Positions 1 through 64,000 of a DNA stretch of 64,000 bases are shown here, in pieces. The stretch lies in assembly GCF_015644585.1 (NCBI RefSeq), contig NZ_JADOBI010000014.1, forward strand, positions 1 through 64,000, read 5' to 3'. The position numbers and the translations under genes were made by a program. How positions within the stretch are numbered: the first letter of the stretch is position 1; each line of letters starts with the position of its first letter. Source of the DNA: Rahnella laticis (GTDB lineage: Bacteria; Pseudomonadota; Gammaproteobacteria; Enterobacterales; Enterobacteriaceae). A model generated the notes under the pieces. It was given only the letters and a program-made list of their open reading frames with translations. It was not told the DNA's origin and ran no database searches.

Positions 1-123
1 GTAATAATTCAACTAAATGAATTACTGCTTGGTCACTCTAAGACTTGATATTTTTTGCCACCGAGGTGGCTGATATCGTCTTGTGAGTGCCCACACAGAT
101 TGTCTGATAAATTGTTAAAGAGC
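1..123 (-). promoter_or_regulatory. rRNA operon leader with boxA
   Basis: Read on the minus strand, this is the transcribed leader of a ribosomal RNA operon. The boxA antitermination core GCTCTTTAACA (plus-strand 113-123) is followed by the conserved stretch AATTTATCAGACAATCTGTG and GGGCACTC, as upstream of E. coli 16S genes. The 16S gene itself lies beyond the left edge. In E. coli the rrnA operon also follows hemG, so this is probably the rrnA equivalent. Confidence 0.88.
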
Positions 124-161
124 GTTCGTTGCGAGACTTAACCCAGCAACGCGGGAGGCAC

Positions 162-189
162 ATATTACTCCTTCCCACTGAAGAGTCAA
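162..189 (-). promoter_or_regulatory. rrn P2 promoter
   Basis: On the minus strand a -35 TTGACT (plus 184-189) and a -10 TAATAT (plus 162-167) are separated by 16 bp. This matches the constitutive P2 promoter of enterobacterial rRNA operons in sequence and in its place just upstream of boxA. Confidence 0.85.
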
Positions 190-293
190 CCATTTTCTTT
201 TACAAGATGCGGTGTTTTCACCGGGTTGATTCTTCCTGACTGAGCGACTTGGTTCTCGTAAGAGGAGTCGTTGTTCCCGGTCAGTGGAGGCGC

Positions 294-345
294 ATTATAG
301 GGAGTTCTCAGAAGGCCGCAACCCTTAATTTCAAAAAACTTTCCG
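294..345 (-). promoter_or_regulatory. rrn P1 promoter with UP element
   Basis: On the minus strand a -35 TTGCGG (plus 316-321), a 16-bp spacer containing AACTCCC, and a perfect -10 TATAAT (plus 294-299) are followed by a GCGC discriminator, as expected of the stringently controlled rrn P1 promoter. The A/T-rich tract at about 322-345 fits an UP element. P1 lies about 132 bp upstream of P2. It starts only about 60 bp after the hemG stop, so the regulatory region fills the gap. Confidence 0.87.
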
Positions 346-384
346 AATGCTTTCTTTTTGGTCTAAACGTTTACTAAGCCCGCA

Positions 385-924
385 TTAGTGCGATTTTTTA
401 TACGATATCTGCCCAAAATCTTTAGCGAATTTAGCCACCTGCTGCCAGTCGGTGTATTCCACTTCTTTACTGGTGTCCGTTTCACCGCCAGTCATTCGCA
501 TAATCAGTTTGATCATTACCTTATCGAACCAGCGATAACGCGGATAACGTAATGCTCCGGCGAAGACACCGCAGATCGCCGGCTCCCACGGTGACGTCAG
601 CAGAAACTTACGCACATAGGCATTCGTCTGCGGCGTTCTCTTCTCCGGCTTACGGGCTGTCAGGTTCACGCCGAAAAATGCAGAAGGCATTTGGTTCAGC
701 GTTTCCGAATGCGTTTTAACGAACTTATCCAGCACAGCATTAAAATGACCGTAGCGAATGGACGCGCCGATCATGACCTGGTCGTAATGCTTTAAATCAA
801 CGTGTCCCGCGTGAGCCAGATCGACAACATCACAGTTGCACTTCTCTTTCAGCTCATTTGCTATAAAGGAAGCGATGGCATGAGTCTGGCCGTCACGGCT
901 TGAGTAGAGGATCAACGCTTTCAT
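385..924 (-). CDS. hemG: Menaquinone-dependent protoporphyrinogen IX dehydrogenase
   Basis: This 179-aa protein oxidises protoporphyrinogen IX to protoporphyrin IX in haem synthesis, passing electrons to quinones at the membrane. It has a long-chain flavodoxin fold: the N-terminal [18 protein letters not shown] holds the FMN phosphate loop, and [10 protein letters not shown] follows the third strand. Length is close to the E. coli enzyme (181 aa). The C-terminal half is basic ([10 protein letters not shown]), fitting peripheral membrane attachment. It starts 20 bp after trkH and is the last gene of the pepQ-yigZ-trkH-hemG run. The rRNA promoters follow directly, as in E. coli. Confidence 0.95.
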
Positions 925-944
925 TCTTATTCCCTTTCAAAAAC

Positions 945-2396
945 TCATTCGCGCCAGAATGTCGGCGTGAACAGCACTAATAATGTGAAGACCTCAAGGC
1001 GGCCAAAGAGCATCGTGACAATCAGGATCCATTTCGCCACGGAATTCATGGATGCGAAGTTATCCGCCACGACGCCCAGCCCTGGCCCCAGGTTATTGAG
1101 CGTGGCCGTGACCGCTGCAAAAGCGGAAAAGTTATCCACGCCCGTCGCCACTATTGCCAGCATGCTGACAATAAACACCAGCGCGTAGGCCGAGAAGAAA
1201 CCCCATACGGCTTCGATAATACGTTCCGGCAATGCACGGTTACCCAGCTTGATGGTGTAAACCGCATTCGGGTGAACCAGTCTTTTCAGTTCCCTCGTGC
1301 CTTGTAAATAAAGCAGCAGGATACGGATAACCTTCAGGCCGCCGCCGGTCGAACCCGCACAGCCCCCAATAAACGCAGAACACAATAATAGAAGAGGCAG
1401 GAACAGCGGCCACTTCGAAATACTGTCAGTGGTATAACCTGCCGTCGTTGCCATCGACACCACCTGGAAGAACGCCTGATTCAGCGTTTCCAGCCCTGAG
1501 CCGTAGGTATTATGTATCCACAGGATAAACGTACAGATCACTACCAGCGTAAATTGCACGCCGATGAACATCCGGAATTCCGGGTCACGCCAGTAGACTT
1601 TCAGGTTGCGTCCGCTCAGCACCGCAAAGTGCAGGCCATAGTTACAACCGGAGATCAGCAGGAAAACGGCGACAATCGTATTAATGGTGCCACTGTGGAA
1701 ATAGCCGATACTGGCGTCGTGCGTCGAAAAACCACCGATAGCGATAGTTGAAAAGCTATGCCCGATGGCATCGAAAACTGACATCCCTGCGCCCCACAGT
1801 GAAAGCGCACAGGCGATAGTCAGCAGCACATAAATAAGCCACAGCGTTTTTGCCGTTTCGGCAATACGCGGGCGCATCTTGTTGTCTTTCAGCGGGCCGG
1901 GCATTTCGGCCCGATACAGCTGCATTCCGCCGACGCCCAATATCGGCAAAATCGCCACGGCGAGCACAATGATCCCCATACCGCCAAACCATTGCAGCAT
2001 CTGCCGGTAGAACAAAATGGCCTTAGGTAATGAATCCAGCCCGACCAGCGTGGTCGCGCCCGTGGTGGTCAGCCCGGAGAAAGATTCAAAGAAAGCGTCG
2101 GTGAGCGACAGATTCGGACGCTCTGAAAACAGAAAAGGCAATGCCCCGACGCTGCCCAGCACCGTCCAGAAGAGCACGACAATCAGGAAACCTTCGCGCG
2201 GCTTCAGCTCGCTTTTTTGCTTACGGTTGGGCAGCCAGAGGAATAACCCAATGGCCAGAGCGACAAAGAAGGTCTGGCTGAACGCACGGCCCGCGCCATC
2301 GCGGTAAATTAAAGCGACCAGGCCGGGAATAATCATCGTTCCGGAGAAGAGGATGACGAGCACCCCGACGATGCGTGTTATGGCACGAAAATGCAT
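945..2396 (-). CDS. trkH: Trk potassium uptake channel subunit TrkH
   Basis: TrkH is the inner-membrane K+ translocating subunit of the Trk system and works with the cytoplasmic NAD-binding TrkA. The 483-aa sequence has about ten hydrophobic helices arranged as four membrane-pore-membrane repeats. The four filter loops are visible near residues 108-116 (GLTTTGATT), 217-226 (STIAIGGFST), 316-325 (ATTAGYTTDS) and 431-442 (ATLNNLGPGLG). A GGCAGSTGGG segment near residue 345 matches the family's intramembrane gate loop. It is cotranscribed with yigZ upstream and hemG downstream. Length equals that of E. coli TrkH. Confidence 0.96.
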   Translation of the reverse strand: MHFRAITRIVGVLVILFSGTMIIPGLVALIYRDGAGRAFSQTFFVALAIGLFLWLPNRKQKSELKPREGFLIVVLFWTVLGSVGALPFLFSERPNLSLTDAFFESFSGLTTTGATTLVGLDSLPKAILFYRQMLQWFGGMGIIVLAVAILPILGVGGMQLYRAEMPGPLKDNKMRPRIAETAKTLWLIYVLLTIACALSLWGAGMSVFDAIGHSFSTIAIGGFSTHDASIGYFHSGTINTIVAVFLLISGCNYGLHFAVLSGRNLKVYWRDPEFRMFIGVQFTLVVICTFILWIHNTYGSGLETLNQAFFQVVSMATTAGYTTDSISKWPLFLPLLLLCSAFIGGCAGSTGGGLKVIRILLLYLQGTRELKRLVHPNAVYTIKLGNRALPERIIEAVWGFFSAYALVFIVSMLAIVATGVDNFSAFAAVTATLNNLGPGLGVVADNFASMNSVAKWILIVTMLFGRLEVFTLLVLFTPTFWRE

Positions 2397-2433
2397 GCTG
2401 GTGCGTTCCTCAGCGAATTAACCATAGAAAAAT

Positions 2434-3045
2434 TTAAGAAACCGGACGCAAGATGAGCGCGCCACGGCTGATATCGAAAAGCTGACTGATTGCGGCCTGC
2501 GCCTGTGCGGCAGGCAAAGCCAGAACGAGATCGACCGAAGCCCCGTATTCACTGCGTAAAATATGCCCGCCAACCTGCGAGAGCAGCGTTTCCACCAGCT
2601 GTAACTGGCTGTAATCACACTGCACCGCGTACTCCGCCAGCGGGACTTTTTGCTGCACAACGAGCAGCTTTAATGCCTGCTGGACACCGCCGCCGTAGGC
2701 TTTCACCAGCCCGCCGGTGCCCAACATAATGCCGCCGTAATAACGCACAACGACGGCGGTTATTTCTCCGACCCCGCTTCCCATCAGCTGACTGAGGATA
2801 GGTTTTCCCGCTGTGCCTGCAGGTTCACCATCATCTGAAAAGCCCAGTTGCTGAGAATCGTTCGGCGCGCCAGCTACAAATGCCCAGCAGTGATGACGCG
2901 CTGCCGGATGTTGATTTCTGGCGTCCTGAACAAAAGCCTTCGCCGCCTCAACGCCTTCCGTTCTTGCCAGTAAGGTGATGAAACGGCTCTTCTTTATTTC
3001 TTCGCTGTAACTGACCGGTTCAGCGGGGACGGAATACGGCTGCAT
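2434..3045 (-). CDS. yigZ: IMPACT (UPF0029) family protein YigZ
   Basis: The protein has 203 aa and belongs to the IMPACT/YigZ family, which has an N-terminal UPF0029 domain and a C-terminal DUF1949 ferredoxin-like domain. The family signature DGEPAGTAGKPIL lies near residue 75, followed by VVVRYYGGIMLGTGGL. Eukaryotic relatives modulate translation through GCN1; the bacterial role is not settled, so none is assigned. The start codon overlaps the pepQ stop by one base (TGATG), a sign of translational coupling. trkH follows 37 bp downstream. Confidence 0.93.
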   Translation of the reverse strand: MQPYSVPAEPVSYSEEIKKSRFITLLARTEGVEAAKAFVQDARNQHPAARHHCWAFVAGAPNDSQQLGFSDDGEPAGTAGKPILSQLMGSGVGEITAVVVRYYGGIMLGTGGLVKAYGGGVQQALKLLVVQQKVPLAEYAVQCDYSQLQLVETLLSQVGGHILRSEYGASVDLVLALPAAQAQAAISQLFDISRGALILRPVS

Positions 3046-4376
3046 CAGGCCAGCTTCAGATCACGGGTCATGTTCTCGATACGATTGTCATGGATGACAA
3101 TATTGTCTTCGATACGGATCCCGCCAAATGGCTTCATTGCATTAATACGATCCCAGGCAAAGTGTTTACTGAATTGCCCTTCGCGCCAAGGCGTCAGCAG
3201 CGAATCAATGAAATACAGGCCCGGTTCGATGGTCAGAACCATTCGCGGCTCAATCACACGCGTACAACGCAGATAAGGATATTGCGAAGGCGCGGCCAGA
3301 TGCGTGCCCTGATCATCTTGCATAAAACCGGCAACATCATGAACCTGCAACCCCAGCGGATGCCCCAGACCATGAGGCAAGAAAGGCCCGGTCAGGTTCT
3401 GTTCAACCATCGCGTCTTCGCTGATATCGACCACCAGCTTGTGCGCTTTCAGCAGTTTGGCGATGCGATGGTGCATCTGAACATGATAGTCGGTATAGCG
3501 CACACCGGATTTAATCGAATCAATTAACGCCAGTTGTTCGGTGTTCAGATCTTTAACCAGTGCACCGAAATCGCTGTCAGGTTTTCCGGCATAGGTACGC
3601 GTCAGGTCAGCGGCATAACCGTTATATTCTGCGCCTGCATCAAGCAGGAAACTGCGCATTTCGGCCGGAGGCTGGTTATCAAGCGTGGTGTAATGCAGCA
3701 CGGAAGCGTGTTCATTGAGCGCCACGATGTTGTCGTAAGGCACATCGGTATCGCGGTGACCGGTCGCGGTGAGATACGCGAGATTGATATCAAACTCACT
3801 CATCCCCGACAGAAACGCTTCTTTCGCAGCACGGTGGCCGCTTACGGCCACTTTCTGCGCTTCACGCATACAGGCCAGCTCGTAATCAGTTTTGTAGGCG
3901 CGATGATAATGCAGATAATCCAGCACCGCTTTCGGGTTCACGTTCGACGCCGGAACGCCCATGCTGATGGCACGATCCTGGCTGGAGCCGATATAGCCCA
4001 CGCGCTTCAGATCCACCGGCAACTGGCCTTTAATATCGTCCGCATTTGCCAGCGGCGTCAGCGAAATTTCTTTGGTCCAGAAACTCTCAGGCAGTGGCTC
4101 ATGGCTGTGCCAGTAATCCACCGGCGAATAGAACCACAGCTTCGGCGCATTAACGCCATCCACCCACAGCCAGCAGTTCGGCACTTTAGTGACCGGCACC
4201 CAGGCTTTGAATTGCGGGTTAACTTTGAAGGGATAACTGTGATCATCAAGGAAGGTCGTTATCAGTTCACCGGAGTGAATGAGTAACGCATTAAGCTGAG
4301 AACGTTGCAGAATTTCACGGGCACGCGCCTGCAGCGTGGCGATATGTTCTTTATAAAGCGTAGTAAGCGATTCCAT
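3045..4376 (-). CDS. pepQ: Xaa-Pro dipeptidase
   Basis: PepQ is a cytoplasmic dimanganese hydrolase that splits dipeptides with a C-terminal proline. The pita-bread metallopeptidase metal ligands are all visible: two Asp in [19 protein letters not shown], His in [12 protein letters not shown], and Glu in [10 protein letters not shown] and [11 protein letters not shown]. At 443 aa it equals the E. coli enzyme. It is the first gene of pepQ-yigZ-trkH-hemG and is transcribed divergently from fadB across a 189-bp gap. Confidence 0.96.
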
Positions 4377-4522
4377 CCAACTGTCCTTTTTTCACCGGAA
4401 AGACGATGCAGCATCTTACCACAGCCTCACCGCGACCATAGTCCCGGAAGGTTTGTGATCTTGCCTGCAAATAAAACACATCTCATTTGCAAATTATTAA
4501 CATAAAAACCACACTCGAAAGC

Positions 4523-4539
4523 ATCTGGTCATACCAGAT
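4523..4539. promoter_or_regulatory. FadR operator upstream of fadBA
   Basis: ATCTGGTCATACCAGAT is a perfect 7-bp inverted repeat around CAT and closely resembles the FadR operator of E. coli fadBA. It lies 26 bp before the fadB start, where FadR binding would block transcription until long-chain acyl-CoA releases the repressor. Binding is inferred from sequence and position. Confidence 0.8.
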
Positions 4540-4565
4540 CATCCCAGATGATTCAGGAGAGACAC

Positions 4566-7933
<3,368 letters not shown>

Positions 7934-7951
7934 CGTCAGTCTGTAAAAAAG

Positions 7952-7978
7952 AAAAAGCGGGCTAAATGCCCGCTTTTT
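7952..7978. terminator. Bidirectional terminator fadA/fre
   Basis: AAAAAGCGGGC, loop TAAAT, then GCCCGCTTTTT forms an 11-bp perfect stem with U-tracts on both strands. It lies between the convergent fadA and fre genes and can end transcripts from either side. Confidence 0.9.
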
Positions 7979-8057
7979 AAAATCTTGTTCTTCCCGTTTT
8001 AGTTGCCGTTTTCCCGCCTGTCAGGGGCGGGCTTTTTCTCAACGATCCATCTTCAGA

Positions 8058-8759
8058 TCAGATGAAAGAGAAGGCATCCCCAAACAAACGGTCTTCCAGC
8101 GCACCGCGTTCCGCAACAAAACGCTCACGGGCAATTTTTGCCATTTCAAAACGACCGGCGATATAAATATCGTGCTCCGCCAGTGAAGAGAAATCTTGCA
8201 GAACGGCGCTCAGCACCGTCCCGCTTCTGCCCTGCCAGCCCTCTTCCGGCTGTTCGACAACCGGGATCACTTTCAGATTCGGGTGGTTGATGCTCATTGC
8301 TTCAAGCTCGCCCAGATCATACAAGTGCTTCAGCTCGCGGCCCCCCCAGTAAATGGAGATATCACGGTGAGGCTGTTGTTCGAGCGCCGTAATCAGAATG
8401 GAACGGACATACGAGAACCCGGTTCCGCCTGCAATCAGCACCAGCGGACGCTCGCCTTCTTCACGCAGCCAGGCGTCGCCGTGCGGAATATCCACGGTAA
8501 TCGCCTGTTCTTTCAGAATGCGATCCATCACCGCCATCGCGTACAGATTCAGCTCAGACGCGCCGATATGCAGCTCAATGACGTTGTTTTCAGCAGGCGT
8601 CGAGGCCAGAGAGAACGGACGCTTATCGCGCTCGTCCATCACCACCATCAGATACTGACCCGCGCGGAAAGAAAAAGGCGCTTCCGGAACCAGCCGGACA
8701 CGGTAAACCGTATCCGTTATCGCCTCAACCGAGGTCACTTTACAGCTCAATATTGTCAT
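8058..8759 (-). CDS. fre: NAD(P)H-flavin reductase
   Basis: Fre reduces free riboflavin, FMN or FAD with NAD(P)H and supplies reduced flavin to other enzymes; in E. coli it also helps reactivate ribonucleotide reductase. The 233-aa length matches the family. The flavin-binding signature is RPFSLAST near residue 46, and the nucleotide loop is [13 protein letters not shown] near residue 111. It lies 48 bp downstream of ubiD on the same strand. That order is useful because UbiD needs a prenylated FMN cofactor, which is made by UbiX from reduced FMN. Confidence 0.95.
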
Positions 8760-8807
8760 GCGTTCCCTCTGTGGGTCATCAAAGCAAAGCGTAGGACAAA
8801 GATTCGA

Positions 8808-10298
8808 TTATTTTTTCGCATCGTCTTTATCATTAAGAATAGCGAGTTCATCCCAGATGGCGTCGATACGCGCGGTCACGTCCGGATCTTTCACAATCGG
8901 GCGTCCCCATTCACGCTGCGTTTCTCCCGGCCATTTGTTGGTCGCATCCATCCCCATTTTTGAGCCAAGGCCCGAAACCGGAGAGGCAAAATCCAGATAA
9001 TCTATCGGCGTATTTTCCACCAGCACGGTATCGCGCGCGGGATCCATCCGGGTGGTGATCGCCCAAATCACGTCATTCCAGTCGCGGGCATTCACGTCGT
9101 CATCACACACAATCACAAACTTGGTGTACATGAACTGACGCAGGAAAGACCAGACTCCCATCATGACGCGTTTCGCATGACCGGCGTACTGCTTCTTCAT
9201 GGTAACGACCGCCAGACGGTAGGAGCAACCCTCCGGTGGCAGATAAAAATCAACAATTTCCGGGAATTGTTTCTTCAAAATTGGCACAAACACTTCATTG
9301 AGCGCCACACCCAGCACCGCAGGTTCATCTGGCGGACGGCCTGTGTAGGTGGAGTGATAAATGGCGTCTTTACGCTGCGTCATGTGCGTAATCGTGAAAA
9401 CAGGGAAACTGTCTACTTCATTATAGTAGCCGGTATGGTCGCCATAAGGGCCTTCGGGCGCCATTTCACCCGGTTCGATATACCCTTCCAGCACGATTTC
9501 GGCGCTGGCCGGGACTTCCAAATCGTTGGAAATACACTTCACAACTTCGGTTTTATTGCCGCGCAGCAAACCTGCGAAAGCATATTCAGACAGCGTGTCC
9601 GGCACCGGCGTCACCGCGCCAAGAATGGTGGCCGGATCTGCGCCGAGCGCGACGCTCACCGGGAAGCGTTTTCCCGGATTCTGCTGGCACCACTCCTGGT
9701 AATCCAGCGCGCCACCGCGATGGGATAACCAGCGCATAATCACTTTGTTTTTGCCCAGAACCTGCTGGCGATAAATGCCGAGATTCTGACGCGGCTTGTT
9801 CGGGCCACGGGTTACGGTAAGACCCCAGGTGATCAGCGGCGCGGCGTCTTCCGGCCAGCACTGCATCACCGGGATCTTCGTGATATCAACCGCGTCGCCT
9901 TCCCAAATCTGCTCCTGACAAGGTGCCGAATGCAGCACTTTGGTCGGCATATTCAGCACCTGTTTAAACTTCGGTGCCTTATCGTATAAATCGCGAAAAC
10001 CCCGCGGAGGCTCAGGCTCTTTCAGAAACGCCAGCAATTCACCCACTTCTCGCAGCGCGCTGACGTCTTCTTTCCCCATGCCCATCGCGACACGCTGCGG
10101 CGTGCCGAACAAATTGCACAGCACGGGCATGTCATAACCTTTCGGATTTTCAAACAGCAACGCCGGACCACCCGCCCGCAAAGTGCGATCGGCAATTTCG
10201 GTCATTTCCAGATAAGGGTCAACAGACTGGCTGATGCGTTTCAGTTGGCCTCTCTTTTCAAGTAACGAGAGGAAGTCACGTAAATCACGGTATTTCAT
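8808..10298 (-). CDS. ubiD: 4-hydroxy-3-polyprenylbenzoate decarboxylase
   Basis: UbiD removes the carboxyl group of 3-octaprenyl-4-hydroxybenzoate in ubiquinone synthesis, using prenylated FMN and a divalent metal. The 496-aa sequence covers the whole family length (E. coli 497) and begins [20 protein letters not shown]. It has the conserved core [12 protein letters not shown] near residue 290 and the late [12 protein letters not shown] segment. It is followed by fre, as in E. coli, but here pepE rather than rfaH lies upstream. Confidence 0.96.
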
Positions 10299-10360
10299 GC
10301 TGATTCTGAGTCGCCGGGTTGAAGGAGGGCATTATAAAGCCTCTCCGGTGTTGTTGCTGC

Positions 10361-10398
10361 CTTTTTGTTATCAGCAGGTAAACACTGATAACAAAAAG
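10361..10398. terminator. Inverted repeat between pepE and ubiD
   Basis: CTTTTTGTTATCAG and CTGATAACAAAAAG form a perfect 14-bp inverted repeat around a 10-nt loop. It lies after the pepE stop and before ubiD, both on the minus strand. The stem is A/T-rich and lacks a separate U-tract, so a terminator, an attenuator or a protein-binding palindrome are all possible. Confidence 0.45.
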
Positions 10399-10461
10399 CA
10401 GTATAACCGCCAGATTTAAACGCTGCAGGTCTGGCGATGCGAATGTGGCTGAGCAACAGCG

Positions 10462-11187
10462 TTACTGACAGTTAAAAGGCACCAGCGGCTGTATGGCCTG
10501 AGTATCCTGATATTCCTGGGTTTCCTGACCGTGGCGGAATACTTTGAAACCCTGCCCTTTCGCGCTGAAATAGCTCAGATTTTTGCCGGAAATCTGCAAC
10601 AGGCTGCCTTCACGCAATGCCAGCACGGACTCCGACGGATTAACCGCACAGAATTCAGCAATACGCTCATCGCGCGTTTCCCCCATATGACCGCTTAAAT
10701 GCGCGTCGATATAGTGCGGGTTAATCTGTACCGGGAAGAGACCCAGAGAAGGCAGAACCACGGAGTTGCGAACCGGCATATCATTGGTGGTGCGAATGCT
10801 TGGCGTGGCTACGTTACAACCCGCGCTCCAGCCGATGTAAGGCACATTGCGTTCACGCACAGCAAGCTGGATCGGCACAATCAGGCCATTTTCATGCAGC
10901 AGCTGGTTGAGCATCCAGGTATTGCCGCCGCTGATCAAAATACATTCTGCGCTGGCAATCGCCTGGGCAGGGCTGGCGGCGTGATGAATGCTGTCTACTT
11001 TAATACCCAGCGCGTCCGAAAGCTCTTTCGCACGGGCGTCATAATCACTGCGGATCAAAGCGTAAGGAATCAAAACAGCAGAACGGATGTTTTTCGCCTG
11101 CAACATTGCCTGAATACGCTCTTTTGCATAACCCAGTAACTCGGATTCACCTGAGAGTTTACCGTTACTCAGCAAGAACAACTCCAT
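10462..11187 (-). CDS. pepE: Dipeptidase E (alpha-aspartyl dipeptidase, peptidase S51)
   Basis: PepE is a cytoplasmic serine hydrolase that cleaves dipeptides with N-terminal aspartate. The start at 11187 (MELFLLSNGK) matches the family N terminus and has AGGAGA 7 bp upstream; the open frame extends further but without support. The nucleophile elbow GWSAGCN holds Ser near residue 121, and INPHYIDAH carries the probable catalytic His. At 241 aa it is about 12 residues longer than the E. coli and Salmonella enzymes, mostly at the C terminus. In E. coli pepE is elsewhere in the chromosome, so it is an insertion between ubiD and rfaH here. Confidence 0.9.
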   Translation of the reverse strand: MELFLLSNGKLSGESELLGYAKERIQAMLQAKNIRSAVLIPYALIRSDYDARAKELSDALGIKVDSIHHAASPAQAIASAECILISGGNTWMLNQLLHENGLIVPIQLAVRERNVPYIGWSAGCNVATPSIRTTNDMPVRNSVVLPSLGLFPVQINPHYIDAHLSGHMGETRDERIAEFCAVNPSESVLALREGSLLQISGKNLSYFSAKGQGFKVFRHGQETQEYQDTQAIQPLVPFNCQ

Positions 11188-11360
11188 GAGACTTCTCCTG
11201 ATAAATTTAGGACGAATAGAGGGGATAAGACCGCGCTTTTCTTCGATAATAAAAGATAACGGGCCGACAATCAGCAAGCGTCTGCACTGACTTGCACTGT
11301 CTGTATCTCATGAGCGGCTTTTGGTATGCTGCCCCGCTCAACGTTTTAATGTGGGAAACT

Positions 11361-11849
11361 ATGGAATCCTGGTACTTACTCTATTGCAAACGTGGTCAGC
11401 TGCTTCGCGCGAAAGAACATCTGGAGCGCCAGGAAGTGAACTGCCTGACACCGATGATCACACTGGAAAAAATGGTGCGCGGACGCCGTACGGCCGTCAG
11501 TGAACCTATGTTCCCGAATTATATGTTCATCGAGTTCGACCCTGAGCGGATCCATACCACGACGATCAACGCGACGCGTGGCGTCAGTCACTTCATCCGC
11601 TTCGGTGCAAAACTGGCGACGGTTCAGCCGGACGTTATCAAACAGCTGATGGAACCGCCTGCGGTTGAATACCGCGACCCCGAGACGCCGTATGAAGGCG
11701 ACCATGTCGTGATTACCGACGGAATTTTCACCGGTATCGAAGCGATATATACCGAACCCGATGGCGAAGCGCGTTCACTGCTAATGCTGAACCTGATAAA
11801 CCAGCCGGTCCGTCAGAGCATCGAAAATACGCATTTCCAGAAAATCTGA
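11361..11849 (+). CDS. rfaH: Transcription antiterminator RfaH
   Basis: RfaH is a NusG paralogue that loads on RNA polymerase at ops elements and allows full expression of long lipopolysaccharide, capsule and haemolysin-type operons. The start at 11361 gives [20 protein letters not shown] and 162 aa, the E. coli length; the frame is open 69 bp further upstream but without family similarity. The N-terminal NGN domain contains [11 protein letters not shown] and [11 protein letters not shown]. The C-terminal fold-switching KOW domain contains [19 protein letters not shown]. It is transcribed away from pepE and toward tatD. Confidence 0.95.
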
Positions 11850-11873
11850 TTTACGTTCACTGGCGTCCCGATG

Positions 11874-11900
11874 AAAAAGCACCGTTTACCGGTGCTTTTT
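11874..11900. terminator. Bidirectional terminator rfaH/tatD
   Basis: AAAAAGCACCG, loop TTTAC, CGGTGCTTTTT forms an 11-bp stem with U-runs on both strands between the convergent rfaH and tatD genes. Confidence 0.88.
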
Positions 11901-11931
11901 TAATTCAGGAAGTTATTGAAACGCCTTCATT

Positions 11932-12720
11932 TCAAAGTACGGGCAACGCAAAAAGCTTACGCGCATTCTCATCCGTGATACCCGCCAGCCATTGCGGATC
12001 TTCCCCCCGCCACATCGCTACCTGATTCACAATATGCGGCAGGAAAGCCGGTTCATTACGGCGATTCTTCGGCTTATTTTCCATATCACGCGGCAAGAGA
12101 TAAGGCGCATCAGTTTCCAGCATCAACCGGTCAGCGGGGATCAGCGGCAGCATTTCGCGCAGTTCCAGCCCGCGACGTTCATCGCACACCCAGCCGGTAA
12201 TACCAATCGATAACCCGAGAGACAGATACAGTTCCAGCTCTTCACGCGTACCGGTAAAACAGTGGACGACGCCGCCCGGCAGATCCGGCAGCCAGGGCTT
12301 GATCAACGCGGCAAACCGCTCTCCGGCATCACGGCAGTGCAAAAATACCGGCAACTGCAACTCTTTCGCCAGCGACAGCTGCGCGGTAAACGCCGCTTCC
12401 TGACTGTCTGCCGGAGAAAAGTTACGGTTAAAATCCAGCCCGCATTCGCCGATCGCAACAACCTGAGGCAATGCGGCCAGATCGCGAATACTGCGCTCAA
12501 CGTCTTCGTTCCAGTCACTCGCCTGATGCGGATGCACGCCCGCCGTCGACCAGCAGAAATCCGGATGTTCCATCGCCATCTTCTGCGCTTCAGCGCTTTC
12601 CTGCTCGGACGTGCCGGTGATCAACATACCGCTCAGACCGGCTGCTCTGGCTCTTTCGACGACCTGCGGACGATCTTTATCAAACTGATTACTGGTGAGG
12701 TTAATACCGATTTCAAACAT
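11932..12720 (-). CDS. tatD: TatD family metal-dependent DNase
   Basis: TatD is a TIM-barrel metallohydrolase with 3'-5' exonuclease activity linked to DNA repair. It travels with the tat operon but is not needed for Tat export. The start at 12720 (MFEIGINLT) matches the family; a start 12 bp earlier is also possible. Metal-ligand motifs are [34 protein letters not shown] and [10 protein letters not shown]. It is 262 aa long and is the last gene after tatABC, separated by a hairpin. Confidence 0.94.
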
Positions 12721-12737
12721 GAAGAGTCCCAAAACAG

Positions 12738-12759
12738 AAACCGCCCAACAGGGCGGTTT
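12738..12759. terminator. Hairpin between tatC and tatD
   Basis: AAACCGCCC, loop AACA, GGGCGGTTT is a 9-bp stem directly before the tatD start. On the minus strand, the direction of the tat genes, the stem is followed by CTGTTTT, an imperfect U-tract. On the plus strand there is a clean run of seven T. It probably acts as a partial terminator that lowers tatD expression. Confidence 0.6.
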
Positions 12760-12777
12760 TTTTCATCAAAGAATGTA

Positions 12778-13545
12778 TTACGCAGGCTGATCCGGATCAG
12801 CTTCGCTATCGACATCAGCACGACGACGGCCACCCACATAGAAACGGGCAAAGAACACGCCGATTTCAAACAGCAGGTACATCGGAATGGCCAGCAGCGT
12901 CTGAGAGAAAACGTCCGGCGGCGTTAACAACATACCGACGACGAAAGCGCCGACTAACACATAGGGGCGCTTTTTCTTCAGATCTTCCGGTGTGGTTACG
13001 CCACTCCAGCACAGTAAAACAATCGCAATCGGCACTTCGAAGGACACGCCAAACGCCATAAACAGCGCCATCACGAAATCGAGATAGTTGTTGATGTCGG
13101 TGGCTATCTGAACACCAGCGGGCGCGGTTTTCGCAAAGAACGCAAATGCCAGCGGGAAGACGACAAAGTACGCAAAAGCCACGCCGAGATAGAATAACGC
13201 GGAGCTTGAGAACAACAGCGGCATCATCAGACGACGTTCATGTTTGTACAGCGCAGGCGCTACAAACGCCCAGACCTGATACAAAATAAACGGCGCAGAA
13301 AGAAATACCGAGACAATCATCGTCAGCTTGATGGGCGTAAAGAACGGCGATGCGACGTCAGTCGCAATCATGCTCGCGCCCATCGGCATCTGTTTGATCA
13401 GCGGAGAAGCGACCAGCTGGTAGATATCATTGGCAAAATAAACCAGTGCCAGGAACACCACGATAATGCAGATAATGGCATTCAGCAGACGCTTACGCAG
13501 CTCAATAAGATGGCTGATAAGTGGTTGAGTATCTTCAACAGCCAT
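12778..13545 (-). CDS. tatC: Sec-independent protein translocase TatC
   Basis: TatC is the six-helix core of the twin-arginine translocase and binds RR signal peptides together with TatB. The 255-aa sequence has six hydrophobic segments and a conserved cytoplasmic N terminus ([13 protein letters not shown]). The first periplasmic loop has the SPFFTPIKL segment, followed by [13 protein letters not shown]. The C-terminal tail is charged ([18 protein letters not shown]). It starts 2 bp after the tatB stop in the tatABC operon. Confidence 0.96.
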
Positions 13546-13547
13546 GT

Positions 13548-14225
13548 TTAACGCTCACCTGTTGTTTGAGTTGATGAAACCGGTTTTACCGGTACTGCGG
13601 GTTCAGCAACAGGGGCTTCAGCGGCGACAGGTTTCATCACGGGCGCAGAGGCAACAGAAGGCTCGGCAACCGTTGATTCTGTTACCGAAGGCTCCGCAGA
13701 AGCGGCCAGCGTTTCAGCATGTTCTGCTGCTGCATGCGCCGTCTTATTGGAGGCCAGCGCAGCATCAACGGCACTTTGCGGTGCGGAAACAGGCGCGGAG
13801 GCGACTTTCTCAGCCGTGGCCGGAGAAATACCTGCATCATGATGCGCTTCGGCTTCATCCAGAACCGGGTTGTGGATGGTGTTGCCTTCAGCTTTGGCGT
13901 TTTCGACAGCTTTCTCCGCAGGGTTCAGCCCTGAGTTGATCGACTGCTTCATAGACTCTGCCGCTTCTTTCAGCTCATCCATAGACGCTTTGATTTCTGG
14001 CGTTAAATTCTTCAGGCCGGCTTCTTCAGCTTTTTTCAGGCTGTCCTGCAATTCCTGAAGTTTCAGTTCCTGCGAAAGCTCGCTTTGAACAGAGGCCGCC
14101 ATGGCACGCAGTGTGCGGATCCAGCCTGCTACTGTTCTTACTGCTACAGGTAAACGCTCCGGCCCAAGGACTACCAGGCCAATCACCAATACCAGCAGCA
14201 GTTCACTAAATCCAATATCGAACAC
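13548..14225 (-). CDS. tatB: Sec-independent protein translocase TatB
   Basis: TatB forms the substrate receptor with TatC. The single N-terminal membrane helix is in [20 protein letters not shown], followed by the GPERLP hinge and an amphipathic helix. The C-terminal half, roughly residues 110-225, is a low-complexity Ala/Pro/Val/Glu tail, which makes the protein (225 aa) considerably longer than E. coli TatB (171 aa). The tail is typically variable. tatA lies 3 bp upstream and tatC 2 bp downstream. Confidence 0.95.
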
Positions 14226-14228
14226 GGC

Positions 14229-14495
14229 TTATACCTGCTCTTTGTTTTGGCTCTTGGTTTCATCTGCCTTGGCTGCTGGCTTGCTTTCAACAGACTTAGC
14301 GATGAAATCAGCATCAGAAGCAGAAGTGTCAGCATCTTTGTTAGTTTTCTGGCCTTCATCATCGCTCATGGCTTTTTTAAAGCCTTTGATGGAAGCACCC
14401 AGATCAGAACCCAGACCGCGCAGTTTCTTAGTACCGAACAGCAGTACCACGAGTACAACGAGAATCAGGATTTTTGTAATACTAATACCACCCAT
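14229..14495 (-). CDS. tatA: Sec-independent protein translocase TatA
   Basis: TatA multimerises to form the protein-conducting patch of the Tat system. The start at 14495 ([11 protein letters not shown]) is chosen because GAGGTGA lies 6 bp upstream and it matches the E. coli N terminus; the frame extends 10 codons further. It has one N-terminal helix, the [14 protein letters not shown] hinge and amphipathic helix, FKKAMSDDE, and a soluble polar tail ending KEQV as in E. coli. It is 88 aa and is the first gene of tatABCD. Confidence 0.95.
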
Positions 14496-14567
14496 TATTT
14501 TCACCTCAATAGGAAGGAACGACATTCATTGCCGTTCGCAAACGGCATTCAAGTTAACGCAAAGTAT

Positions 14568-16199
14568 TCAGCTGGCGCGTTTCCATCCAATCAACCAGGA
14601 AATTGCACCCGCAGCCATCAGGCATGCCGGATAAACCTTAACATCGCCCAACAGTAAAAGAGTTCCGCTCAGCAGCAGCGTCGCACCAATCCCCAGAAGA
14701 TAACGAGACTGGCCCTGACGGGAACTCTGGTTATGGATCTGGGAGGAAAGCTTCTCAATGTTGTATTGCAACAACTTATGCTGATGCAGGCTCTGGTAAA
14801 CCAGATCCGGCAACTCAGGCATTTTCTCCAGCCAGAACGGCGCACGCTCTTTCAGCGCACGGATCATTGCCGGCAACCCGACCTGATCGCGCACCCAACT
14901 TTCGAGGAAAGGTTTCGCCGTGGTCCACAAATCAAGTTGAGGATAAAGCTGACGTCCGAGACCTTCTACGTACAGCAACGTTTTTTGCAGCAGCACGAGC
15001 TGAGGCTGAACTTCCATATTAAAACGGCGGGCCGTATTAAACAGATTCAACAGCACGTTACCGAAAGAAATTTCGGCCAGCGGTTTCTCAAAAATCGGTT
15101 CGCAAACCGTACGGATAGCGAATTCGAACTCTTCGACGTTGGTATCGCGGGGAACCCAGCCGGAATCGACATGTAATTCAGCCACTTTACGATAATCGCG
15201 GTTAAAGAAAGCGATGAAATTCTCCGCGAGATACCGTTTGTCTTCCTTGTTGAGCGAACCAACTATGCCGCAATCAATGCCTATGTAGCAAGGATCTTCA
15301 GGGGTTTCGTAGCTGACGAAAATATTCCCAGGGTGCATATCGGCATGGAAGAAACTGTCGCGGAAAACCTGGGTGAAGAAAACCTGCACGCCGCGTTCGG
15401 CCAGCAGTTTCATATTGGTGCCCTGTTTCTTCAGCGCTTCAATATCAGAAACCGGGATACCGTAAATACGCTCCATCACCATCAGACGTTCGCTACAGTA
15501 ATCCGGATAAACCTCCGGCACATACAGCATCGGGCTGCCTTCGAAATTACGTCGCAGCTGAATAGCATTCGCCGCTTCGCGCAGTAAATTCAGTTCATCG
15601 AGCAGCGTTTTTTCATATTCGCGTACCACCTCACGGGGGCGCAAACGGCGGCCATCGGGCAACAGAATCGGTAACCAGCCTGCCAGACGCGACATCAGAC
15701 GGATATCCGCCACGATAGTCGGCAAGATATCCGGGCGGATCACTTTGAGAACCACCGGCTTACCGTTTTCTTTCAAAATGGCGGTATGAACCTGAGCAAT
15801 CGAGGCCGAAGCCAGCGGCGTCTGGTCGAACTCATCAAACCAGGTTTCCACCGGACCACCGAGCGCCACTTCAATTTGCTGACGCGCTTTCGCACCATCA
15901 AAAGGCGGAACATGGTCCTGAAGTAAAGCAAGCTGATCGGCAATCTGAGGAGGGAAAAGGTCGCGGCGTGTTGACATCATCTGACCGAACTTGATCCATA
16001 CCGGCCCCAGTTCTTCCAGCGCCATACGCATGCGCTCGCCCAACGGCTTTTCTTTATGACGATTAGGCAACCAGAAAAAAAGATAACGACCAATGCGCAG
16101 CGGCAGCGTTAAGCGGATTTTAGGGATGAGTTCGTCAAGGCCATAGATCAGAAACATGCGGATAATCAGATATAAACGTCGCATTTCCCTTGGCGTCAC
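14568..16199 (-). CDS. ubiB: Ubiquinone biosynthesis regulatory protein kinase UbiB
   Basis: UbiB is an atypical ADCK/COQ8-type kinase-ATPase needed for aerobic ubiquinone synthesis. Motifs in order are KFGQM (KxGQ, near residue 73), the Ala-rich loop [21 protein letters not shown], the catalytic [10 protein letters not shown], and the metal-binding IGIDCGIVG. Two C-terminal hydrophobic segments (residues about 500-540) anchor it to the inner membrane. It is 543 aa and overlaps ubiJ by 4 bp, completing the ubiE-ubiJ-ubiB operon. Confidence 0.96.
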
Positions 16200-16816
16200 G
16201 GTTTACCCTCCAGTTTTTCGATACGTTTATCCAGCGCATCCAGCTCGCGCTCCAGCGCAGAAACTTCATCGCTAAACCAGACAACTTCCAGCGGGCCCGG
16301 CGCCATCTTCCACTCTTCGGTCAGCGTCTGAGCCACATAGCTTTGCTGATGCTTCAGACCTTTTTGCAGAAAACGCAAACTTCCCTGAACGGCCTGAGTC
16401 AGGCCCTGAGCCGCGATATCACCGACGTAAGGTGCCAGGAATTCTGCGGGATCCCATTCGGCCATATCGAGCAGAGCGGTCCATTGCTGGACAACCGAAA
16501 TATCACCCTCGACCACCAGCTCACCGCTGCGCATAAGCGGCGATAATTGCTGACGATCGCGCAGTTTATGGAGCACAGAAAGCCGTGTGATAACGGTGCA
16601 ATCCGCCGCACCGTCCCACTGTCCAAGAACATCGATTTTTTGCTCGCTGAACACAAACGTCAGCGGAGCACTCAGTTCCTGCAATTCGACACGTAAAACT
16701 TTACCTGCCAGACGCGTCCGCGCCGCCTTCATGCTGCGATCGCGGAAAAGCAGGTAATTAAGCGGCGTCTCAATGGCGGCAGTCAGTAACGGAGTCAACA
16801 ACATCGGCATGCTCAT
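16196..16816 (-). CDS. ubiJ: Ubiquinone biosynthesis accessory factor UbiJ
   Basis: UbiJ is an SCP2-domain lipid-binding protein that, with UbiK, organises the Ubi metabolon for late steps of ubiquinone synthesis. The start at 16816 ([11 protein letters not shown]) sits one base after the ubiE stop; starts at 16810 or further upstream are possible, so the N terminus is uncertain by a few residues. The SCP2 core includes [14 protein letters not shown] and [21 protein letters not shown]. The C terminus ([20 protein letters not shown]) is a coiled coil. It is about 206 aa. Confidence 0.92.
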
Positions 16817-16817
16817 A

Positions 16818-17573
16818 TCAGAATTTGAAACCCCGATGCAGCGCAACAATGCCACCGGTCAGGTTGTGATACGTCACATTTTCAAAACCAGCGTCCGCCA
16901 TCATGCCTTTCAGAGTTTCCTGATCAGGATGCATACGGATGGATTCGGCCAGATAGCGATAGCTTTCAGCGTCTTGCGCAACCAGCTCGCCAATGCGCGG
17001 CAAAATATGGAAAGAATAAGTGTCGTAAGCTTTGCTCAGCGGTTTCAAAACCGGTTTGGAGAATTCCAGAACCAACAGACGACCACCCGGCTTGAGCACG
17101 CGGAACATCGAACGCAGCGCTTTTTCTTTTTCAGTCACGTTACGCAGACCGAAAGAAATGGTGATGCAGTCGAAATAATTATCAGGGAAAGGCAGAGCTT
17201 CAGCGTTGGCCTGAACATAATTAACGTTACCCACGATGCCGAGATTACGCAGCTTTTCGCGGCCCATCTTCAGCATGGAGTCGTTAATATCCGCCAGCAC
17301 AACTTCGCCTTTTTCGCCCACCAGACGGGAGAATTTTGCGGTCAGGTCGCCGGTGCCACCAGCCAGATCCAACACACGCTGGCCCTGACGCACACCGCTG
17401 CAATCAATGGTGAAACGTTTCCAGATGCGATGAATACCGAAAGACATCAGGTCATTCATCAGATCATATTTTGCCGCAACGGAATGGAAGACTTCCGCCA
17501 CCATTTCCTGCTTCTCATCTTTGGCTACTGTACGAAAACCGAAATGGGTGGTTTCCTGCGTCTGCTTTTCCAT
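16818..17573 (-). CDS. ubiE: Ubiquinone/menaquinone biosynthesis C-methyltransferase
   Basis: UbiE is the S-adenosylmethionine-dependent C-methyltransferase acting in both ubiquinone and menaquinone synthesis. The SAM-binding loop is [13 protein letters not shown] near residue 67, with later motifs [17 protein letters not shown] and [15 protein letters not shown]. The 251-aa length equals that of E. coli. It is the first gene of the ubiEJB operon and is 147 bp downstream of rmuC on the same strand. Confidence 0.96.
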
Positions 17574-17720
17574 TATTTATGCCTGCTATTTCAGTCAAAC
17601 TCTTGGGGAGAAGTGTACCAGAACCCGTTAGAAAGCCCCATCACCGATGGTGATTCAACATATTGCAAAGATTCACTTATTGAATCAGTCCGACACAGTG
17701 GAAACCTTTGCCAGCTTTAA

Positions 17721-19241
17721 TTATTCACGCGGGTTCAGCGCCTGTTCTTCTTCCGCATCAGAGGTATCGGGCAGAGATGCGGTATCTTCCGGTTCATTTT
17801 CCGCTTTCGCTATCTCAGCCAGAGACGGGCTGATAGGCCGTTTAACTTCGACCCCCAGAGCACGGAAACTTTCAACCTGCCCTATAAGATTACCACGGCC
17901 TTGCGTGAGTTTATTCATCGCTGAGCGATAACTTCCCTGCGCTTTGTCGAGGCTTTGTCCCATCGACTCCATGTCATCCACGAACAACCGCAACTTGTCA
18001 TACAAACGGGCAGCGCGGTCGGCAATGCGTTTAGCGTTCTGGCTCTGATGCTCATAGCGCCATAAATTACTGATTGTACGCAAAGCCACCAGCAGCGTGG
18101 TCGGGCTAACAAGCATAATATTGTGACGCAGTGCTTCGCTGATCAATTCTGGCTCCCGGTCGATAGCCAGTAAAAAAGCAGGCTCAACGGGGATAAACAT
18201 CAGGACGTAATCAAGGCTGCGCAAACCGGGAAGCTGCTGATAATCTTTACGGCCCAGCAGGCGGATATGGCCGCGAACAGACGCGATATGCTCATTCAGC
18301 GCCGCTTCACGTTCGCTGTCATCTTCACTGTTGAAGTAACGCTCGTAAGCCACCAGCGTCATCTTCGCGTCGATCACTACGTCTTTATTCTGCGGCAGAC
18401 GCACCACCACATCGGGCTGCATTCGGCTGTTCGTATCGACCTGAACGCTGACCTGCGTCTGATATTCGTAACCTTCGCGCAGGCCGGACGCCTCCAGCAC
18501 GCGGCTGAGCACCACTTCGCCCCAGTTCCCCTGCGTTTTATTATCGCCTTTCAGCGCTTTGGTGAGGTTCACCGCTTCGCGCGCCATCTCAACGTTCAGC
18601 TGTTGCAGGTTACGGATTTCGTGCGCCAGCGTGTGACGTTCACGGGCTTCCTGACCAAAACTGTCCTGCACCTGACGGCGGAAACCATCAAGCTGCTCGC
18701 GCAACGGCAGCAGAAGTTTGTCGAGGCTTTGCTTGTTCTGTTCGTCGGCCCGGCGACCATTTTGTTCAAAAATACGGTTGGCCAGATTTTCAAACTGGCT
18801 GCTCAGGCGCTGTTCGCTGTTGATCAGCAGGCGCTGTTTGTCTTCTGCCGCCATACGCGTTTCGTCCAGCCGCGTAGAAACCTCGCGCAACTCGGCTTCC
18901 TGAGCGCTGTTAATCTCACGCTGGGCGCGTAATTCCTGATTCAGTTGCTCGCATTCATTTTGCCAGTGGGCCAGCAATTGCAACTTTTCCTGGCTGGCTG
19001 CCGCCGCGCTGTGCAATTTGCGCAGCTCAAGTTCCGCTTCACGCATTTGCTGCTGAACGGCTTGTCGCTCATTTTTGTGCGCATCGTTTTCCGCCTTCAC
19101 TTGCTCCAGCGAATGCTCCAGCAACCGGCGCTGTGTTTCGTACTCTGCCTGCTGCTGCTGTTGCCGCAAACTGGCGACCAGCCAGCCGACTAACAGGCCG
19201 ATTATCCCTGCGCCCAGGGCGTACAAAATGCTGATATCCAC
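17721..19241 (-). CDS. rmuC: DNA recombination protein RmuC
   Basis: RmuC limits DNA inversion and recombination at short repeats and has a restriction-nuclease-like domain. The N terminus is a membrane anchor (residues about 5-25, ILYALGAGIIGLLVGWLVA). A long Gln/Glu-rich coiled coil follows to about residue 190. The RmuC domain includes NWGEVVLSRVLEASGL, DVVIDAKMTLVAYERY and VLMFIPVEPAF. The 506-aa length is near the E. coli value. The acidic C-terminal tail is low complexity. Confidence 0.93.
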   Translation of the reverse strand: MDISILYALGAGIIGLLVGWLVASLRQQQQQAEYETQRRLLEHSLEQVKAENDAHKNERQAVQQQMREAELELRKLHSAAAASQEKLQLLAHWQNECEQLNQELRAQREINSAQEAELREVSTRLDETRMAAEDKQRLLINSEQRLSSQFENLANRIFEQNGRRADEQNKQSLDKLLLPLREQLDGFRRQVQDSFGQEARERHTLAHEIRNLQQLNVEMAREAVNLTKALKGDNKTQGNWGEVVLSRVLEASGLREGYEYQTQVSVQVDTNSRMQPDVVVRLPQNKDVVIDAKMTLVAYERYFNSEDDSEREAALNEHIASVRGHIRLLGRKDYQQLPGLRSLDYVLMFIPVEPAFLLAIDREPELISEALRHNIMLVSPTTLLVALRTISNLWRYEHQSQNAKRIADRAARLYDKLRLFVDDMESMGQSLDKAQGSYRSAMNKLTQGRGNLIGQVESFRALGVEVKRPISPSLAEIAKAENEPEDTASLPDTSDAEEEQALNPRE

Positions 19242-19398
19242 GCGTATTCCTTCTTAAAATCACTTGCGGTCACGGTAATAGCAGCCTGTATGGATGTCCA
19301 GTCTATTTTCAGGGGCATGACGCCTTTGCGAGACGTCTTCCAAAAAGGAATTTCTCCCGCCCGCCCCTCTTGAAGACTTCAGCGATACAGCGCAGGAT

Positions 19399-19926
19399 TC
19401 AGAACCAGCGGCTCAGCCATTGGATACCAAAAGCGCCCGGCGCGAGAATGCCGAATGCCCACATCAGTGCGGAGGTTACGTTGGCAATCTGGAAATATTT
19501 CTGCGGCATGCCACAAATCCCCGCAACCAGCGGCACTACGGCGCGAAGCGGGCCAAAGAAACGCCCGATAAATGCGCCCGGCATGCCCCATTTTTCGAAG
19601 AATGCATGCCCGCGAACCAGCATTTGCGGATGGCGCGAGAACGGCCAGAAATTCCCGACGCGATCCTGAAAATGCGCGCCGACCCAGTAAGAAAGCCAGT
19701 CGCCGAAGAATGCACCGGCCGCCGCCGCCGCCCATATCGGCCAGAACGGAATACCGGTTTCACCAATCAGCGCACCCAACCCTAACAGAATAAAAGTGGC
19801 CGGAAGGAGCAGCGATAAAAACGCCAGAGATTCGCCAAAAGCGAGGAAGAACACGATCGGCGCAGCCCATACCTGATGCGCGCGGATAAAGGTCGTTGTG
19901 TAATCCAGAAGGTCGTGAACAGTCAA
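19399..19926 (-). CDS. DedA family membrane protein
   Basis: This 175-aa protein has several hydrophobic segments and the DedA/VTT hallmarks: an N-terminal re-entrant region with FGESLAFLSLLLPATFILL, then GDWLSYWVGAHF, and the basic motif GRFFGPLRAVVPLVAGICGM. DedA proteins are inner-membrane transporters involved in lipid-carrier flipping and membrane homeostasis; the exact substrate here cannot be read from sequence. E. coli has no dedA-type gene between rmuC and udp. It lies about 157 bp upstream of rmuC and after the udp terminator. Confidence 0.88.
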   Translation of the reverse strand: MTVHDLLDYTTTFIRAHQVWAAPIVFFLAFGESLAFLSLLLPATFILLGLGALIGETGIPFWPIWAAAAAGAFFGDWLSYWVGAHFQDRVGNFWPFSRHPQMLVRGHAFFEKWGMPGAFIGRFFGPLRAVVPLVAGICGMPQKYFQIANVTSALMWAFGILAPGAFGIQWLSRWF

Positions 19927-20063
19927 AAAGCAGTTCCTTTTGTCAGCGGTTTTGTGTCAGCAGGTTTTTATCCGCAGTTCTTTATCAGCAGTTAAATAGC
20001 CGGATTGATAAATTATTCCAGACACTTTACTAACACGACCTTAACAGATCTGATTATCGGGGC

Positions 20064-20091
20064 AAAAAAATGGGCCGCCAGAGGCAGCCCA
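20064..20091 (-). terminator. udp terminator
   Basis: On the minus strand TGGGCTGCC, loop TCT, GGCGGCCCA (one G-U pair) is followed by seven T. It lies about 30 bp downstream of the udp stop and fits a Rho-independent terminator. Confidence 0.85.
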
Positions 20092-20120
20092 CAGATGTGA
20101 TGTGTTTGTTATAGTATTTT

Positions 20121-20882
20121 TTAGATCAGGCGACGGGCGGCTTCTACAACGATTTTCACCGCGTGGCTTTCGGTCTTTTTCATCGTTTCCGCGTCAGGAA
20201 TTTCCTGCTGCGTGCGGTTTACGATAACACCGGCAACCATACCTGCACGCAGGCCCTGGCTTGCACACATGGTCAGCAGTGTGGCGGATTCCATTTCGTA
20301 GTTCATCACGCCCATTTCCTGCCACTCTTTCATCGATTCTTTGAAGCGACGAACAACACGGCCAGAGAAGGTGTCGTAACGTTCCTGACCCGGATAGAAG
20401 GTGTCAGAAGACGCGGTTACGCCGATGTGCGTTGCAGCGCCAACAGATTCTGCCGCCGCGACCAGCGCCGTGGTACAGGCGAAATCAGCGACAGCCGGGA
20501 ATTCCATCGGTGCAAAGTGCAGGCTCGCACCATCAAGGCGAACAGCAGCCGTCGTGACCAGAACATCGCCCACATTGATGTGCGGCTGAATAGCGCCGGT
20601 CGTACCCACGCGCAGGAAAGTCCGGATACCCAGCTGTGCCAGCTCTTCCACCGCGATGGACGTAGACGGGCCACCGATACCGGTTGAACAAACGATCACA
20701 GATTTGCCGTCAAGCTCAGCACGCCATGAGGTAAATTCGCGATGAGAAGCCAGACGCACCGGGTTCTCCATCAGTTTGGCAATTTTCTCCACGCGCTCAG
20801 GGTCGCCGGGAACAATCGCCAGCGTGGCACCGTTTAAATCTTTTTTGGCCAGGCCAAGGTGGAAAACTTCAGGCTGAGACAT
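20121..20882 (-). CDS. udp: Uridine phosphorylase
   Basis: Udp cleaves uridine with phosphate to uracil and ribose-1-phosphate in pyrimidine salvage. The start at 20882 ([11 protein letters not shown]) has GAGGAG 7 bp upstream and gives 253 aa, exactly the E. coli length; the frame opens 9 codons earlier without support. Phosphate- and ribose-binding motifs include [21 protein letters not shown] and [14 protein letters not shown]. The upstream region has paired CRP sites, pointing to CRP/CytR control as in E. coli. Confidence 0.96.
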
Positions 20883-20934
20883 AACAAACTCCTCTGTAAG
20901 TAAGGTCATTTATTGGCAGGAGGAACACCCGGCA

Positions 20935-20977
20935 ACTGTACTGAACATTGTGACGTTATTTCGTGACGGCAGTCACT
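20935..20977 (-). promoter_or_regulatory. udp promoter with proximal CRP site
   Basis: The CRP-like site CGTGA-CGGCAG-TCACT (20962-20977) is centred at 20969.5. On the minus strand the -10 candidate TACAGT (plus 20935-20940) would give a start near 20928. The CRP centre would therefore be at about -41.5, a class II position. There is no good -35, as expected of an activator-dependent promoter. Confidence 0.75.
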
Positions 20978-21002
20978 ATGATGTAACAACAAGAATTACG
21001 CA

Positions 21003-21040
21003 TACATTTAATTTGTGACATAAATCACAAATTAAATGTA
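21003..21040. promoter_or_regulatory. Distal CRP site inside a 38-bp palindrome
   Basis: The core TGTGA-CATAAA-TCACA (21014-21029) is a perfect CRP half-site pair. The symmetry extends to 16-bp perfect arms (21003-21018 and 21025-21040) around the 6-bp spacer. Its centre is exactly 52 bp from the proximal CRP site, the spacing at which CytR binds cooperatively between two CRP dimers in E. coli deoP2 and udp. Confidence 0.8.
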
Positions 21041-21108
21041 TTACGCCGAAATTTTAAGCAGACTGATGCTTTGCAGGATGAAGTATTTTCCCGAACGGAG
21101 AAATAAAA

Positions 21109-21147
21109 GCAGGCGTTGCCATATCACTGATGAATGACGCCGCCTGC
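21109..21147 (-). terminator. Probable katE terminator
   Basis: On the minus strand GCAGGCG and CGCCTGC form a 7-bp stem with a 25-nt loop, followed by TTTTATTT. The long loop makes it weaker than the other terminators in this window. It lies 25 bp after the katE stop. Confidence 0.5.
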
Positions 21148-21171
21148 CGGTGAGGCTGATTAAAATTCAAC

Positions 21172-23454
21172 TCAGGCCGGAACGGCTCCGGCTGCCGCAC
21201 TGCGCGACCAGACGCGATGTTTTGCCATTTCTTTCAGGAACGCTTTCAGTAATTTTCCTTCCGCCTTTTCGCCTTCGATAATCCCGTCCTCCGGTACGTC
21301 ATCCGTCAGCCCCAGCAGCGGTTTAAAGCGACGGGCGTCTCCGCTCAGCCCGATAACTTTCAGATGTTTATAGGCTTCAAGCACGTAATGGCGGGAATCA
21401 CCGTTCATCAGCAAAGCATCGATGTGGCCGTGAGGCACAATAACGGCGTCCACGGTAATGGACGGCGAACCGGCAAACGTGGCATCTACCGGCAATGTCG
21501 AACCATCATCGGCAATTACATTTCCCAGATGGCTGGCCAGAAGTTTGGGATGAACGCCCGCTGCCTGAAGCGCCTGCAAAGTTTCCAGCACATCTGCAGC
21601 ATTCACGCCTTCGCCCAGCAGCACCGCCACCTGACGCCCTTTTATCGTCCCTTTTCCGCTGGCGTACAAACTCAGTGACGGATCTGCTTCCAGGCCATTA
21701 ACCGGTTTCGGAGGCTTAACCTTTCTCGTTTGCGCCGAAAGTGTAATGCCCAGATTTTTCGCGACGATCGCCGCCAGAGTCTGGTCAACGTGCGCCAGCA
21801 AATCCACCACGCGTTCGCGAATATACGGCCGTACCACTTTGGATAACTCAAAGGAGAATGCCCCGGCGATATGGTCCTGCTCTACTGGCGTCTGACTCAG
21901 CCAGAACAGCCGCGGATGCGCATAGTATTCTGCAAATGATTCACTTCGCTGCCGGATTTTTTCAGCATCAATACGCTCAGGGTAACTTTCAAATCCGCCT
22001 CCGGACGCAGCCGGTGGCGTTTCTCGCGGCCAGTTATTGTTGATGGAATTCGGCTCGTAATTAGCCGGATTGGTATCGACATCCTGTCGGTGCATCCCGT
22101 CGCGCTGAAAATTATGGTACGGACAGGTTGGCCGGTTAATCGGGATTTCATGGAAATTCGGCCCGCCCAGACGGCTGATTTGCGTATCGGTATAGGAGAA
22201 CAGACGCCCCTGCAACAGCGGGTCATTTGTAAAATCAATGCCGGGCACAACGTGTCCCGGGTGGAAAGCGACCTGCTCGGTTTCCGCGAAATAGTTGTCC
22301 GGGTTACGGTTAAGCACCATTTTCCCGACAAGCTCCACCGGCACCAGTTTTTCAGGGATCAGCTTGGTCGGGTCAAGCAAATCGAAATCAAACCTGAATT
22401 CGTCCTCTTCCGGGATCAGCTGAACGCCCAGTTCATATTCGGGATAATCGCCGGCTTCGATGGCTTCCCACAAATCGCGCCGGTGGAAATCGGCATCTTT
22501 CCCTGCCAGTTTCTGCGCCTCGTCCCATAACAGAGAAGCCTTACCCGCCAGCGGTTTCCAGTGAAAACGGACAAACGTCGCTTTCCCTTTGGCATTCACA
22601 AAGCGGAAAGTGTGGATCCCGAAACCTTCCATCGTGCGGTAACTGCGCGGAATGCCCCGGTCAGACATCGCCCAAAAAACGTTATGCAGCGTTTCGGGCT
22701 GGAGGGAAACATAGTCCCAGAAAGAGTCATGCGCGCTGGCACCTTGTGGAATTTCGTTGTGCGGCTCGGGTTTTACGGCGTGGACAAAATCAGGAAATTT
22801 ATGGGCATCCTGAATGAAGAAGACCGGCGTGTTATTGCCGACCAGATCATAAATCCCTTCATCGGTATAAAACTTGGTGGCCCAGCCGCGAATATCACGA
22901 ACCGTATCTGCTGACCCTTTCGAGCCCTGCACCGTCGAGAAACGCACAAAGACCGGCGTTATCTTTTTCGGGTCGGAGAGGAAACTGGCTTTTGTGACCG
23001 CTTTCAGGCTGCGGTAAGGCTGGAAATAACCGTGCGCGGCGGCACCGCGCGCATGAACGATACGTTCAGGTATCCGCTCATGGTCAAAATGGGTGATTTT
23101 CTCGCGGAGGATGAAATCTTCCAGCAGTGTCGGCCCCCGGCTGCCGGCTTTCAGCGAGTTCTGGTCATCAGCAATTTTGGTGCCCTGATTGGTGGTCAGA
23201 GGCTGCTTCTCACCATTTTTTCGGTGTCGCTCCAGCGCATCGAGTTTGGCGTTAGTGTTCTCCGGGCTTTTGGCACTGCCGGAGGTGGTCGGTTCTTTGC
23301 CAGGCGGCGTGGGTTGCGGTGAAGCCTGATAAGCACTGTCGGATGGCGCGAGATTGCCCAGGCCGGGTTGAGAAGATTGACTGCCCGTGGCGGGGGCGCG
23401 GCTTACCGGTTTTGGCTCACTTTTCTTGGTCGTTTTAGACGGTGATTTCGACAT
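21172..23454 (-). CDS. katE: Catalase HPII (monofunctional large-subunit catalase)
   Basis: KatE disproportionates hydrogen peroxide and in E. coli is an RpoS-dependent stationary-phase enzyme. The 760-aa sequence has the extended N-terminal arm of HPII (residues 1-110, Ser/Pro/Lys-rich). The distal catalytic His is in [16 protein letters not shown], and the proximal haem ligand Tyr is in [18 protein letters not shown]. The C-terminal flavodoxin-like domain begins near residue 610 ([17 protein letters not shown]). In E. coli katE is far from udp. It sits here between udp and the dienelactone hydrolase gene, transcribed divergently from the latter. Confidence 0.96.
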
Positions 23455-23531
23455 TGAACATGACTCCTCATGAAAGATTCGGACGTTCTATGGTTCTTCC
23501 CTGACATATTTCCTGCATAACTTTTAATTAT

Positions 23532-23545
23532 AGAACATCTGTTCT
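23532..23545. promoter_or_regulatory. Palindrome between katE and dlhH
   Basis: AGAACA-TC-TGTTCT is a perfect 14-bp palindrome in the 171-bp divergent region between katE and the hydrolase gene. A candidate plus-strand -10 TATAGT follows at 23570-23575. It could be a shared operator; no known regulator was matched with confidence. Confidence 0.4.
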
Positions 23546-23625
23546 GCCTTGCTGTTCCCGCTTTCGGGCTATAGTTTTAATCCATAGAGCCAGATTTCCG
23601 TATGGACACTTGCATGGAGACCACG

Positions 23626-24465
23626 ATGAAAAAAGAAGAAGAATTACTGACGCTGAAACAGGCTCCGACCAGCTTTGCCCCTGCCGTAACACCGGTTGCC
23701 AGCACGACTATTCATACCGACACCGACGGGCTTCACGCGGGTCAGACGACCATTCCTTCGCAGGGTGAAGACCTTCCGGCCTATCTCGCCCGGCCGGAAA
23801 ACTTCTCCGGAAAATTACCGATCATTCTGGTGGTTCAGGAGATTTTTGGCGTTCACGAACATATTCAGGATGTCTGCCGCCGTCTGGCAAAACAAGGGTA
23901 TCTGGCAATCGCGCCTGAGCTGTATTTCCGTCAGGGCGATCCGCGCAATTACACCGAAATCAGCGAGCTGTTCGAAAAACTGGTCAGCAAAGTGCCGGAT
24001 CAGCAGGTACTTTCCGATCTCGACCACACCGCGCACTGGGCATCGCAGCACGGCGGGGATATTTCCAAACTGGGGATTACCGGTTTCTGCTGGGGTGGCC
24101 GGATCGCCTGGCTGTATGCGGCGCATAACCCGCAACTGAAAGCGGGCGTGGCGTGGTACGGAAAACTGGTCGGCAACAAAACGCTGACCAGCCCGACCAA
24201 CCCGGTTGACCGTGCGGCTGCGCTTGATGCGCCGGTGTTAGGTTTGTACGGCGGTCAGGACACCGGCATTCCGCTGGATACAGTCGAAACCATGCGGCAG
24301 GCCATTCGCGCGGCCAATGCTAACGCGGAAATCGTCGTTTACCCTGAAGCCGGACATGCTTTTCATGCCGATTATCGGCCGAGCTATAACGCCGAAGCCG
24401 CTCACGATGGCTGGCAGCGTATGCTGGATTTCTTTGCACAGTATGGCGTGAAGTCATCGCAATAA
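23626..24465 (+). CDS. ysgA: Dienelactone hydrolase family protein (YsgA-like)
   Basis: This is an alpha/beta hydrolase of the carboxymethylenebutenolidase family, with cysteine as nucleophile. GFCWGGR carries the Cys, DAPVLGLYGGQD leads to the Asp, and GHAFHADY carries the His. The start at 23626 (MKKEEELLTLKQ) has GGAG about 8 bp upstream, and in-frame ATG codons exist 8 and 4 codons earlier, so the N terminus is not certain. It is about 279 aa, slightly longer than E. coli YsgA. In E. coli ysgA sits between udp and metE; here katE lies on one side and the PTS cluster on the other. The natural substrate is unknown. Confidence 0.88.
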   Translation: MKKEEELLTLKQAPTSFAPAVTPVASTTIHTDTDGLHAGQTTIPSQGEDLPAYLARPENFSGKLPIILVVQEIFGVHEHIQDVCRRLAKQGYLAIAPELYFRQGDPRNYTEISELFEKLVSKVPDQQVLSDLDHTAHWASQHGGDISKLGITGFCWGGRIAWLYAAHNPQLKAGVAWYGKLVGNKTLTSPTNPVDRAAALDAPVLGLYGGQDTGIPLDTVETMRQAIRAANANAEIVVYPEAGHAFHADYRPSYNAEAAHDGWQRMLDFFAQYGVKSSQ

Positions 24466-24493
24466 CTGCGTAATTAAGGCATCAAATATCAGA

Positions 24494-24523
24494 AGCCCGG
24501 CAGGTTTTCCTGCCGGGCTTTTT
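24494..24523. terminator. Bidirectional terminator after ysgA/fsaB
   Basis: AGCCCGGCAGG, loop TTTT, CCTGCCGGGCT then TTTT forms an 11-bp GC-rich stem. It ends the ysgA transcript and may also act on the convergent fsaB end. Confidence 0.88.
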
Positions 24524-24568
24524 ACTTGCAGATTTAGATTACTTGCAGATGCAGAGTCGCAGCCATAT

Positions 24569-25234
24569 TTAACGCAGCGACAACTGGCCGAATGCGCCCT
24601 GCCAGTCTTCTTCGAATTTAACTACCGCCGCCTGAACCGCCGGTGCGCTGACAAACTGCTCGGCGACGTCCACCGAAATTGTTATGGACTGGCATCCGGC
24701 CAGCAGACAATCAAGCGCCTGACGCGGCGTTTTGAAGCTGGCGGCCAGCACTTTGGCGTGCGGCGCATGCAAAGTCAGCAATTTCTGCAATTGCGTCACC
24801 ATCTCAATCCCGTCCCCGCCCTGCGCATCGAGACGGTTCACGTACGGCGCAACATATTCCGCTCCTGCCAGCGCCGAAAACAGCCCCTGACCTGCGCCAT
24901 ACACGGCGGTTCCCAGCGTCGGAATTTTTCGGGTTCGCAGGATTTTGATAGCTGCCAGCCCTTCTGCCGTGACCGGAACTTTTACCACCAGCCCCGGAAC
25001 GCGTGCATGAAGCAATTCGGCTTCTTCAACCATTTGTTCTGCCTGATTTGCCAGCACCTGCGCAAACAGTTTTCCTTCACCGCCTAAAGCATCACGCAGC
25101 TCGGGCAGGACTTCCCATAATGACGTCCGGGCTTTTGCCACAATGCTTGGGTTTGTAGTCACGCCCTGTAACGGCAAAATGCGGGATAAACGTTTTACTG
25201 CGCTGATGTCAGCGGTATCCAGATACAGTTCCAT
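24569..25234 (-). CDS. fsaB: Fructose-6-phosphate aldolase
   Basis: This class I aldolase reversibly cleaves fructose-6-phosphate to dihydroxyacetone and glyceraldehyde-3-phosphate. It has 221 aa (E. coli FsaA/FsaB 220). It starts [19 protein letters not shown], has the TNPSI motif near residue 28, and the Schiff-base Lys in [10 protein letters not shown] near residue 86. It is 11 bp downstream of ptsA. In E. coli the order is ptsA-fsaB-gldA; no gldA is present here, so dihydroxyacetone handling must be done elsewhere in the genome. Confidence 0.92.
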
Positions 25235-25245
25235 ACCTTCTCCTG

Positions 25246-27750
25246 TCAGAGTTCAAGATCTTGTTTCAGTAGCGTTTCAATCTGCGCTGCCGTGGTGGAA
25301 TTCATCAGCGCATCCCGGAAACTGTCATGCATAATCCGGCGCGCCAGCTTTGAGAAAATCCGCATATGCTGGTCACCTGCCGCGTGCTTATTGAGGGTTA
25401 GCATAATGACAAACTGCGCTTCTTCATCGCCCCACTGCACCGGTTCAGGCAACTTCGCGACGCTGATTGTCGATTGTTCGATATGTTCTGATTTGGTATG
25501 CGGGATAGCAAAACCGAAACCCAGTCCGGTCGAAAATACGGCTTCCCGCGCCCAAACGTCTGCTGCCAGTTTTCGCGGATAGCGACAACGTCCGGCCAGC
25601 ATCAGGTTATCGACCATGCCTTTAATCACTTCCTCTTTGCTGCGCCAGTCCGCATTGAGCGCCACGCATTCTGTGGTGATCAGCGGTGCATCGTTCACGG
25701 CCATACGGAACTGCGCCAGCAAATGTTCAACCTCAAGCGACGTGCGGCACTGCATGGCACGGTTGAGCAACTGACGGCATTCCCGGCTGTCGAGTTTTGC
25801 CAGCCGCGCTTTCGTCACCGGCACCGACGGCGCACTCATGCTGATTTCATCGAGCCCCAGGCCGACCAGCAGCGGCAGTACGGAACCTTTTGCGCCCAGT
25901 TCGCCGCATAAGCCAATCCATTTCCCGTGGCGATGCACCTCGCGTACAACGTGGTCAAGGCCACGCAGGAATGCCGGATTCAGGCTGTTGTAATGGCGGG
26001 TAACTTTGGCGTTATCGCGGTCGACGGCGAGCAGGTATTGCGTCAGGTCATTGCTGCCAATGCTAAAGAAATCAATCTCTTCGCAGCACTGATCGATGAT
26101 GAACATCACCGACGGGACTTCCAGCATGATCCCGAACGGGATTTTTTCATCAAACGGAATCTGTTCATTGCGCAGAGACTGTTTGGCCTCCGCCAGCCGG
26201 TCTTTCACCCATAAAATTTCTTCCATTGAGGAAATCATCGGGATCATGATTTTCAGCGGACCGTGTGCGGAAGCACGCAAAATAGAGCGCAACTGCGTGA
26301 GGAATAAAGGCAGGAACTCCTGATAAATACGGACAGCGCGGTAGCCCAGGAAAGGGTTGTTTTCAGCCGGAATATTCAGGTAATTAACCGGTTTATCGCC
26401 GCCAATATCCATCGTGCGGATAATAATGGTTTTGCCTTTTGCCGCTTCCGTTGCCTGACAATAAATGTTGTACAGCTCATCCTCAGAAGGCGCACTCGCG
26501 CGATCCATATAAAGCATTTCCGTCCGGAACAGCCCTACCGCTTCGGCACCGTTACTGAACGCCGCATCGGCTTCGACCGAATGCGCGATATTCGCCGCGA
26601 CCTCCAGGCGCACGCCGTCGGCGGTGTGACCCGGTTTATCAAGATAGGCACTCTGCTGCTGCCGCAATGTCTGACGGACATGTTCTTCCTGACGGTAATA
26701 GCGCCTTACCGGCTCACTGAGCGCACAAGCCACCAGCCCGAGATCGCCGTCAACCTGCACATCCTGCCGCAGATATGCCTGTAATGGCTGCGGATCGACC
26801 CCAACCAGCGTGGGAATATTGAAAGACCGCGCGAGGATCACCGTGTGCGATGTGCTGCCACCGCTACCGAGCAGTAATCCTTTAAGGTGTTGTTTATCAA
26901 GTTCGAGAAACTGGCTTGGCGTCAGTTCATCCGCCAGACAAATGCTCGCTTCACTCAGTTTTTGCTGGGACGCAAAACAATCCTCGCCATAGATTTGCTG
27001 CAACAGCTGGAAGCTGACATCACGAATGTCCAGTTCGCGTTCACGCAGATAGGCACTGGAAGATTGCGCCAGCTGTTCGCTGAAATGCTGAGCCGTTTCC
27101 ACGATGCTTTGCGCGCAACTTTTTCCTTCCATGACATGCTTATGCAGCGCGTCACGCAGGCTGTTATCACGCAGCAAAGAACGGTGCGCCTCCAGCACGG
27201 CGGTCACCGTGCCATTCCCTGCCATCAGCTGAAGTTCGATAGACTTCTCCAGCCCTGTCAGCCCGTGAGAAAGTAAACTCTGTTCTTTATCCGTGCCTTG
27301 CGTCTCGGGTAAATCCGCCAGCGTCGCCAGATTCACGCGGGCAAGGCTGACCAGTTTCCCCAGCGCACAGCCTTCACTGACCGAACGGGCGCGAAAGACC
27401 AGCGGGGAAAGATGTGCCAGAGATTCAGGAAGAGGTTCCCGCTCCGCCTGATCATCATGTTCAGGCAGGGCTTCATCACACAGCGGAAACTGGTGTTCAA
27501 TAAAATGCGCCAGCGCGGCAAAGGCGGCTTCTTCATCTTCTCCTTCCACGGTGACGTGGCATTCATCACCCAGCAAAATATCCGCGCCAATCAGCGACAG
27601 AACACTTTTGCCATCGGCTTTACGGTCAGAACGGGCATTGTGCCAGTGAAAAGAAGAATCAAATCCATTGCACAGCGTTTCAATATGGCTGGCCGGACGG
27701 GCATGAACACCATTTACCAGTACGCAGGTGAAGCTCAACTTCTTGGTCAT
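25246..27750 (-). CDS. ptsA: Multiphosphoryl transfer protein (HPr-EI-EIIA Fru fusion)
   Basis: This fused PTS protein moves phosphate from phosphoenolpyruvate to a fructose-type permease. Three domains are visible in 834 aa (E. coli PtsA 833). The HPr-like domain at 1-90 has the active His in [12 protein letters not shown]. The enzyme I domain at about 115-660 has the active His in [19 protein letters not shown] and the PEP-binding [11 protein letters not shown]. The C-terminal EIIA-Fru domain, after about 685, has its His in [11 protein letters not shown]. It is divergent from frwC across a 351-bp gap and cotranscribed with fsaB. Confidence 0.94.
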
Positions 27751-28101
27751 TTCTGAATCCTCATCCCAAATTCCGGCGGATAAACCGGCTCATTGCAGGA
27801 TAGGAGTCTGGCGGGCCAACTTGCTACCAGACAAAAATGACAAACACTGGACAAATGTAATGTCCGTCGCTTTTTGCGAGGCAGCTCACACTGCGTTCTG
27901 ACGTAAAAACCTCCCTCCGACTCGGGTTATTTGAACCTGCTCGCATTTTTGAACTGAGCTTACAAAAGTCCAGTAAAACACAAATTTGTCCACTATTAGC
28001 GCCCATGACGGCGGCCTATTGTGGTCATCAATATCCTTTCAGCTTCCGAGGTTTTGCTGAAAAGGACGTTCCGTTATTTTCGCCCGACACCGGAGCCCAC
28101 C
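27751..28101. promoter_or_regulatory. Divergent ptsA/frwC control region
   Basis: This gene-free region separates the divergent ptsA and frwC operons. It holds three direct GACAAA motifs at 27830, 27839 and 27850 (spacing 9 and 11 bp). An inverted TTTGTC lies at 27985-27990. The sequence is A/T-richer than the flanking genes. The repeats are candidate operators for the cluster's AraC-type regulator (YijO), but this is inference. Confidence 0.45.
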
Positions 28102-29181
28102 ATGAAAGAATTGCTCAATATTCTGAAAAATACCCGTCAGCACCTGATGACCGGCGTATCCCATATGATCCCTTTTGTGGTTGCGGGCGGCATTCTGCTG
28201 GCGGTCTCCGTCATGCTTTACGGCAAAGGTGCCGTGCCTGACGCAGCGACCGATCCGAATCTGAAAAAACTGTTTGATATTGGTGTGGCCGGTCTGACGC
28301 TGATGGTGCCTTTCCTGGCGGCTTACATCGGTTATTCCATTTCCGACCGCTCTGCGCTCGCGCCTTCAGCCATCGGTGCCTGGGTCGGCGCTTCTTTTGG
28401 TGCGGGCTTCTTCGGCGCGATCATCGCCGGTCTTCTCGGGGGGATCATCGTTTTCTATCTGAAGAAGATCCCGGTGCCGAAGATCCTGCGTTCCGTGATG
28501 CCGATCTTTGTGATCCCGATTATCGGCACCTTGCTGACGGCGGGCATCATGATGTGGGGGCTGGGGGAACCGGTCGGGCTGCTGACTTCCTCGCTGACCC
28601 ACTGGTTGCAAGGTATGCAGCAGGGCAGCATTGTCGTGCTCGCCATCATTATGGGGCTGATGCTGGCTTTCGATATGGGCGGGCCGGTCAATAAAGTCGC
28701 CTACGCCTTTATGCTGATTTGCGTGGCACAGGGCGTTTATACCGTCGTCGCAATTGCCGCCGTCGCGATCGCCACACCTCCGCTGGGGCTGGGTTTCGCC
28801 ACACTGATTGGCCGCAAATACTATTCCACTGAAGAACGCGAAGCCGGAAAAGCCGCCCTGCTGATGGGATGCGTCGGCGTCACTGAAGGCGCGATCCCTT
28901 TCGCCGCCGCCGACCCGCTGCGCGTTATTCCTTCCATTATGGTGGGCTCCGCCTGTGCGGCGGTGACCGCTGCGCTGCTGGGCGCCGAATGCTATGCCGG
29001 CTGGGGCGGGCTGATTGTGCTGCCCGTCGTAGAGGGAAAACTCGGTTATATCGCGGCCCTGCTGGTCGGCATGGTGGTGACCGCCGTGTGCGTCAACGTA
29101 CTGAAGTATCTGGCTGCCAAAAAGCAGTCGGCTAAAAAGCATCAGGAATCAGACCTGGATCTGGACTTCGAAATTAACTGA
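28102..29181 (+). CDS. frwC: Fructose-like PTS permease EIIC component
   Basis: FrwC is the membrane transport subunit of the Frw fructose-like PTS. The start at 28102 (MKELLNILKNTRQHLMTGVS) has GGAG 7 bp upstream and gives 359 aa, the same as E. coli FrwC, to which it is very similar throughout. Several hydrophobic segments, the LAFDMGGPVNKVAYAF motif and MGCVGVTEGAIPFAAADP are typical of EIIC-Fru. The acidic tail DLDLDFEIN is also conserved. The actual sugar is unknown. frwB follows at 29 bp. Confidence 0.95.
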   Translation: MKELLNILKNTRQHLMTGVSHMIPFVVAGGILLAVSVMLYGKGAVPDAATDPNLKKLFDIGVAGLTLMVPFLAAYIGYSISDRSALAPSAIGAWVGASFGAGFFGAIIAGLLGGIIVFYLKKIPVPKILRSVMPIFVIPIIGTLLTAGIMMWGLGEPVGLLTSSLTHWLQGMQQGSIVVLAIIMGLMLAFDMGGPVNKVAYAFMLICVAQGVYTVVAIAAVAIATPPLGLGFATLIGRKYYSTEEREAGKAALLMGCVGVTEGAIPFAAADPLRVIPSIMVGSACAAVTAALLGAECYAGWGGLIVLPVVEGKLGYIAALLVGMVVTAVCVNVLKYLAAKKQSAKKHQESDLDLDFEIN

Positions 29182-29210
29182 CCTCAGACGTAAAACCAAA
29201 GGTGAAAATC

Positions 29211-29540
29211 ATGACCAAAATTATTGCTGTCACTGCCTGCCCGTCCGGCGTCGCTCACACCTATATGGCTGCCGAAGCGATTGAACGCGCGGCCAAAGCC
29301 AAAGGCTGGGCATGCAAAGTCGAAACTCAGGGTTCTATTGGACTGGAAAATGAACTGACCGTGGAGGATGTCGCCGCCGCCGACATGGTGATCCTTACCA
29401 AAGACATCGGCATCAAATTTGAAGAACGCTTTAAAGGCAAAGTTGTGGTTCGCGTGGCAATCAGTGACGCCGTAAAACGCGCTGACGCCATTATGGAAAA
29501 AATCGCGGCACACCTCGCCAGCACGGCGGCCACGGATTAA
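29211..29540 (+). CDS. frwB: Fructose-like PTS EIIB component
   Basis: FrwB carries phosphate from the EIIA domain of PtsA to sugar bound by FrwC. The phosphorylated Cys is at residue 10 in AVTACPSGVAHTYMAAEA. The start at 29211 has AAGGTG 6 bp upstream and matches E. coli; the frame opens three codons earlier. It is 109 aa, with a slightly longer C terminus than the E. coli protein. It lies between frwC and pflD in one operon. Confidence 0.95.
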   Translation: MTKIIAVTACPSGVAHTYMAAEAIERAAKAKGWACKVETQGSIGLENELTVEDVAAADMVILTKDIGIKFEERFKGKVVVRVAISDAVKRADAIMEKIAAHLASTAATD

Positions 29541-29556
29541 TCACAAGGAGAATAAG

Positions 29557-31854
29557 ATGACTTCCCGCATCGAACGTCTGAAAGCCGCACTCTTCGCCAG
29601 CCCGCGTGAAATTTCGCTGGAACGTGCCCTGCTGTATACCGAAAGCCATCGCAGCACCGAAGGCGAATGCACGCTGCTGCGTCGCGCTAAAGCGACGGCT
29701 TACATTCTGGACAACGTTGAAATTACCCTGCGTGAAGACGAACTGATCGCCGGTAATCGCACGGTAAAACCGCGGGCGGGAATCGTCTCACCAGAAATGG
29801 ATCCTTACTGGTTGCTGAAAGAACTGGATGCTTTCGCCAGCCGTCCTCAGGATCGTTTCAACATTTCAGAACAGGATAAACAGGTTTACCGCGAGCAGCT
29901 TTTCCCTTACTGGGAATCCCGCTCAATGAAAGATTTCATTAATCAGCAAATGCCGGAAGACGTTAAGGCAGCGACCCAAACGCAGATTTTCAGCATCAAC
30001 CAGACCGACAAAGGCCAGGGGCATATCATTATTGATTACCCGCGTCTGCTGAATACGGGGCTGGATGATCTGGTGTCTGAGTTACAACAGCACGTTGAAC
30101 AGGAGCCGGAAAATACGTTTTATCAGGCGGCACTGATTCTCTTACAGGCCTCTCAGCGCCATATTCTGCGCTATGCCGCGCTGGCGACGCAGATGGCCGG
30201 TGCGTGCGAAGACGTCGGGAGAAAGCAGGAACTGGAACGCATTGCCGCCATCTCCGCGCATATTTCCGGTAAGAAACCACAGGATTTCTATCAGGCCTGT
30301 CAGCTGTTCTGGTACATGAATATTATTTTGCAGTACGAATCCAACGCCAGTTCGCTGTCGCTCGGACGCTTCGATCAGTACATGCTGCCGTTCTATCAGC
30401 ATTCTCTTTCACACGGCGAACAGCCGGCGTTTTTGAAAGAGTTGCTGGAAAGCCTGTGGGTGAAATGCAATGACATCGTGCTGTTACGTTCGACGTCGAG
30501 TGCCCGATATTTCGCCGGTTTCCCAACGGGTTATACGATTTTACTCGGCGGTTTAACCGAGACGGGGCGCAGCGCGGTCAACGTGTTGTCATTCCTGTGT
30601 CTGGACGCCTATCAGAGCATCTGCCTGCCGCAGCCCAATCTCGGCGTGCGGGTGAACGAGCTGATCGACCGCCCTTTCCTGCTGAAAACAGCCAAAACTA
30701 TCCGTCTCGGCACCGGCATTCCGCAAATCTTCAACGATGAAGTGGTGGTTCCGGCCTTCCTGAACCGCGGCGTGAGCCTCGAAGATGCCAGGGATTATGC
30801 GGTCGTCGGCTGCGTCGAATTATCTATCCCAGGGAAAACGTACGGGTTGCATGACATTGCGATGTTCAACCTGCTGAAAGTCATGGAGTTAACGCTGCAT
30901 GAGAACGAAGGAAATTCTGCGATTACCTATGCTGAGCTGGTGGAACAGATCCGCCAGAAAATCAGCCACTACGTGAAACTGATGGCGCAGGGCAGCAATA
31001 TCTGCGATATCGGCCACCGCGACTGGGCACCGGTTCCGTTGCTGTCGTCTTTCATTGAAGGTTGTCTGAAAAGCGGGAAAGACATTACTGCCGGTGGCGC
31101 GCGCTATAACTTTTCCGGCGTTCAGGGCATAGGCATCGCAAACCTCAGTGACTCACTGCATGCGCTGAAAGGGCTGGTGTTTGATCAGCAACGCCTGAGC
31201 TTTGATGAACTGCTTGCCTCGCTGAAAGAGAATTTCGCCAGCGAAGAAGGCCGCGCGATCCGCGCCCGCCTGATCAACCGCTTCGAGAAGTACGGCAACG
31301 ACGTCGATGAAGTTGACCTGATCAGCGCCGACTTGCTGCGGTTTTATTGCAAAGAAGTCGAACAGTACCGCAACCCGCGCGGTGGCCAGTTTACGCCGGG
31401 GTCCTATACCGTTTCCGCTCACGTCCCGCTCGGCGCGGTCGTCGGTGCGACGCCGGACGGGCGCTTTGCGGGCGAGCAACTGGCCGACGGCGGCCTGTCG
31501 CCTATGCTCGGGCAAGATCATCAGGGGCCAACCGCGGTACTGAAATCCGTCAGCAAGCTCGACAACACGCTGCTTTCAAACGGCACGCTGCTGAACGTGA
31601 AATTTACGCCATCAACGCTGGAAGGTTTACAGGGTCTGAATAAGCTGGCTGATTTTCTCGGTGCTTTCACCCGTCTGAAATTACAGCATGTTCAGTTCAA
31701 CGTGGTGAATGCAGAACAGCTTCGCGAAGCGCAAAGGCGTCCGCAGGATTTCGCCGGATTAGTGGTCAGGGTCGCCGGATACAGCGCGTTCTTTGTCGAA
31801 CTGTCAAAGGAGATTCAGGATGACATTATCGGCCGCACCGCGCACCAGCTCTGA
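29557..31854 (+). CDS. pflD: Glycyl-radical enzyme PflD (PFL2-type, function uncertain)
   Basis: This 765-aa protein is a glycyl-radical enzyme, annotated in E. coli as a putative formate acetyltransferase 2. The C-terminal glycyl radical loop is VVRVAGYSAFF near residue 739. The active-site Cys is in VVGCVELSIPG near residue 424, a single Cys followed by V-E. True pyruvate formate-lyase has two adjacent Cys. The GCxE form is shared with diol/glycerol-dehydratase-like members, so a dehydratase or lyase role is possible. It lies between frwB and its activase pflC, suggesting it works on a product of the imported sugar under anaerobic conditions. Confidence 0.88.
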   Translation: MTSRIERLKAALFASPREISLERALLYTESHRSTEGECTLLRRAKATAYILDNVEITLREDELIAGNRTVKPRAGIVSPEMDPYWLLKELDAFASRPQDRFNISEQDKQVYREQLFPYWESRSMKDFINQQMPEDVKAATQTQIFSINQTDKGQGHIIIDYPRLLNTGLDDLVSELQQHVEQEPENTFYQAALILLQASQRHILRYAALATQMAGACEDVGRKQELERIAAISAHISGKKPQDFYQACQLFWYMNIILQYESNASSLSLGRFDQYMLPFYQHSLSHGEQPAFLKELLESLWVKCNDIVLLRSTSSARYFAGFPTGYTILLGGLTETGRSAVNVLSFLCLDAYQSICLPQPNLGVRVNELIDRPFLLKTAKTIRLGTGIPQIFNDEVVVPAFLNRGVSLEDARDYAVVGCVELSIPGKTYGLHDIAMFNLLKVMELTLHENEGNSAITYAELVEQIRQKISHYVKLMAQGSNICDIGHRDWAPVPLLSSFIEGCLKSGKDITAGGARYNFSGVQGIGIANLSDSLHALKGLVFDQQRLSFDELLASLKENFASEEGRAIRARLINRFEKYGNDVDEVDLISADLLRFYCKEVEQYRNPRGGQFTPGSYTVSAHVPLGAVVGATPDGRFAGEQLADGGLSPMLGQDHQGPTAVLKSVSKLDNTLLSNGTLLNVKFTPSTLEGLQGLNKLADFLGAFTRLKLQHVQFNVVNAEQLREAQRRPQDFAGLVVRVAGYSAFFVELSKEIQDDIIGRTAHQL

Positions 31855-32725
31855 CCTGCGGATCCCCACGGTCAACGGAGCTTGTGAAACTGCTGAAAAA
31901 TCCCTGACGGGACGCATCTTTAATATTCAGCGTTTTTCTCTCAATGACGGTCAGGGGATCCGCACGATGGTTTTCTTTAAAGGTTGCCCGCACCGCTGCC
32001 CGTGGTGCGCCAACCCGGAATCCATGTCGCCCCGGATCCAGACCATCAAACGTCAGGCGAAATGCCTGAACTGCCGGACCTGCTTGCAAGACCCGCAGGA
32101 GTGCCCGAGCGGCGCACTGGAATATGTAGGCGAAGACATTACGCTGCCAGCGCTGATGTCCCGGCTGCTCAAGGATGAAGTTTTTTTCCGCTCATCCGGC
32201 GGTGGCATCACGCTTTCCGGTGGCGAAGTGCTGATGCAACCGGTTTTTGCCCGCGAGTTGTTGAAGGAATTACAGGGCCTCGGGATCCACACGGCCATCG
32301 AAACCGCAGGCGATGTCCCTCGGGATCATTTGCTTTCGGTGGTTGATCACTGCGATCAGGTTTTATTTGATTTCAAAATCATGGACGCCACGCGGGCCCG
32401 CACCCTGCTCAACATGAATCAGCACCGGGTGCTTGAGAATTTTAAGGCACTGACCCAACGCGATGTGAAAGTGCTTCCGCGCGTTCCCCTGATCCCCGGC
32501 TATACGCTGACACAGGAAAACCTGCGTCAGATCCTGGATTTCCTTAAACCCTTCAACTTAAATGAAATCCATCTGTTACCCTTCCACAAATACGGAGAAG
32601 CAAAATATCCGTTATTAGGAAAAACCTATTCGATGCACAAAACACCGGTGCCGGATGCCATCGCACTTGCGCCATTGCGCGCAATGGCTGAAAGCGATGG
32701 GTATACCGTGACGATGGGCGGGTAA
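31820..32725 (+). CDS. pflC: Glycyl-radical enzyme activating enzyme PflC
   Basis: PflC is a radical-SAM activase expected to install the glycyl radical on PflD. The CX3CX2C cluster motif is GCPHRCPWCANPES near residue 55. A second Cys cluster CLNCRTCLQDPQEC follows, typical of activases for PflD-type enzymes. LSGGEVLMQ and AIETAGDVP are also family motifs. The start at 31820 has AAGGAG 8 bp upstream and overlaps the end of pflD by 35 bp. It gives 301 aa, with an N-terminal extension of about 25 residues before FNIQRFSLNDGQGIR; the start could be later. Confidence 0.9.
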   Translation: MTLSAAPRTSSDLRIPTVNGACETAEKSLTGRIFNIQRFSLNDGQGIRTMVFFKGCPHRCPWCANPESMSPRIQTIKRQAKCLNCRTCLQDPQECPSGALEYVGEDITLPALMSRLLKDEVFFRSSGGGITLSGGEVLMQPVFARELLKELQGLGIHTAIETAGDVPRDHLLSVVDHCDQVLFDFKIMDATRARTLLNMNQHRVLENFKALTQRDVKVLPRVPLIPGYTLTQENLRQILDFLKPFNLNEIHLLPFHKYGEAKYPLLGKTYSMHKTPVPDAIALAPLRAMAESDGYTVTMGG

Positions 32726-32750
32726 AATTTCCAGCTATGGGGAGCGGTAA

Positions 32751-33095
32751 ATGTCATTAAAACTGGTCGGAGTCACCGCCTGCATCAGCGGTGTCGCACA
32801 CACGTATATGGCGGCAGAACGCCTGGAAAAGCTGTGCTTGCAGGAAAAATGGCAGGTGAAAGTGGAGACGCAGGGCGCGCTGGGTGTCGAGAACGTGCTT
32901 TCGGATAGCGATATTGCTCAGGCGGATATCGTTTTGCTTATTACGGAGATCCAGCTGGAAAACAGTGACCGCTTTACTCACAGCCGCTGCGTACAGACAG
33001 GCATTCACACTTTTTTGCGCACGCCGGAAAAAGTCATGGCTGCAGTGAAAAAGATCGCCGCATCTCCGCAGGGTACGCACATCGTTCTCGCATAA
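32751..33095 (+). CDS. frwD: Second fructose-like PTS EIIB component
   Basis: FrwD is a 114-aa EIIB-Fru protein with its Cys in VTACISGVAHTYMAAERLE (Cys near residue 11). It is parallel to FrwB but less conserved around the second half. It is the last gene of frwCB-pflDC-frwD, 25 bp after pflC. Why the system keeps two EIIB proteins is not known. Confidence 0.92.
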   Translation: MSLKLVGVTACISGVAHTYMAAERLEKLCLQEKWQVKVETQGALGVENVLSDSDIAQADIVLLITEIQLENSDRFTHSRCVQTGIHTFLRTPEKVMAAVKKIAASPQGTHIVLA

Positions 33096-33113
33096 TATTG
33101 GCCATCAGCGCGT

Positions 33114-33977
33114 TTACGGCTCCAGACTCTTAAACTGGCTGCGATACTGGCGGCGATATTCGGAAGGGGAACGTTCGGTGCTTTTCTTAAACTGGCGGCA
33201 AAAATAGTTGCTGTCGATATATCCGCAGGCATGGGCGACTTCTTTCACTTTCATGTCATACCCTTTCAGCAGATTTTTTGCCTGCTCCAGCCGCACATAG
33301 TTCAGATATTCGTTCAGCCCAATCCCGCCGCTTTTCTGAAACAGATGTGACAGATAATTCGGTGAAATATAAAACGCCTTGGCGACGGAATCCCGCGTGA
33401 GCGGTTCGCGGTAATGCTCTTCGATATGCTGGCGTATCGCGCCGAAAAGCGCCTGACTGCGTGATGCGGTATGCGCCGATGAACCGAATAAATCCAGCGC
33501 GTGGCTCAGTAATCCTTTTACCAGGAACCGCGCCGTCCGCTGATCCGCCCGGTGCCAAGCCAGTTCATTGAGCGCCTGCAACATAAAAGCGCCCACGCGC
33601 GGCCCGCGCCTGCCGGTATTGCCTTTTTCACGTGAATCAAACTGCTTGCCGTCCCAGCCGAGCAGGCTGAAACCCAGCTGCTGTTTGCCAAATAACAGGC
33701 TCAGCGTGCGAACCGGCGTTTGCCACTGCGGACTGTTCCAGCCTTTTGCGGGCACGAATAACGCATCTCCCGCCTGCATCCGGACAACCTGACTCACGCC
33801 CTGCTCATTTTCCCATTCCATCCTCTGATCCCCTTCAAGGATGAGCTCCAGACGCGGAAAACCTACCTGATACGCCAGCTCCGGCACCGGATGCTGGGCA
33901 CCGGCAAAAAAGACCTGCCGGACGCCTTCGGGTTGCTCAAGTACCGGAGATAAAACGGAAAAAAGAGGGTGCGTCAT
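33114..33977 (-). CDS. yijO: AraC-family transcriptional regulator YijO
   Basis: The protein has an N-terminal cupin-like sensing domain (residues about 1-150) and a C-terminal AraC/XylS double helix-turn-helix. The DNA-binding part contains SVAKAFYISPNYLSHLFQK and VKEVAHACGYIDSNYFCRQFKK. It is very similar to E. coli YijO, which also adjoins the frw/pfl cluster, so it probably controls that cluster. The start at 33977 (MTHPLFSVLSP) is chosen by similarity; it has only a distant AGG, and a GTG at 34004 is an alternative. It is convergent with frwD, 18 bp apart. Confidence 0.88.
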   Translation of the reverse strand: MTHPLFSVLSPVLEQPEGVRQVFFAGAQHPVPELAYQVGFPRLELILEGDQRMEWENEQGVSQVVRMQAGDALFVPAKGWNSPQWQTPVRTLSLLFGKQQLGFSLLGWDGKQFDSREKGNTGRRGPRVGAFMLQALNELAWHRADQRTARFLVKGLLSHALDLFGSSAHTASRSQALFGAIRQHIEEHYREPLTRDSVAKAFYISPNYLSHLFQKSGGIGLNEYLNYVRLEQAKNLLKGYDMKVKEVAHACGYIDSNYFCRQFKKSTERSPSEYRRQYRSQFKSLEP

Positions 33978-34110
33978 GTTCAGGTTACCTGTCAGCGGAA
34001 TCACGTCATCATAACTAACCTGCGGCGCAGACAGAAAAGGAAGTCACAAATTTGGGAGGAGTACCGGGAAATCCGGCCTGCCGGTGAAGCAGCGGGCCGG
34101 AAATATCAGC

Positions 34111-34875
34111 TTATGCCTGCGGAGGCTGTCCGTTGGACGCCGACAAACCGCCATCAACCGGCAGGTTTACGCCGGTCACGAAACGGGCGTCGTGGCTGGC
34201 AAGAAAGGCAATCACATCTGCGATTTCTTCCGGTTCCGCACCCCGTCCCAGTGGAATTCGTTCGGCAAATTTAGCCAGCAACGGCTTGTTGTCTTTAATT
34301 CCGGCCGCCATCTCCGTAAAGGTCAGTGACGGGCACACCGCGTTAACACGCACGCCGTCTTTACCGTGGTCCATCGCAATCGAGCGGGTAAAGTTCGTCA
34401 CGCCGCCTTTTGCCGCATTATAGAAACTCATTCCCCAGTCGCCGCCGGTACCGGAAACCGAGGAAATGTTGACGATATTTCCCTTACTTTTGATCAACGC
34501 AGGCATGAAGAAACGCGTGCAGTAAAAGACGCCGCTCAGATCAATGGCGATAATTTTCTGCCAGTCATCCAGACTCGCTTCGGTCGCTTTACCTTGTACA
34601 ACCACGCCAGCGCCGTTAACTAGCACATCAACACGCCCGAATTTGTCTTCGATCACCGCCGCCATCCGCTCGACATCCTGCGCGGAAGAAACGTCCGCCA
34701 GATGAATGTAATACTGCGTGCTGCTCAGCGTTTTGGCGACTTTCTCCAGTTTCTCTTTTGTTCTCCCCACCAGCACGACAATCGCGCCTTCCGAAGAAAA
34801 ACGTCGCGCCGATGCCGCGCCCATGCCAGAACCCGCGCCGGTCACGACAACCACTTTATCTGTAAATCGGTTCAT
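34111..34875 (-). CDS. Short-chain dehydrogenase/reductase
   Basis: This 254-aa classical SDR has the NAD(P) loop TGAGSGMGAA (residues 12-21), the NGAGV strand, NISSVSG with the catalytic Ser, and YNAAK with the catalytic Tyr-Lys. VVLVGRT after the second strand suggests NADP preference. The start has GGGAG about 6 bp upstream. It lies 133 bp upstream of yijO on the same strand, and the DUF2589 cassette begins on the other side. The substrate cannot be predicted; it may be a sugar or polyol oxidoreductase linked to the neighbouring PTS cluster. Confidence 0.88.
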   Translation of the reverse strand: MNRFTDKVVVVTGAGSGMGAASARRFSSEGAIVVLVGRTKEKLEKVAKTLSSTQYYIHLADVSSAQDVERMAAVIEDKFGRVDVLVNGAGVVVQGKATEASLDDWQKIIAIDLSGVFYCTRFFMPALIKSKGNIVNISSVSGTGGDWGMSFYNAAKGGVTNFTRSIAMDHGKDGVRVNAVCPSLTFTEMAAGIKDNKPLLAKFAERIPLGRGAEPEEIADVIAFLASHDARFVTGVNLPVDGGLSASNGQPPQA

Positions 34876-35174
34876 GTTCTCTCCCTGTTCAGATGAAGGA
34901 ATAAATCCGTGAAACAGGCTTTAAGCCTAGCGGAGAACCGCGCCCTTCGTGGATATCAGCTGCATTACTTCACCCGGATAGCACTACAGCCGCCGTATTA
35001 CGGGGGCTGAAAGAGACGTAACAAAGTGCGAATGAGGCGGATGGCAGATCCCCCTACCGGCCATTTATCTCCCGTTTCCAGCCAGCCAACGGATATTTTC
35101 ATGGCACACGTCGCCCTACTCTTTGTCTGCGGGTCCGCACCTCGTATCGCACTTATCCAACAGGAGTAAACATT
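34876..35174. other. Gene-free region before the DUF2589 cassette
   Basis: This 299-bp region separates the divergent SDR gene and the DUF2589 operon and presumably holds both promoters. No convincing -10/-35 pair, operator or RNA structure was seen. A good ribosome-binding site CAGGAG lies at its right end before the first DUF2589 gene. Confidence 0.5.
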
Positions 35175-35813
35175 ATGGATTCACAATTTATTGGTTCCGT
35201 CATCAATGCCCTGCCACTGGAAAACATGATTGGCGGGCCGTTGCAGGCCATGATCAAAGCGCAGGTTCAGGCCAGTAAAGCTTATGCCGACTTCCTGCTT
35301 TCGGTTTGTATTAAAGATGGCAAGGCAGAGGCCGTTCAGTTTGACTACGACGAAACGGTTGTCGATCAGGCTGGCGTCATCCAGGGGGTGGTCAAAAAGA
35401 CCATGCGCATTCCTCTGCTGGCGGCCATCACCCATCCGATTATTTGTATTGAAGAAGGTACGATTGACTTCGAACTTGAAGTGACTCAAAGCGAATCCAG
35501 CTCCAGCAGCGATGACGCCGAAGGCTCTTTCGAAGCCACTTTGGGCTGGGGGCCGGTCAAAGTAAAAGTCTCCGGGCGTGTTTCACATAAAGCCGAACAA
35601 ACCCGTAAATCCGATACCCGCGCCAAATACAGCATCCACACGCAGATCAAACGCCAGCAACCGCCGGAAGCACTGATGCGCGTGATCGACTTCCTGACGG
35701 ATGCCGCGACTAAACCTGCCGTTCTGCCAGCCGAAGCGAACAAAAAAGAGCTGGATGCTTTCACACCAACAGCAACATCCGCGGATAAAACCCCGGAAAA
35801 AGCACCAGCCTGA
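35175..35813 (+). CDS. DUF2589 domain protein 1
   Basis: This 212-aa protein is recognised as DUF2589-like; the family has no assigned function. There is no signal peptide or membrane helix. An N-terminal amphipathic helical region (residues 10-45, rich in Ala/Gln) leads to RIPLLAAITHP (78-88) and beta-rich segments. A Ser-rich loop (residues 105-112), GWGPVKVKVSGRVSH, the motif PPEALMRVIDF (163-173) and a disordered Ala/Thr/Lys tail follow. The same IPL..A..TP and PPE..MR.ID pattern occurs in the second protein of this family 70 bp downstream. It is the first gene of the putative export/lysis cassette. Confidence 0.8.
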   Translation: MDSQFIGSVINALPLENMIGGPLQAMIKAQVQASKAYADFLLSVCIKDGKAEAVQFDYDETVVDQAGVIQGVVKKTMRIPLLAAITHPIICIEEGTIDFELEVTQSESSSSSDDAEGSFEATLGWGPVKVKVSGRVSHKAEQTRKSDTRAKYSIHTQIKRQQPPEALMRVIDFLTDAATKPAVLPAEANKKELDAFTPTATSADKTPEKAPA

Positions 35814-35843
35814 TCATGCCGGTGTCTGACAACGTCTAATCCG

Positions 35844-35868
35844 AAGGCCGCCAGCGCGGGGCCTTTTT
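35844..35868 (+). terminator. Terminator-like hairpin between the two DUF2589 genes
   Basis: AAGGCC, an inner GC-rich stretch, and GGCCTT followed by TTT form a hairpin with a short U-tract between the first and second DUF2589 genes. It could partially end transcription and so make the first gene more abundant than the rest of the cassette. Confidence 0.6.
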
Positions 35869-35883
35869 AATCAGGAGCAGGTT

Positions 35884-36483
35884 ATGTCTTTAAAAAGCTG
35901 GCTACGGGGCGGGAAAACTACTGGCGAAACATCGTCGGGCGGAGCGGTTCCTCCTCCGGGGAATTCAGGCACGCCGCCTCCACCGTCACCGGGAGGGCTG
36001 ATGCCGGTATCGCTTGAAGAAGTTACCCGCGGTATGCAACAAGCGGCTAGCGCAGCCAACCAGCTGATTGCACATCAATATATGCAGGCGCTGGATCCGT
36101 ATTTTGAACATCTTGATGACGGTTCAGTCGTACCGCGCACGATGATTATGCAGATTGACGACAAGCATCATTTCGAGCTGCCTTTAGTCGCACTCTCCAC
36201 GCCGCGTGGGCTGATGCTGGAAAAAATGAAGGTTCATCTGACCATCCGTACCGATGGCGTTGAACAGTTGCCCATTGAAGGTGGCGAAGAAAACGTCAGT
36301 CGTTTTCACGTAAGTCTCTCGCCTGCCAGCAAAAATCAGGAAGGCCGTGACAGCCGTCATGTGGATATCGAGATGCAGTTTACCGTGCTCGAACCACCCG
36401 AAAGTGTCATGCGCCTGATTGATGAATACACCAACCGGGTTATCCCGAAACCTAACACGACAGAGGTATCTGCTGATGAGTGA
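35884..36483 (+). CDS. DUF2589 domain protein 2
   Basis: This 199-aa protein shares landmarks with the preceding DUF2589 protein: ELPLVALSTPRG (98-109) versus RIPLLAAITHP, and PPESVMRLIDEY (171-182) versus PPEALMRVIDFL, at similar spacing. It differs by a Gly/Pro-rich N-terminal linker (residues 15-40). No signal peptide or membrane helix is present. The end overlaps the muramidase start by 8 bp, suggesting translational coupling. Function is unknown; a structural or carrier role in the cassette is only inference. Confidence 0.78.
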   Translation: MSLKSWLRGGKTTGETSSGGAVPPPGNSGTPPPPSPGGLMPVSLEEVTRGMQQAASAANQLIAHQYMQALDPYFEHLDDGSVVPRTMIMQIDDKHHFELPLVALSTPRGLMLEKMKVHLTIRTDGVEQLPIEGGEENVSRFHVSLSPASKNQEGRDSRHVDIEMQFTVLEPPESVMRLIDEYTNRVIPKPNTTEVSADE

Positions 36484-36931
36484 GCCACGTTTATCTACCG
36501 GCGCAAAAGGGGTTGCGCTGATCAAAACTTTCGAGGGACTGCGTCTGGAAAAATATCAGGATGTTGTCGGTAAATGGACCATCGGTTATGGGCATCTTAT
36601 CCTGCCGGATGAATCTTTTTCTGCTGCAATCCCGGAAGCGCAGGCTGACGCGCTTTTGCGTCAGGATCTGGGTATCAGTGAGAAAGCAGTGAATCAGTAC
36701 GTCATTGTTCCGCTCACGCAGAATCAGTTTGATGCGCTGGTCTCTTTCACCTTCAATCTTGGCATCGGCAATTTGAAAAGCTCAACATTACTGAGAGTGC
36801 TGAATGCGCGTCAGTATCAGGATGCGGCTAATGAATTCCTGCGTTGGGATAAAGCGGGTGGGAAACAGGTTGCCGGATTAATCCGGCGTCGTACGGCAGA
36901 GCGCGCGTTATTCATCAGCCAGCCGGAATAA
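36476..36931 (+). CDS. GH24 muramidase (phage-type endolysin), no signal peptide
   Basis: This 151-aa T4-type lysozyme hydrolyses the peptidoglycan glycan backbone. The catalytic triad is complete as E-x8-D-x5-T: Glu20 (TFEGL), Asp29 (YQDVV) and Thr35 (KWTIGYGH). Later conserved parts are FDALVSFTFNLGIGNLKSST and EFLRWDKAGGKQVAGLIRRR. It has no signal peptide or signal-anchor, so it must reach the periplasm by a holin or other route. Two holin-like membrane proteins lie further down the same strand. The start at 36476 overlaps the previous gene by 8 bp; an earlier in-frame ATG lies inside that gene. Confidence 0.9.
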   Translation: MSEPRLSTGAKGVALIKTFEGLRLEKYQDVVGKWTIGYGHLILPDESFSAAIPEAQADALLRQDLGISEKAVNQYVIVPLTQNQFDALVSFTFNLGIGNLKSSTLLRVLNARQYQDAANEFLRWDKAGGKQVAGLIRRRTAERALFISQPE

Positions 36932-36991
36932 CGTGTTCACCGCCTTTCATTTTATATTCCCGAACATTCATGAATACAGGAAATAAACATT

Positions 36992-37495
36992 ATGACAATT
37001 CGCCGAAGTTATTTATCGGGATTATTCCCGCAACTGGTTTTTTTATCTTTTTTGGCTTTACTGACATCAACGGCGAATGCCGTCGATAAAATAAAGTGTG
37101 ATATCGCTGTTCATGATGCCAATCAGCAACTGGAAACGGATAATAACAAGACCATCAATGATGAAGCCAGCCTGGTAAAATTATTACGGACATTAAATAA
37201 GGATGACGTTTTGCCCGTGCAATATGTCACCACGGACTATGCCAAAAAACAGGGCTGGAGCGGAAATTCGCAGGATTCTCTTTGGAAAGTCTGGGTACTC
37301 AATAAGAAAGAGATTGGCGGAGACAGTGTTCAGATCCCGGAGCAGAAAAGTGGCGAAAAATGGTACAGCGCGGATCTGGAATCCGTCCGTGGATTACGCA
37401 GTGCAAAACGTCTTATTTATTCACCTCAAAGACAGGAGCGTTATTTAAGCACCAACGAAAACACATCCAGAGTTATTATTAAAGCCTGTATTTAA
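36992..37495 (+). CDS. Exported barnase-fold protein with missing catalytic residues
   Basis: This 167-aa protein has a Sec signal peptide (residues 1-30, ending STANA). The mature part follows the barnase/RNase N1 pattern: LPVQYVT, QGW, EIGGD, KWYSADLES, GLRSAKRLIYS. Against barnase, Asp54, Arg83 and Arg87 are kept as Asp111, Arg136 and Arg140. The general base Glu73 is Ser126, Lys27 is Thr81, and no His is present near the position of His102; the only His is residue 41. Cys36 and Cys166 could form a disulphide in the periplasm. It may therefore be a non-catalytic relative or use different chemistry. No barstar-like gene is adjacent. Base composition is A/T-richer than its neighbours. Confidence 0.7.
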   Translation: MTIRRSYLSGLFPQLVFLSFLALLTSTANAVDKIKCDIAVHDANQQLETDNNKTINDEASLVKLLRTLNKDDVLPVQYVTTDYAKKQGWSGNSQDSLWKVWVLNKKEIGGDSVQIPEQKSGEKWYSADLESVRGLRSAKRLIYSPQRQERYLSTNENTSRVIIKACI

Positions 37496-37564
37496 ACAGC
37501 ATTGAACGATAAATATCACACCTGAAGGTCCATTACTCATTTATATTCGTTGAGAGGTATCACC

Positions 37565-38137
37565 ATGTTTGAAACTTTTACGCTTCAGCAACCGGCAGGC
37601 AGCGATTCTTGTGGCGCATTTTCTCTGGCGGCATTAGTCAATGCCCGTAATCAGGGACTGCCCGTCAATACACCCACCGGTGCCACGGTATATAACGATA
37701 TTATTGCAAGACAGAATCCTCTTCCTCCCGGCTATCCGCTAATTTTTGCCCCGCCGGCACCGCGCTCGTTACCTTCAAGTCTCGTTCGTGTCGGTATCGC
37801 TCGTGGGTTTAACGATCAGGTGCAGGTTATGGTGAATAAACCGTTAATGCCCGTCGCCATGCATCCTTTAATTGGGCCGGAAACCACGCGGATTGGTAGC
37901 ACAGCAGCGGTTATAAGCAGCACCGCCAACCTTCAGGCTCTGGTTCAGGCCGCAGGTTATTACCTGGCGCTGGTGCTCGATGGCAATCACTGGATTGCGC
38001 TCGGGCGGAACGCACAAGGTTTTTACGCCTACGACCCTGCATCAAATTTCCACGGGGCCGTAAACCAGCCAGTCGGGAACCGGGTGACACTCAACGGCGT
38101 GCAGTATGACTTCTCAGGAATTGTAATCTGTTTCTGA
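37565..38137 (+). CDS. Putative papain/C39-like cysteine peptidase
   Basis: This 190-aa protein has the layout of a small papain-fold peptidase: Cys16 in GSDSCGAFSLAAL at the start of a helix, His142 in LDGNHWIALG, and Asp157 in YAYDPASN, in the order Cys-His-Asp. The middle is Pro-rich (residues 50-72). There is no signal peptide. The start at 37565 has AGAGG 8 bp upstream. It lies between the barnase-fold gene and the holin-like genes, so it may be cargo, a processing enzyme or an effector. The family assignment is from motif reading only. Confidence 0.55.
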   Translation: MFETFTLQQPAGSDSCGAFSLAALVNARNQGLPVNTPTGATVYNDIIARQNPLPPGYPLIFAPPAPRSLPSSLVRVGIARGFNDQVQVMVNKPLMPVAMHPLIGPETTRIGSTAAVISSTANLQALVQAAGYYLALVLDGNHWIALGRNAQGFYAYDPASNFHGAVNQPVGNRVTLNGVQYDFSGIVICF

Positions 38138-38197
38138 ACCGCGCTTCATTCTTCTTCAGTGCCACTCCGGTGGCACTGTCTTTCTAAGGAGTTCACT

Positions 38198-38656
38198 ATG
38201 GCAGCCGTCATGCTTGAATCCTCACAAAGTTTTCTTATCAGCCAGATCCTGGCTGCCTTTTCCGGTTTGTTTGGCGGACTGAGTATTTCTTTCTTCTGGC
38301 AGCCAAAAAAATTGCATCAGCACGGACGTTTTTCCGCCGGACTTATCATTTGCAGCATCAGTGTCGCGGCCACATTTACCCTCGGCGGTCTGGTATCGCG
38401 CTGGCTGGGGATGAACTTTGATCAGGCTGATAATGCCATGGGATTAGGCTATGGACTGGGTGTGATCAGTGTCGGAGTGATTGCCTGGCTGGCAAATTTT
38501 TTCAACCGCCGGGAAGACAGCGATATTCTCGAAGTCGCAGGAGAGCTGAAGCGAGTGGCTCGCGGGCTTCGCGCCAAAGGATCTCCGCCAGCAATTTCGA
38601 CAACAAAATCGACGCGCAGAAGAACCACCACCAGCAAACCATCACGAGGAGAATAG
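38198..38656 (+). CDS. Holin-like membrane protein 1 with basic C-terminal tail
   Basis: This 152-aa protein has three predicted membrane helices (about residues 11-34, 45-67 and 80-101). A short charged helix and a Lys/Arg/Thr/Ser tail follow (KSTRRRTTTSKPSR). Size, helix number and charged C terminus resemble class I phage holins, and a signal-less muramidase is encoded upstream. The start at 38198 has AAGGAG 7 bp upstream. The stop is one base before the next membrane gene. No holin family can be named from sequence alone. Confidence 0.6.
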   Translation: MAAVMLESSQSFLISQILAAFSGLFGGLSISFFWQPKKLHQHGRFSAGLIICSISVAATFTLGGLVSRWLGMNFDQADNAMGLGYGLGVISVGVIAWLANFFNRREDSDILEVAGELKRVARGLRAKGSPPAISTTKSTRRRTTTSKPSRGE

Positions 38657-38657
38657 G

Positions 38658-39086
38658 ATGAGTCATTTAGAATGGCCGGGATTTTTCCTGCTAACCCTCC
38701 TCGATATGATGACAGCTGTGATGATTTTCTTCTGCGCACTCAATGAACGTATCCTGCTGATGTCAGTTTGGTACCGCGTTGGCCTGATTACTGCCGCGCT
38801 GGGTTTTGCCGCACAAGGCGCACTGAATTTGCCTTACCTGCTTTATGGCACGCAGCTTTATGCCAATGAAATTCCGTTTTGGGCTTTAAAGGATATGGGG
38901 ATTTCGATGGTCGCCACCCACTATTTTTGGCTGGTTCTGCGCGATAAGCGAAAGCTGGGTACGCCTTTGGAACAAGACCGGGCAGCGAAGGCCGATAAAT
39001 CGAGGAAAACGCGGGTGAGGAAAACATCGGTTCCCGCTGTGGCGCCAGCAGGCAGGAAGAGAACAACCACCAAAACTAAATCCTGA
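38658..39086 (+). CDS. Holin-like membrane protein 2 with basic C-terminal tail
   Basis: This 142-aa protein has three hydrophobic segments (about residues 7-29, 36-60 and 75-92). A strongly basic low-complexity tail of about 45 residues follows (KSRKTRVRKT, GRKRTTTKTK). It is preceded by GAGGAG and starts one base after the stop of membrane protein 1, so both are probably made together, perhaps as a holin/antiholin pair. The tails of both proteins look like nucleic-acid or polyanion binding segments. Function is otherwise unknown. Confidence 0.6.
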   Translation: MSHLEWPGFFLLTLLDMMTAVMIFFCALNERILLMSVWYRVGLITAALGFAAQGALNLPYLLYGTQLYANEIPFWALKDMGISMVATHYFWLVLRDKRKLGTPLEQDRAAKADKSRKTRVRKTSVPAVAPAGRKRTTTKTKS

Positions 39087-39093
39087 TTAACTT

Positions 39094-39125
39094 ATCAGAC
39101 GTTGCGGCAGTAACGTCTGATCCTT
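39094..39125. terminator. Terminator of the cassette
   Basis: ATCAGACGTT, an 8-nt loop, AACGTCTGAT, then CCTTTT forms a 10-bp perfect stem 8 bp after the last cassette gene. It marks the 3' end of the operon on the plus strand. Confidence 0.72.
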
Positions 39126-39217
39126 TTCAGCCACACTGAAGATGAATAATCCCTGGTGAAAAATAAACGCCTGATGGCGGATTCTATTTACTTATTGAAA
39201 CGGTTTTTTCAAAAAAA

Positions 39218-39823
39218 TTACTCGTCGGATGACATCATCATCGCAGCCTGTGTTCTGTTTTTCACATTAAGGCGACGATAAATAGATTCAAGATGGGATT
39301 TTACTGTTCCGGCACTAATATTAAGAAGACGACTAATTTGTTTATTTGATTCTCCGGCTGCAATAAGCCTTAACACTTCCCGCTGACGATCGCTTAATCT
39401 CGTTAATAATGCCTGTTCGCTATCCATATCCCACACACTTTCACTGTGCGGAATACAGACCATTCCGCAGCATGCCGTTTTTATTACCTGGAAAATAGTC
39501 TCCATTGACGCCTCTTTTGAAACGACTGCAACAGCATGATGCTCGAGGAAGCGCCGTAGCGAGTCTTTTCTTACCTTCATTAACATCACGATGATACGGA
39601 TATGGGGATATCGGGCAGCAATATCATCCAGCAAGATGAGCTGTGAACTATTCTCCATTCCTCCGTCAATCAGTATTACGGAAATAGGGGTCGCCGAAAG
39701 TATCTCCCAAATATTTTCACATTGATTGACGCCATTAACAGAGATGTCCGGCATTGTATTTTTAAGACCAGCCGTCAATCCCTGTATAAACAGCGGCAAC
39801 GGATCAACAATGAGTATGTTCAT
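39218..39823 (-). CDS. LuxR/NarL-family regulator with non-canonical receiver
   Basis: This 201-aa protein has a receiver-like N-terminal domain and a C-terminal LuxR helix-turn-helix (LSDRQREVLRLIAAGESNKQ, then NISAGTVKSHLESIYRRL). In the receiver, Asp53 (LIDGG) and Lys103 (VVSKEAS) are kept. The usual acidic pair after the first strand is Asp7-Pro8, and the Thr/Ser switch site is occupied by Met. No histidine kinase is nearby. It is convergent with the DUF2589 cassette and probably controls it. The start at 39823 has GGGAG about 9 bp upstream. Base composition is A/T-rich. An 18-bp palindrome lies upstream. Confidence 0.82.
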   Translation of the reverse strand: MNILIVDPLPLFIQGLTAGLKNTMPDISVNGVNQCENIWEILSATPISVILIDGGMENSSQLILLDDIAARYPHIRIIVMLMKVRKDSLRRFLEHHAVAVVSKEASMETIFQVIKTACCGMVCIPHSESVWDMDSEQALLTRLSDRQREVLRLIAAGESNKQISRLLNISAGTVKSHLESIYRRLNVKNRTQAAMMMSSDE

Positions 39824-39865
39824 TATAATGACTCCCATAACTTAGAAATTGCGTGTGTGTCGGAC

Positions 39866-39883
39866 CAGAGGAAAATTCCTCTG
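39866..39883. promoter_or_regulatory. Palindrome upstream of the LuxR-type regulator
   Basis: CAGAGGAA-AA-TTCCTCTG is a perfect 8-bp inverted repeat 43 bp before the regulator start. It is a candidate operator for autoregulation; no similar copy was found upstream of the first DUF2589 gene. Confidence 0.4.
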
Positions 39884-39982
39884 CTTAACGAGTATTGACG
39901 CAATAATTAAGAAAGGGAGACGTCATTCAGCCTATGACATCAGACCAACAGACAAAAGCAATACCCCATATTTCAGTGAGGG

Positions 39983-40012
39983 AAATAAAAAAAAGGGGCA
40001 CCTGAGTGCCCC
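39983..40012 (-). terminator. metE terminator
   Basis: On the minus strand GGGGCAC, loop TCAG, GTGCCCC is followed by an eight-T run. It lies 28 bp after the metE stop. Confidence 0.9.
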
Positions 40013-40040
40013 AAAACGTTTCAGCAACAACACAACGTAA

Positions 40041-42320
40041 TCAGAGGTTCTCTGCGCGCAGACGTTTGGCGGCTTTCACCATGTTTTCCAGCGATTCGCG
40101 GGTTTCCGGCCAGCCACGGGTTTTCAGGCCACAGTCCGGGTTTACCCACAGGCGTTCTGCCGGGATACGGTCCGCCGCTTTGCGCAGCAGGTCTTCAATC
40201 CATTCCACACTTGGCACGTTCGGTGAGTGAATGTCGTAAACGCCCGGCCCGATTTCGTTCGGATACTCGAAGTCTTTGAATGACTCCAGCAGATCCATAT
40301 CGGAACGTGAGGTTTCGATGGTGATCACGTCGGCATCCAGCGCGGCAATGGAATCCATGATGTCGTTGAATTCGCAGTAACACATGTGGGTGTGGATCTG
40401 CGTGTCATCGCTGGCAATCGCGGCGTTCAGTTTGAAAGCATCGACAGCCCAGCGCAGGTAAGCATTCCATTCTGAGCGGCGCAGCGGCAGACCTTCGCGG
40501 AGTGCCGGCTCGTCAATCTGGATGATGCCAATACCGGCTTTTTCCAGGTCTTCCACTTCGTCGCGCAGCGCCAGCCCGATTTGCTTCGCGATGGTTTCAC
40601 GGCTGACATCTTCACGCGGGAACGACCAGCAGAGAATGGTCAGCGGGCCAGTCAGCATGCCTTTCACCGGTTTTTCGGTCAGCGACTGTGCGTATTTCGC
40701 CCACTCAACGGTGATAGCTTCCGGACGGCTGACGTCGCCGATGATAACCGGCGGTTTGACGCAGCGGGAACCGTAGCTCTGTACCCAGCCGTTTTGCGTG
40801 AACACAAAACCGTCCAGATGCTCACCGAAATATTCCACCATGTCGTTACGTTCAGCTTCGCCGTGAACCAGTACGTCGATATCCAGGCGTTCCTGTTCTT
40901 TAATCGCCTGGCGGATGTGCTCGCTGATGCCGGTACGATATTTGTTGTTGTCCAGACGGCCCTGTTTAAAGTCCAGACGCAGACCACGAATTTCGGTGGT
41001 TTGCGGGAATGAACCGATTGTGGTCGTCGGCCATGCAGGCAGATTAAAGCGGGCACGCTGCGCAACGGCACGCTTCGTGTAAACGTTTGGACGTTCAATG
41101 TCCGCCGCCGTAATCGCAGCAACACGTTTGCCGACGGCTGCGTTATGAACGCGTGCAGATTCGCGGCGGGCGCGGATTGGCGCGCTGTATTCCGCCAGTT
41201 TTTGCTGTGCTTCTGCGGTCGGGTTGTTCAGTGCCGAGGTCAGCAGTGACAGCTCGGCACATTTTTGCAGGGCAAAGGCGAACCAGCTTTTCACTTCTTC
41301 ATCCAGACGGCTTTCAACGCTTAAGTCGATCGGGCTGTGCAGCAGTGAACATGAGCTGCCGATCCAGACATTGCGGCCCTCAATCAGCGGCTTGAGGCGG
41401 TCAAACCAGGTGCTCAGATCCGCACGCCAGACGTTACGGCCATTAATCACGCCCAGAGAAATCAGCCAGTCTTTTGGCAGCGCGTTAATGACGGTTTGCA
41501 GGTCGTCGCGACCGGCAACAGCATCAATGTGCAGTCCCTGAACCGGCAACTGGCGGATCGTGTCGAGGTTGTGGCCGACGCTGTCGAAATAAGTCGTCAG
41601 CAGCAGTTTGATTTTGCTTTGTTGCAGCGCGGTGTAAGCCGGTTTGTACGCATCCAGCCATTCCTGAGGTAATTCCAGAACCAGCGCAGGTTCATCAATC
41701 TGCACCCATTCGATATCGCGTTTGGCCAGTTCAGCCAGCACCTGCTGGTAAACAGGCAGAATGTCGTTGAGCAGTGAAAGGCGGTCAAATTGCTCGCCTT
41801 TCACTTTGCCGAGCCAGAGGTAAGTCAGCGGCCCGAGCAGGACAGGTTTCACTTTGTGGCCGAGCGCCAGTGCTTCATCCACTTCTTCCAGCAGCTGTGT
41901 CCAGGTCAGTTTGAATTTCTGGCCTTTCACAAACTCCGGCACCATGTAGTGATAGTTGGTGTTAAACCATTTGGTCATCTCCGCAGCGGCAGCCGGTTTA
42001 CCGGTCGGTGCGCGGCCACGGCCAAGACGGAATAAGGTATCGAGATCGACAGAACCGTCGGCATTCTGGTGACGTGCTGGCACATTGCCCAGCAGGAGGC
42101 TGGTGGTCAGTACGTGATCGTACCAGGCGAAATCGCCCACCGGTACCTGATCCACGCCTGCTTCAGCTTGTTGTTTCCAGTGACGGGCGCGCAGTTCACG
42201 TCCGGTTGCCAGCAGTTCTTCCTGAGTGGAGTGACCTGCCCAGTAGCTTTCTTGTGCTTTTTTAAGTTCACGACGCAGACCAACGCGTGGAAAACCCAGA
42301 GTGTGATTCAGTATCGTCAT
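40041..42320 (-). CDS. metE: Cobalamin-independent methionine synthase
   Basis: MetE transfers the methyl group of 5-methyltetrahydropteroyl-triglutamate to homocysteine, the last step of methionine synthesis without B12. It has 759 aa. The N-terminal barrel starts [20 protein letters not shown]. Zinc and homocysteine ligands of the C-terminal barrel are in [12 protein letters not shown] (His and Cys), AITIE-type [14 protein letters not shown] (Glu) and [11 protein letters not shown] (Cys). It is divergent from metR. A MetJ-type operator array lies just upstream. Confidence 0.96.
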
Positions 42321-42337
42321 CTTTTTAATTCCTGTTT

Positions 42338-42361
42338 AGCCGTCCAGATGTTTACACATCC
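42338..42361. promoter_or_regulatory. Putative MetJ operator array
   Basis: Three tandem 8-mers AGCCGTCC, AGATGTTT and ACACATCC resemble the met box AGACGTCT (about 6, 6 and 4 matches of 8). They lie 18 bp upstream of metE in the metE-metR divergent region. MetJ with S-adenosylmethionine represses metE and metR in E. coli. A MetR site could not be placed with confidence. Confidence 0.6.
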
Positions 42362-42424
42362 ATAATCCGCAGGTACTGTATATTCCACAAGCGCAAATTA
42401 TTCATGTCACAGTGAAGGACTCTC

Positions 42425-43360
42425 ATGATCGAACTGAAACACCTGCGAACGTTGCAAGCACTGCGCAACACCGGGTCACTGGCCGCCGCCGCCTCGCAGC
42501 TTCATCAGACACAATCGGCCCTGTCGCACCAGTTCAGCGACCTTGAGCAACGGCTGGGTTTCAGGTTGTTCGTGCGGAAAAGCCAGCCGCTGCGGTTTAC
42601 GCCACAGGGCGAAATCATGCTGAATCTGGCAGAACAGGTGCTGCCGCAAATCCAGCAGGCGTTGCAGGCGTGCAATGAGCCGCACCAGACTTCACTGCGC
42701 ATCGCGATTGAATGCCACAGCTGTATTCAGTGGCTGACGCCCGCGCTGGATAACTTCCACCAGAGCTGGCCGCATGTGGTGATGGATTTCAAATCCGGCG
42801 TGACGTTTGACCCGCAACCGGCGCTGCAACAGGGCGAGCTGGATATTGTGCTGACCTCCGATATTCTGCCGCGCAGCGGTTTGCACTATTCCCCGATGTT
42901 CGATTACGAAGTCCGTCTGGTGCTGGCACCGGATCATCCGCTGGCGGCTAAAACCGTGATTACGCCGGAAGATCTGAGTACGGAAACCCTGATGATTTAT
43001 CCGGTACAGCGTCAGCGTCTGGATATCTGGCGGCATTTTCTGCAACCGGCAGGCGTCAGCCCGTCGCTGAAAAGCGTCGATAACACGTTGTTGTTGATTC
43101 AGATGGTGTCGGCAAGAATGGGAATTGCGGCGTTGCCTCACTGGGTCGTGGAGAGTTTTGAGCGCCAGGGCCTCGTCGTGACTAAGACCCTGGGCGAAGG
43201 TTTATGGAGCCGTCTGTTCGCCGCCGTGCGCGACGGCGAGCAGCGTCAGCCCGTCACCGAAGCGTTTATTCGTTCGGCGCGGCAGCACGCGTGCGATCAT
43301 CTGCCGTTTGTTCGCGACGCGGCACGACCCAACGCCGGTGTACCCACAGTGAGGACATAA
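42425..43360 (+). CDS. metR: LysR-family regulator MetR
   Basis: MetR activates metE and other methionine genes, with homocysteine as co-effector. The 311-aa sequence begins [20 protein letters not shown] with the winged helix-turn-helix in residues 1-60. The effector domain has [19 protein letters not shown] and the Ser/Asn-rich ligand pocket. The start has GAAGGACT about 8 bp upstream. The 3' end overlaps the convergent yigM gene by 95 bp. Confidence 0.95.
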
Positions 43361-44165
43361 TCACCGCAGCGCCGATAATAAAACTCGGCCAGTGAGGCTG
43401 CTGTTGCCAGATCGCCAGATTGACCAGCAGCCCGGCCGGGACGTGGAAGTTGTTCATAATCCCCAGCGTTCCGGCGTCCACCTGCGTGGCCCCGTAGTTC
43501 CACATGAAATACCCGATCCCCGACGCGCCAATCCCCAGCCACACCAGAATGCCCCATTGCAGATCCGTGGTCGGCAGTTTTTGCGGATTTCCCCACAGGA
43601 ACCAGGCCACGACGGCGCACATCAGCGCACCGATATAGAACCACGAAAACGCCGTGTGTTGCGGCATCGGGCGGGTTTCCATCAGGCGTTTATATCCTAC
43701 CTGACCGATGGCAAAGCAGATGTTCGCCGCCTGCACCAGCAACAGGCCGATGATGAAATGTTCGCTGATGTGGTCGTAACGGATAATCGCCGCACCGGCC
43801 ACCGCCAGCAGCGCGCTCAGCGCGTAGCCAATGCGGATTTTGCGCCCGCTGATCAGGTCATAAATCAGCGTCACGTACAGCGGCGTCATCACCGTAAACA
43901 GCAGGAACTCCGGCACCGACAGGTACAGATACGCTTCAAAGCTGATGAGATACATGATGCCAAGCTGCATCGCGCCGACCGCCATATACAGCAAAATGGT
44001 GGTGAGCTGATGGCCTTTCCAGCGCAGGAACGGCAGGAATACCAGTGCCGCCAGCCCCAAACGGACCAGCACGGCAAAGACGCTGTCGACCTGTCCGGCC
44101 AGATAAACCCCGATCAGGCTGAACGAAAAGGCCCACAAAATAGTGGTGATAATAAGTAAAGGCAC
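43266..44165 (-). CDS. yigM: DMT-family transporter YigM (biotin uptake)
   Basis: YigM is a ten-helix inner-membrane transporter of the drug/metabolite superfamily; the E. coli protein mediates biotin uptake. The 299-aa sequence has hydrophobic segments across its whole length and two EamA-type repeats, with [12 protein letters not shown] at the start and [20 protein letters not shown] in the second half. The basic C terminus ([11 protein letters not shown]) lies inside the 95-bp tail-to-tail overlap with metR. metR-yigM adjacency is the same as in E. coli. Confidence 0.92.
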
Positions 44166-44367
44166 GGCAGTTGAGCCCTAAAATGTAAGAGATGCACGAT
44201 TGTAGCGGAATGCGGATAACCGCGGCGCGTGAAGGTGGTTTACATATGGTCAATTATAGAGCAAACGAGAGCATCCCCACGCTTTGAGGGATTCGTGCCG
44301 TGAAATCTCACACCCGTTGGTGTGATGGCATACACTTAAGGAATGACCGGAAATGGAGAATAACCAA

Positions 44368-44670
44368 ATGAAATTCATGCATGGAATCATCGCCGCCCTG
44401 CCGCTGTTGTTCGCCGTACAGGCCGCCAGCGCAGCCGAGAAGGTGCCTAATCCTAACGATCCGCTGCTGACCAATCCGTCACAACAACGGATGCAGCAAC
44501 AACAGCAGGTTAATCAGCAGATGCAAAAGCGTCAGCAGGAACAGGATTTGCGCAGCAGCCAGCAACAGCAGCAACTCAAACTGAAATCCCAGATTCAGAG
44601 CAACCAGCAGCGGTTGCAGATCCAGCAAAATAACCAGACGCTGAATCAGAAGTTAAATCAGACGCCTTAA
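44368..44670 (+). CDS. yhhA: Exported Gln-rich DUF2756 (YhhA-like) protein
   Basis: This 100-aa protein has a signal peptide (residues 1-22, LFAVQAASA) and a very Gln/Asn-rich mature part with SQQRMQQQQQVNQQMQKRQQ, matching the DUF2756 (E. coli YhhA) type. In E. coli yhhA sits next to ugpQ, and here ugpQ is the next conserved gene, supporting the assignment. The start at 44368 has GGAGA 8 bp upstream. The function is unknown; the repeat-like Gln sequence suggests an extended or coiled-coil periplasmic protein. Confidence 0.82.
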   Translation: MKFMHGIIAALPLLFAVQAASAAEKVPNPNDPLLTNPSQQRMQQQQQVNQQMQKRQQEQDLRSSQQQQQLKLKSQIQSNQQRLQIQQNNQTLNQKLNQTP

Positions 44671-44684
44671 TTTTTAATACCGGC

Positions 44685-44703
44685 AGAGGCACGCGGTGCC
44701 TCT
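44685..44703 (+). terminator. Hairpin after yhhA-like gene
   Basis: AGAGGCAC, loop GCG, GTGCCTCT is an 8-bp stem followed by CTTTCC. The U-tract is weak. It lies 14 bp after the stop. Confidence 0.6.
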
Positions 44704-44963
44704 CTTTCCACTCAGAAAATATTCCCACAAATTTCATTACCTCAATAAATTATTTCACTTTGCGTCTATCACGATCTGAAATTTATTATCCCCTTCTGAT
44801 CAAAATTATTATTAAGGTTTTTAGTTTATCTGGCCGATAAGGAAAAATAAGCTCTGCCACTAAAACGCAGGGTTATGTATCCTTGTGTCTTATTCTCAAT
44901 AAGCGAAATATCAATTTAAAATTCTTTGACAGTGATTTATAAAATAAAAAGGGAAATTATCAG

Positions 44964-45638
44964 ATGAAAGCTTCAACAGGGATTGCCGTCGTTACTGCCA
45001 GTTTATTATTATCCGCCTGTTCCACCCCTAAAACAGAAAAAATCACTGCCGCCAATGGCAGCAGCATCGGGTTATATTCTGGTTTCGCCTCGGCTGATTT
45101 AAATAATAACCGCGCGCCTGACGTCGTTTTGCGTGAAGTAACGCCCGCTTATACTGCCGCAGGCGTCGGGCTTAACGTACTGACATCAGTGCTTTCAGGT
45201 GGTATCGCGGTAAACACGTTCAGTAAGGAAAATCTGAAAGGGACTAAAATTGATGCCCTGCCGGAACCGACATCAGCTTATCTGACACCAAGAGCCAAGC
45301 CGCTTATTGCCCGCTGGTTAGAAAAAAATGGTAACGGCTATCAGTATAAAAACAATCTGAATATTGTCGCAGCACAATGGCTGCTGGTTTATAAAGACCT
45401 TTCATCGGCCAATTCAGATTACGAATTACGTTATACCGTTAAGTTCTACAAAAAACCGGAAGACGCGAATATGTTCTCCGCCTGGGTAATAGCGGAATGT
45501 ACGCCGCCGGTAGTGGCAGCACCTCTGGCCGACTGGCGTGCAAACAACTATGCGCTGGTCACCAAAACTACCGGGAAATATATGGATTCCTGTCTGCTGG
45601 AGCTGGATAACCAGTTGCCGCGTCTGCTGAAACACTGA
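44964..45638 (+). CDS. Unrecognised lipoprotein
   Basis: This 224-aa protein has a lipoprotein signal peptide with the lipobox LLSAC, Cys at residue 19 and Ser at +2, so it is probably sorted to the outer membrane. A hydrophobic Gly-rich segment (AAGVGLNVLTSVLSGGIAV) lies near residues 70-88. Three Cys besides the lipidated one could form a disulphide. I do not recognise the family. The 260 bp upstream is A/T-rich and gene-free. Base use is lower in GC than its neighbours. It sits exactly between two conserved blocks. Confidence 0.8.
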   Translation: MKASTGIAVVTASLLLSACSTPKTEKITAANGSSIGLYSGFASADLNNNRAPDVVLREVTPAYTAAGVGLNVLTSVLSGGIAVNTFSKENLKGTKIDALPEPTSAYLTPRAKPLIARWLEKNGNGYQYKNNLNIVAAQWLLVYKDLSSANSDYELRYTVKFYKKPEDANMFSAWVIAECTPPVVAAPLADWRANNYALVTKTTGKYMDSCLLELDNQLPRLLKH

Positions 45639-45654
45639 TTATTCTGTTTCGGAA

Positions 45655-45689
45655 AACAATTAAGGCGCGATTATCGCGCCTTAATTGTT
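45655..45689. terminator. Bidirectional terminator lipoprotein/ugpQ
   Basis: A perfect 17-bp inverted repeat around one T (AACAATTAAGGCGCGAT and its complement) gives a GC core with U-rich flanks on both strands. It separates the convergent lipoprotein and ugpQ genes. Confidence 0.85.
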
Positions 45690-45714
45690 AGCAGCATCAG
45701 CTTACTTAAAATCT

Positions 45715-46461
45715 TTACTCAAAATCCGGCCCGATCACATCAATCTTATCCGTACAGATGCAATCCACGCCCCAGCGCAGTAACTCGCGGGCACGGTCCG
45801 GGTTATTCACGGTATACACCAGAATATGCAGCCCGGCGGCTTTGATCGCTTTTACGCGCTCTTCATTGAGCAGTTTGTGATTGAGATGCAGCGACGCGCA
45901 TTCGAGTTCGTCGGTCAGGGCTTTCCAGTTTTCATGCCATGAGTCGATCAGGAGACCGCGCGGAAGCTCCGGGGCGGCTTTTTTGGCGGCGACCAGTGCA
46001 TCGAATTCAAAGGAAGAAAGCAGCGGCGGCACGGCCTGGTTTTTCCACAATTCACGGGCAGCCAGCGCGATGTCGGTTCCGGTTTTTTCATCCAGCCCGG
46101 TCGTCGGTTTAATTTCAATATTTGCCATCATGTTATGGCGCGCACAACGTTCGGCGACCTGCGACAGCAGCGGGAGTTTTTCTCCTTTGAACTCTGCGCC
46201 ATACCAGTCACCGGCGTCGAGACGTTCGAGTTTTTCCCACGGCAATTCCCCTGCCACGCCCCAGCCATTACTGGTGCGGTTCAGCGTATCGTCGTGCAGT
46301 AAGAAAATTTCCCCACCCTGCGCCAGCTTGGCGTCAAATTCGATCATCGTATGACCGTATTTCGCGCCCACGTCGATAGCCGCCAGCGTGTTTTCCGGTG
46401 CCAGAGCACCGCCGCCGCGGTGCGCCACAATGCGAGGATAAGGCCAGGCTTTCATGTTCAT
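45715..46461 (-). CDS. ugpQ: Glycerophosphoryl diester phosphodiesterase (cytoplasmic)
   Basis: UgpQ hydrolyses glycerophosphodiesters imported by the Ugp transporter to glycerol-3-phosphate and an alcohol. The 248-aa TIM barrel has the active-site motifs [23 protein letters not shown] and [12 protein letters not shown]. It overlaps the ugpC stop by 4 bp (ATGA) and closes the ugpBAECQ operon. There is no signal peptide, unlike GlpQ. Confidence 0.95.
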
Positions 46462-47531
46462 TCCATCCGTAATCCGCTGTTGGTATCGAAAAAGTGTAAC
46501 GCTTTCGCCGGGAAAACCAAGCGCAACAGCGAACCTGCGGTGGGAAATACTTCATGCGATAAGCGCACCACAACGCCGCTGCCCGCCAGTTTGCCGTGCG
46601 CCAGATTATCTGCGCCCAGCAATTCCAGCGTATTAAGCACCATCGGAATGCCGTTTTGCGTGTCGTCCGTCAGCTGAATATGTTCAGGACGAATACCGAC
46701 CGTCAGTTCGCGGCCGCCCCATTCCGGGCGCGGAACCGGCAGCGGAAGCTCAAAACCGCCTTCCATCACCAGCGACGTGCCGTCGGTGGTCAGCTGGCCG
46801 GGCAGTAAGTTCATGGCCGGAGAGCCGATAAAACTGGCGACAAACAGGCTGGCCGGACGGCGATAAACTTCCGACGGCGTGCCAATCTGCTCGGCGATAC
46901 CTTTGTTCATCACGATAACGCGTTCTGCCAGCGTCATCGCCTCAACCTGATCGTGCGTGACGTACAAACTGGTGGTGCGCAGACGGCGGTGCAAATCCTG
47001 TAATTCGAGGCGCATCTGCACGCGCAGTTTGGCATCGAGGTTAGAAAGCGGTTCATCGAACAGGAAAACTGCCGGTTCCCGCACAATGGCGCGCCCCATC
47101 GCGACGCGCTGACGCTGGCCGCCGGAAAGCTCGCGCGGTTTGCGTTTCAGCAACGGGCCGAGTTCGAGAATTCGCGCCGCTTCTTCCACACGCGCGTGGA
47201 TCTGCGCCTTGCCGAAACCGCGAATTTTCAGGCCGTACGCCATGTTGTCGAACACGCTCATGTGCGGATACAGCGCGTAGTTCTGGAACACCATCGCAAT
47301 GCCGCGATCTTTCGGTTCCAGATCGGTGACGCGCTGGTCGTTAATGTAGATATCGCCGGACGTCGTGCGCTCAAGCCCCGCCACCATGCGCAGCAGCGTG
47401 GATTTCCCGCAGCCGGAAGGCCCGACCATCACGATGAATTCGCCGTCGGCCACGTCCAGATCAATGCTCTGGATAATCTGGTTTTTGCCGTCGTAAGACT
47501 TGGTCACTGCCTGTAATTTCAAATTTGCCAT
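46458..47531 (-). CDS. ugpC: sn-glycerol-3-phosphate ABC transporter ATPase
   Basis: UgpC powers import of sn-glycerol-3-phosphate and glycerophosphodiesters. The Walker A is GPSGCGKST (near residue 37), the signature [16 protein letters not shown], and Walker [13 protein letters not shown]. The C-terminal OB-type regulatory domain of the MalK class starts near residue 240. The 357-aa length is typical. It is 6 bp after ugpE. Confidence 0.96.
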
Positions 47532-47537
47532 TTCGGT

Positions 47538-48383
47538 TTACTTCTCACTGTCTACCAGACCGCGCACAAACCAGCGCTGCATCAGGAGCACCACCGCCAG
47601 CGGTGGCAATAAGGTCAGGATCATGGCTGCCATCACCTGATTCCATTGGGTCGAGCCGTCGCCTGAGGAGATCATGCTTTTAATCCCCGCCACCGCCGTG
47701 CCCATCGAGGCATCGCTGGTGATCAGAATCGGCCACAGATATTGGTTCCAGCCATAGATAAAGGTGATGACGAACAGCGCGGCCAGGTTGGTTTTGGACA
47801 GCGGCAGCACGATGTCCCAGAAGAAGCGCATCGCGCCCGCGCCATCGATACGCGCCGCTTCGAGCAGCTCATCCGGCAGGGTCATGAAGAACTGGCGGAA
47901 CAGAAACGTCGCCGTTGCCGACGCCATCAGCGGCAACGTCAGGCCGGTGTAGCTGTCGAGCATATGCAGATTGGCGATCACCTGAACGGTCGGGAAGATA
48001 CGCACTTCCACCGGCAGCATCAGCGTCATGAAAATCAGCCAGAAGAACAGGTTACGCAGCGGGAAACGGAAATAGACAATCGCGTAAGCCGAAAGCATCG
48101 AGACCGATATTTTCCCAACAGTAATCACCATCGCCATAATAAAGCTGTTGATCAGCAGGCGGCCAAACGCCGGGCTGTTGTTGCCTGCGCCCTGCGTCCA
48201 GATGGTGCTGATGTTTTCCCACAAATGGCCGCCGGGGATCAGCGTCATCGGCACGTCGAAAATTTGTTTGTTATCCAGCGACGCCGCCACAAACGCGACG
48301 TACAGCGGGAACAAAATCACCAGCACGCCGAGCAGCAACATGAGGTGGCTGAAAATATCCAGCCCTCTGCGGTTTTCAATCAT
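47538..48383 (-). CDS. ugpE: sn-glycerol-3-phosphate ABC permease UgpE
   Basis: UgpE is one of two membrane permeases of the Ugp importer. It has 281 aa with six hydrophobic segments and the EAA loop [21 protein letters not shown] that docks on UgpC. Its start overlaps the ugpA stop by 4 bp. Confidence 0.96.
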
Positions 48384-49267
48384 TGGTAACGCACCTTACG
48401 CTCGACAAAGCGGAACTGAATGAACGTCAGGCCGATCACCAGCATCATCAGAATGACGGACTGCGCGGCGGAACTGGATAAGTCCAGACCGGAGAAACCT
48501 TCGCGGTAGACTTTGTAAATCAGGGTCGTTGTTGCCTGAACCGGGCCACCGCCTGTCGCGGCGTCAATCACCGGGAAGGTATCAAAGAAGGCGTACACCA
48601 GATTCACCACCAGCAGGAAGAAACTGACCGGCGAAATCAGCGGTAACACCAGATTGAAGAAACGTCGCACCGGGCCTGCGCCGTCGATGGCGGCCGCTTC
48701 CACCAGCGATTTCGGGATCGACTGCAACGCCGCCAGAAAGAACAGGAAGTTGTAGCTGATTTGCTTCCAGACCGACGCGAGCACGACCAGGAACATCGCC
48801 TGACCGCTGTTTTGCGCGTGGTTCCAGTTGTAACCGATAGAACCGAGGAAATGCGAAATCAGGCCAAGGCCGGGGCTGAACAGGAACATCCATAATACGG
48901 CAGCCACGGCGGGTGCAACGGCGTACGGCAGGATCATCAGCGTCTGATAAATCCGGCTGCCGCGAATAACGTGATCGACCAGCGCGGCGAAAAACAGCGA
49001 CAGCACCAGCCCGAAAAAGGCCACCATAAAGCTGAATTTCAGCGTGGTGTAGAAGGAGTCGAGATAGTACGGATCCTGAAACAGCTGCGTGAAGTTCGTC
49101 ATGCCCGCAAAAGTGCTGGAAAGCCCGAACGGATCCAGTGTCTGCACCGAATACCACAGCGCCTGCCCCGCAGGCCACAGGAAGAATATCGCGGTGATCA
49201 GCAGTTGCGGCAATACCAGTGCGTAAGGCAGCCAGCTGCAACCAAAACCGGGACGGTGTGAACTCAT
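48380..49267 (-). CDS. ugpA: sn-glycerol-3-phosphate ABC permease UgpA
   Basis: UgpA is the partner permease of UgpE. It has 295 aa, about six membrane segments and the EAA loop [21 protein letters not shown]. It overlaps ugpE by 4 bp. It is separated from ugpB by a 175-bp gap almost filled with a palindromic repeat element. Confidence 0.96.
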
Positions 49268-49300
49268 AATGGTTTACTCGTTGATACGGTGACGGGTTTA

Positions 49301-49436
49301 GCTCCTCCCCTTGCAAAGGGGGAGGCTGTTTTGCTCCCTCCCCCTTTGCAAGGGGAGGGTTGGGGTGGGGTATTAATGACAACTCAGTCGTTTGCTAAAC
49401 CCCCTCCCGACCTCCCCCTTCGCAGGGGGAGGAGCA
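49301..49436. repeat. Palindromic intergenic repeat, copy 1 (ugpB-ugpA)
   Basis: Three GC-rich hairpins lie between ugpB and ugpA: 49301-49326, about 49334-49360 and about 49409-49434. Each is built from CCTCCCC-type and GGGGAGG-type arms with short loops. The part from 49334 to 49436 is almost the reverse complement of the element at 56046-56148, including the inner GGGTATTAATG and ACTCAG tracts. The leftmost hairpin is extra. It is not coding. Confidence 0.85.
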
Positions 49437-49442
49437 AGAAAA

Positions 49443-50756
49443 TTACTTGGTAGAGGCTTCGAAGCGACGCAGTAATAAATTCCCGCGCTGTACCGCTGTA
49501 TCTAACGCTTCTTTAGCTGTCTTCTTGCCGCTCCAGACGCTTTCCAGTTCTTCGTCCACGATGGTACGAATCTGTGGCATGTTGCCCAGACGCAGACCTT
49601 TGGTGAACGGCAATGGCGGTTTGTTCAGCATCTGGCGGGTGGCAACGTCAGAACCCGGGTTCTTCTCGTAGAAGCCTTCTTTTTTGGTCAGCTCATACGC
49701 GGCCGTTGTCACCGGCAGATAACCGGTTTTCTGGTGCCATTCAGCAGCGATTTCCGGCGTGGTCAGGAATTGCAGGAATTCGGCAACGCCTTTGTAGGTG
49801 TCTTTGTCTTTACCGTTCATCACCCACAGGCTTGCACCGCCGATGATGGCATTTTGTGGCGCGCCTTTGATGTCTGCGTCGTAAGGCATCATGCCTACGC
49901 CGTAGTTGAATTTGGAATACTGACGGATATCGGCCAGAGAACCGGAAGAGGCGGTGGTCATCGCGCAATCGCCGTTATAGAACTTGGCGGTGGATTCGTC
50001 TTTGCGACCAAAATAGGTGAAATCACCTTTTTTGTTCATGTCTTCGAGCATCTGGATGTGTTTGATTTGCTCTGGTTTGTTGAATTCCAGAACCGCATCA
50101 GTGCCATCGAAACCGTTATTTTTGGTCGCGATCGGCAGGCTGTGCCAGGCGCTGAAGTTTTCAATCTGGATCCAACCCTGCCAGCCGCTGGCATAGCCAC
50201 ATTTCATGCCCGCTTCGCGCAGTTTCTGGGTGTAAACCGCCATGTCCTGCCAGGTTTTTGGCGGCTGATCCGGGTTCAGGCCGGCTTTCTTAAAGGCATC
50301 TTTGTTGTAATACAACACCGGCGTGGAGCTGTTGAAAGGCTGCGATAACAGGCGGCCTTTGGAATCGGAGTAGTAGCCGGAGACGGTCGGCACAAACTGG
50401 GAAACGTCTTCTTTAATGCCGGCATCGCTGAACACTTCGTAGACCGGTTTGATGGCTTTGCTCGCCATCATGGTCGCGGTGCCCACTTCGTAAACCTGCA
50501 AAATAGCAGGCGCATTACCGGTGCGGTATGCCGCAATACCGGCAGCCAGGCTTTCGTCGTATTTACCTTTGTAGACAGGCACGATTTTGACATCGGGGTG
50601 CGTCTGGTTAAAACGGTCGGCCAGCGAGTTCACTTCTTTACCTAATTCGCCGTCCATGGAATGCCAGAAAGGAATTTCTGTTACAGCAAAAGCGTTGGCG
50701 CTGAAAGCCAGCGTCAGCGCGGTGCCGATGACCGTTTTTTTGAGATTGATGAACAT
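49443..50756 (-). CDS. ugpB: sn-glycerol-3-phosphate-binding periplasmic protein
   Basis: UgpB captures glycerol-3-phosphate and glycerophosphodiesters in the periplasm. The start at 50756 ([18 protein letters not shown]) has AGGAGA 7 bp upstream and gives 437 aa (E. coli 438); the frame is open for 27 codons further upstream. The signal peptide ends SANAFA near residue 23, followed by [15 protein letters not shown], typical of family 1 binding proteins. A four-repeat Pho box lies 78 bp upstream. Confidence 0.95.
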
Positions 50757-50833
50757 GCCTGTCTCCTGAATTCTGCTGGTGTAAAAGGGGCAGAGATAAA
50801 TGGGGTATTGAGAAACGTTTTTATGCGGAGGTA

Positions 50834-50877
50834 ACATGACACGGCTAAATTACAGATAAATAACAGTTAAATGACAT
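50834..50877 (-). promoter_or_regulatory. Pho box upstream of ugpB
   Basis: On the minus strand four consecutive 11-bp units read ATGTCATTTAA, CTGTTATTTAT, CTGTAATTTAG and CCGTGTCATGT. The middle pair matches 14 of 18 positions of the CTGTCATAAATCTGTCAT consensus. A -10 candidate CATAAA (plus 50820-50825) follows. PhoB activation of ugp under phosphate starvation is known in E. coli. Confidence 0.78.
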
Positions 50878-50926
50878 TAACGTTACAGCAGCATGAAGTG
50901 CAGGTGACGAACAGATGGCAAAAAAG

Positions 50927-50954
50927 AAGGCGCATCGGGTGAGCGATGCGCCTT
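50927..50954 (-). terminator. Terminator of the aminotransferase gene
   Basis: On the minus strand AAGGCGCATCG, loop CTCACC, CGATGCGCCTT is followed by CTTTTTT. It sits 25 bp after the aminotransferase stop and before the ugpB promoter. Confidence 0.88.
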
Positions 50955-50978
50955 ATAAAGAAGGGAAATCCGGGGGTT

Positions 50979-52166
50979 TTACAGCGCGCGTTTCAGGCGG
51001 GCAACGGCCTCGTGCATCTGCTCTTCGGTCGCGGTGGCGAACGACAAACGGAAGGTCGAGTGATCCGGATTATCGGCATAGAAGAACTCGCCCGGCACAA
51101 ACACCACGCCCTGCTCCAGCGTCTTTTTCATCCACTCAGCGCAGTTACGCGGCTCGCGGAAACGCGCCCACAGGAACATGCCGCCTTTCGGGTATTCAAA
51201 CGTCAGCACGTCGCCCAGTTCGCGTTCCAGCAGCTCCGCCAGAATCTGACATTTCTTTTTGTACGCGGCACGGATCGTTTCGATTTGCGCAGGCAAACGC
51301 CCCAGACCGAGATAGCATTCTGCAATCGACTGTGACAGCGCGCTGGCGTGCAAATCGGCTGCCTGCTTGATGATGGCGACTTTGTGCAACAGCCAGTCAG
51401 GCATAATCACCCAGCCCAGACGCAGGCCCGGTGCCAGGATTTTGGAGAACGTTGAGGTGTAAATGATGTTGTCGGCATGGCCAAACAGCGCTTTCGAGAG
51501 CTCAAACAGCGTTGGCTGGCGTTCGTCGGTGAAACGCAGTTCACCGTACGGATCATCTTCCACAATCAGGAATTCATGTTTCGCCGCCAGCTGAACCAGC
51601 TGTTCACGACGCGCGCGGCTCAGGGTCACGCCGCTCGGGTTGCCGAACGTCGGCACCAGATACACGCCTTTAATTTTGCGGGTTTTCAGCAGTTCGGCCA
51701 GCTCATCGACAATCATGCCGTCGCCGTCGGTGCCGACGGAAAGGATATTCGCCTCGGCCAGTTCCAGCGTTTGCAGTGCGGCCAGATAGGTCGGGCGCTC
51801 TACCACAAAAATATCGTCCGGATTCACTACCGCGCGCATCACCAGATCCAGCGCCTGCTGGGAACCGGCGGTCACCACGATATCATCGGGTTTTGCCACC
51901 ACGCCGCGTTCCTGACAAAGCTCAGCAATACGCTCACGCAGCGTATAACTGCCTTCGGTCAGGCCATACTGGAATGCGTGCTCCGGCTGTTCCGTGATCG
52001 CCTGCTGCGTCGCCTGACGCAGACCGTCAAAATCAAACAGCGCCGAAGAAGGAATACCACCCGCCAGTGAAATAACGCCTTCCATTTTGCTGTGTTTCAG
52101 CAGCTCCCGGATGGCTGAACTTTTAAGCCTGACCATACGGGCGGCGAGTAAACCTTCTGTGTTCAT
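50979..52166 (-). CDS. PLP-dependent aminotransferase (2-aminoadipate/LysN-like)
   Basis: This 395-aa fold-type I aminotransferase has GGIPSSALFD and TAGSQQALDLV, the PLP-binding FGNPSG, EDDPYGELRF and the Schiff-base Lys in YTSTFSKILAPGLRLG. The C-terminal Arg in FRLSFA binds the substrate carboxylate. It has no DNA-binding N-terminal domain, so it is not a MocR regulator. It lies 131 bp downstream of livF with a terminator between, so it has its own transcript. The neighbours suggest branched-chain or related amino acids, but the substrate is not known. E. coli lacks this gene at this place. Confidence 0.85.
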   Translation of the reverse strand: MNTEGLLAARMVRLKSSAIRELLKHSKMEGVISLAGGIPSSALFDFDGLRQATQQAITEQPEHAFQYGLTEGSYTLRERIAELCQERGVVAKPDDIVVTAGSQQALDLVMRAVVNPDDIFVVERPTYLAALQTLELAEANILSVGTDGDGMIVDELAELLKTRKIKGVYLVPTFGNPSGVTLSRARREQLVQLAAKHEFLIVEDDPYGELRFTDERQPTLFELSKALFGHADNIIYTSTFSKILAPGLRLGWVIMPDWLLHKVAIIKQAADLHASALSQSIAECYLGLGRLPAQIETIRAAYKKKCQILAELLERELGDVLTFEYPKGGMFLWARFREPRNCAEWMKKTLEQGVVFVPGEFFYADNPDHSTFRLSFATATEEQMHEAVARLKRAL

Positions 52167-52231
52167 GAAATCTTCCTGAAGATGTGCAAAGTTATTAGAA
52201 TGTGAGAGATGTTAATTTATAGGCAAAATAA

Positions 52232-52259
52232 AAACCGCAAAGCGCTTGCCGTGCGGTTT
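52232..52259 (-). terminator. liv operon terminator
   Basis: On the minus strand AAACCGCA, a 12-nt loop and TGCGGTTT are followed by TTATTTT. It lies 38 bp after the livF stop. Confidence 0.8.
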
Positions 52260-52297
52260 ACTAGATTTATCACAGATTTTCGAAATCCAAAGCGGAT

Positions 52298-52999
52298 TTA
52301 TGCGCCGAGATAGGCCGCACGCACCGCTTCGTTCGCCAGTAATGCCGCGCCGGTGTCTTCCAGCACCACATGACCGTTCTCCAGCACATAACCGCGATCG
52401 GCGAGTTTCAGCGCCTGATTGGCGTTTTGCTCGACCAGGAAGATGGTCATCCCTTCTTCGCGCAGTTGCTGGATAGTGTCAAAAATCTGCTGGATGATGA
52501 TCGGCGCCAGACCGAGCGACGGCTCGTCGAGCAGCAGTAAACGCGGCTGGCTCATCAGCGCACGGCCAATCGCCAGCATCTGTTGCTCGCCGCCGGACAT
52601 GGTGCCGGAGCGTTGCAGACGGCGCTCCTTCAGACGCGGGAACAGCGTATACACGCGTTCCAGACGTGACTGATACTGATCGCGCGTCGCAAAGAAACCG
52701 CCCATCGCCAGATTCTCTTCCACCGTCATCCGCGAAAATACGCGACGGCCTTCCGGCACAATCGCGATATCGCCACGCATGATTTTGGCGGTCTGCCATT
52801 GGGTGATGTCCTGGCCTTCGAAAATAATCGCGCCGTGCGACGCCCGCGGTTCGCCACATAAACTGCCGAGCAGCGTGGTTTTCCCCGCGCCGTTCGCGCC
52901 GATCAGCGTGACGATTTCCCCTTTGTTAATGCTCAGGCTGACTTCATGCAGCGCCTGGATTTTGCCGTAATGGGCGGATACCTGATTAAATGACAACAT
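52298..52999 (-). CDS. livF: Branched-chain amino acid ABC transporter ATPase LivF
   Basis: LivF is one of two ATPases of the high-affinity LIV-I/LS importer for Leu, Ile and Val. It has 233 aa. Walker A is GANGAGKTT (near residue 35), the signature MSGGEQQMLAIGRALM and Walker B LLLLDEPSLGLAP. It is the last gene of livKHMGF. Confidence 0.95.
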   Translation of the reverse strand: MLSFNQVSAHYGKIQALHEVSLSINKGEIVTLIGANGAGKTTLLGSLCGEPRASHGAIIFEGQDITQWQTAKIMRGDIAIVPEGRRVFSRMTVEENLAMGGFFATRDQYQSRLERVYTLFPRLKERRLQRSGTMSGGEQQMLAIGRALMSQPRLLLLDEPSLGLAPIIIQQIFDTIQQLREEGMTIFLVEQNANQALKLADRGYVLENGHVVLEDTGAALLANEAVRAAYLGA

Positions 53000-53026
53000 C
53001 TTGTTCTGCCTCTTAGCCTTCGCCCA

Positions 53027-53797
53027 TTAACCTTCGCCTAAATAGGCACGGATCACGTCAGGATTATTACGAATTTCAGCCGGTGTGCCCTGCGCCAGCG
53101 GCGTACCCTGATTCACCACGTAGATACGGTCGGAAATGCCCATCACCAGTTTCATGTCATGTTCAATCAGCAGGACCGAGACGTTGTGCTGGTTACGCAG
53201 TTCGGCAATCAGCTGGTTCAGCTCTTCGGTTTCACGCGGATTCAGACCGGCCGCGGGTTCATCGAGCATCAGGATTTCCGGCCGCGTCACCATACAGCGG
53301 ACGATTTCCAGACGGCGTTGCTGGCCGTACGCCAGATTACCGGCCTGACGGTTCGCCAGTTCGAGTAAGCCCACGCGTTCGAGCCAGTCGGCGGCGCGAT
53401 CCAGCGCTTCGGCTTCTGCACGACGGAATCCCGGCGTTTTAAGCAGACCGGCCAGAACGCCACTTTTCAGATGCTGATGTTGCGCGACCAGCAGGTTTTC
53501 AATCACCGTCATTTCGCGGAACAAGCGGACGTGCTGGAAGGTTCGCACCACGCCCATACGGGCAATTTTCTGCCCCGGCAGGCCTTCAAGATGCTGATCG
53601 CGCAGCTTGATGGTGCCGCCGCTCGGCTTGTAGAAACCGGTCAGGCAGTTAAATACCGTGGTTTTACCGGCCCCGTTCGGGCCGATAAGGGAAACAATTT
53701 CGCCCTGATTGAGGTTCAGCGCCACGTTGTTGACCGCCAGCAGGCCGCCAAAACGCATCATCAAACCTTCAACGGCTAACAGAGGTTGCGTGCTCAT
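53027..53797 (-). CDS. livG: Branched-chain amino acid ABC transporter ATPase LivG
   Basis: LivG pairs with LivF. It has 256 aa, with Walker [10 protein letters not shown] (near residue 40), signature [16 protein letters not shown] and Walker [16 protein letters not shown]. It carries the BCA-transporter C-terminal tail [15 protein letters not shown]. It overlaps livM by 4 bp. Confidence 0.95.
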
Positions 53798-55083
53798 GCC
53801 TGTTCCCCCTGATCGGCGATTTGTTTTTTAGACAATTTGAGTTTCAGCTGCGGACGTTTCATCGGCAGCAAGCCCTGCGGACGCCAGATCATCATCAGCA
53901 CCATTAAGGCACCGAGCAGCAACATGCTGTATTCGTTGAGGTCACGCATGAGTTCGCGGGAAACCACCAGTAAAATGGCCGCCAGAATAACCGCAAACTG
54001 CGAGCCCATTCCCCCGAGCACCACGATGGCCAGCACGAAAGCGGATTCCGCAAAGGTGAAGGATTCCGGGCTGACAAACCCCTGACGCGCGGCGAACAGC
54101 GTACCGGCAAAACCGGCAAACGCGGCGCTGATGGTGAACGCGGTCAGTTTGATGCGGGTCGGATTCAGCCCCAGTGAACGGCAGGCAATTTCGTCTTCAC
54201 GCAGCGCTTCCCACGCGCGGCCCAGCGGCATACGCAGCAGGCGGTTGATGATGAAAAGCGTCACCAGCACCAGCAGCAGCGCCACCATGTACAGGAAAAT
54301 AATCCTGTCGCTCGGATCGTAGGTCACATTGAAGAAGTTGCTGAAGGTATCCCAGCCGCCGTCGCGCGGTGTCCGGCTGAATTCCAGCCCGAACAGCGTC
54401 GGTTTGGGGATCTGGCTGATGCCGTTCGGCCCGCCGGTCAGTTCGGTATTGTTGAGCAACAAAATACGGACGATTTCGCCAAACCCGAGGGTCACAATCG
54501 CCAGATAGTCGCCCCGCAACCGCAGAACAGGGAACCCGAGCAGGAAACCAAACGCCGCAGAAACCAGCCCCGCCAGCGGTAACGCTTCCCAAAAACCGAT
54601 GCCGTAATAGTGGTTGAGCAGCGCATAGGTGTAAGCGCCGATAGCGTAAAAACCGCCGTAACCCAGCACTAACAAACCCGACAATCCGACCACCACGTTC
54701 AGGCCAAGACCCAGCATGATGTAGATGAGCGTCAGCGTGGCGATATCCACCGTGCCGCGCGAGACGATAAACGGCCAAGCGATGGCGGCAATAATCAGCA
54801 CCAGCGCCAGCAATTTTTGTTTCGGCGTTGAGCCGTCAAAACTGGGCAACACCCAGCCCGGCCCGGAGACTTTTTTCAGGCCACTGCTCACCAGCGGACG
54901 GAACAGCTGAAACACGAAAACAATCGCACAGCCAATCGCAATCCACATCCAGCGAACTTCGCCCGCGCCGTTCACCACCAGTTTGGTGCCATCCAGGCTC
55001 AGTTGCAGCCCCATAATGAACGCAGCCAGAACCAGCAGAACGAAAGCGGAAACCAGCGCGTTTAACAGATTCAGGCGCTTCAT
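53794..55083 (-). CDS. livM: Branched-chain amino acid ABC permease LivM
   Basis: LivM is the larger permease of the Liv importer. It has 429 aa with an extra N-terminal hydrophobic region (residues 1-90) relative to LivH-type permeases, then [21 protein letters not shown] and the conserved [18 protein letters not shown] coupling loop. It overlaps livG and livH by 4 bp each. Confidence 0.95.
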
Positions 55084-56006
55084 ACTTTTTCCACCTCCGG
55101 ACGACCCAGAATACCGGTTGGCAGCACCAGCAAGACCACAATCAGCAGTGCAAAGGACACCACATCTTTGTATTCCGTGCTCAGATACGCCGACGTCAGC
55201 GCTTCGGCCACGCCCAGAATCAGGCCGCCGATCATCGCGCCCGGAATGCTGCCGATGCCACCCAGAACCGCGGCGGTAAAGGCTTTCATCCCGGCCATAA
55301 AGCCGATGTACGGGTTAATCACGCCATAGAATTGCCCGAGCAGAACGCCCGCCACCGCCGCCATTAATGCGCCGATCACGAAAGTCAGGGAGATCACGCG
55401 GTCAGTACTGATCCCCAGCAGGCTGGCCATTTTGAGGTCTTCGGCGCAGGCACGGCACGCGCGCCCCATGCGGGAATAACGGATGAACAGCGTGAGCGCC
55501 AGCATCGCGATAAAGGTCACGACCCAGATAATCAGTTGCATGGTGCTGATGGTCGCCGCAAAGCCGTTCGCTTCGCCGAGTTTCCACTGGCCGGTGACCA
55601 GGCTTGGTAACGCCAGATCGCGTGAGCCTTGCGTGAGGCTGACGTAGTTTTGAAGAAAAATTGACATCCCGATGGCAGAAATCAGTGCAATAAGACGTTT
55701 GGAGTTACGCACAGGCTTATACGCCACGCGTTCAATACTCCAGCCGTACGCACTGGAAATCACAATCGCCGCGATAAATCCGGCACCGATCAGCAACCAG
55801 CTGGCATCGATACCCATCATCATCAGGGCGGCAATCACGATAAAGGAGACATAACTGCCGATCATATACACCTCGCCGTGGGCGAAGTTGATCATGCCGA
55901 TAATGCCGTAAACCATGGTGTAACCAATGGCGATCAGCGCATAAGTGCTGCCCAACGTCACACCGTTGAACATCTGCTGAATGAAATAGAGGAACTGCTC
56001 TGACAT
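55080..56006 (-). CDS. livH: Branched-chain amino acid ABC permease LivH
   Basis: LivH is the smaller permease (308 aa). It starts [20 protein letters not shown] and has about eight hydrophobic segments and the coupling loop [17 protein letters not shown]. The repeat element copy 2 lies between it and the binding-protein gene upstream. Confidence 0.95.
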
Positions 56007-56045
56007 ACCCTATCCTTATTAATCAAGGGTTTGATGACTTGTGCT

Positions 56046-56148
56046 ACTCCTCCCCCTGCGAAGGGGGAGGCCGGGAGGGGGTTATGCAAACGATTGAGTT
56101 GCCATTAATACCCCACCCCAACCCTCCCCTTCGCAGGGGAGGGAGCGG
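56046..56148. repeat. Palindromic intergenic repeat, copy 2 (livK-livH)
   Basis: Two GC-rich hairpins, CCTCCCCC/GGGGGAGG at 56049-56070 and CCCTCCCC/GGGGAGGG at 56122-56143, flank a 51-bp middle part containing GGAGGGGG, ATTAATACCCC and ACCCC tracts. The whole element is nearly identical, in inverted orientation, to the one at 49334-49436. It lies in the 163-bp gap between livH and the binding-protein gene. Confidence 0.85.
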
Positions 56149-56169
56149 AGGACCACTTTGTTGCGGTTT

Positions 56170-57282
56170 TTATTTGATAGGGGTAGACGTACCGTCTTTA
56201 TGCCACTCGAAGATACCGAATTCGAATCCTTTCAGATCGCCCTTCTCATCCCAGCTCAGCGGGCCCATTACGGTGTCCACGGAAGCTGATTTCAGGTTTT
56301 TAGCAATGTCTGCCGGTTCCATGCTGCCGCTACGTTCCATACCGGTGGTCAGCGCCTGCAATGCAGCGTAGGTGGTCCAGACGAACGGACCGGTTGGATC
56401 CAGTTTCTTCGCTTTCAGGGAATCAACGATTGGCTGGTTAGCCGGAACCTGGTCATAACGTTTTGGCAGGGTCACGAACATACCTTCGGACGCATCACCG
56501 GCAATGTTAGACAGTGAGGAGTTGCCCACGCCTTCCGGCCCCATGAATTTCGCATTCAGACCAGCCTGTTTGGACTGACGCAGGATCTGGCCCATTTCCG
56601 GGTAGTAACCGCCGAAATAGACGAAGTCCACGTTGTCTTTCTTCAGACGTGCAACCAGCGTTGAGAAATCTTTGTCGCCTGCGGTGATACCTTCAAACAG
56701 TACGACGTTGCCGCCGCCTTTTTTCAGCGCGTCCTGTACGGAACGGGCCAGGCCTTCGCCGTATTGTTGTTTGTCATGCACAACCGCAATACGTTTTGGT
56801 TTGATGGTGTTGAGGATGTAATTTGCGGCGGTCGGGCCCTGATCGGAGTCCAGACCGGTGGTACGCATCACCATTTTGTAACCGCGGGTGGTCAGGTCTG
56901 CGTTGGTCGCGGCTGGCGTAATCATCAGAACGCCTTCGTCTTCGTAGATGTCTGAAGCCGGCTGTGTTGAGGATGAACACAGGTGGCCAATCACGTAACG
57001 GATACCGTCGTTGATCACTTTGTTGGCAACGGCGACCGCTTGTTTCGGATCACATGCGTCGTCATATTCGACACCAACCAGTTTGTCGCCCTTCACGCCG
57101 CCTTTGGCGTTGATGTCTGCGATCGCTTGTTTAGCCCCTGTAAACTCCATATCACCATACTGGGCGACCGGACCTGACATAGCACCAACGATGGCGACTT
57201 TGATATCTTTTGCGAATGCCGCCTGACTCATTGCTAATGCAATACACCCTGCCAGCCAGATCTTACCCTTAGTTACTTTCAT
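56170..57282 (-). CDS. livK: Leucine-specific / branched-chain amino acid binding protein
   Basis: This periplasmic binding protein (370 aa) feeds leucine or branched-chain amino acids to LivHMGF. The signal peptide ends SQAAFA (residue 24), then [41 protein letters not shown] holds the ligand-loop Ser residues and the conserved Cys pair with DDACDPKQ. E. coli has two paralogues, LivJ and LivK. This sequence mixes features of both; livK is used because it heads the operon, and livJ is possible. The 404 bp upstream is gene-free. Confidence 0.85.
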
Positions 57283-57686
57283 CCGATTACCCCGTTTGAT
57301 GTGTGTTGTGGTTTGCTCTTTGCCTGCCTGTTCAAAACATCATCACTTAAGAAATTTAGTATAAGTAATAATGAGTTACCGGCTTATTTCGCCTTATTTT
57401 CGAATAAGACTTTATAATTCATATCATTAAACAGGAATTTTCTTCTGCAAATCAAATAGCACAGTCAGAAATATGAGGTGTAAACAGAATTTTATTTGGA
57501 TGGAAAATCGGTTCCCTTTTAAACAATCAGCCGTTAACGCTGGCATTATTGATTAAAGCCAACATTTATCGCTTATACAGGGATCGCTGAAAAAGTTTTC
57601 AACCTGTTACTGTACAAAAAAAGTTACGCCCGATTTTCAGACGGATCCGCTACACTAAACGCCTCTTTTTTCTGACCGTCCACATC
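57283..57686. other. Divergent livK/panM region
   Basis: This A/T-rich, gene-free region contains the promoters of livK (minus) and panM (plus). A small CTTATT-TTCG-AATAAG hairpin lies at 57393-57408. No clear CRP, Lrp or leader-peptide signal could be identified by eye. Lrp and leucine control of livK is known in E. coli and would fit the A/T-rich tract. Confidence 0.5.
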
Positions 57687-58067
57687 ATGAAATTAACCAT
57701 CCAAAAACTCACTTCGCTCAGCCCGCAGGATCTTATCGATCTGGCAAAAGTCTGGCCTGAACAGACGGAAAGTGACTGGCAAGGCAGCCTGAGCGAACAC
57801 CACGCGCTGTTCGCCGCCGTGTTTAACGAGCGCATTCTTGGCGCGGTGAAAGTCCGGCTGAATGGCGACCACGGCGAGCTCAGGGATCTGCGGGTTCGCG
57901 AAGTGACGCGGCGCCGCGGCGTCGGGCTGTATCTGATGGAAGATTTGCAGGCGCAACTGCCGCAGGTCAAAAGCTGGGAAATGCCGTCCGATGGCGAAGC
58001 CGTGACCGATACCTTTATGCAGGCCTGCGGTTTTTCCCTGACAGGGAATATCTGGAAGAAGCACTAA
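57687..58067 (+). CDS. panM: PanD maturation and regulation factor PanM (PanZ)
   Basis: PanM is a small GNAT-type protein that triggers self-cleavage of aspartate decarboxylase PanD, with acetyl-CoA bound, in pantothenate synthesis. It has 126 aa (E. coli 127). The acetyl-CoA loop is in REVTRRRGVGLYLMED near residue 73-88. Panm lies between livK and rpoH as in E. coli. It ends before a bidirectional terminator shared with rpoH. Confidence 0.92.
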   Translation: MKLTIQKLTSLSPQDLIDLAKVWPEQTESDWQGSLSEHHALFAAVFNERILGAVKVRLNGDHGELRDLRVREVTRRRGVGLYLMEDLQAQLPQVKSWEMPSDGEAVTDTFMQACGFSLTGNIWKKH

Positions 58068-58090
58068 TCCGCGCTGAATTTCAGGCATAA

Positions 58091-58118
58091 AAAAAAGCGA
58101 CCCGAAGGTCGCTTTTTT
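58091..58118. terminator. Bidirectional terminator panM/rpoH
   Basis: AAAAAAGCGACC, loop CGAA, GGTCGCTTTTTT is a 12-bp stem with U-runs on both strands between the convergent panM and rpoH genes. Confidence 0.9.
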
Positions 58119-58137
58119 GTTTCAGAAAGCTGTCGTA

Positions 58138-58995
58138 TCAGGCTTCAATCGCCAGACGCAGTTTCTTCATCGCGTTCTTTTCAAGCTGACGAACACGTTC
58201 TGCTGAAACACCGTATTTATCGGCCAGTTCCTGCAGAGTCGATTTGTTATCGTCATCTAACCAGCGGGCACGGATGATATCCTGGCTGCGTTCGTCCAGA
58301 CCTTCAAGCGCGTAGCTCAGTTTGTCTGTCGCATCGCGATCCCAGTTATCTTCTTCGATGCTTTCTGCAAAGTCAGAGCTTTTATCTTGCAGATACAGCA
58401 TCGGTGCCATCGCGGCGCCGTCGCGTGGTTCGTCGTCCGGTGTCGGGTCGAACGTCATGTCCTGTGCGGCCATGCGCGATTCCATTTCCAGCACATCTTT
58501 GCTGGTCACACCCAGTTCGCGGGCAACGTGCTCCACTTCGTCGTGGCTGAACCAGCCCAGACGCTGTTTGTTTTTACGCAGGTTAAAGAACAGCTTACGC
58601 TGTGCTTTCGTCGTCGCGACTTTCACGATGCGCCAGTTGCGCAGTACGTATTCGTGAATTTCTGCTTTAATCCAATGCACCGCAAAGGAGACCAGACGTA
58701 CACCGACTTCCGGATTAAAACGGCGAACCGCTTTCATCAGGCCGATGTTACCTTCCTGGATAAGGTCTGCCTGTGGCAAACCGTAGCCTGAATAGTTGCG
58801 GGCAATATGAGCAACAAAGCGCAGGTGAGACAGGATCAGCTCTTTCGCTGCGTCCAGGTCACCGTCGTAATGCAGCCGCTCAGCCAGTGCCCGTTCTTCC
58901 TCTGCGGTAAGCATAGGATAAGTATTGGCTGCCCGAACATAGGCTTCCAGGCTACCTTGGGGTACTAATGCTAAAGTGCGCATTTCGTTAGTCAT
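58138..58995 (-). CDS. rpoH: RNA polymerase sigma-32 (heat-shock sigma factor)
   Basis: RpoH directs transcription of heat-shock genes. It has 285 aa (E. coli 284). Region 2 includes [19 protein letters not shown] and [20 protein letters not shown]. The RpoH box QRKLFFNLR follows near residue 132, the region for FtsH/DnaK control. Region 4 ends with [18 protein letters not shown]. The 319-bp upstream region carries a sigma-E-like promoter; a start-codon thermosensor is expected from the family but was not folded here. Confidence 0.96.
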
Positions 58996-59314
58996 TCAAA
59001 AGCCTCTCATGTATGACGTTGTGCAGGTTTTATACCACGTTGCTGCGGGATGATACCGCTACGCTGTGTGCCATCTGGCGACCACAGAAGCAACGCCGAG
59101 CCCTTAATATCCGCTGCTCTTCGACCCCGAATTTTACATAAAGTTCACGGCCGGATTCAACAGTCTGACGACTGTATGTGACAGACTGACTATTGGATAG
59201 TGAATTTGTGCCATTGCGGAGAAAGCAGGGAAATGATGTGGCGGAAAGGCCGAAAACAGCTTCCCCCTGAGACACAATGACTGAGCAGCAGGGGGACATT
59301 ATAGCAAACTCTCG
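58996..59314 (-). promoter_or_regulatory. rpoH promoter region
   Basis: This 319-bp gap between ftsX and rpoH should hold several promoters and the 5' part of the thermosensor. On the minus strand GAACTT (plus 59141-59146) and TCGAA (plus 59120-59124) are separated by 16 bp, fitting a sigma-E (P3-type) promoter. Other sigma-70 promoters were not placed with confidence. Confidence 0.55.
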
Positions 59315-60295
59315 CTACTGTGGTGTAAATCGCCGTAAATGTTGAACGGTCGCCAGCCACGCCGCAATCCAGCCAATCATTGCGGACACGATCAGCAGCA
59401 ACAGACTTTCGTCCCAGCCCAAACCGTGCAGATCAAAGGTCGTGCCGAACACTTGCGCGACTTGCGTCACCACGCTCTCAAGGCGCAGTACCAGCACTTC
59501 CGACAGGATCAGCGACAACAGCGCGCCGGTAAAACCGAGCATCGCGCCACCGTTTAGGAATGGCCGCAAAATGAAGCCATCGGTCGCACCAATCAGCTTC
59601 ATAACGTTGATGGTATCGCGACGGCTGAAGATACTCAGTCGCACACTGTTACCAATTACCAGGAAGACAGCGATCACCATCAGCACGCCAATCATTGCGG
59701 CAATTTGCCCCACCAGACCGGTCAGCGCCGCAAGGCGGGCAAACCAGCTGTCATCCATACGCACTTCATCCACACCGTGAACAGCCGCCACGCGATCGCG
59801 CAGGGTGTTCAGCGTGGCGGAGTCCTGGAAATTCATTTTTGGCGTGATGATAGCCACGGCAGGCAGCGGATTTTGTTCGAGCATATCCATTGCGCCGCCA
59901 AAGCCTGACCAGTTGCGGAATTCGCCCATCGCTTCCTGACGGGAGAGATAATTGACTTTATCCACACCCGCTTCGGTTTTGAGGGTTTTCACCACATTTT
60001 CTGCCGCGTCGTCATCCAGCGCTTTGTCGAGATACACCGTCAGCTGCGGCGTCGGATACCACTGCTCAGCCGCCGAACTGACGTTCTTCCACACCAGATA
60101 ACACACGCTTGGCAGCGTCAGGGAAATGGCGATCACCATGACCGTCAGCAAAGTTGCCAGCGGCTGGCGAAGCATGTCCGCCAGCGCGTTCATCCACGCG
60201 TAACGCCACTGTTCGCGCCAGCCACCCTGCAACGCTTTGCTTTTCGCAGCGCGGGCGCTTTTTGCGGTTTTCGCCGGGTTTGGGCTGTTTGCCAT
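59315..60295 (-). CDS. ftsX: Cell division protein FtsX
   Basis: FtsX is the membrane subunit of the FtsEX complex, which controls septal peptidoglycan hydrolases through EnvC. It has 326 aa, a basic cytoplasmic N terminus (residues 1-40), a first helix ([20 protein letters not shown]), a periplasmic domain (about 70-210) and three further helices. The start overlaps the ftsE stop by one base (TGATG). Confidence 0.95.
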
Positions 60296-60957
60296 CAGTA
60301 AACCCCTCCCGACATACGCCCCTGACTCAGCGTCAGCGTGCGGTAATTACGGCGGGCAATCAGGCCCACATCATGTGTTGCCATCAGAACGGTGACGCCA
60401 ACCCGGTTAAATTCTTCGAATAAACGCAAAATGCCTTCCGACAATTCGCCGTCGAGGTTACCGGTCGGTTCATCCGCCAGCAGCACCGCAGGCTTGTTCA
60501 CGACGGCGCGGGCAATGCCCACGCGCTGTTGTTCACCACCGGATAACTGAATCGGCAGGTTTTTGGCTTTATCCAGCAACCCGACTTTATCCAGCGCCGC
60601 CGAAACGCGACGGCGGATATCTTCACTGCTGGCGCCGGAAATAATCAGCGGCATCGCCACATTGTCATACACCGTGCGATCCATCAGCAGATGGTGATCC
60701 TGAAAAATCATGCCAATCTGACGGCGCAAAAACGGCACTTCGCTGGATTTCAGGCGGCTGATGTCGTGGCCGCCAAACAAAATCTGCCCGGCGCTCGGGC
60801 GCTCAATGCCGCAAATCAACTTCAGCAGGGTACTTTTACCCGCGCCAGAGTGTCCGGTCAGAAATGCCATTTCCGCTTGCTGGATGTGAAAATTGACGCC
60901 CTGAAGCGCCTGTCGTCCGCCCAGATAAGCTTTACTGACCTGTTCAAAGCGAATCAT
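60295..60957 (-). CDS. ftsE: Cell division ATP-binding protein FtsE
   Basis: FtsE is the ATPase of FtsEX. It has 220 aa. Walker A is GHSGAGKST (near residue 36), the signature [16 protein letters not shown], and Walker [13 protein letters not shown]. It is 5 bp downstream of ftsY in the ftsYEX operon; rpoH follows ftsX. Confidence 0.96.
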
Positions 60958-60962
60958 CCGTA

Positions 60963-62390
60963 TTAATCCTCTCGGGCAAAAAGTGCCTCAATAAAATCGT
61001 CTGCCTTAAACGGCCTCAAATCTTCGATACCTTCGCCGACGCCGATATAACGGATCGGGATACTGAACTGATCGGCGATGGCGAATATCACGCCGCCTTT
61101 GGCGGTGCCGTCCAGTTTAGTCAACGTAATGCCGGTTAGCCCGACCGCTTCGTTAAACAATTTTGCCTGACTGACGGCATTCTGGCCGGTACTGGCGTCG
61201 AGCGTCAGCATAACCTCATGCGGTGCGTCTTCGTCGAGTTTCTTCATCACGCGGACGATTTTCTTCAGCTCTTCCATCAGGTGCGCTTTGTTCTGTAAAC
61301 GCCCGGCGGTATCGGCGATCAGCACGTCGATATTACGGGCCTTCGCCGCCTGAATGGCATCGAAAATCACGGAAGCGGAATCGGCACCGGTATGCTGAGC
61401 GATGACCGGGATCTTGTTGCGCTGGCCCCAGACCTGCAACTGTTCAACAGCCGCCGCACGGAAAGTATCACCCGCCGCCAGCATCACAGATTTACCCTGC
61501 GCTTCAAACTGACGCGCCATCTTACCGATGGTGGTCGTTTTACCGACGCCGTTCACGCCAACCATCAGAATGACATACGGGGTTTTTCCGCTGACATCCA
61601 GTGGCTCGTCCACTTTCGACAGAATTTCGGACATTTCTTCCTTCAGCTTGCCGTAGAGCGCATCGGCGTCTTTCAGCTGCTTGCGGGAAGCGTGTTCAGT
61701 CAGCGAAGTGATAATTTTACGCGTGGTTTCAACACCAACGTCGGCGATCAGCAGCTGTTCTTCCAGCTCTTCAAACAGATCGTCGTCGATTTTTTTACCG
61801 CGGAACAACCCGACAAAACCGGAACCGAGATTCTGCTTAGTTTTAACCAGACTGCGTTTCAGGCGGGCAAAGAAACCTTCTTTCGTCGGACGTTCCTGCT
61901 CAGTTTCAGCGGCAGGCAGCACAACGATAGGATCGAGCGCAACGGGCAGCGGCGCGTCTTCAGCAGGTTCTTCTTCGACAATCTCTTCTTCAGCAACGTG
62001 ATCTTCCACCACCAGGCTGTCGTCGACGGCGTCGAGAGAATCTTCGCGGGCGTCTTCTGCAATCTCAGCGGCTGACTCAACGAATTCGTCTTCAACAACC
62101 TGTTCTTCAACCAGCACCGGTTCTTCGGTGACGACTTCTGCAACCACAGGCGTTTCAGCAACGGGCTGCGCCGCGACCTGTTCGGTGATGTGAACAATTT
62201 CTTCGGCCAGTTCCGCCGCTGCCTGTTCGCGAGGTTCTTCAGCGGCCGGAGGCGCTTCCTGTTCGGGCGTATCGCTCAGTGGCGCTTCGGCAACCGGCTG
62301 TTCTACGCGAGTTTCTTCTTTCTGCTGCTCTTCTTCCTGACGGCCACGGCCAAACCAGGAGAAGAAACCGCGTTTTTTATCTTTTGCCAT
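60963..62390 (-). CDS. ftsY: Signal recognition particle receptor FtsY
   Basis: FtsY is the SRP receptor GTPase that guides membrane-protein targeting with Ffh. The 475-aa protein has an N-terminal basic patch (KDKKRGFFSWFGRG) and a long acidic A domain (residues 20-165, rich in Glu, Val and Ala). The NG domain has G1 GVNGVGKTTTIGK, DTAGR, and TKLDGTAKGG. The C-terminal amphipathic helix ends FIEALFARED. It is transcribed divergently from rsmD. Confidence 0.96.
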   Translation of the reverse strand: MAKDKKRGFFSWFGRGRQEEEQQKEETRVEQPVAEAPLSDTPEQEAPPAAEEPREQAAAELAEEIVHITEQVAAQPVAETPVVAEVVTEEPVLVEEQVVEDEFVESAAEIAEDAREDSLDAVDDSLVVEDHVAEEEIVEEEPAEDAPLPVALDPIVVLPAAETEQERPTKEGFFARLKRSLVKTKQNLGSGFVGLFRGKKIDDDLFEELEEQLLIADVGVETTRKIITSLTEHASRKQLKDADALYGKLKEEMSEILSKVDEPLDVSGKTPYVILMVGVNGVGKTTTIGKMARQFEAQGKSVMLAAGDTFRAAAVEQLQVWGQRNKIPVIAQHTGADSASVIFDAIQAAKARNIDVLIADTAGRLQNKAHLMEELKKIVRVMKKLDEDAPHEVMLTLDASTGQNAVSQAKLFNEAVGLTGITLTKLDGTAKGGVIFAIADQFSIPIRYIGVGEGIEDLRPFKADDFIEALFARED

Positions 62391-62616
62391 TTTACAACTT
62401 CACTCCTCGCCGCTAATGATTGGCGAACGGATTATTAATAGGGTTATGGTCGGGCAGTCTATCACTTTCCCCTTCCGGCAACACGCCCGCGTATTGAATT
62501 CCGGTGGTTTTTCAATCGCCCATGTTAAACATTTGCCCATTGCCCGCACACCGGTAGAATAGCCCTCCAAACGATATGCAACGAAGCCCGACGGCTTTGG
62601 ATTACACAAGCGAACT

Positions 62617-63228
62617 ATGGCAAAGAAACCCAACACTCCAGCCGCAGGCCAGATCCGAATTATTGGCGGTCTCTGGCGCGGACGCAAACTTCCGGTTCCA
62701 CACAGTCCGGGACTGCGCCCGACCACCGATCGCGTGCGAGAAACGCTGTTTAACTGGCTCGCGCCGGTTTTGCAGGGCACACATTGTCTGGACTGTTTTG
62801 CAGGCAGCGGCGCACTCGGTCTGGAAGCGCTATCGCGCTACGCCGCCAGCGCCACCCTGCTGGAGTTTGAGCGCCCGGTTGCGCAACAGTTAGAGAAAAA
62901 CCTGGCGCTGCTAAACGCCAAAGATGCGCAAGTCTTTAACGTCAATACATTGAACTGGCTGGCAAAAGCCGGGAATGCTTTTGATGTGGTTTTCCTCGAT
63001 CCGCCTTTCCGTAAAGGCATTCTGCAAGACACACTGAATCTGCTGGAGCAAAATAACTGGCTGGCAGACGAAGCCTGGATTTATGTCGAAACAGAAGCCG
63101 AACACGACACTCTGGATGTGCCTGCCAGCTGGCGTTTACATCGTGAGAAAGTCGCCGGACAAGTTGCTTATCGCCTTTATCATCGCGATGTGACGCCTGA
63201 AACCGGCTCACCAGAACAGGAGCAGTAA
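62617..63228 (+). CDS. rsmD: 16S rRNA (guanine966-N2)-methyltransferase
   Basis: RsmD methylates G966 of 16S rRNA. It has 203 aa (E. coli 198). The SAM-binding motif is LDCFAGSGALGLEALSR near residue 53-69 and the catalytic DPPF is in VVFLDPPFRKG. The N terminus RIIGGLWRGRKLPVP is typical. It is divergent from ftsY and followed one base later by yhhL. Confidence 0.95.
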   Translation: MAKKPNTPAAGQIRIIGGLWRGRKLPVPHSPGLRPTTDRVRETLFNWLAPVLQGTHCLDCFAGSGALGLEALSRYAASATLLEFERPVAQQLEKNLALLNAKDAQVFNVNTLNWLAKAGNAFDVVFLDPPFRKGILQDTLNLLEQNNWLADEAWIYVETEAEHDTLDVPASWRLHREKVAGQVAYRLYHRDVTPETGSPEQEQ

Positions 63229-63229
63229 G

Positions 63230-63508
63230 ATGTTGATCAATATTGGTCGGTTGTTGATGTTGTGTATTTGGGCGTTTCTGGCGTTTAACCTGATTCACCC
63301 TTTCCCGAAACCGATCAAATACTTTTTAGACGTGGCGATTGTGTTCATGTTCTTCATGCACGGCTTGCAGGTGATGTTGCTCAAAGCCACGCAGGGCAAG
63401 GAAAAAGACACCATTGGCGGCTGGCTGCAAACCCGTATTTTCCTGTTCGGCGTGTTTGAATTGCTGGCCTGGCAGAAAAAACAGCCTCCGTTGCCCACCA
63501 AAAAGTAA
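63230..63508 (+). CDS. yhhL: DUF1145 membrane protein YhhL
   Basis: This 92-aa membrane protein has two hydrophobic segments (about residues 2-22 and 30-50) and a third shorter one near 65-78, with FNLIHPFPKPIKYFLDVAI and FFMHGLQVMLLKA. It is known in E. coli as YhhL, of unknown function. It starts one base after the rsmD stop. Its tail is Lys-rich. Confidence 0.9.
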   Translation: MLINIGRLLMLCIWAFLAFNLIHPFPKPIKYFLDVAIVFMFFMHGLQVMLLKATQGKEKDTIGGWLQTRIFLFGVFELLAWQKKQPPLPTKK

Positions 63509-63514
63509 TCCCCG

Positions 63515-63541
63515 TTTTACGGCGCGTCCTGCGCCGTAAAA
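63515..63541. repeat. Inverted repeat after yhhL
   Basis: TTTTACGGCGC, loop GTCCT, GCGCCGTAAAA is an 11-bp perfect stem, but the following bases are AAGCCCC rather than T. It may be a transcript-stabilising hairpin or a terminator for the other strand. Confidence 0.5.
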
Positions 63542-63729
63542 AGCCCCTTTGCGGCTGCTATTCTTCAACTCTGCCTGAACAGACGGCCTGATAAGGTTAT
63601 TTCTGATTGTCTGCGGCACCGCGCCTCTCCTACACTGAGAATAAGTACGGGAAACCAGGAGGTGTTTTCCTGAAGGCAGATCCTTGCGTTGGTTTTATCT
63701 TCTGTTTTTTAGATATGAAAGGATAAACA

Positions 63730-64000
63730 ATGAGTTGGCCATTCCTCGCAGTATTTTTCTCAGGCTGGTTGTTCGTTGACGCCAGCTATCGCGGCCCGCG
63801 CTGGCAACGCTGGGTATTCAAACCCGTTACCTTATTACTGCTGCTTTTACTCGCCTGGCAGGCACCGACGCTCAATGTTTACAGCTATCTGATCCTGCTG
63901 GGTCTGGCCGCAACGCTGGTCGCCGACGGTCTGCTGTTGCTGCCGGAAGAGCGGTTTATGTACGCCATCGGGGCGTTTTTCCTCTCGCATCTGCTGTATA
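63730..64000 (+). CDS. yhhN: YhhN/TMEM86 family membrane protein (partial)
   Basis: The first 90 codons of a membrane protein are present; the gene runs past the right edge. It starts [20 protein letters not shown], and hydrophobic helices at about 5-20, 34-46, 51-68 and 80-90 match the YhhN family, whose animal relatives (TMEM86) are lysoplasmalogenases. AAAGGA lies 5 bp before the ATG at 63730. In E. coli yhhM lies between yhhL and yhhN; here the 221-bp gap contains no such gene. Confidence 0.85.

Follow-up and report, generated by a model that had tools for sequence, protein, structure and literature searches.

A recurrent cassette of DUF2589 proteins, a GH24 muramidase and holin-like genes in Rahnella laticis: a possible release module resembling type 10 secretion

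A compact eight-gene cassette of Rahnella laticis recurs in other bacteria, and there is about an even chance that it is a domesticated phage-type release module, similar to type 10 secretion and representing a new subtype. This reading is favoured because the order of the cassette is conserved in many genera at differing chromosomal sites, because relatives of its membrane-protein pair (TMa and TMb) stand together in phage contigs near endolysins of several classes, and because its signal-less GH24 muramidase belongs to a lineage of cassette enzymes. It is further favoured because, in 11 of the 17 genomes sampled (three of these being from one genus), the DUF2589 genes have a peptidoglycan hydrolase of exchangeable class as a neighbour, because the extra genes of the cassettes vary (a papain-like peptidase candidate, an RNase A-like protein and a Tle1-like lipase), and because the layout of the Salmonella chi operon, as given in the accessible portion of its description (PMC13284979), agrees: a holin, a signal-less hydrolase, cargo and a regulator. 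Several points weigh against it, namely the patchy occurrence of TMa/TMb, the lack of a convincing spanin, the loci in which a hydrolase was not found, the extra genes that mostly have no family match and the absence of an excess of promoter-like sites.

The window is the whole stretch of DNA that was analyzed, 64,000 nucleotides of contig NZ_JADOBI010000014.1. The seven plus-strand open reading frames (ORFs) and the minus-strand regulator reported in the first-pass annotation were all confirmed at their coordinates, and the features are as follows.

35037..39981, no strand assigned: whole cassette, ∼4.95 kb, present or absent as a unit
35175..35813, plus strand: DUFa, a DUF2589 protein of 212 aa with no hydrophobic segment (PF11655, 7.1e-27)
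35884..36483, plus strand: DUFb, a DUF2589 protein of 199 aa with a Pro-rich N-terminus (PF11655, 5.8e-12)
36476..36931, plus strand: P0003, a GH24 muramidase of 151 aa (PF00959, Phage_lysozyme, 4.4e-47)
36992..37495, plus strand: barn, an apparent pseudo-barnase of 167 aa with an N-terminal hydrophobic segment (binase, 4e-5)
37565..38137, plus strand: pept, a papain-like cysteine-peptidase candidate of 190 aa, in a variable slot
38157..38178, plus strand: hairpin with a 9-bp stem, upstream of the holin-like pair
38198..38656, plus strand: TMa, a three-segment holin-like membrane protein with a basic tail
38658..39086, plus strand: TMb, the membrane partner of TMa
39218..39823, minus strand: convergent NarL/LuxR-type response regulator (GerE, 1.7e-22; Response_reg, 3.4e-10)

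Cassette-free genomes of the same genus lack exactly this ∼4.95-kb block and have clean empty sites: 51 bp stand in its place in G007, the flanks of which are 95–98% identical, and 4–8 bp in G003, G005 and G013. No integrase, IS or terminal repeats were seen within the unit; in three Kosakonia cassettes a tRNA-Leu lies nearby, and an integrase-like ORF was noted by eye beyond it. Compared with three relatives, dN/dS ranged from 0.007 to 0.149 across all eight genes (0.007–0.041 for DUFa), with synonymous sites being saturated against one of the three, L026. Because dN/dS is low and the gene order recurs in many genera, the cassette is considered to be more than a chance assembly. Five promoter-like sites were counted compared with 5.4 in shuffled sequences, which is no excess, and nine terminator-like sites compared with 5.5 ± 2.3.

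Recurrence was assessed in 73 loci collected with P0001 in a pattern-seeded search, which hence yields close relatives. Counts were obtained by HMM searches of six-frame ORFs using HMMs built from those same loci, since a home-made ORF caller had missed the regulator of the window and DUF genes in several GC-rich loci. DUFb was found in 70 of the 73 loci. The muramidase was present in all 25 Enterobacterales loci and in 23 of the 24 Burkholderiales loci that were long enough, and the regulator was linked in 24/25 and 22/24, respectively. The co-occurrence of DUF2589 homologues with GH24 and its companions, on which the first-pass annotation had staked its proposal, is thus borne out in these 73 loci. 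Other members are less constant, with TMb in 13/25 and pept in 5/25 Enterobacterales loci; furthermore, DUFb is displaced away from DUFa in Pectobacterium/Brenneria. The extra genes of the Enterobacterales cassettes differ between loci and some are enzyme-like. The extra genes include, in sister cassettes, one for an RNase A-like protein (PF18431, 7.2e-9 and 3.8e-8), and a Tle1-like lipase (2.8e-69) is encoded near the DUF2589 pair of L138, a distant locus. No family match was found for most extra genes, and a PDB look-up with one protein of a Burkholderiales 205-aa triplet returned nothing.

Both cassette DUF2589 proteins exceed the curated PF11655 cut-off of 23 bits (95.1 and 46.7 bits), whereas barn, pept, TMa and TMb all fell below cut-off in the Pfam scan. 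A PDB profile look-up with DUFa returned nothing, and no function for DUF2589/PF11655 was found in the literature searched, in which DUF2589 appears in one paper (the accessible portion of PMC3949148) and PF11655 in none.

P0003 is a Pfam GH24 enzyme without a hydrophobic N-terminal segment, as expected of a muramidase lacking a signal peptide, and the start of its gene overlaps the stop of DUFb. Cassette GH24s from different genera cluster together, apart from eight further GH24s encoded by genomes that carry DUF2589. The class of the hydrolase next to DUF2589 genes is exchangeable: GH24, GH19, pesticin-type, Amidase_3 and M15-like enzymes were found there, and a PF11860 hydrolase in two further loci. 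The M15-like peptidase, of locus L141, has no Pfam match that counts and is so termed for being 37% identical to the phage-borne M15_4 protein of L158. Counting GH24 and GH19 alone, eight adjacencies (three from one genus) were observed compared with ∼0.09 expected from 30 hits in ∼70 Mb. The searches used found no hydrolase in 9 of 13 Pseudomonas loci or in 6 of the 17 sampled genomes. Taken more broadly, DUF2589 pairs might form a general, hitherto unnamed class of lysin-coupled systems. In these, the two paralogues would build a particle, a pore or a sheath that exports enzyme toxins and that either takes up whichever peptidoglycan hydrolase is available or is set free by it, in a holin-assisted form in the window and a holin-free form in Burkholderiales; this generalization is speculative and rather unlikely.

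The description of TMa and TMb as three-helix membrane proteins with basic tails holds for TMa, which has three segments on Kyte–Doolittle analysis, and only in part for TMb, the three segments of which overlap within residues 10–50; both proteins have basic tails here, but the tail is absent from five of eight other TMb rows. Their designation as holin-like is supported by kinship to an adjacent gene pair of environmental phage contigs, although the pair is not universal. Relatives of TMa with 48–61% identity occur in 39 metagenomic viral contigs (IMG/VR), and TMb was detected alongside in 37 of these. In the viral contigs that were read the same two genes are adjacent, as in the cassette, often with an endolysin alongside. 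GH24, PF11860 or M15_4 endolysins adjoin the pair and an Amidase_3 enzyme lies beside a lone TMb relative, whereas DUFa, DUFb, barn, pept and the regulator had no match in the 39 contigs. One divergent TMa relative weakly matches the holin family phrog_2359 (0.0015). A tblastn search of phage records with TMa and TMb gave no match, whereas the IMG/VR scans did yield relatives. In the cassettes of L028, L073 and L033 the pair is disrupted or missing: the 24 TMa matches include the broken copies of L028 and L073, while L033 has no TMa; neither gene was detected in Burkholderiales, Ochrobactrum, Pseudomonas or other-group loci. The spacer before TMa folds with a z-score of −4.2, and the corresponding spacers gave z ≤ −1.78 in nine of the ten cassettes folded.

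The barnase match of barn lies below the Pfam cut-off yet is real, with phmmer against the PDB matching residues 73–146 to binase (4e-5). The putative signal peptide corresponds to a hydrophobic segment at residues 8–26, judged by eye, and a conserved Cys lies near either end in the aligned rows. The scaffold residues of the barnase/binase family are shared by the 33 barn homologues (Leu20, Pro21, Trp35 and Arg83 in 33/33; Asp75 in 32/33); in contrast, Glu73, His102 and Lys27 are retained in none of them, and the Cys pair is an addition. In the alignment with binase, which reaches Glu73 only, WREAD is matched by WYSAD. An active exported RNase in the window is rejected on sequence, given the absence of the general base Glu73 and the acid His102, and barn looks like a pseudo-RNase from its residues. 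It had been regarded as cargo or a structural part; with its presence in 15/25 Enterobacterales loci and 17/24 long-enough Burkholderiales loci (copies in the other seven may be too divergent to detect), it is instead a frequent companion and not obviously cargo. For pept, the call as a cysteine peptidase was made because Cys16 and His142 are invariant in seven aligned homologues and the profile weakly matches a cysteine protease (E = 0.25).

In a release module, the regulator would turn the operon on, and DUFa, DUFb and the signal-less muramidase would be produced in the cytoplasm, while the pseudo-barnase, and likewise the RNase A-like protein of sister cassettes, would presumably reach the periplasm via Sec. 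The hairpin ahead of TMa/TMb may restrict expression of the pair, which would permeabilize the inner membrane by a putative holin activity; the muramidase could then gain access to the wall and cleave it. Cargo would be freed through lysis of a subpopulation or local opening of the wall, with the DUF2589 pair possibly either constituting the principal product set free or forming an assembly that works with the hydrolase. The named type 10 systems (Serratia chiWXYZ, Yersinia entomophaga YenLC, Salmonella chiH/chiP and TtsA) share with the cassette, in the accessible portions of PMC10847048 and PMC13284979, a non-phage gene set with one or more holin-like proteins, a signal-less peptidoglycan hydrolase, proteins that seem to be exported and a regulator gene. 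The cassette differs in its GH24 muramidase, two holin-like genes of a family without assignment, DUF2589 pair and, often, pseudo-barnase, as well as in having no spanin that could be found and holin-like genes that go undetected in Burkholderiales. Those same portions describe a two-part spanin for Serratia and Yersinia and do not name one for the Salmonella chi operon. No convincing lipobox ORF for a spanin-type lipoprotein was present in nine cassettes scanned; two weak candidates were dismissed for their TTG start and lack of a ribosome-binding-like motif.

An unlikely alternative is that the GH24 enzyme is an antibacterial effector, delivered for example by a type VI secretion system (T6SS), with the pseudo-barnase as its periplasmic inhibitor and the DUF2589 proteins as carriers or further effectors. 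In its favour, a signal-less muramidase is immediately followed by an exported small Cys-pair protein in both Enterobacterales and Burkholderiales, the holin-like gene is undetected in Burkholderiales cassettes and a Tle1-like lipase lies close to one DUF2589 pair. However, no barn was detected alongside GH24 in the ten loci from Pectobacterium/Brenneria or the two from Ochrobactrum, which weakens the idea of a strict GH24 inhibitor, and phage-type holin-like genes are added in most Enterobacterales cassettes. In addition, the flanks have a housekeeping appearance, and visual inspection of the ORFs covered turned up no VgrG, PAAR or Hcp gene and no T6SS cluster.

Still less probable is a programmed or altruistic lysis, following phage infection or stress for instance, in which the RNase-like and peptidase-like genes would be auxiliary toxins. 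A holin-like pair, an endolysin and a regulator might just kill the cell, but the exported extra proteins would suggest release rather than self-killing, and PADLOC gave no support for a defence system: seven cassette proteins and three from other cassettes produced one match, to Cas8a (0.0071), which is probably due to chance.

That the cassette is what is left of a degenerating prophage lysis region is highly improbable: its GH24 and TMa/TMb genes are phage-type, but all eight genes have low dN/dS with an order conserved across genera, the empty sites are clean, a DUFa relative occurs in 1 of 50,697 phage records and, in a pattern-limited IMG/VR scan, in three contigs that each carry the whole bacterial cassette, and P0003 is <60% identical to its match in each of 3,012 phage records. 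The clustering of cassette GH24s across genera, away from the eight further GH24s, also argues against such a remnant, and the earlier view of a non-phage muramidase/holin-like module is supported. Besides GH24, no phage gene was seen in the unit in the ORFs read by eye (∼29.5–45.6 kb) or with PHROGs on the eight proteins; these and the lipobox scan likewise agree with the reported absence of capsid, tail, integrase and spanin genes.

The analysis points out a hitherto uncharacterized two-gene holin-like family in phages and brings to notice a pseudo-RNase maintained beside a muramidase, while DUF2589 gains a functional context next to exchangeable lysins across several lineages. The cassette offers a compact genetic system for testing the disputed lytic versus non-lytic mode of holin/endolysin secretion, and this block of Rahnella genes, which recurs in other bacteria, may serve the release of proteins from the cell.

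The window comprises the opening 64 kb of contig 6 in a genome of 5.73 Mb, and all eight genes named in the first-pass annotation were found in it:

DUFa and DUFb, + strand: both PF11655 (DUF2589)
GH24 muramidase, + strand: start overlapping the DUFb stop
barn, + strand: barnase-like protein with a hydrophobic N-terminus
pept, + strand: papain-like peptidase candidate
TMa and TMb, + strand: two membrane proteins
regulator, - strand, convergent to the other cassette genes: NarL/LuxR-type response regulator

Across all eight genes dN/dS was 0.007-0.149 against three relatives, synonymous sites being saturated relative to the most distant of them.

With P0001 (DUFa) as the query, a pattern-seeded search of the genome collection returned 73 loci, around which genes were counted within 8 kb of DUFa using family HMMs built from the same 73 loci and run on six-frame ORFs; taxonomic groups were taken from record titles. 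DUF2589 homologues do recur with the other genes, as the module proposed in the first-pass annotation implies: DUFb is present at 70 of the 73 loci, the contigs of the remaining three (L035, L045 and L053) stopping soon past DUFa, and GH24 at every Enterobacterales locus.

Cassette families near DUFa by taxonomic group (number of loci)
Enterobacterales (25): GH24 25, TMa 24, regulator 24, barn 15, TMb 13, pept 5
Burkholderiales (24 of 28, those with at least 2 kb downstream): GH24 23, regulator 22, barn 17, TMa/TMb 0
Ochrobactrum (2): GH24 2, regulator 2, barn 0
Pseudomonas (13): DUFb 13, no other cassette family
Other (5): DUFb 5, no other cassette family

Two genes in the TMa total, those of L028 and L073, are broken (truly so or through sequencing error), and L033 gave no TMa match; L056, among the five other loci, carries a GH19 gene. 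Pairwise DUFa distances were correlated with those of GH24 (Spearman 0.71 over 50 loci) and of DUFb (0.87), although the rows are related and the points are hence not independent.

Six classes of wall hydrolase, one of them weakly identified, adjoin DUF2589 genes: GH24, GH19, pesticin-type, Amidase_3, M15-like and PF11860. A sample independent of P0001 came from three draws, in which PF11655 matched 7/59, 3/369 and 9/398 genomes; with the window's own genome in all three, these amount to 17 distinct genomes. Sixteen of them carry two matches, close together, and G438 carries one. In 11 genomes a hydrolase gene sits no more than ~2.5 kb from the DUF2589 genes: GH24 in G000, G001, G011, G036 and G730 (5 of 22 GH24 matches in the sampled genomes, three of the five cases being one cassette within one genus), GH19 in G027, G566 and G572 (3 of 8 GH19 matches), a pesticin-type muramidase in G739 that is 66% identical to the L072 copy, Amidase_3 in G456, and an M15-like peptidase, the weakest identification of the set, in G652. 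None was found near DUF2589 in G048, G056, G185, G329 (on a 4.1-kb contig), G438 (with a DUF922 gene nearby) or G525. For GH24 and GH19, the only families searched genome-wide with family models, eight cases near DUF2589 pairs were observed against ~0.09 expected by our arithmetic (30 matches in ~70 Mb, 12-kb neighbourhoods, 17 pairs). Outside this sample, pesticin-type muramidases adjoin DUF2589 in L065, L070, L072 and L096, and a deltaproteobacterial plasmid (L018) has a PF11860 muramidase (1.9e-66) in the vicinity of a DUF2589 gene. In addition, a human-gut 'phage' record (L216, MT839761, 144-4012) holds two PF11655 genes with a third gene between them, followed by a PF11860/PG_binding_1 muramidase (1.3e-69).

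In a GH24 tree of 40 rows, one set (92/97) united the cassette enzymes of Enterobacterales, Burkholderiales and Ochrobactrum with that of L134; the DUF2589-linked GH24 of L020 fell outside, as did eight others (8 of the 17 not beside DUF2589; four from the window's genome). The cassette GH24s thus appear to form their own group, for which the tree is good but not final evidence because that fork lacks a star and branches are long for some rows. The best phage-record matches of P0003, the window's GH24, were all <60% identical.

The cassette is a bounded unit. Among 14 genomes of the genus three have DUF2589, and among 59 relatives seven do, counting the window's own. The left-hand neighbour gene occurs in 10 of the 14, eight of which are without DUF2589, and in five of these eight the site was compared. 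The flanks join directly in four (G007, G003, G005 and G013): where the window has 35037-39981, G007 has 51 bp between flanks that are 95-98% identical, and the other three have 4-8 bp; in G006 the site is also empty, with a less exact right-hand join. The regulator falls inside this present/absent unit, which showed no sign of an integrase, insertion sequence or terminal repeat. Other genera carry the cassette at other chromosomal positions (neighbour genes named by eye): in Enterobacter and Pseudescherichia it is flanked by tyrB-like and alr-like genes, in Kosakonia a tRNA-Leu is nearby, and in Pectobacterium it adjoins nusA/rimP-like genes and a tRNA-Met.

Residues of barn were numbered on a barnase reference. 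L20, P21, W35 and R83 are kept in 33 of 33 homologues, D75 in 32 and R87 in 28, and E73, H102 and K27 in none, the Burkholderiales rows being distant. A separate tool alignment, ending before H102, places Ser at the E73 position in the window's protein, and the aligned homologues have a Cys near each end. The exported barnase-fold protein of the first-pass annotation, with its hydrophobic N-terminus, keeps barnase scaffold residues but lacks E73 and H102; it looks like a pseudo-barnase.

No match to TMa or TMb was obtained by tblastn against 50,697 phage records. A scan of IMG/VR gave 45 TMa loci. Six of them, which also bear the regulator together with further cassette genes, probably represent bacterial islands. 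The remaining 39 are metagenomic viral contigs (48-61% identity), many of them near-copies, with TMb detected in 37 and GH24 in 15; DUFa, DUFb, barn, pept and the regulator had no match in any of the 39. In most contigs read (8 TMa and 6 TMb loci) the pair lies among late genes, named by eye. Pfam identified endolysins by the pair (GH24 in L159 and L200, PF11860 in L193, M15_4 in L158) and, in L205, Amidase_3 beside a TMb relative without TMa. The holin family phrog_2359 is matched by a divergent TMa relative in L203 (0.0015) and by the gene beside TMb in L204 (3.1e-18); other TMa relatives match only families of unknown function. The viral-contig kin and the phrog_2359 matches support, but do not prove, holin-like function. 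The window's own genome has a single TMa match, the cassette copy. IMG/VR contigs L146-L154, with all or part of the cassette, are probably bacterial genomic islands and not viruses.

The spacer ahead of TMa in Enterobacterales cassettes folds as a hairpin, for which the window's z is -4.2. Nine of the ten spacers folded had z <= -1.78, and for five of these nine none of 200 shuffles folds as well; that of Pectobacterium L048 gave no hairpin signal (z +0.84), and three other window spacers do not stand out.

Differing genes lie between or after the fixed ones in Enterobacterales cassettes, and these extra genes may be cargo. They include the papain-like candidate (Rahnella, Ewingella, Leminorella and Pseudescherichia), an RNase A-like protein of CdiA-CT type whose N-terminus is hydrophobic (Kosakonia L031/L032 and Leminorella L036; PF18431, 7.2e-9 in L032 and 3.8e-8 in L036) and four proteins without family assignment in Enterobacter-type loci. 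In Pectobacterium/Brenneria (L043, L047-L050, L055, L067 and L094), DUFa is separated from the DUFb-GH24-TMa block by NRPS/PKS-type genes, and more of these follow DUFa; Pfam identified two of them (L094, AMP-binding 5.8e-90; L047, ketoacyl-synthase 2.2e-68). The neighbours in L138 are Amidase_3, a Tle1-like lipase and a response regulator.

Other neighbours were also recorded. In L031/L032 (9413-9862) and L036 (15290-15757), a further GH24 gene was seen immediately outside the cassette. Three tandem genes for related ~205-aa proteins lie downstream of barn in Burkholderiales L037, L040, L041, L051, L059, L060 and L064; the L037 member had no Pfam, NCBIfam or PDB match. DUF2589 pairs lie near TamA/TamB-like genes (by eye) in Pseudomonas L083, L085-L088, L090, L091, L093 and L097 and in a Paucimonas MAG (L084), with a gene for a Mor-type activator ahead of them (L087: PF08765, 5.1e-11); no hydrolase was found with these pairs. 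On Vibrio plasmids L016 (9332-10828) and L017 (9404-10894), the pairs lie within ~10 kb of TcdA/TcdB-domain-annotated genes. In distant loci a gene of ~85 aa stands beside or between DUF2589 genes: L134 (7997-8263), with relatives in L016-L020, L135, L138 and L139. NCBIfam gave nothing for the L134 copy, nor Pfam for the L017 copy.

In the literature searched, the text available does not mention PF11655 and mentions DUF2589 in PMC3949148 only; among the matches listed on lysis-cassette secretion, no title names this gene set. The cassette resembles type 10 secretion, as described in two papers, in its holin-like genes, signal-less hydrolase, apparently exported proteins and regulator gene; there, a holin lets the signal-less hydrolase reach the wall and cargo is exported (PMC10847048; PMC13284979). 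The two papers take different views of whether the systems lyse the cell. Counting against a type-10-like reading, no convincing spanin was found in nine cassettes scanned, no holin-like gene was detected in Burkholderiales cassettes, and TMa/TMb are damaged or missing in L028, L073 and L033. For the holin-free form, a real rival is that GH24 is an effector and the pseudo-barnase its inhibitor, acting in immunity. In the type-10-like reading, which is the likeliest, the holin-like pair would let the signal-less hydrolase reach the wall, and cargo would then be released.
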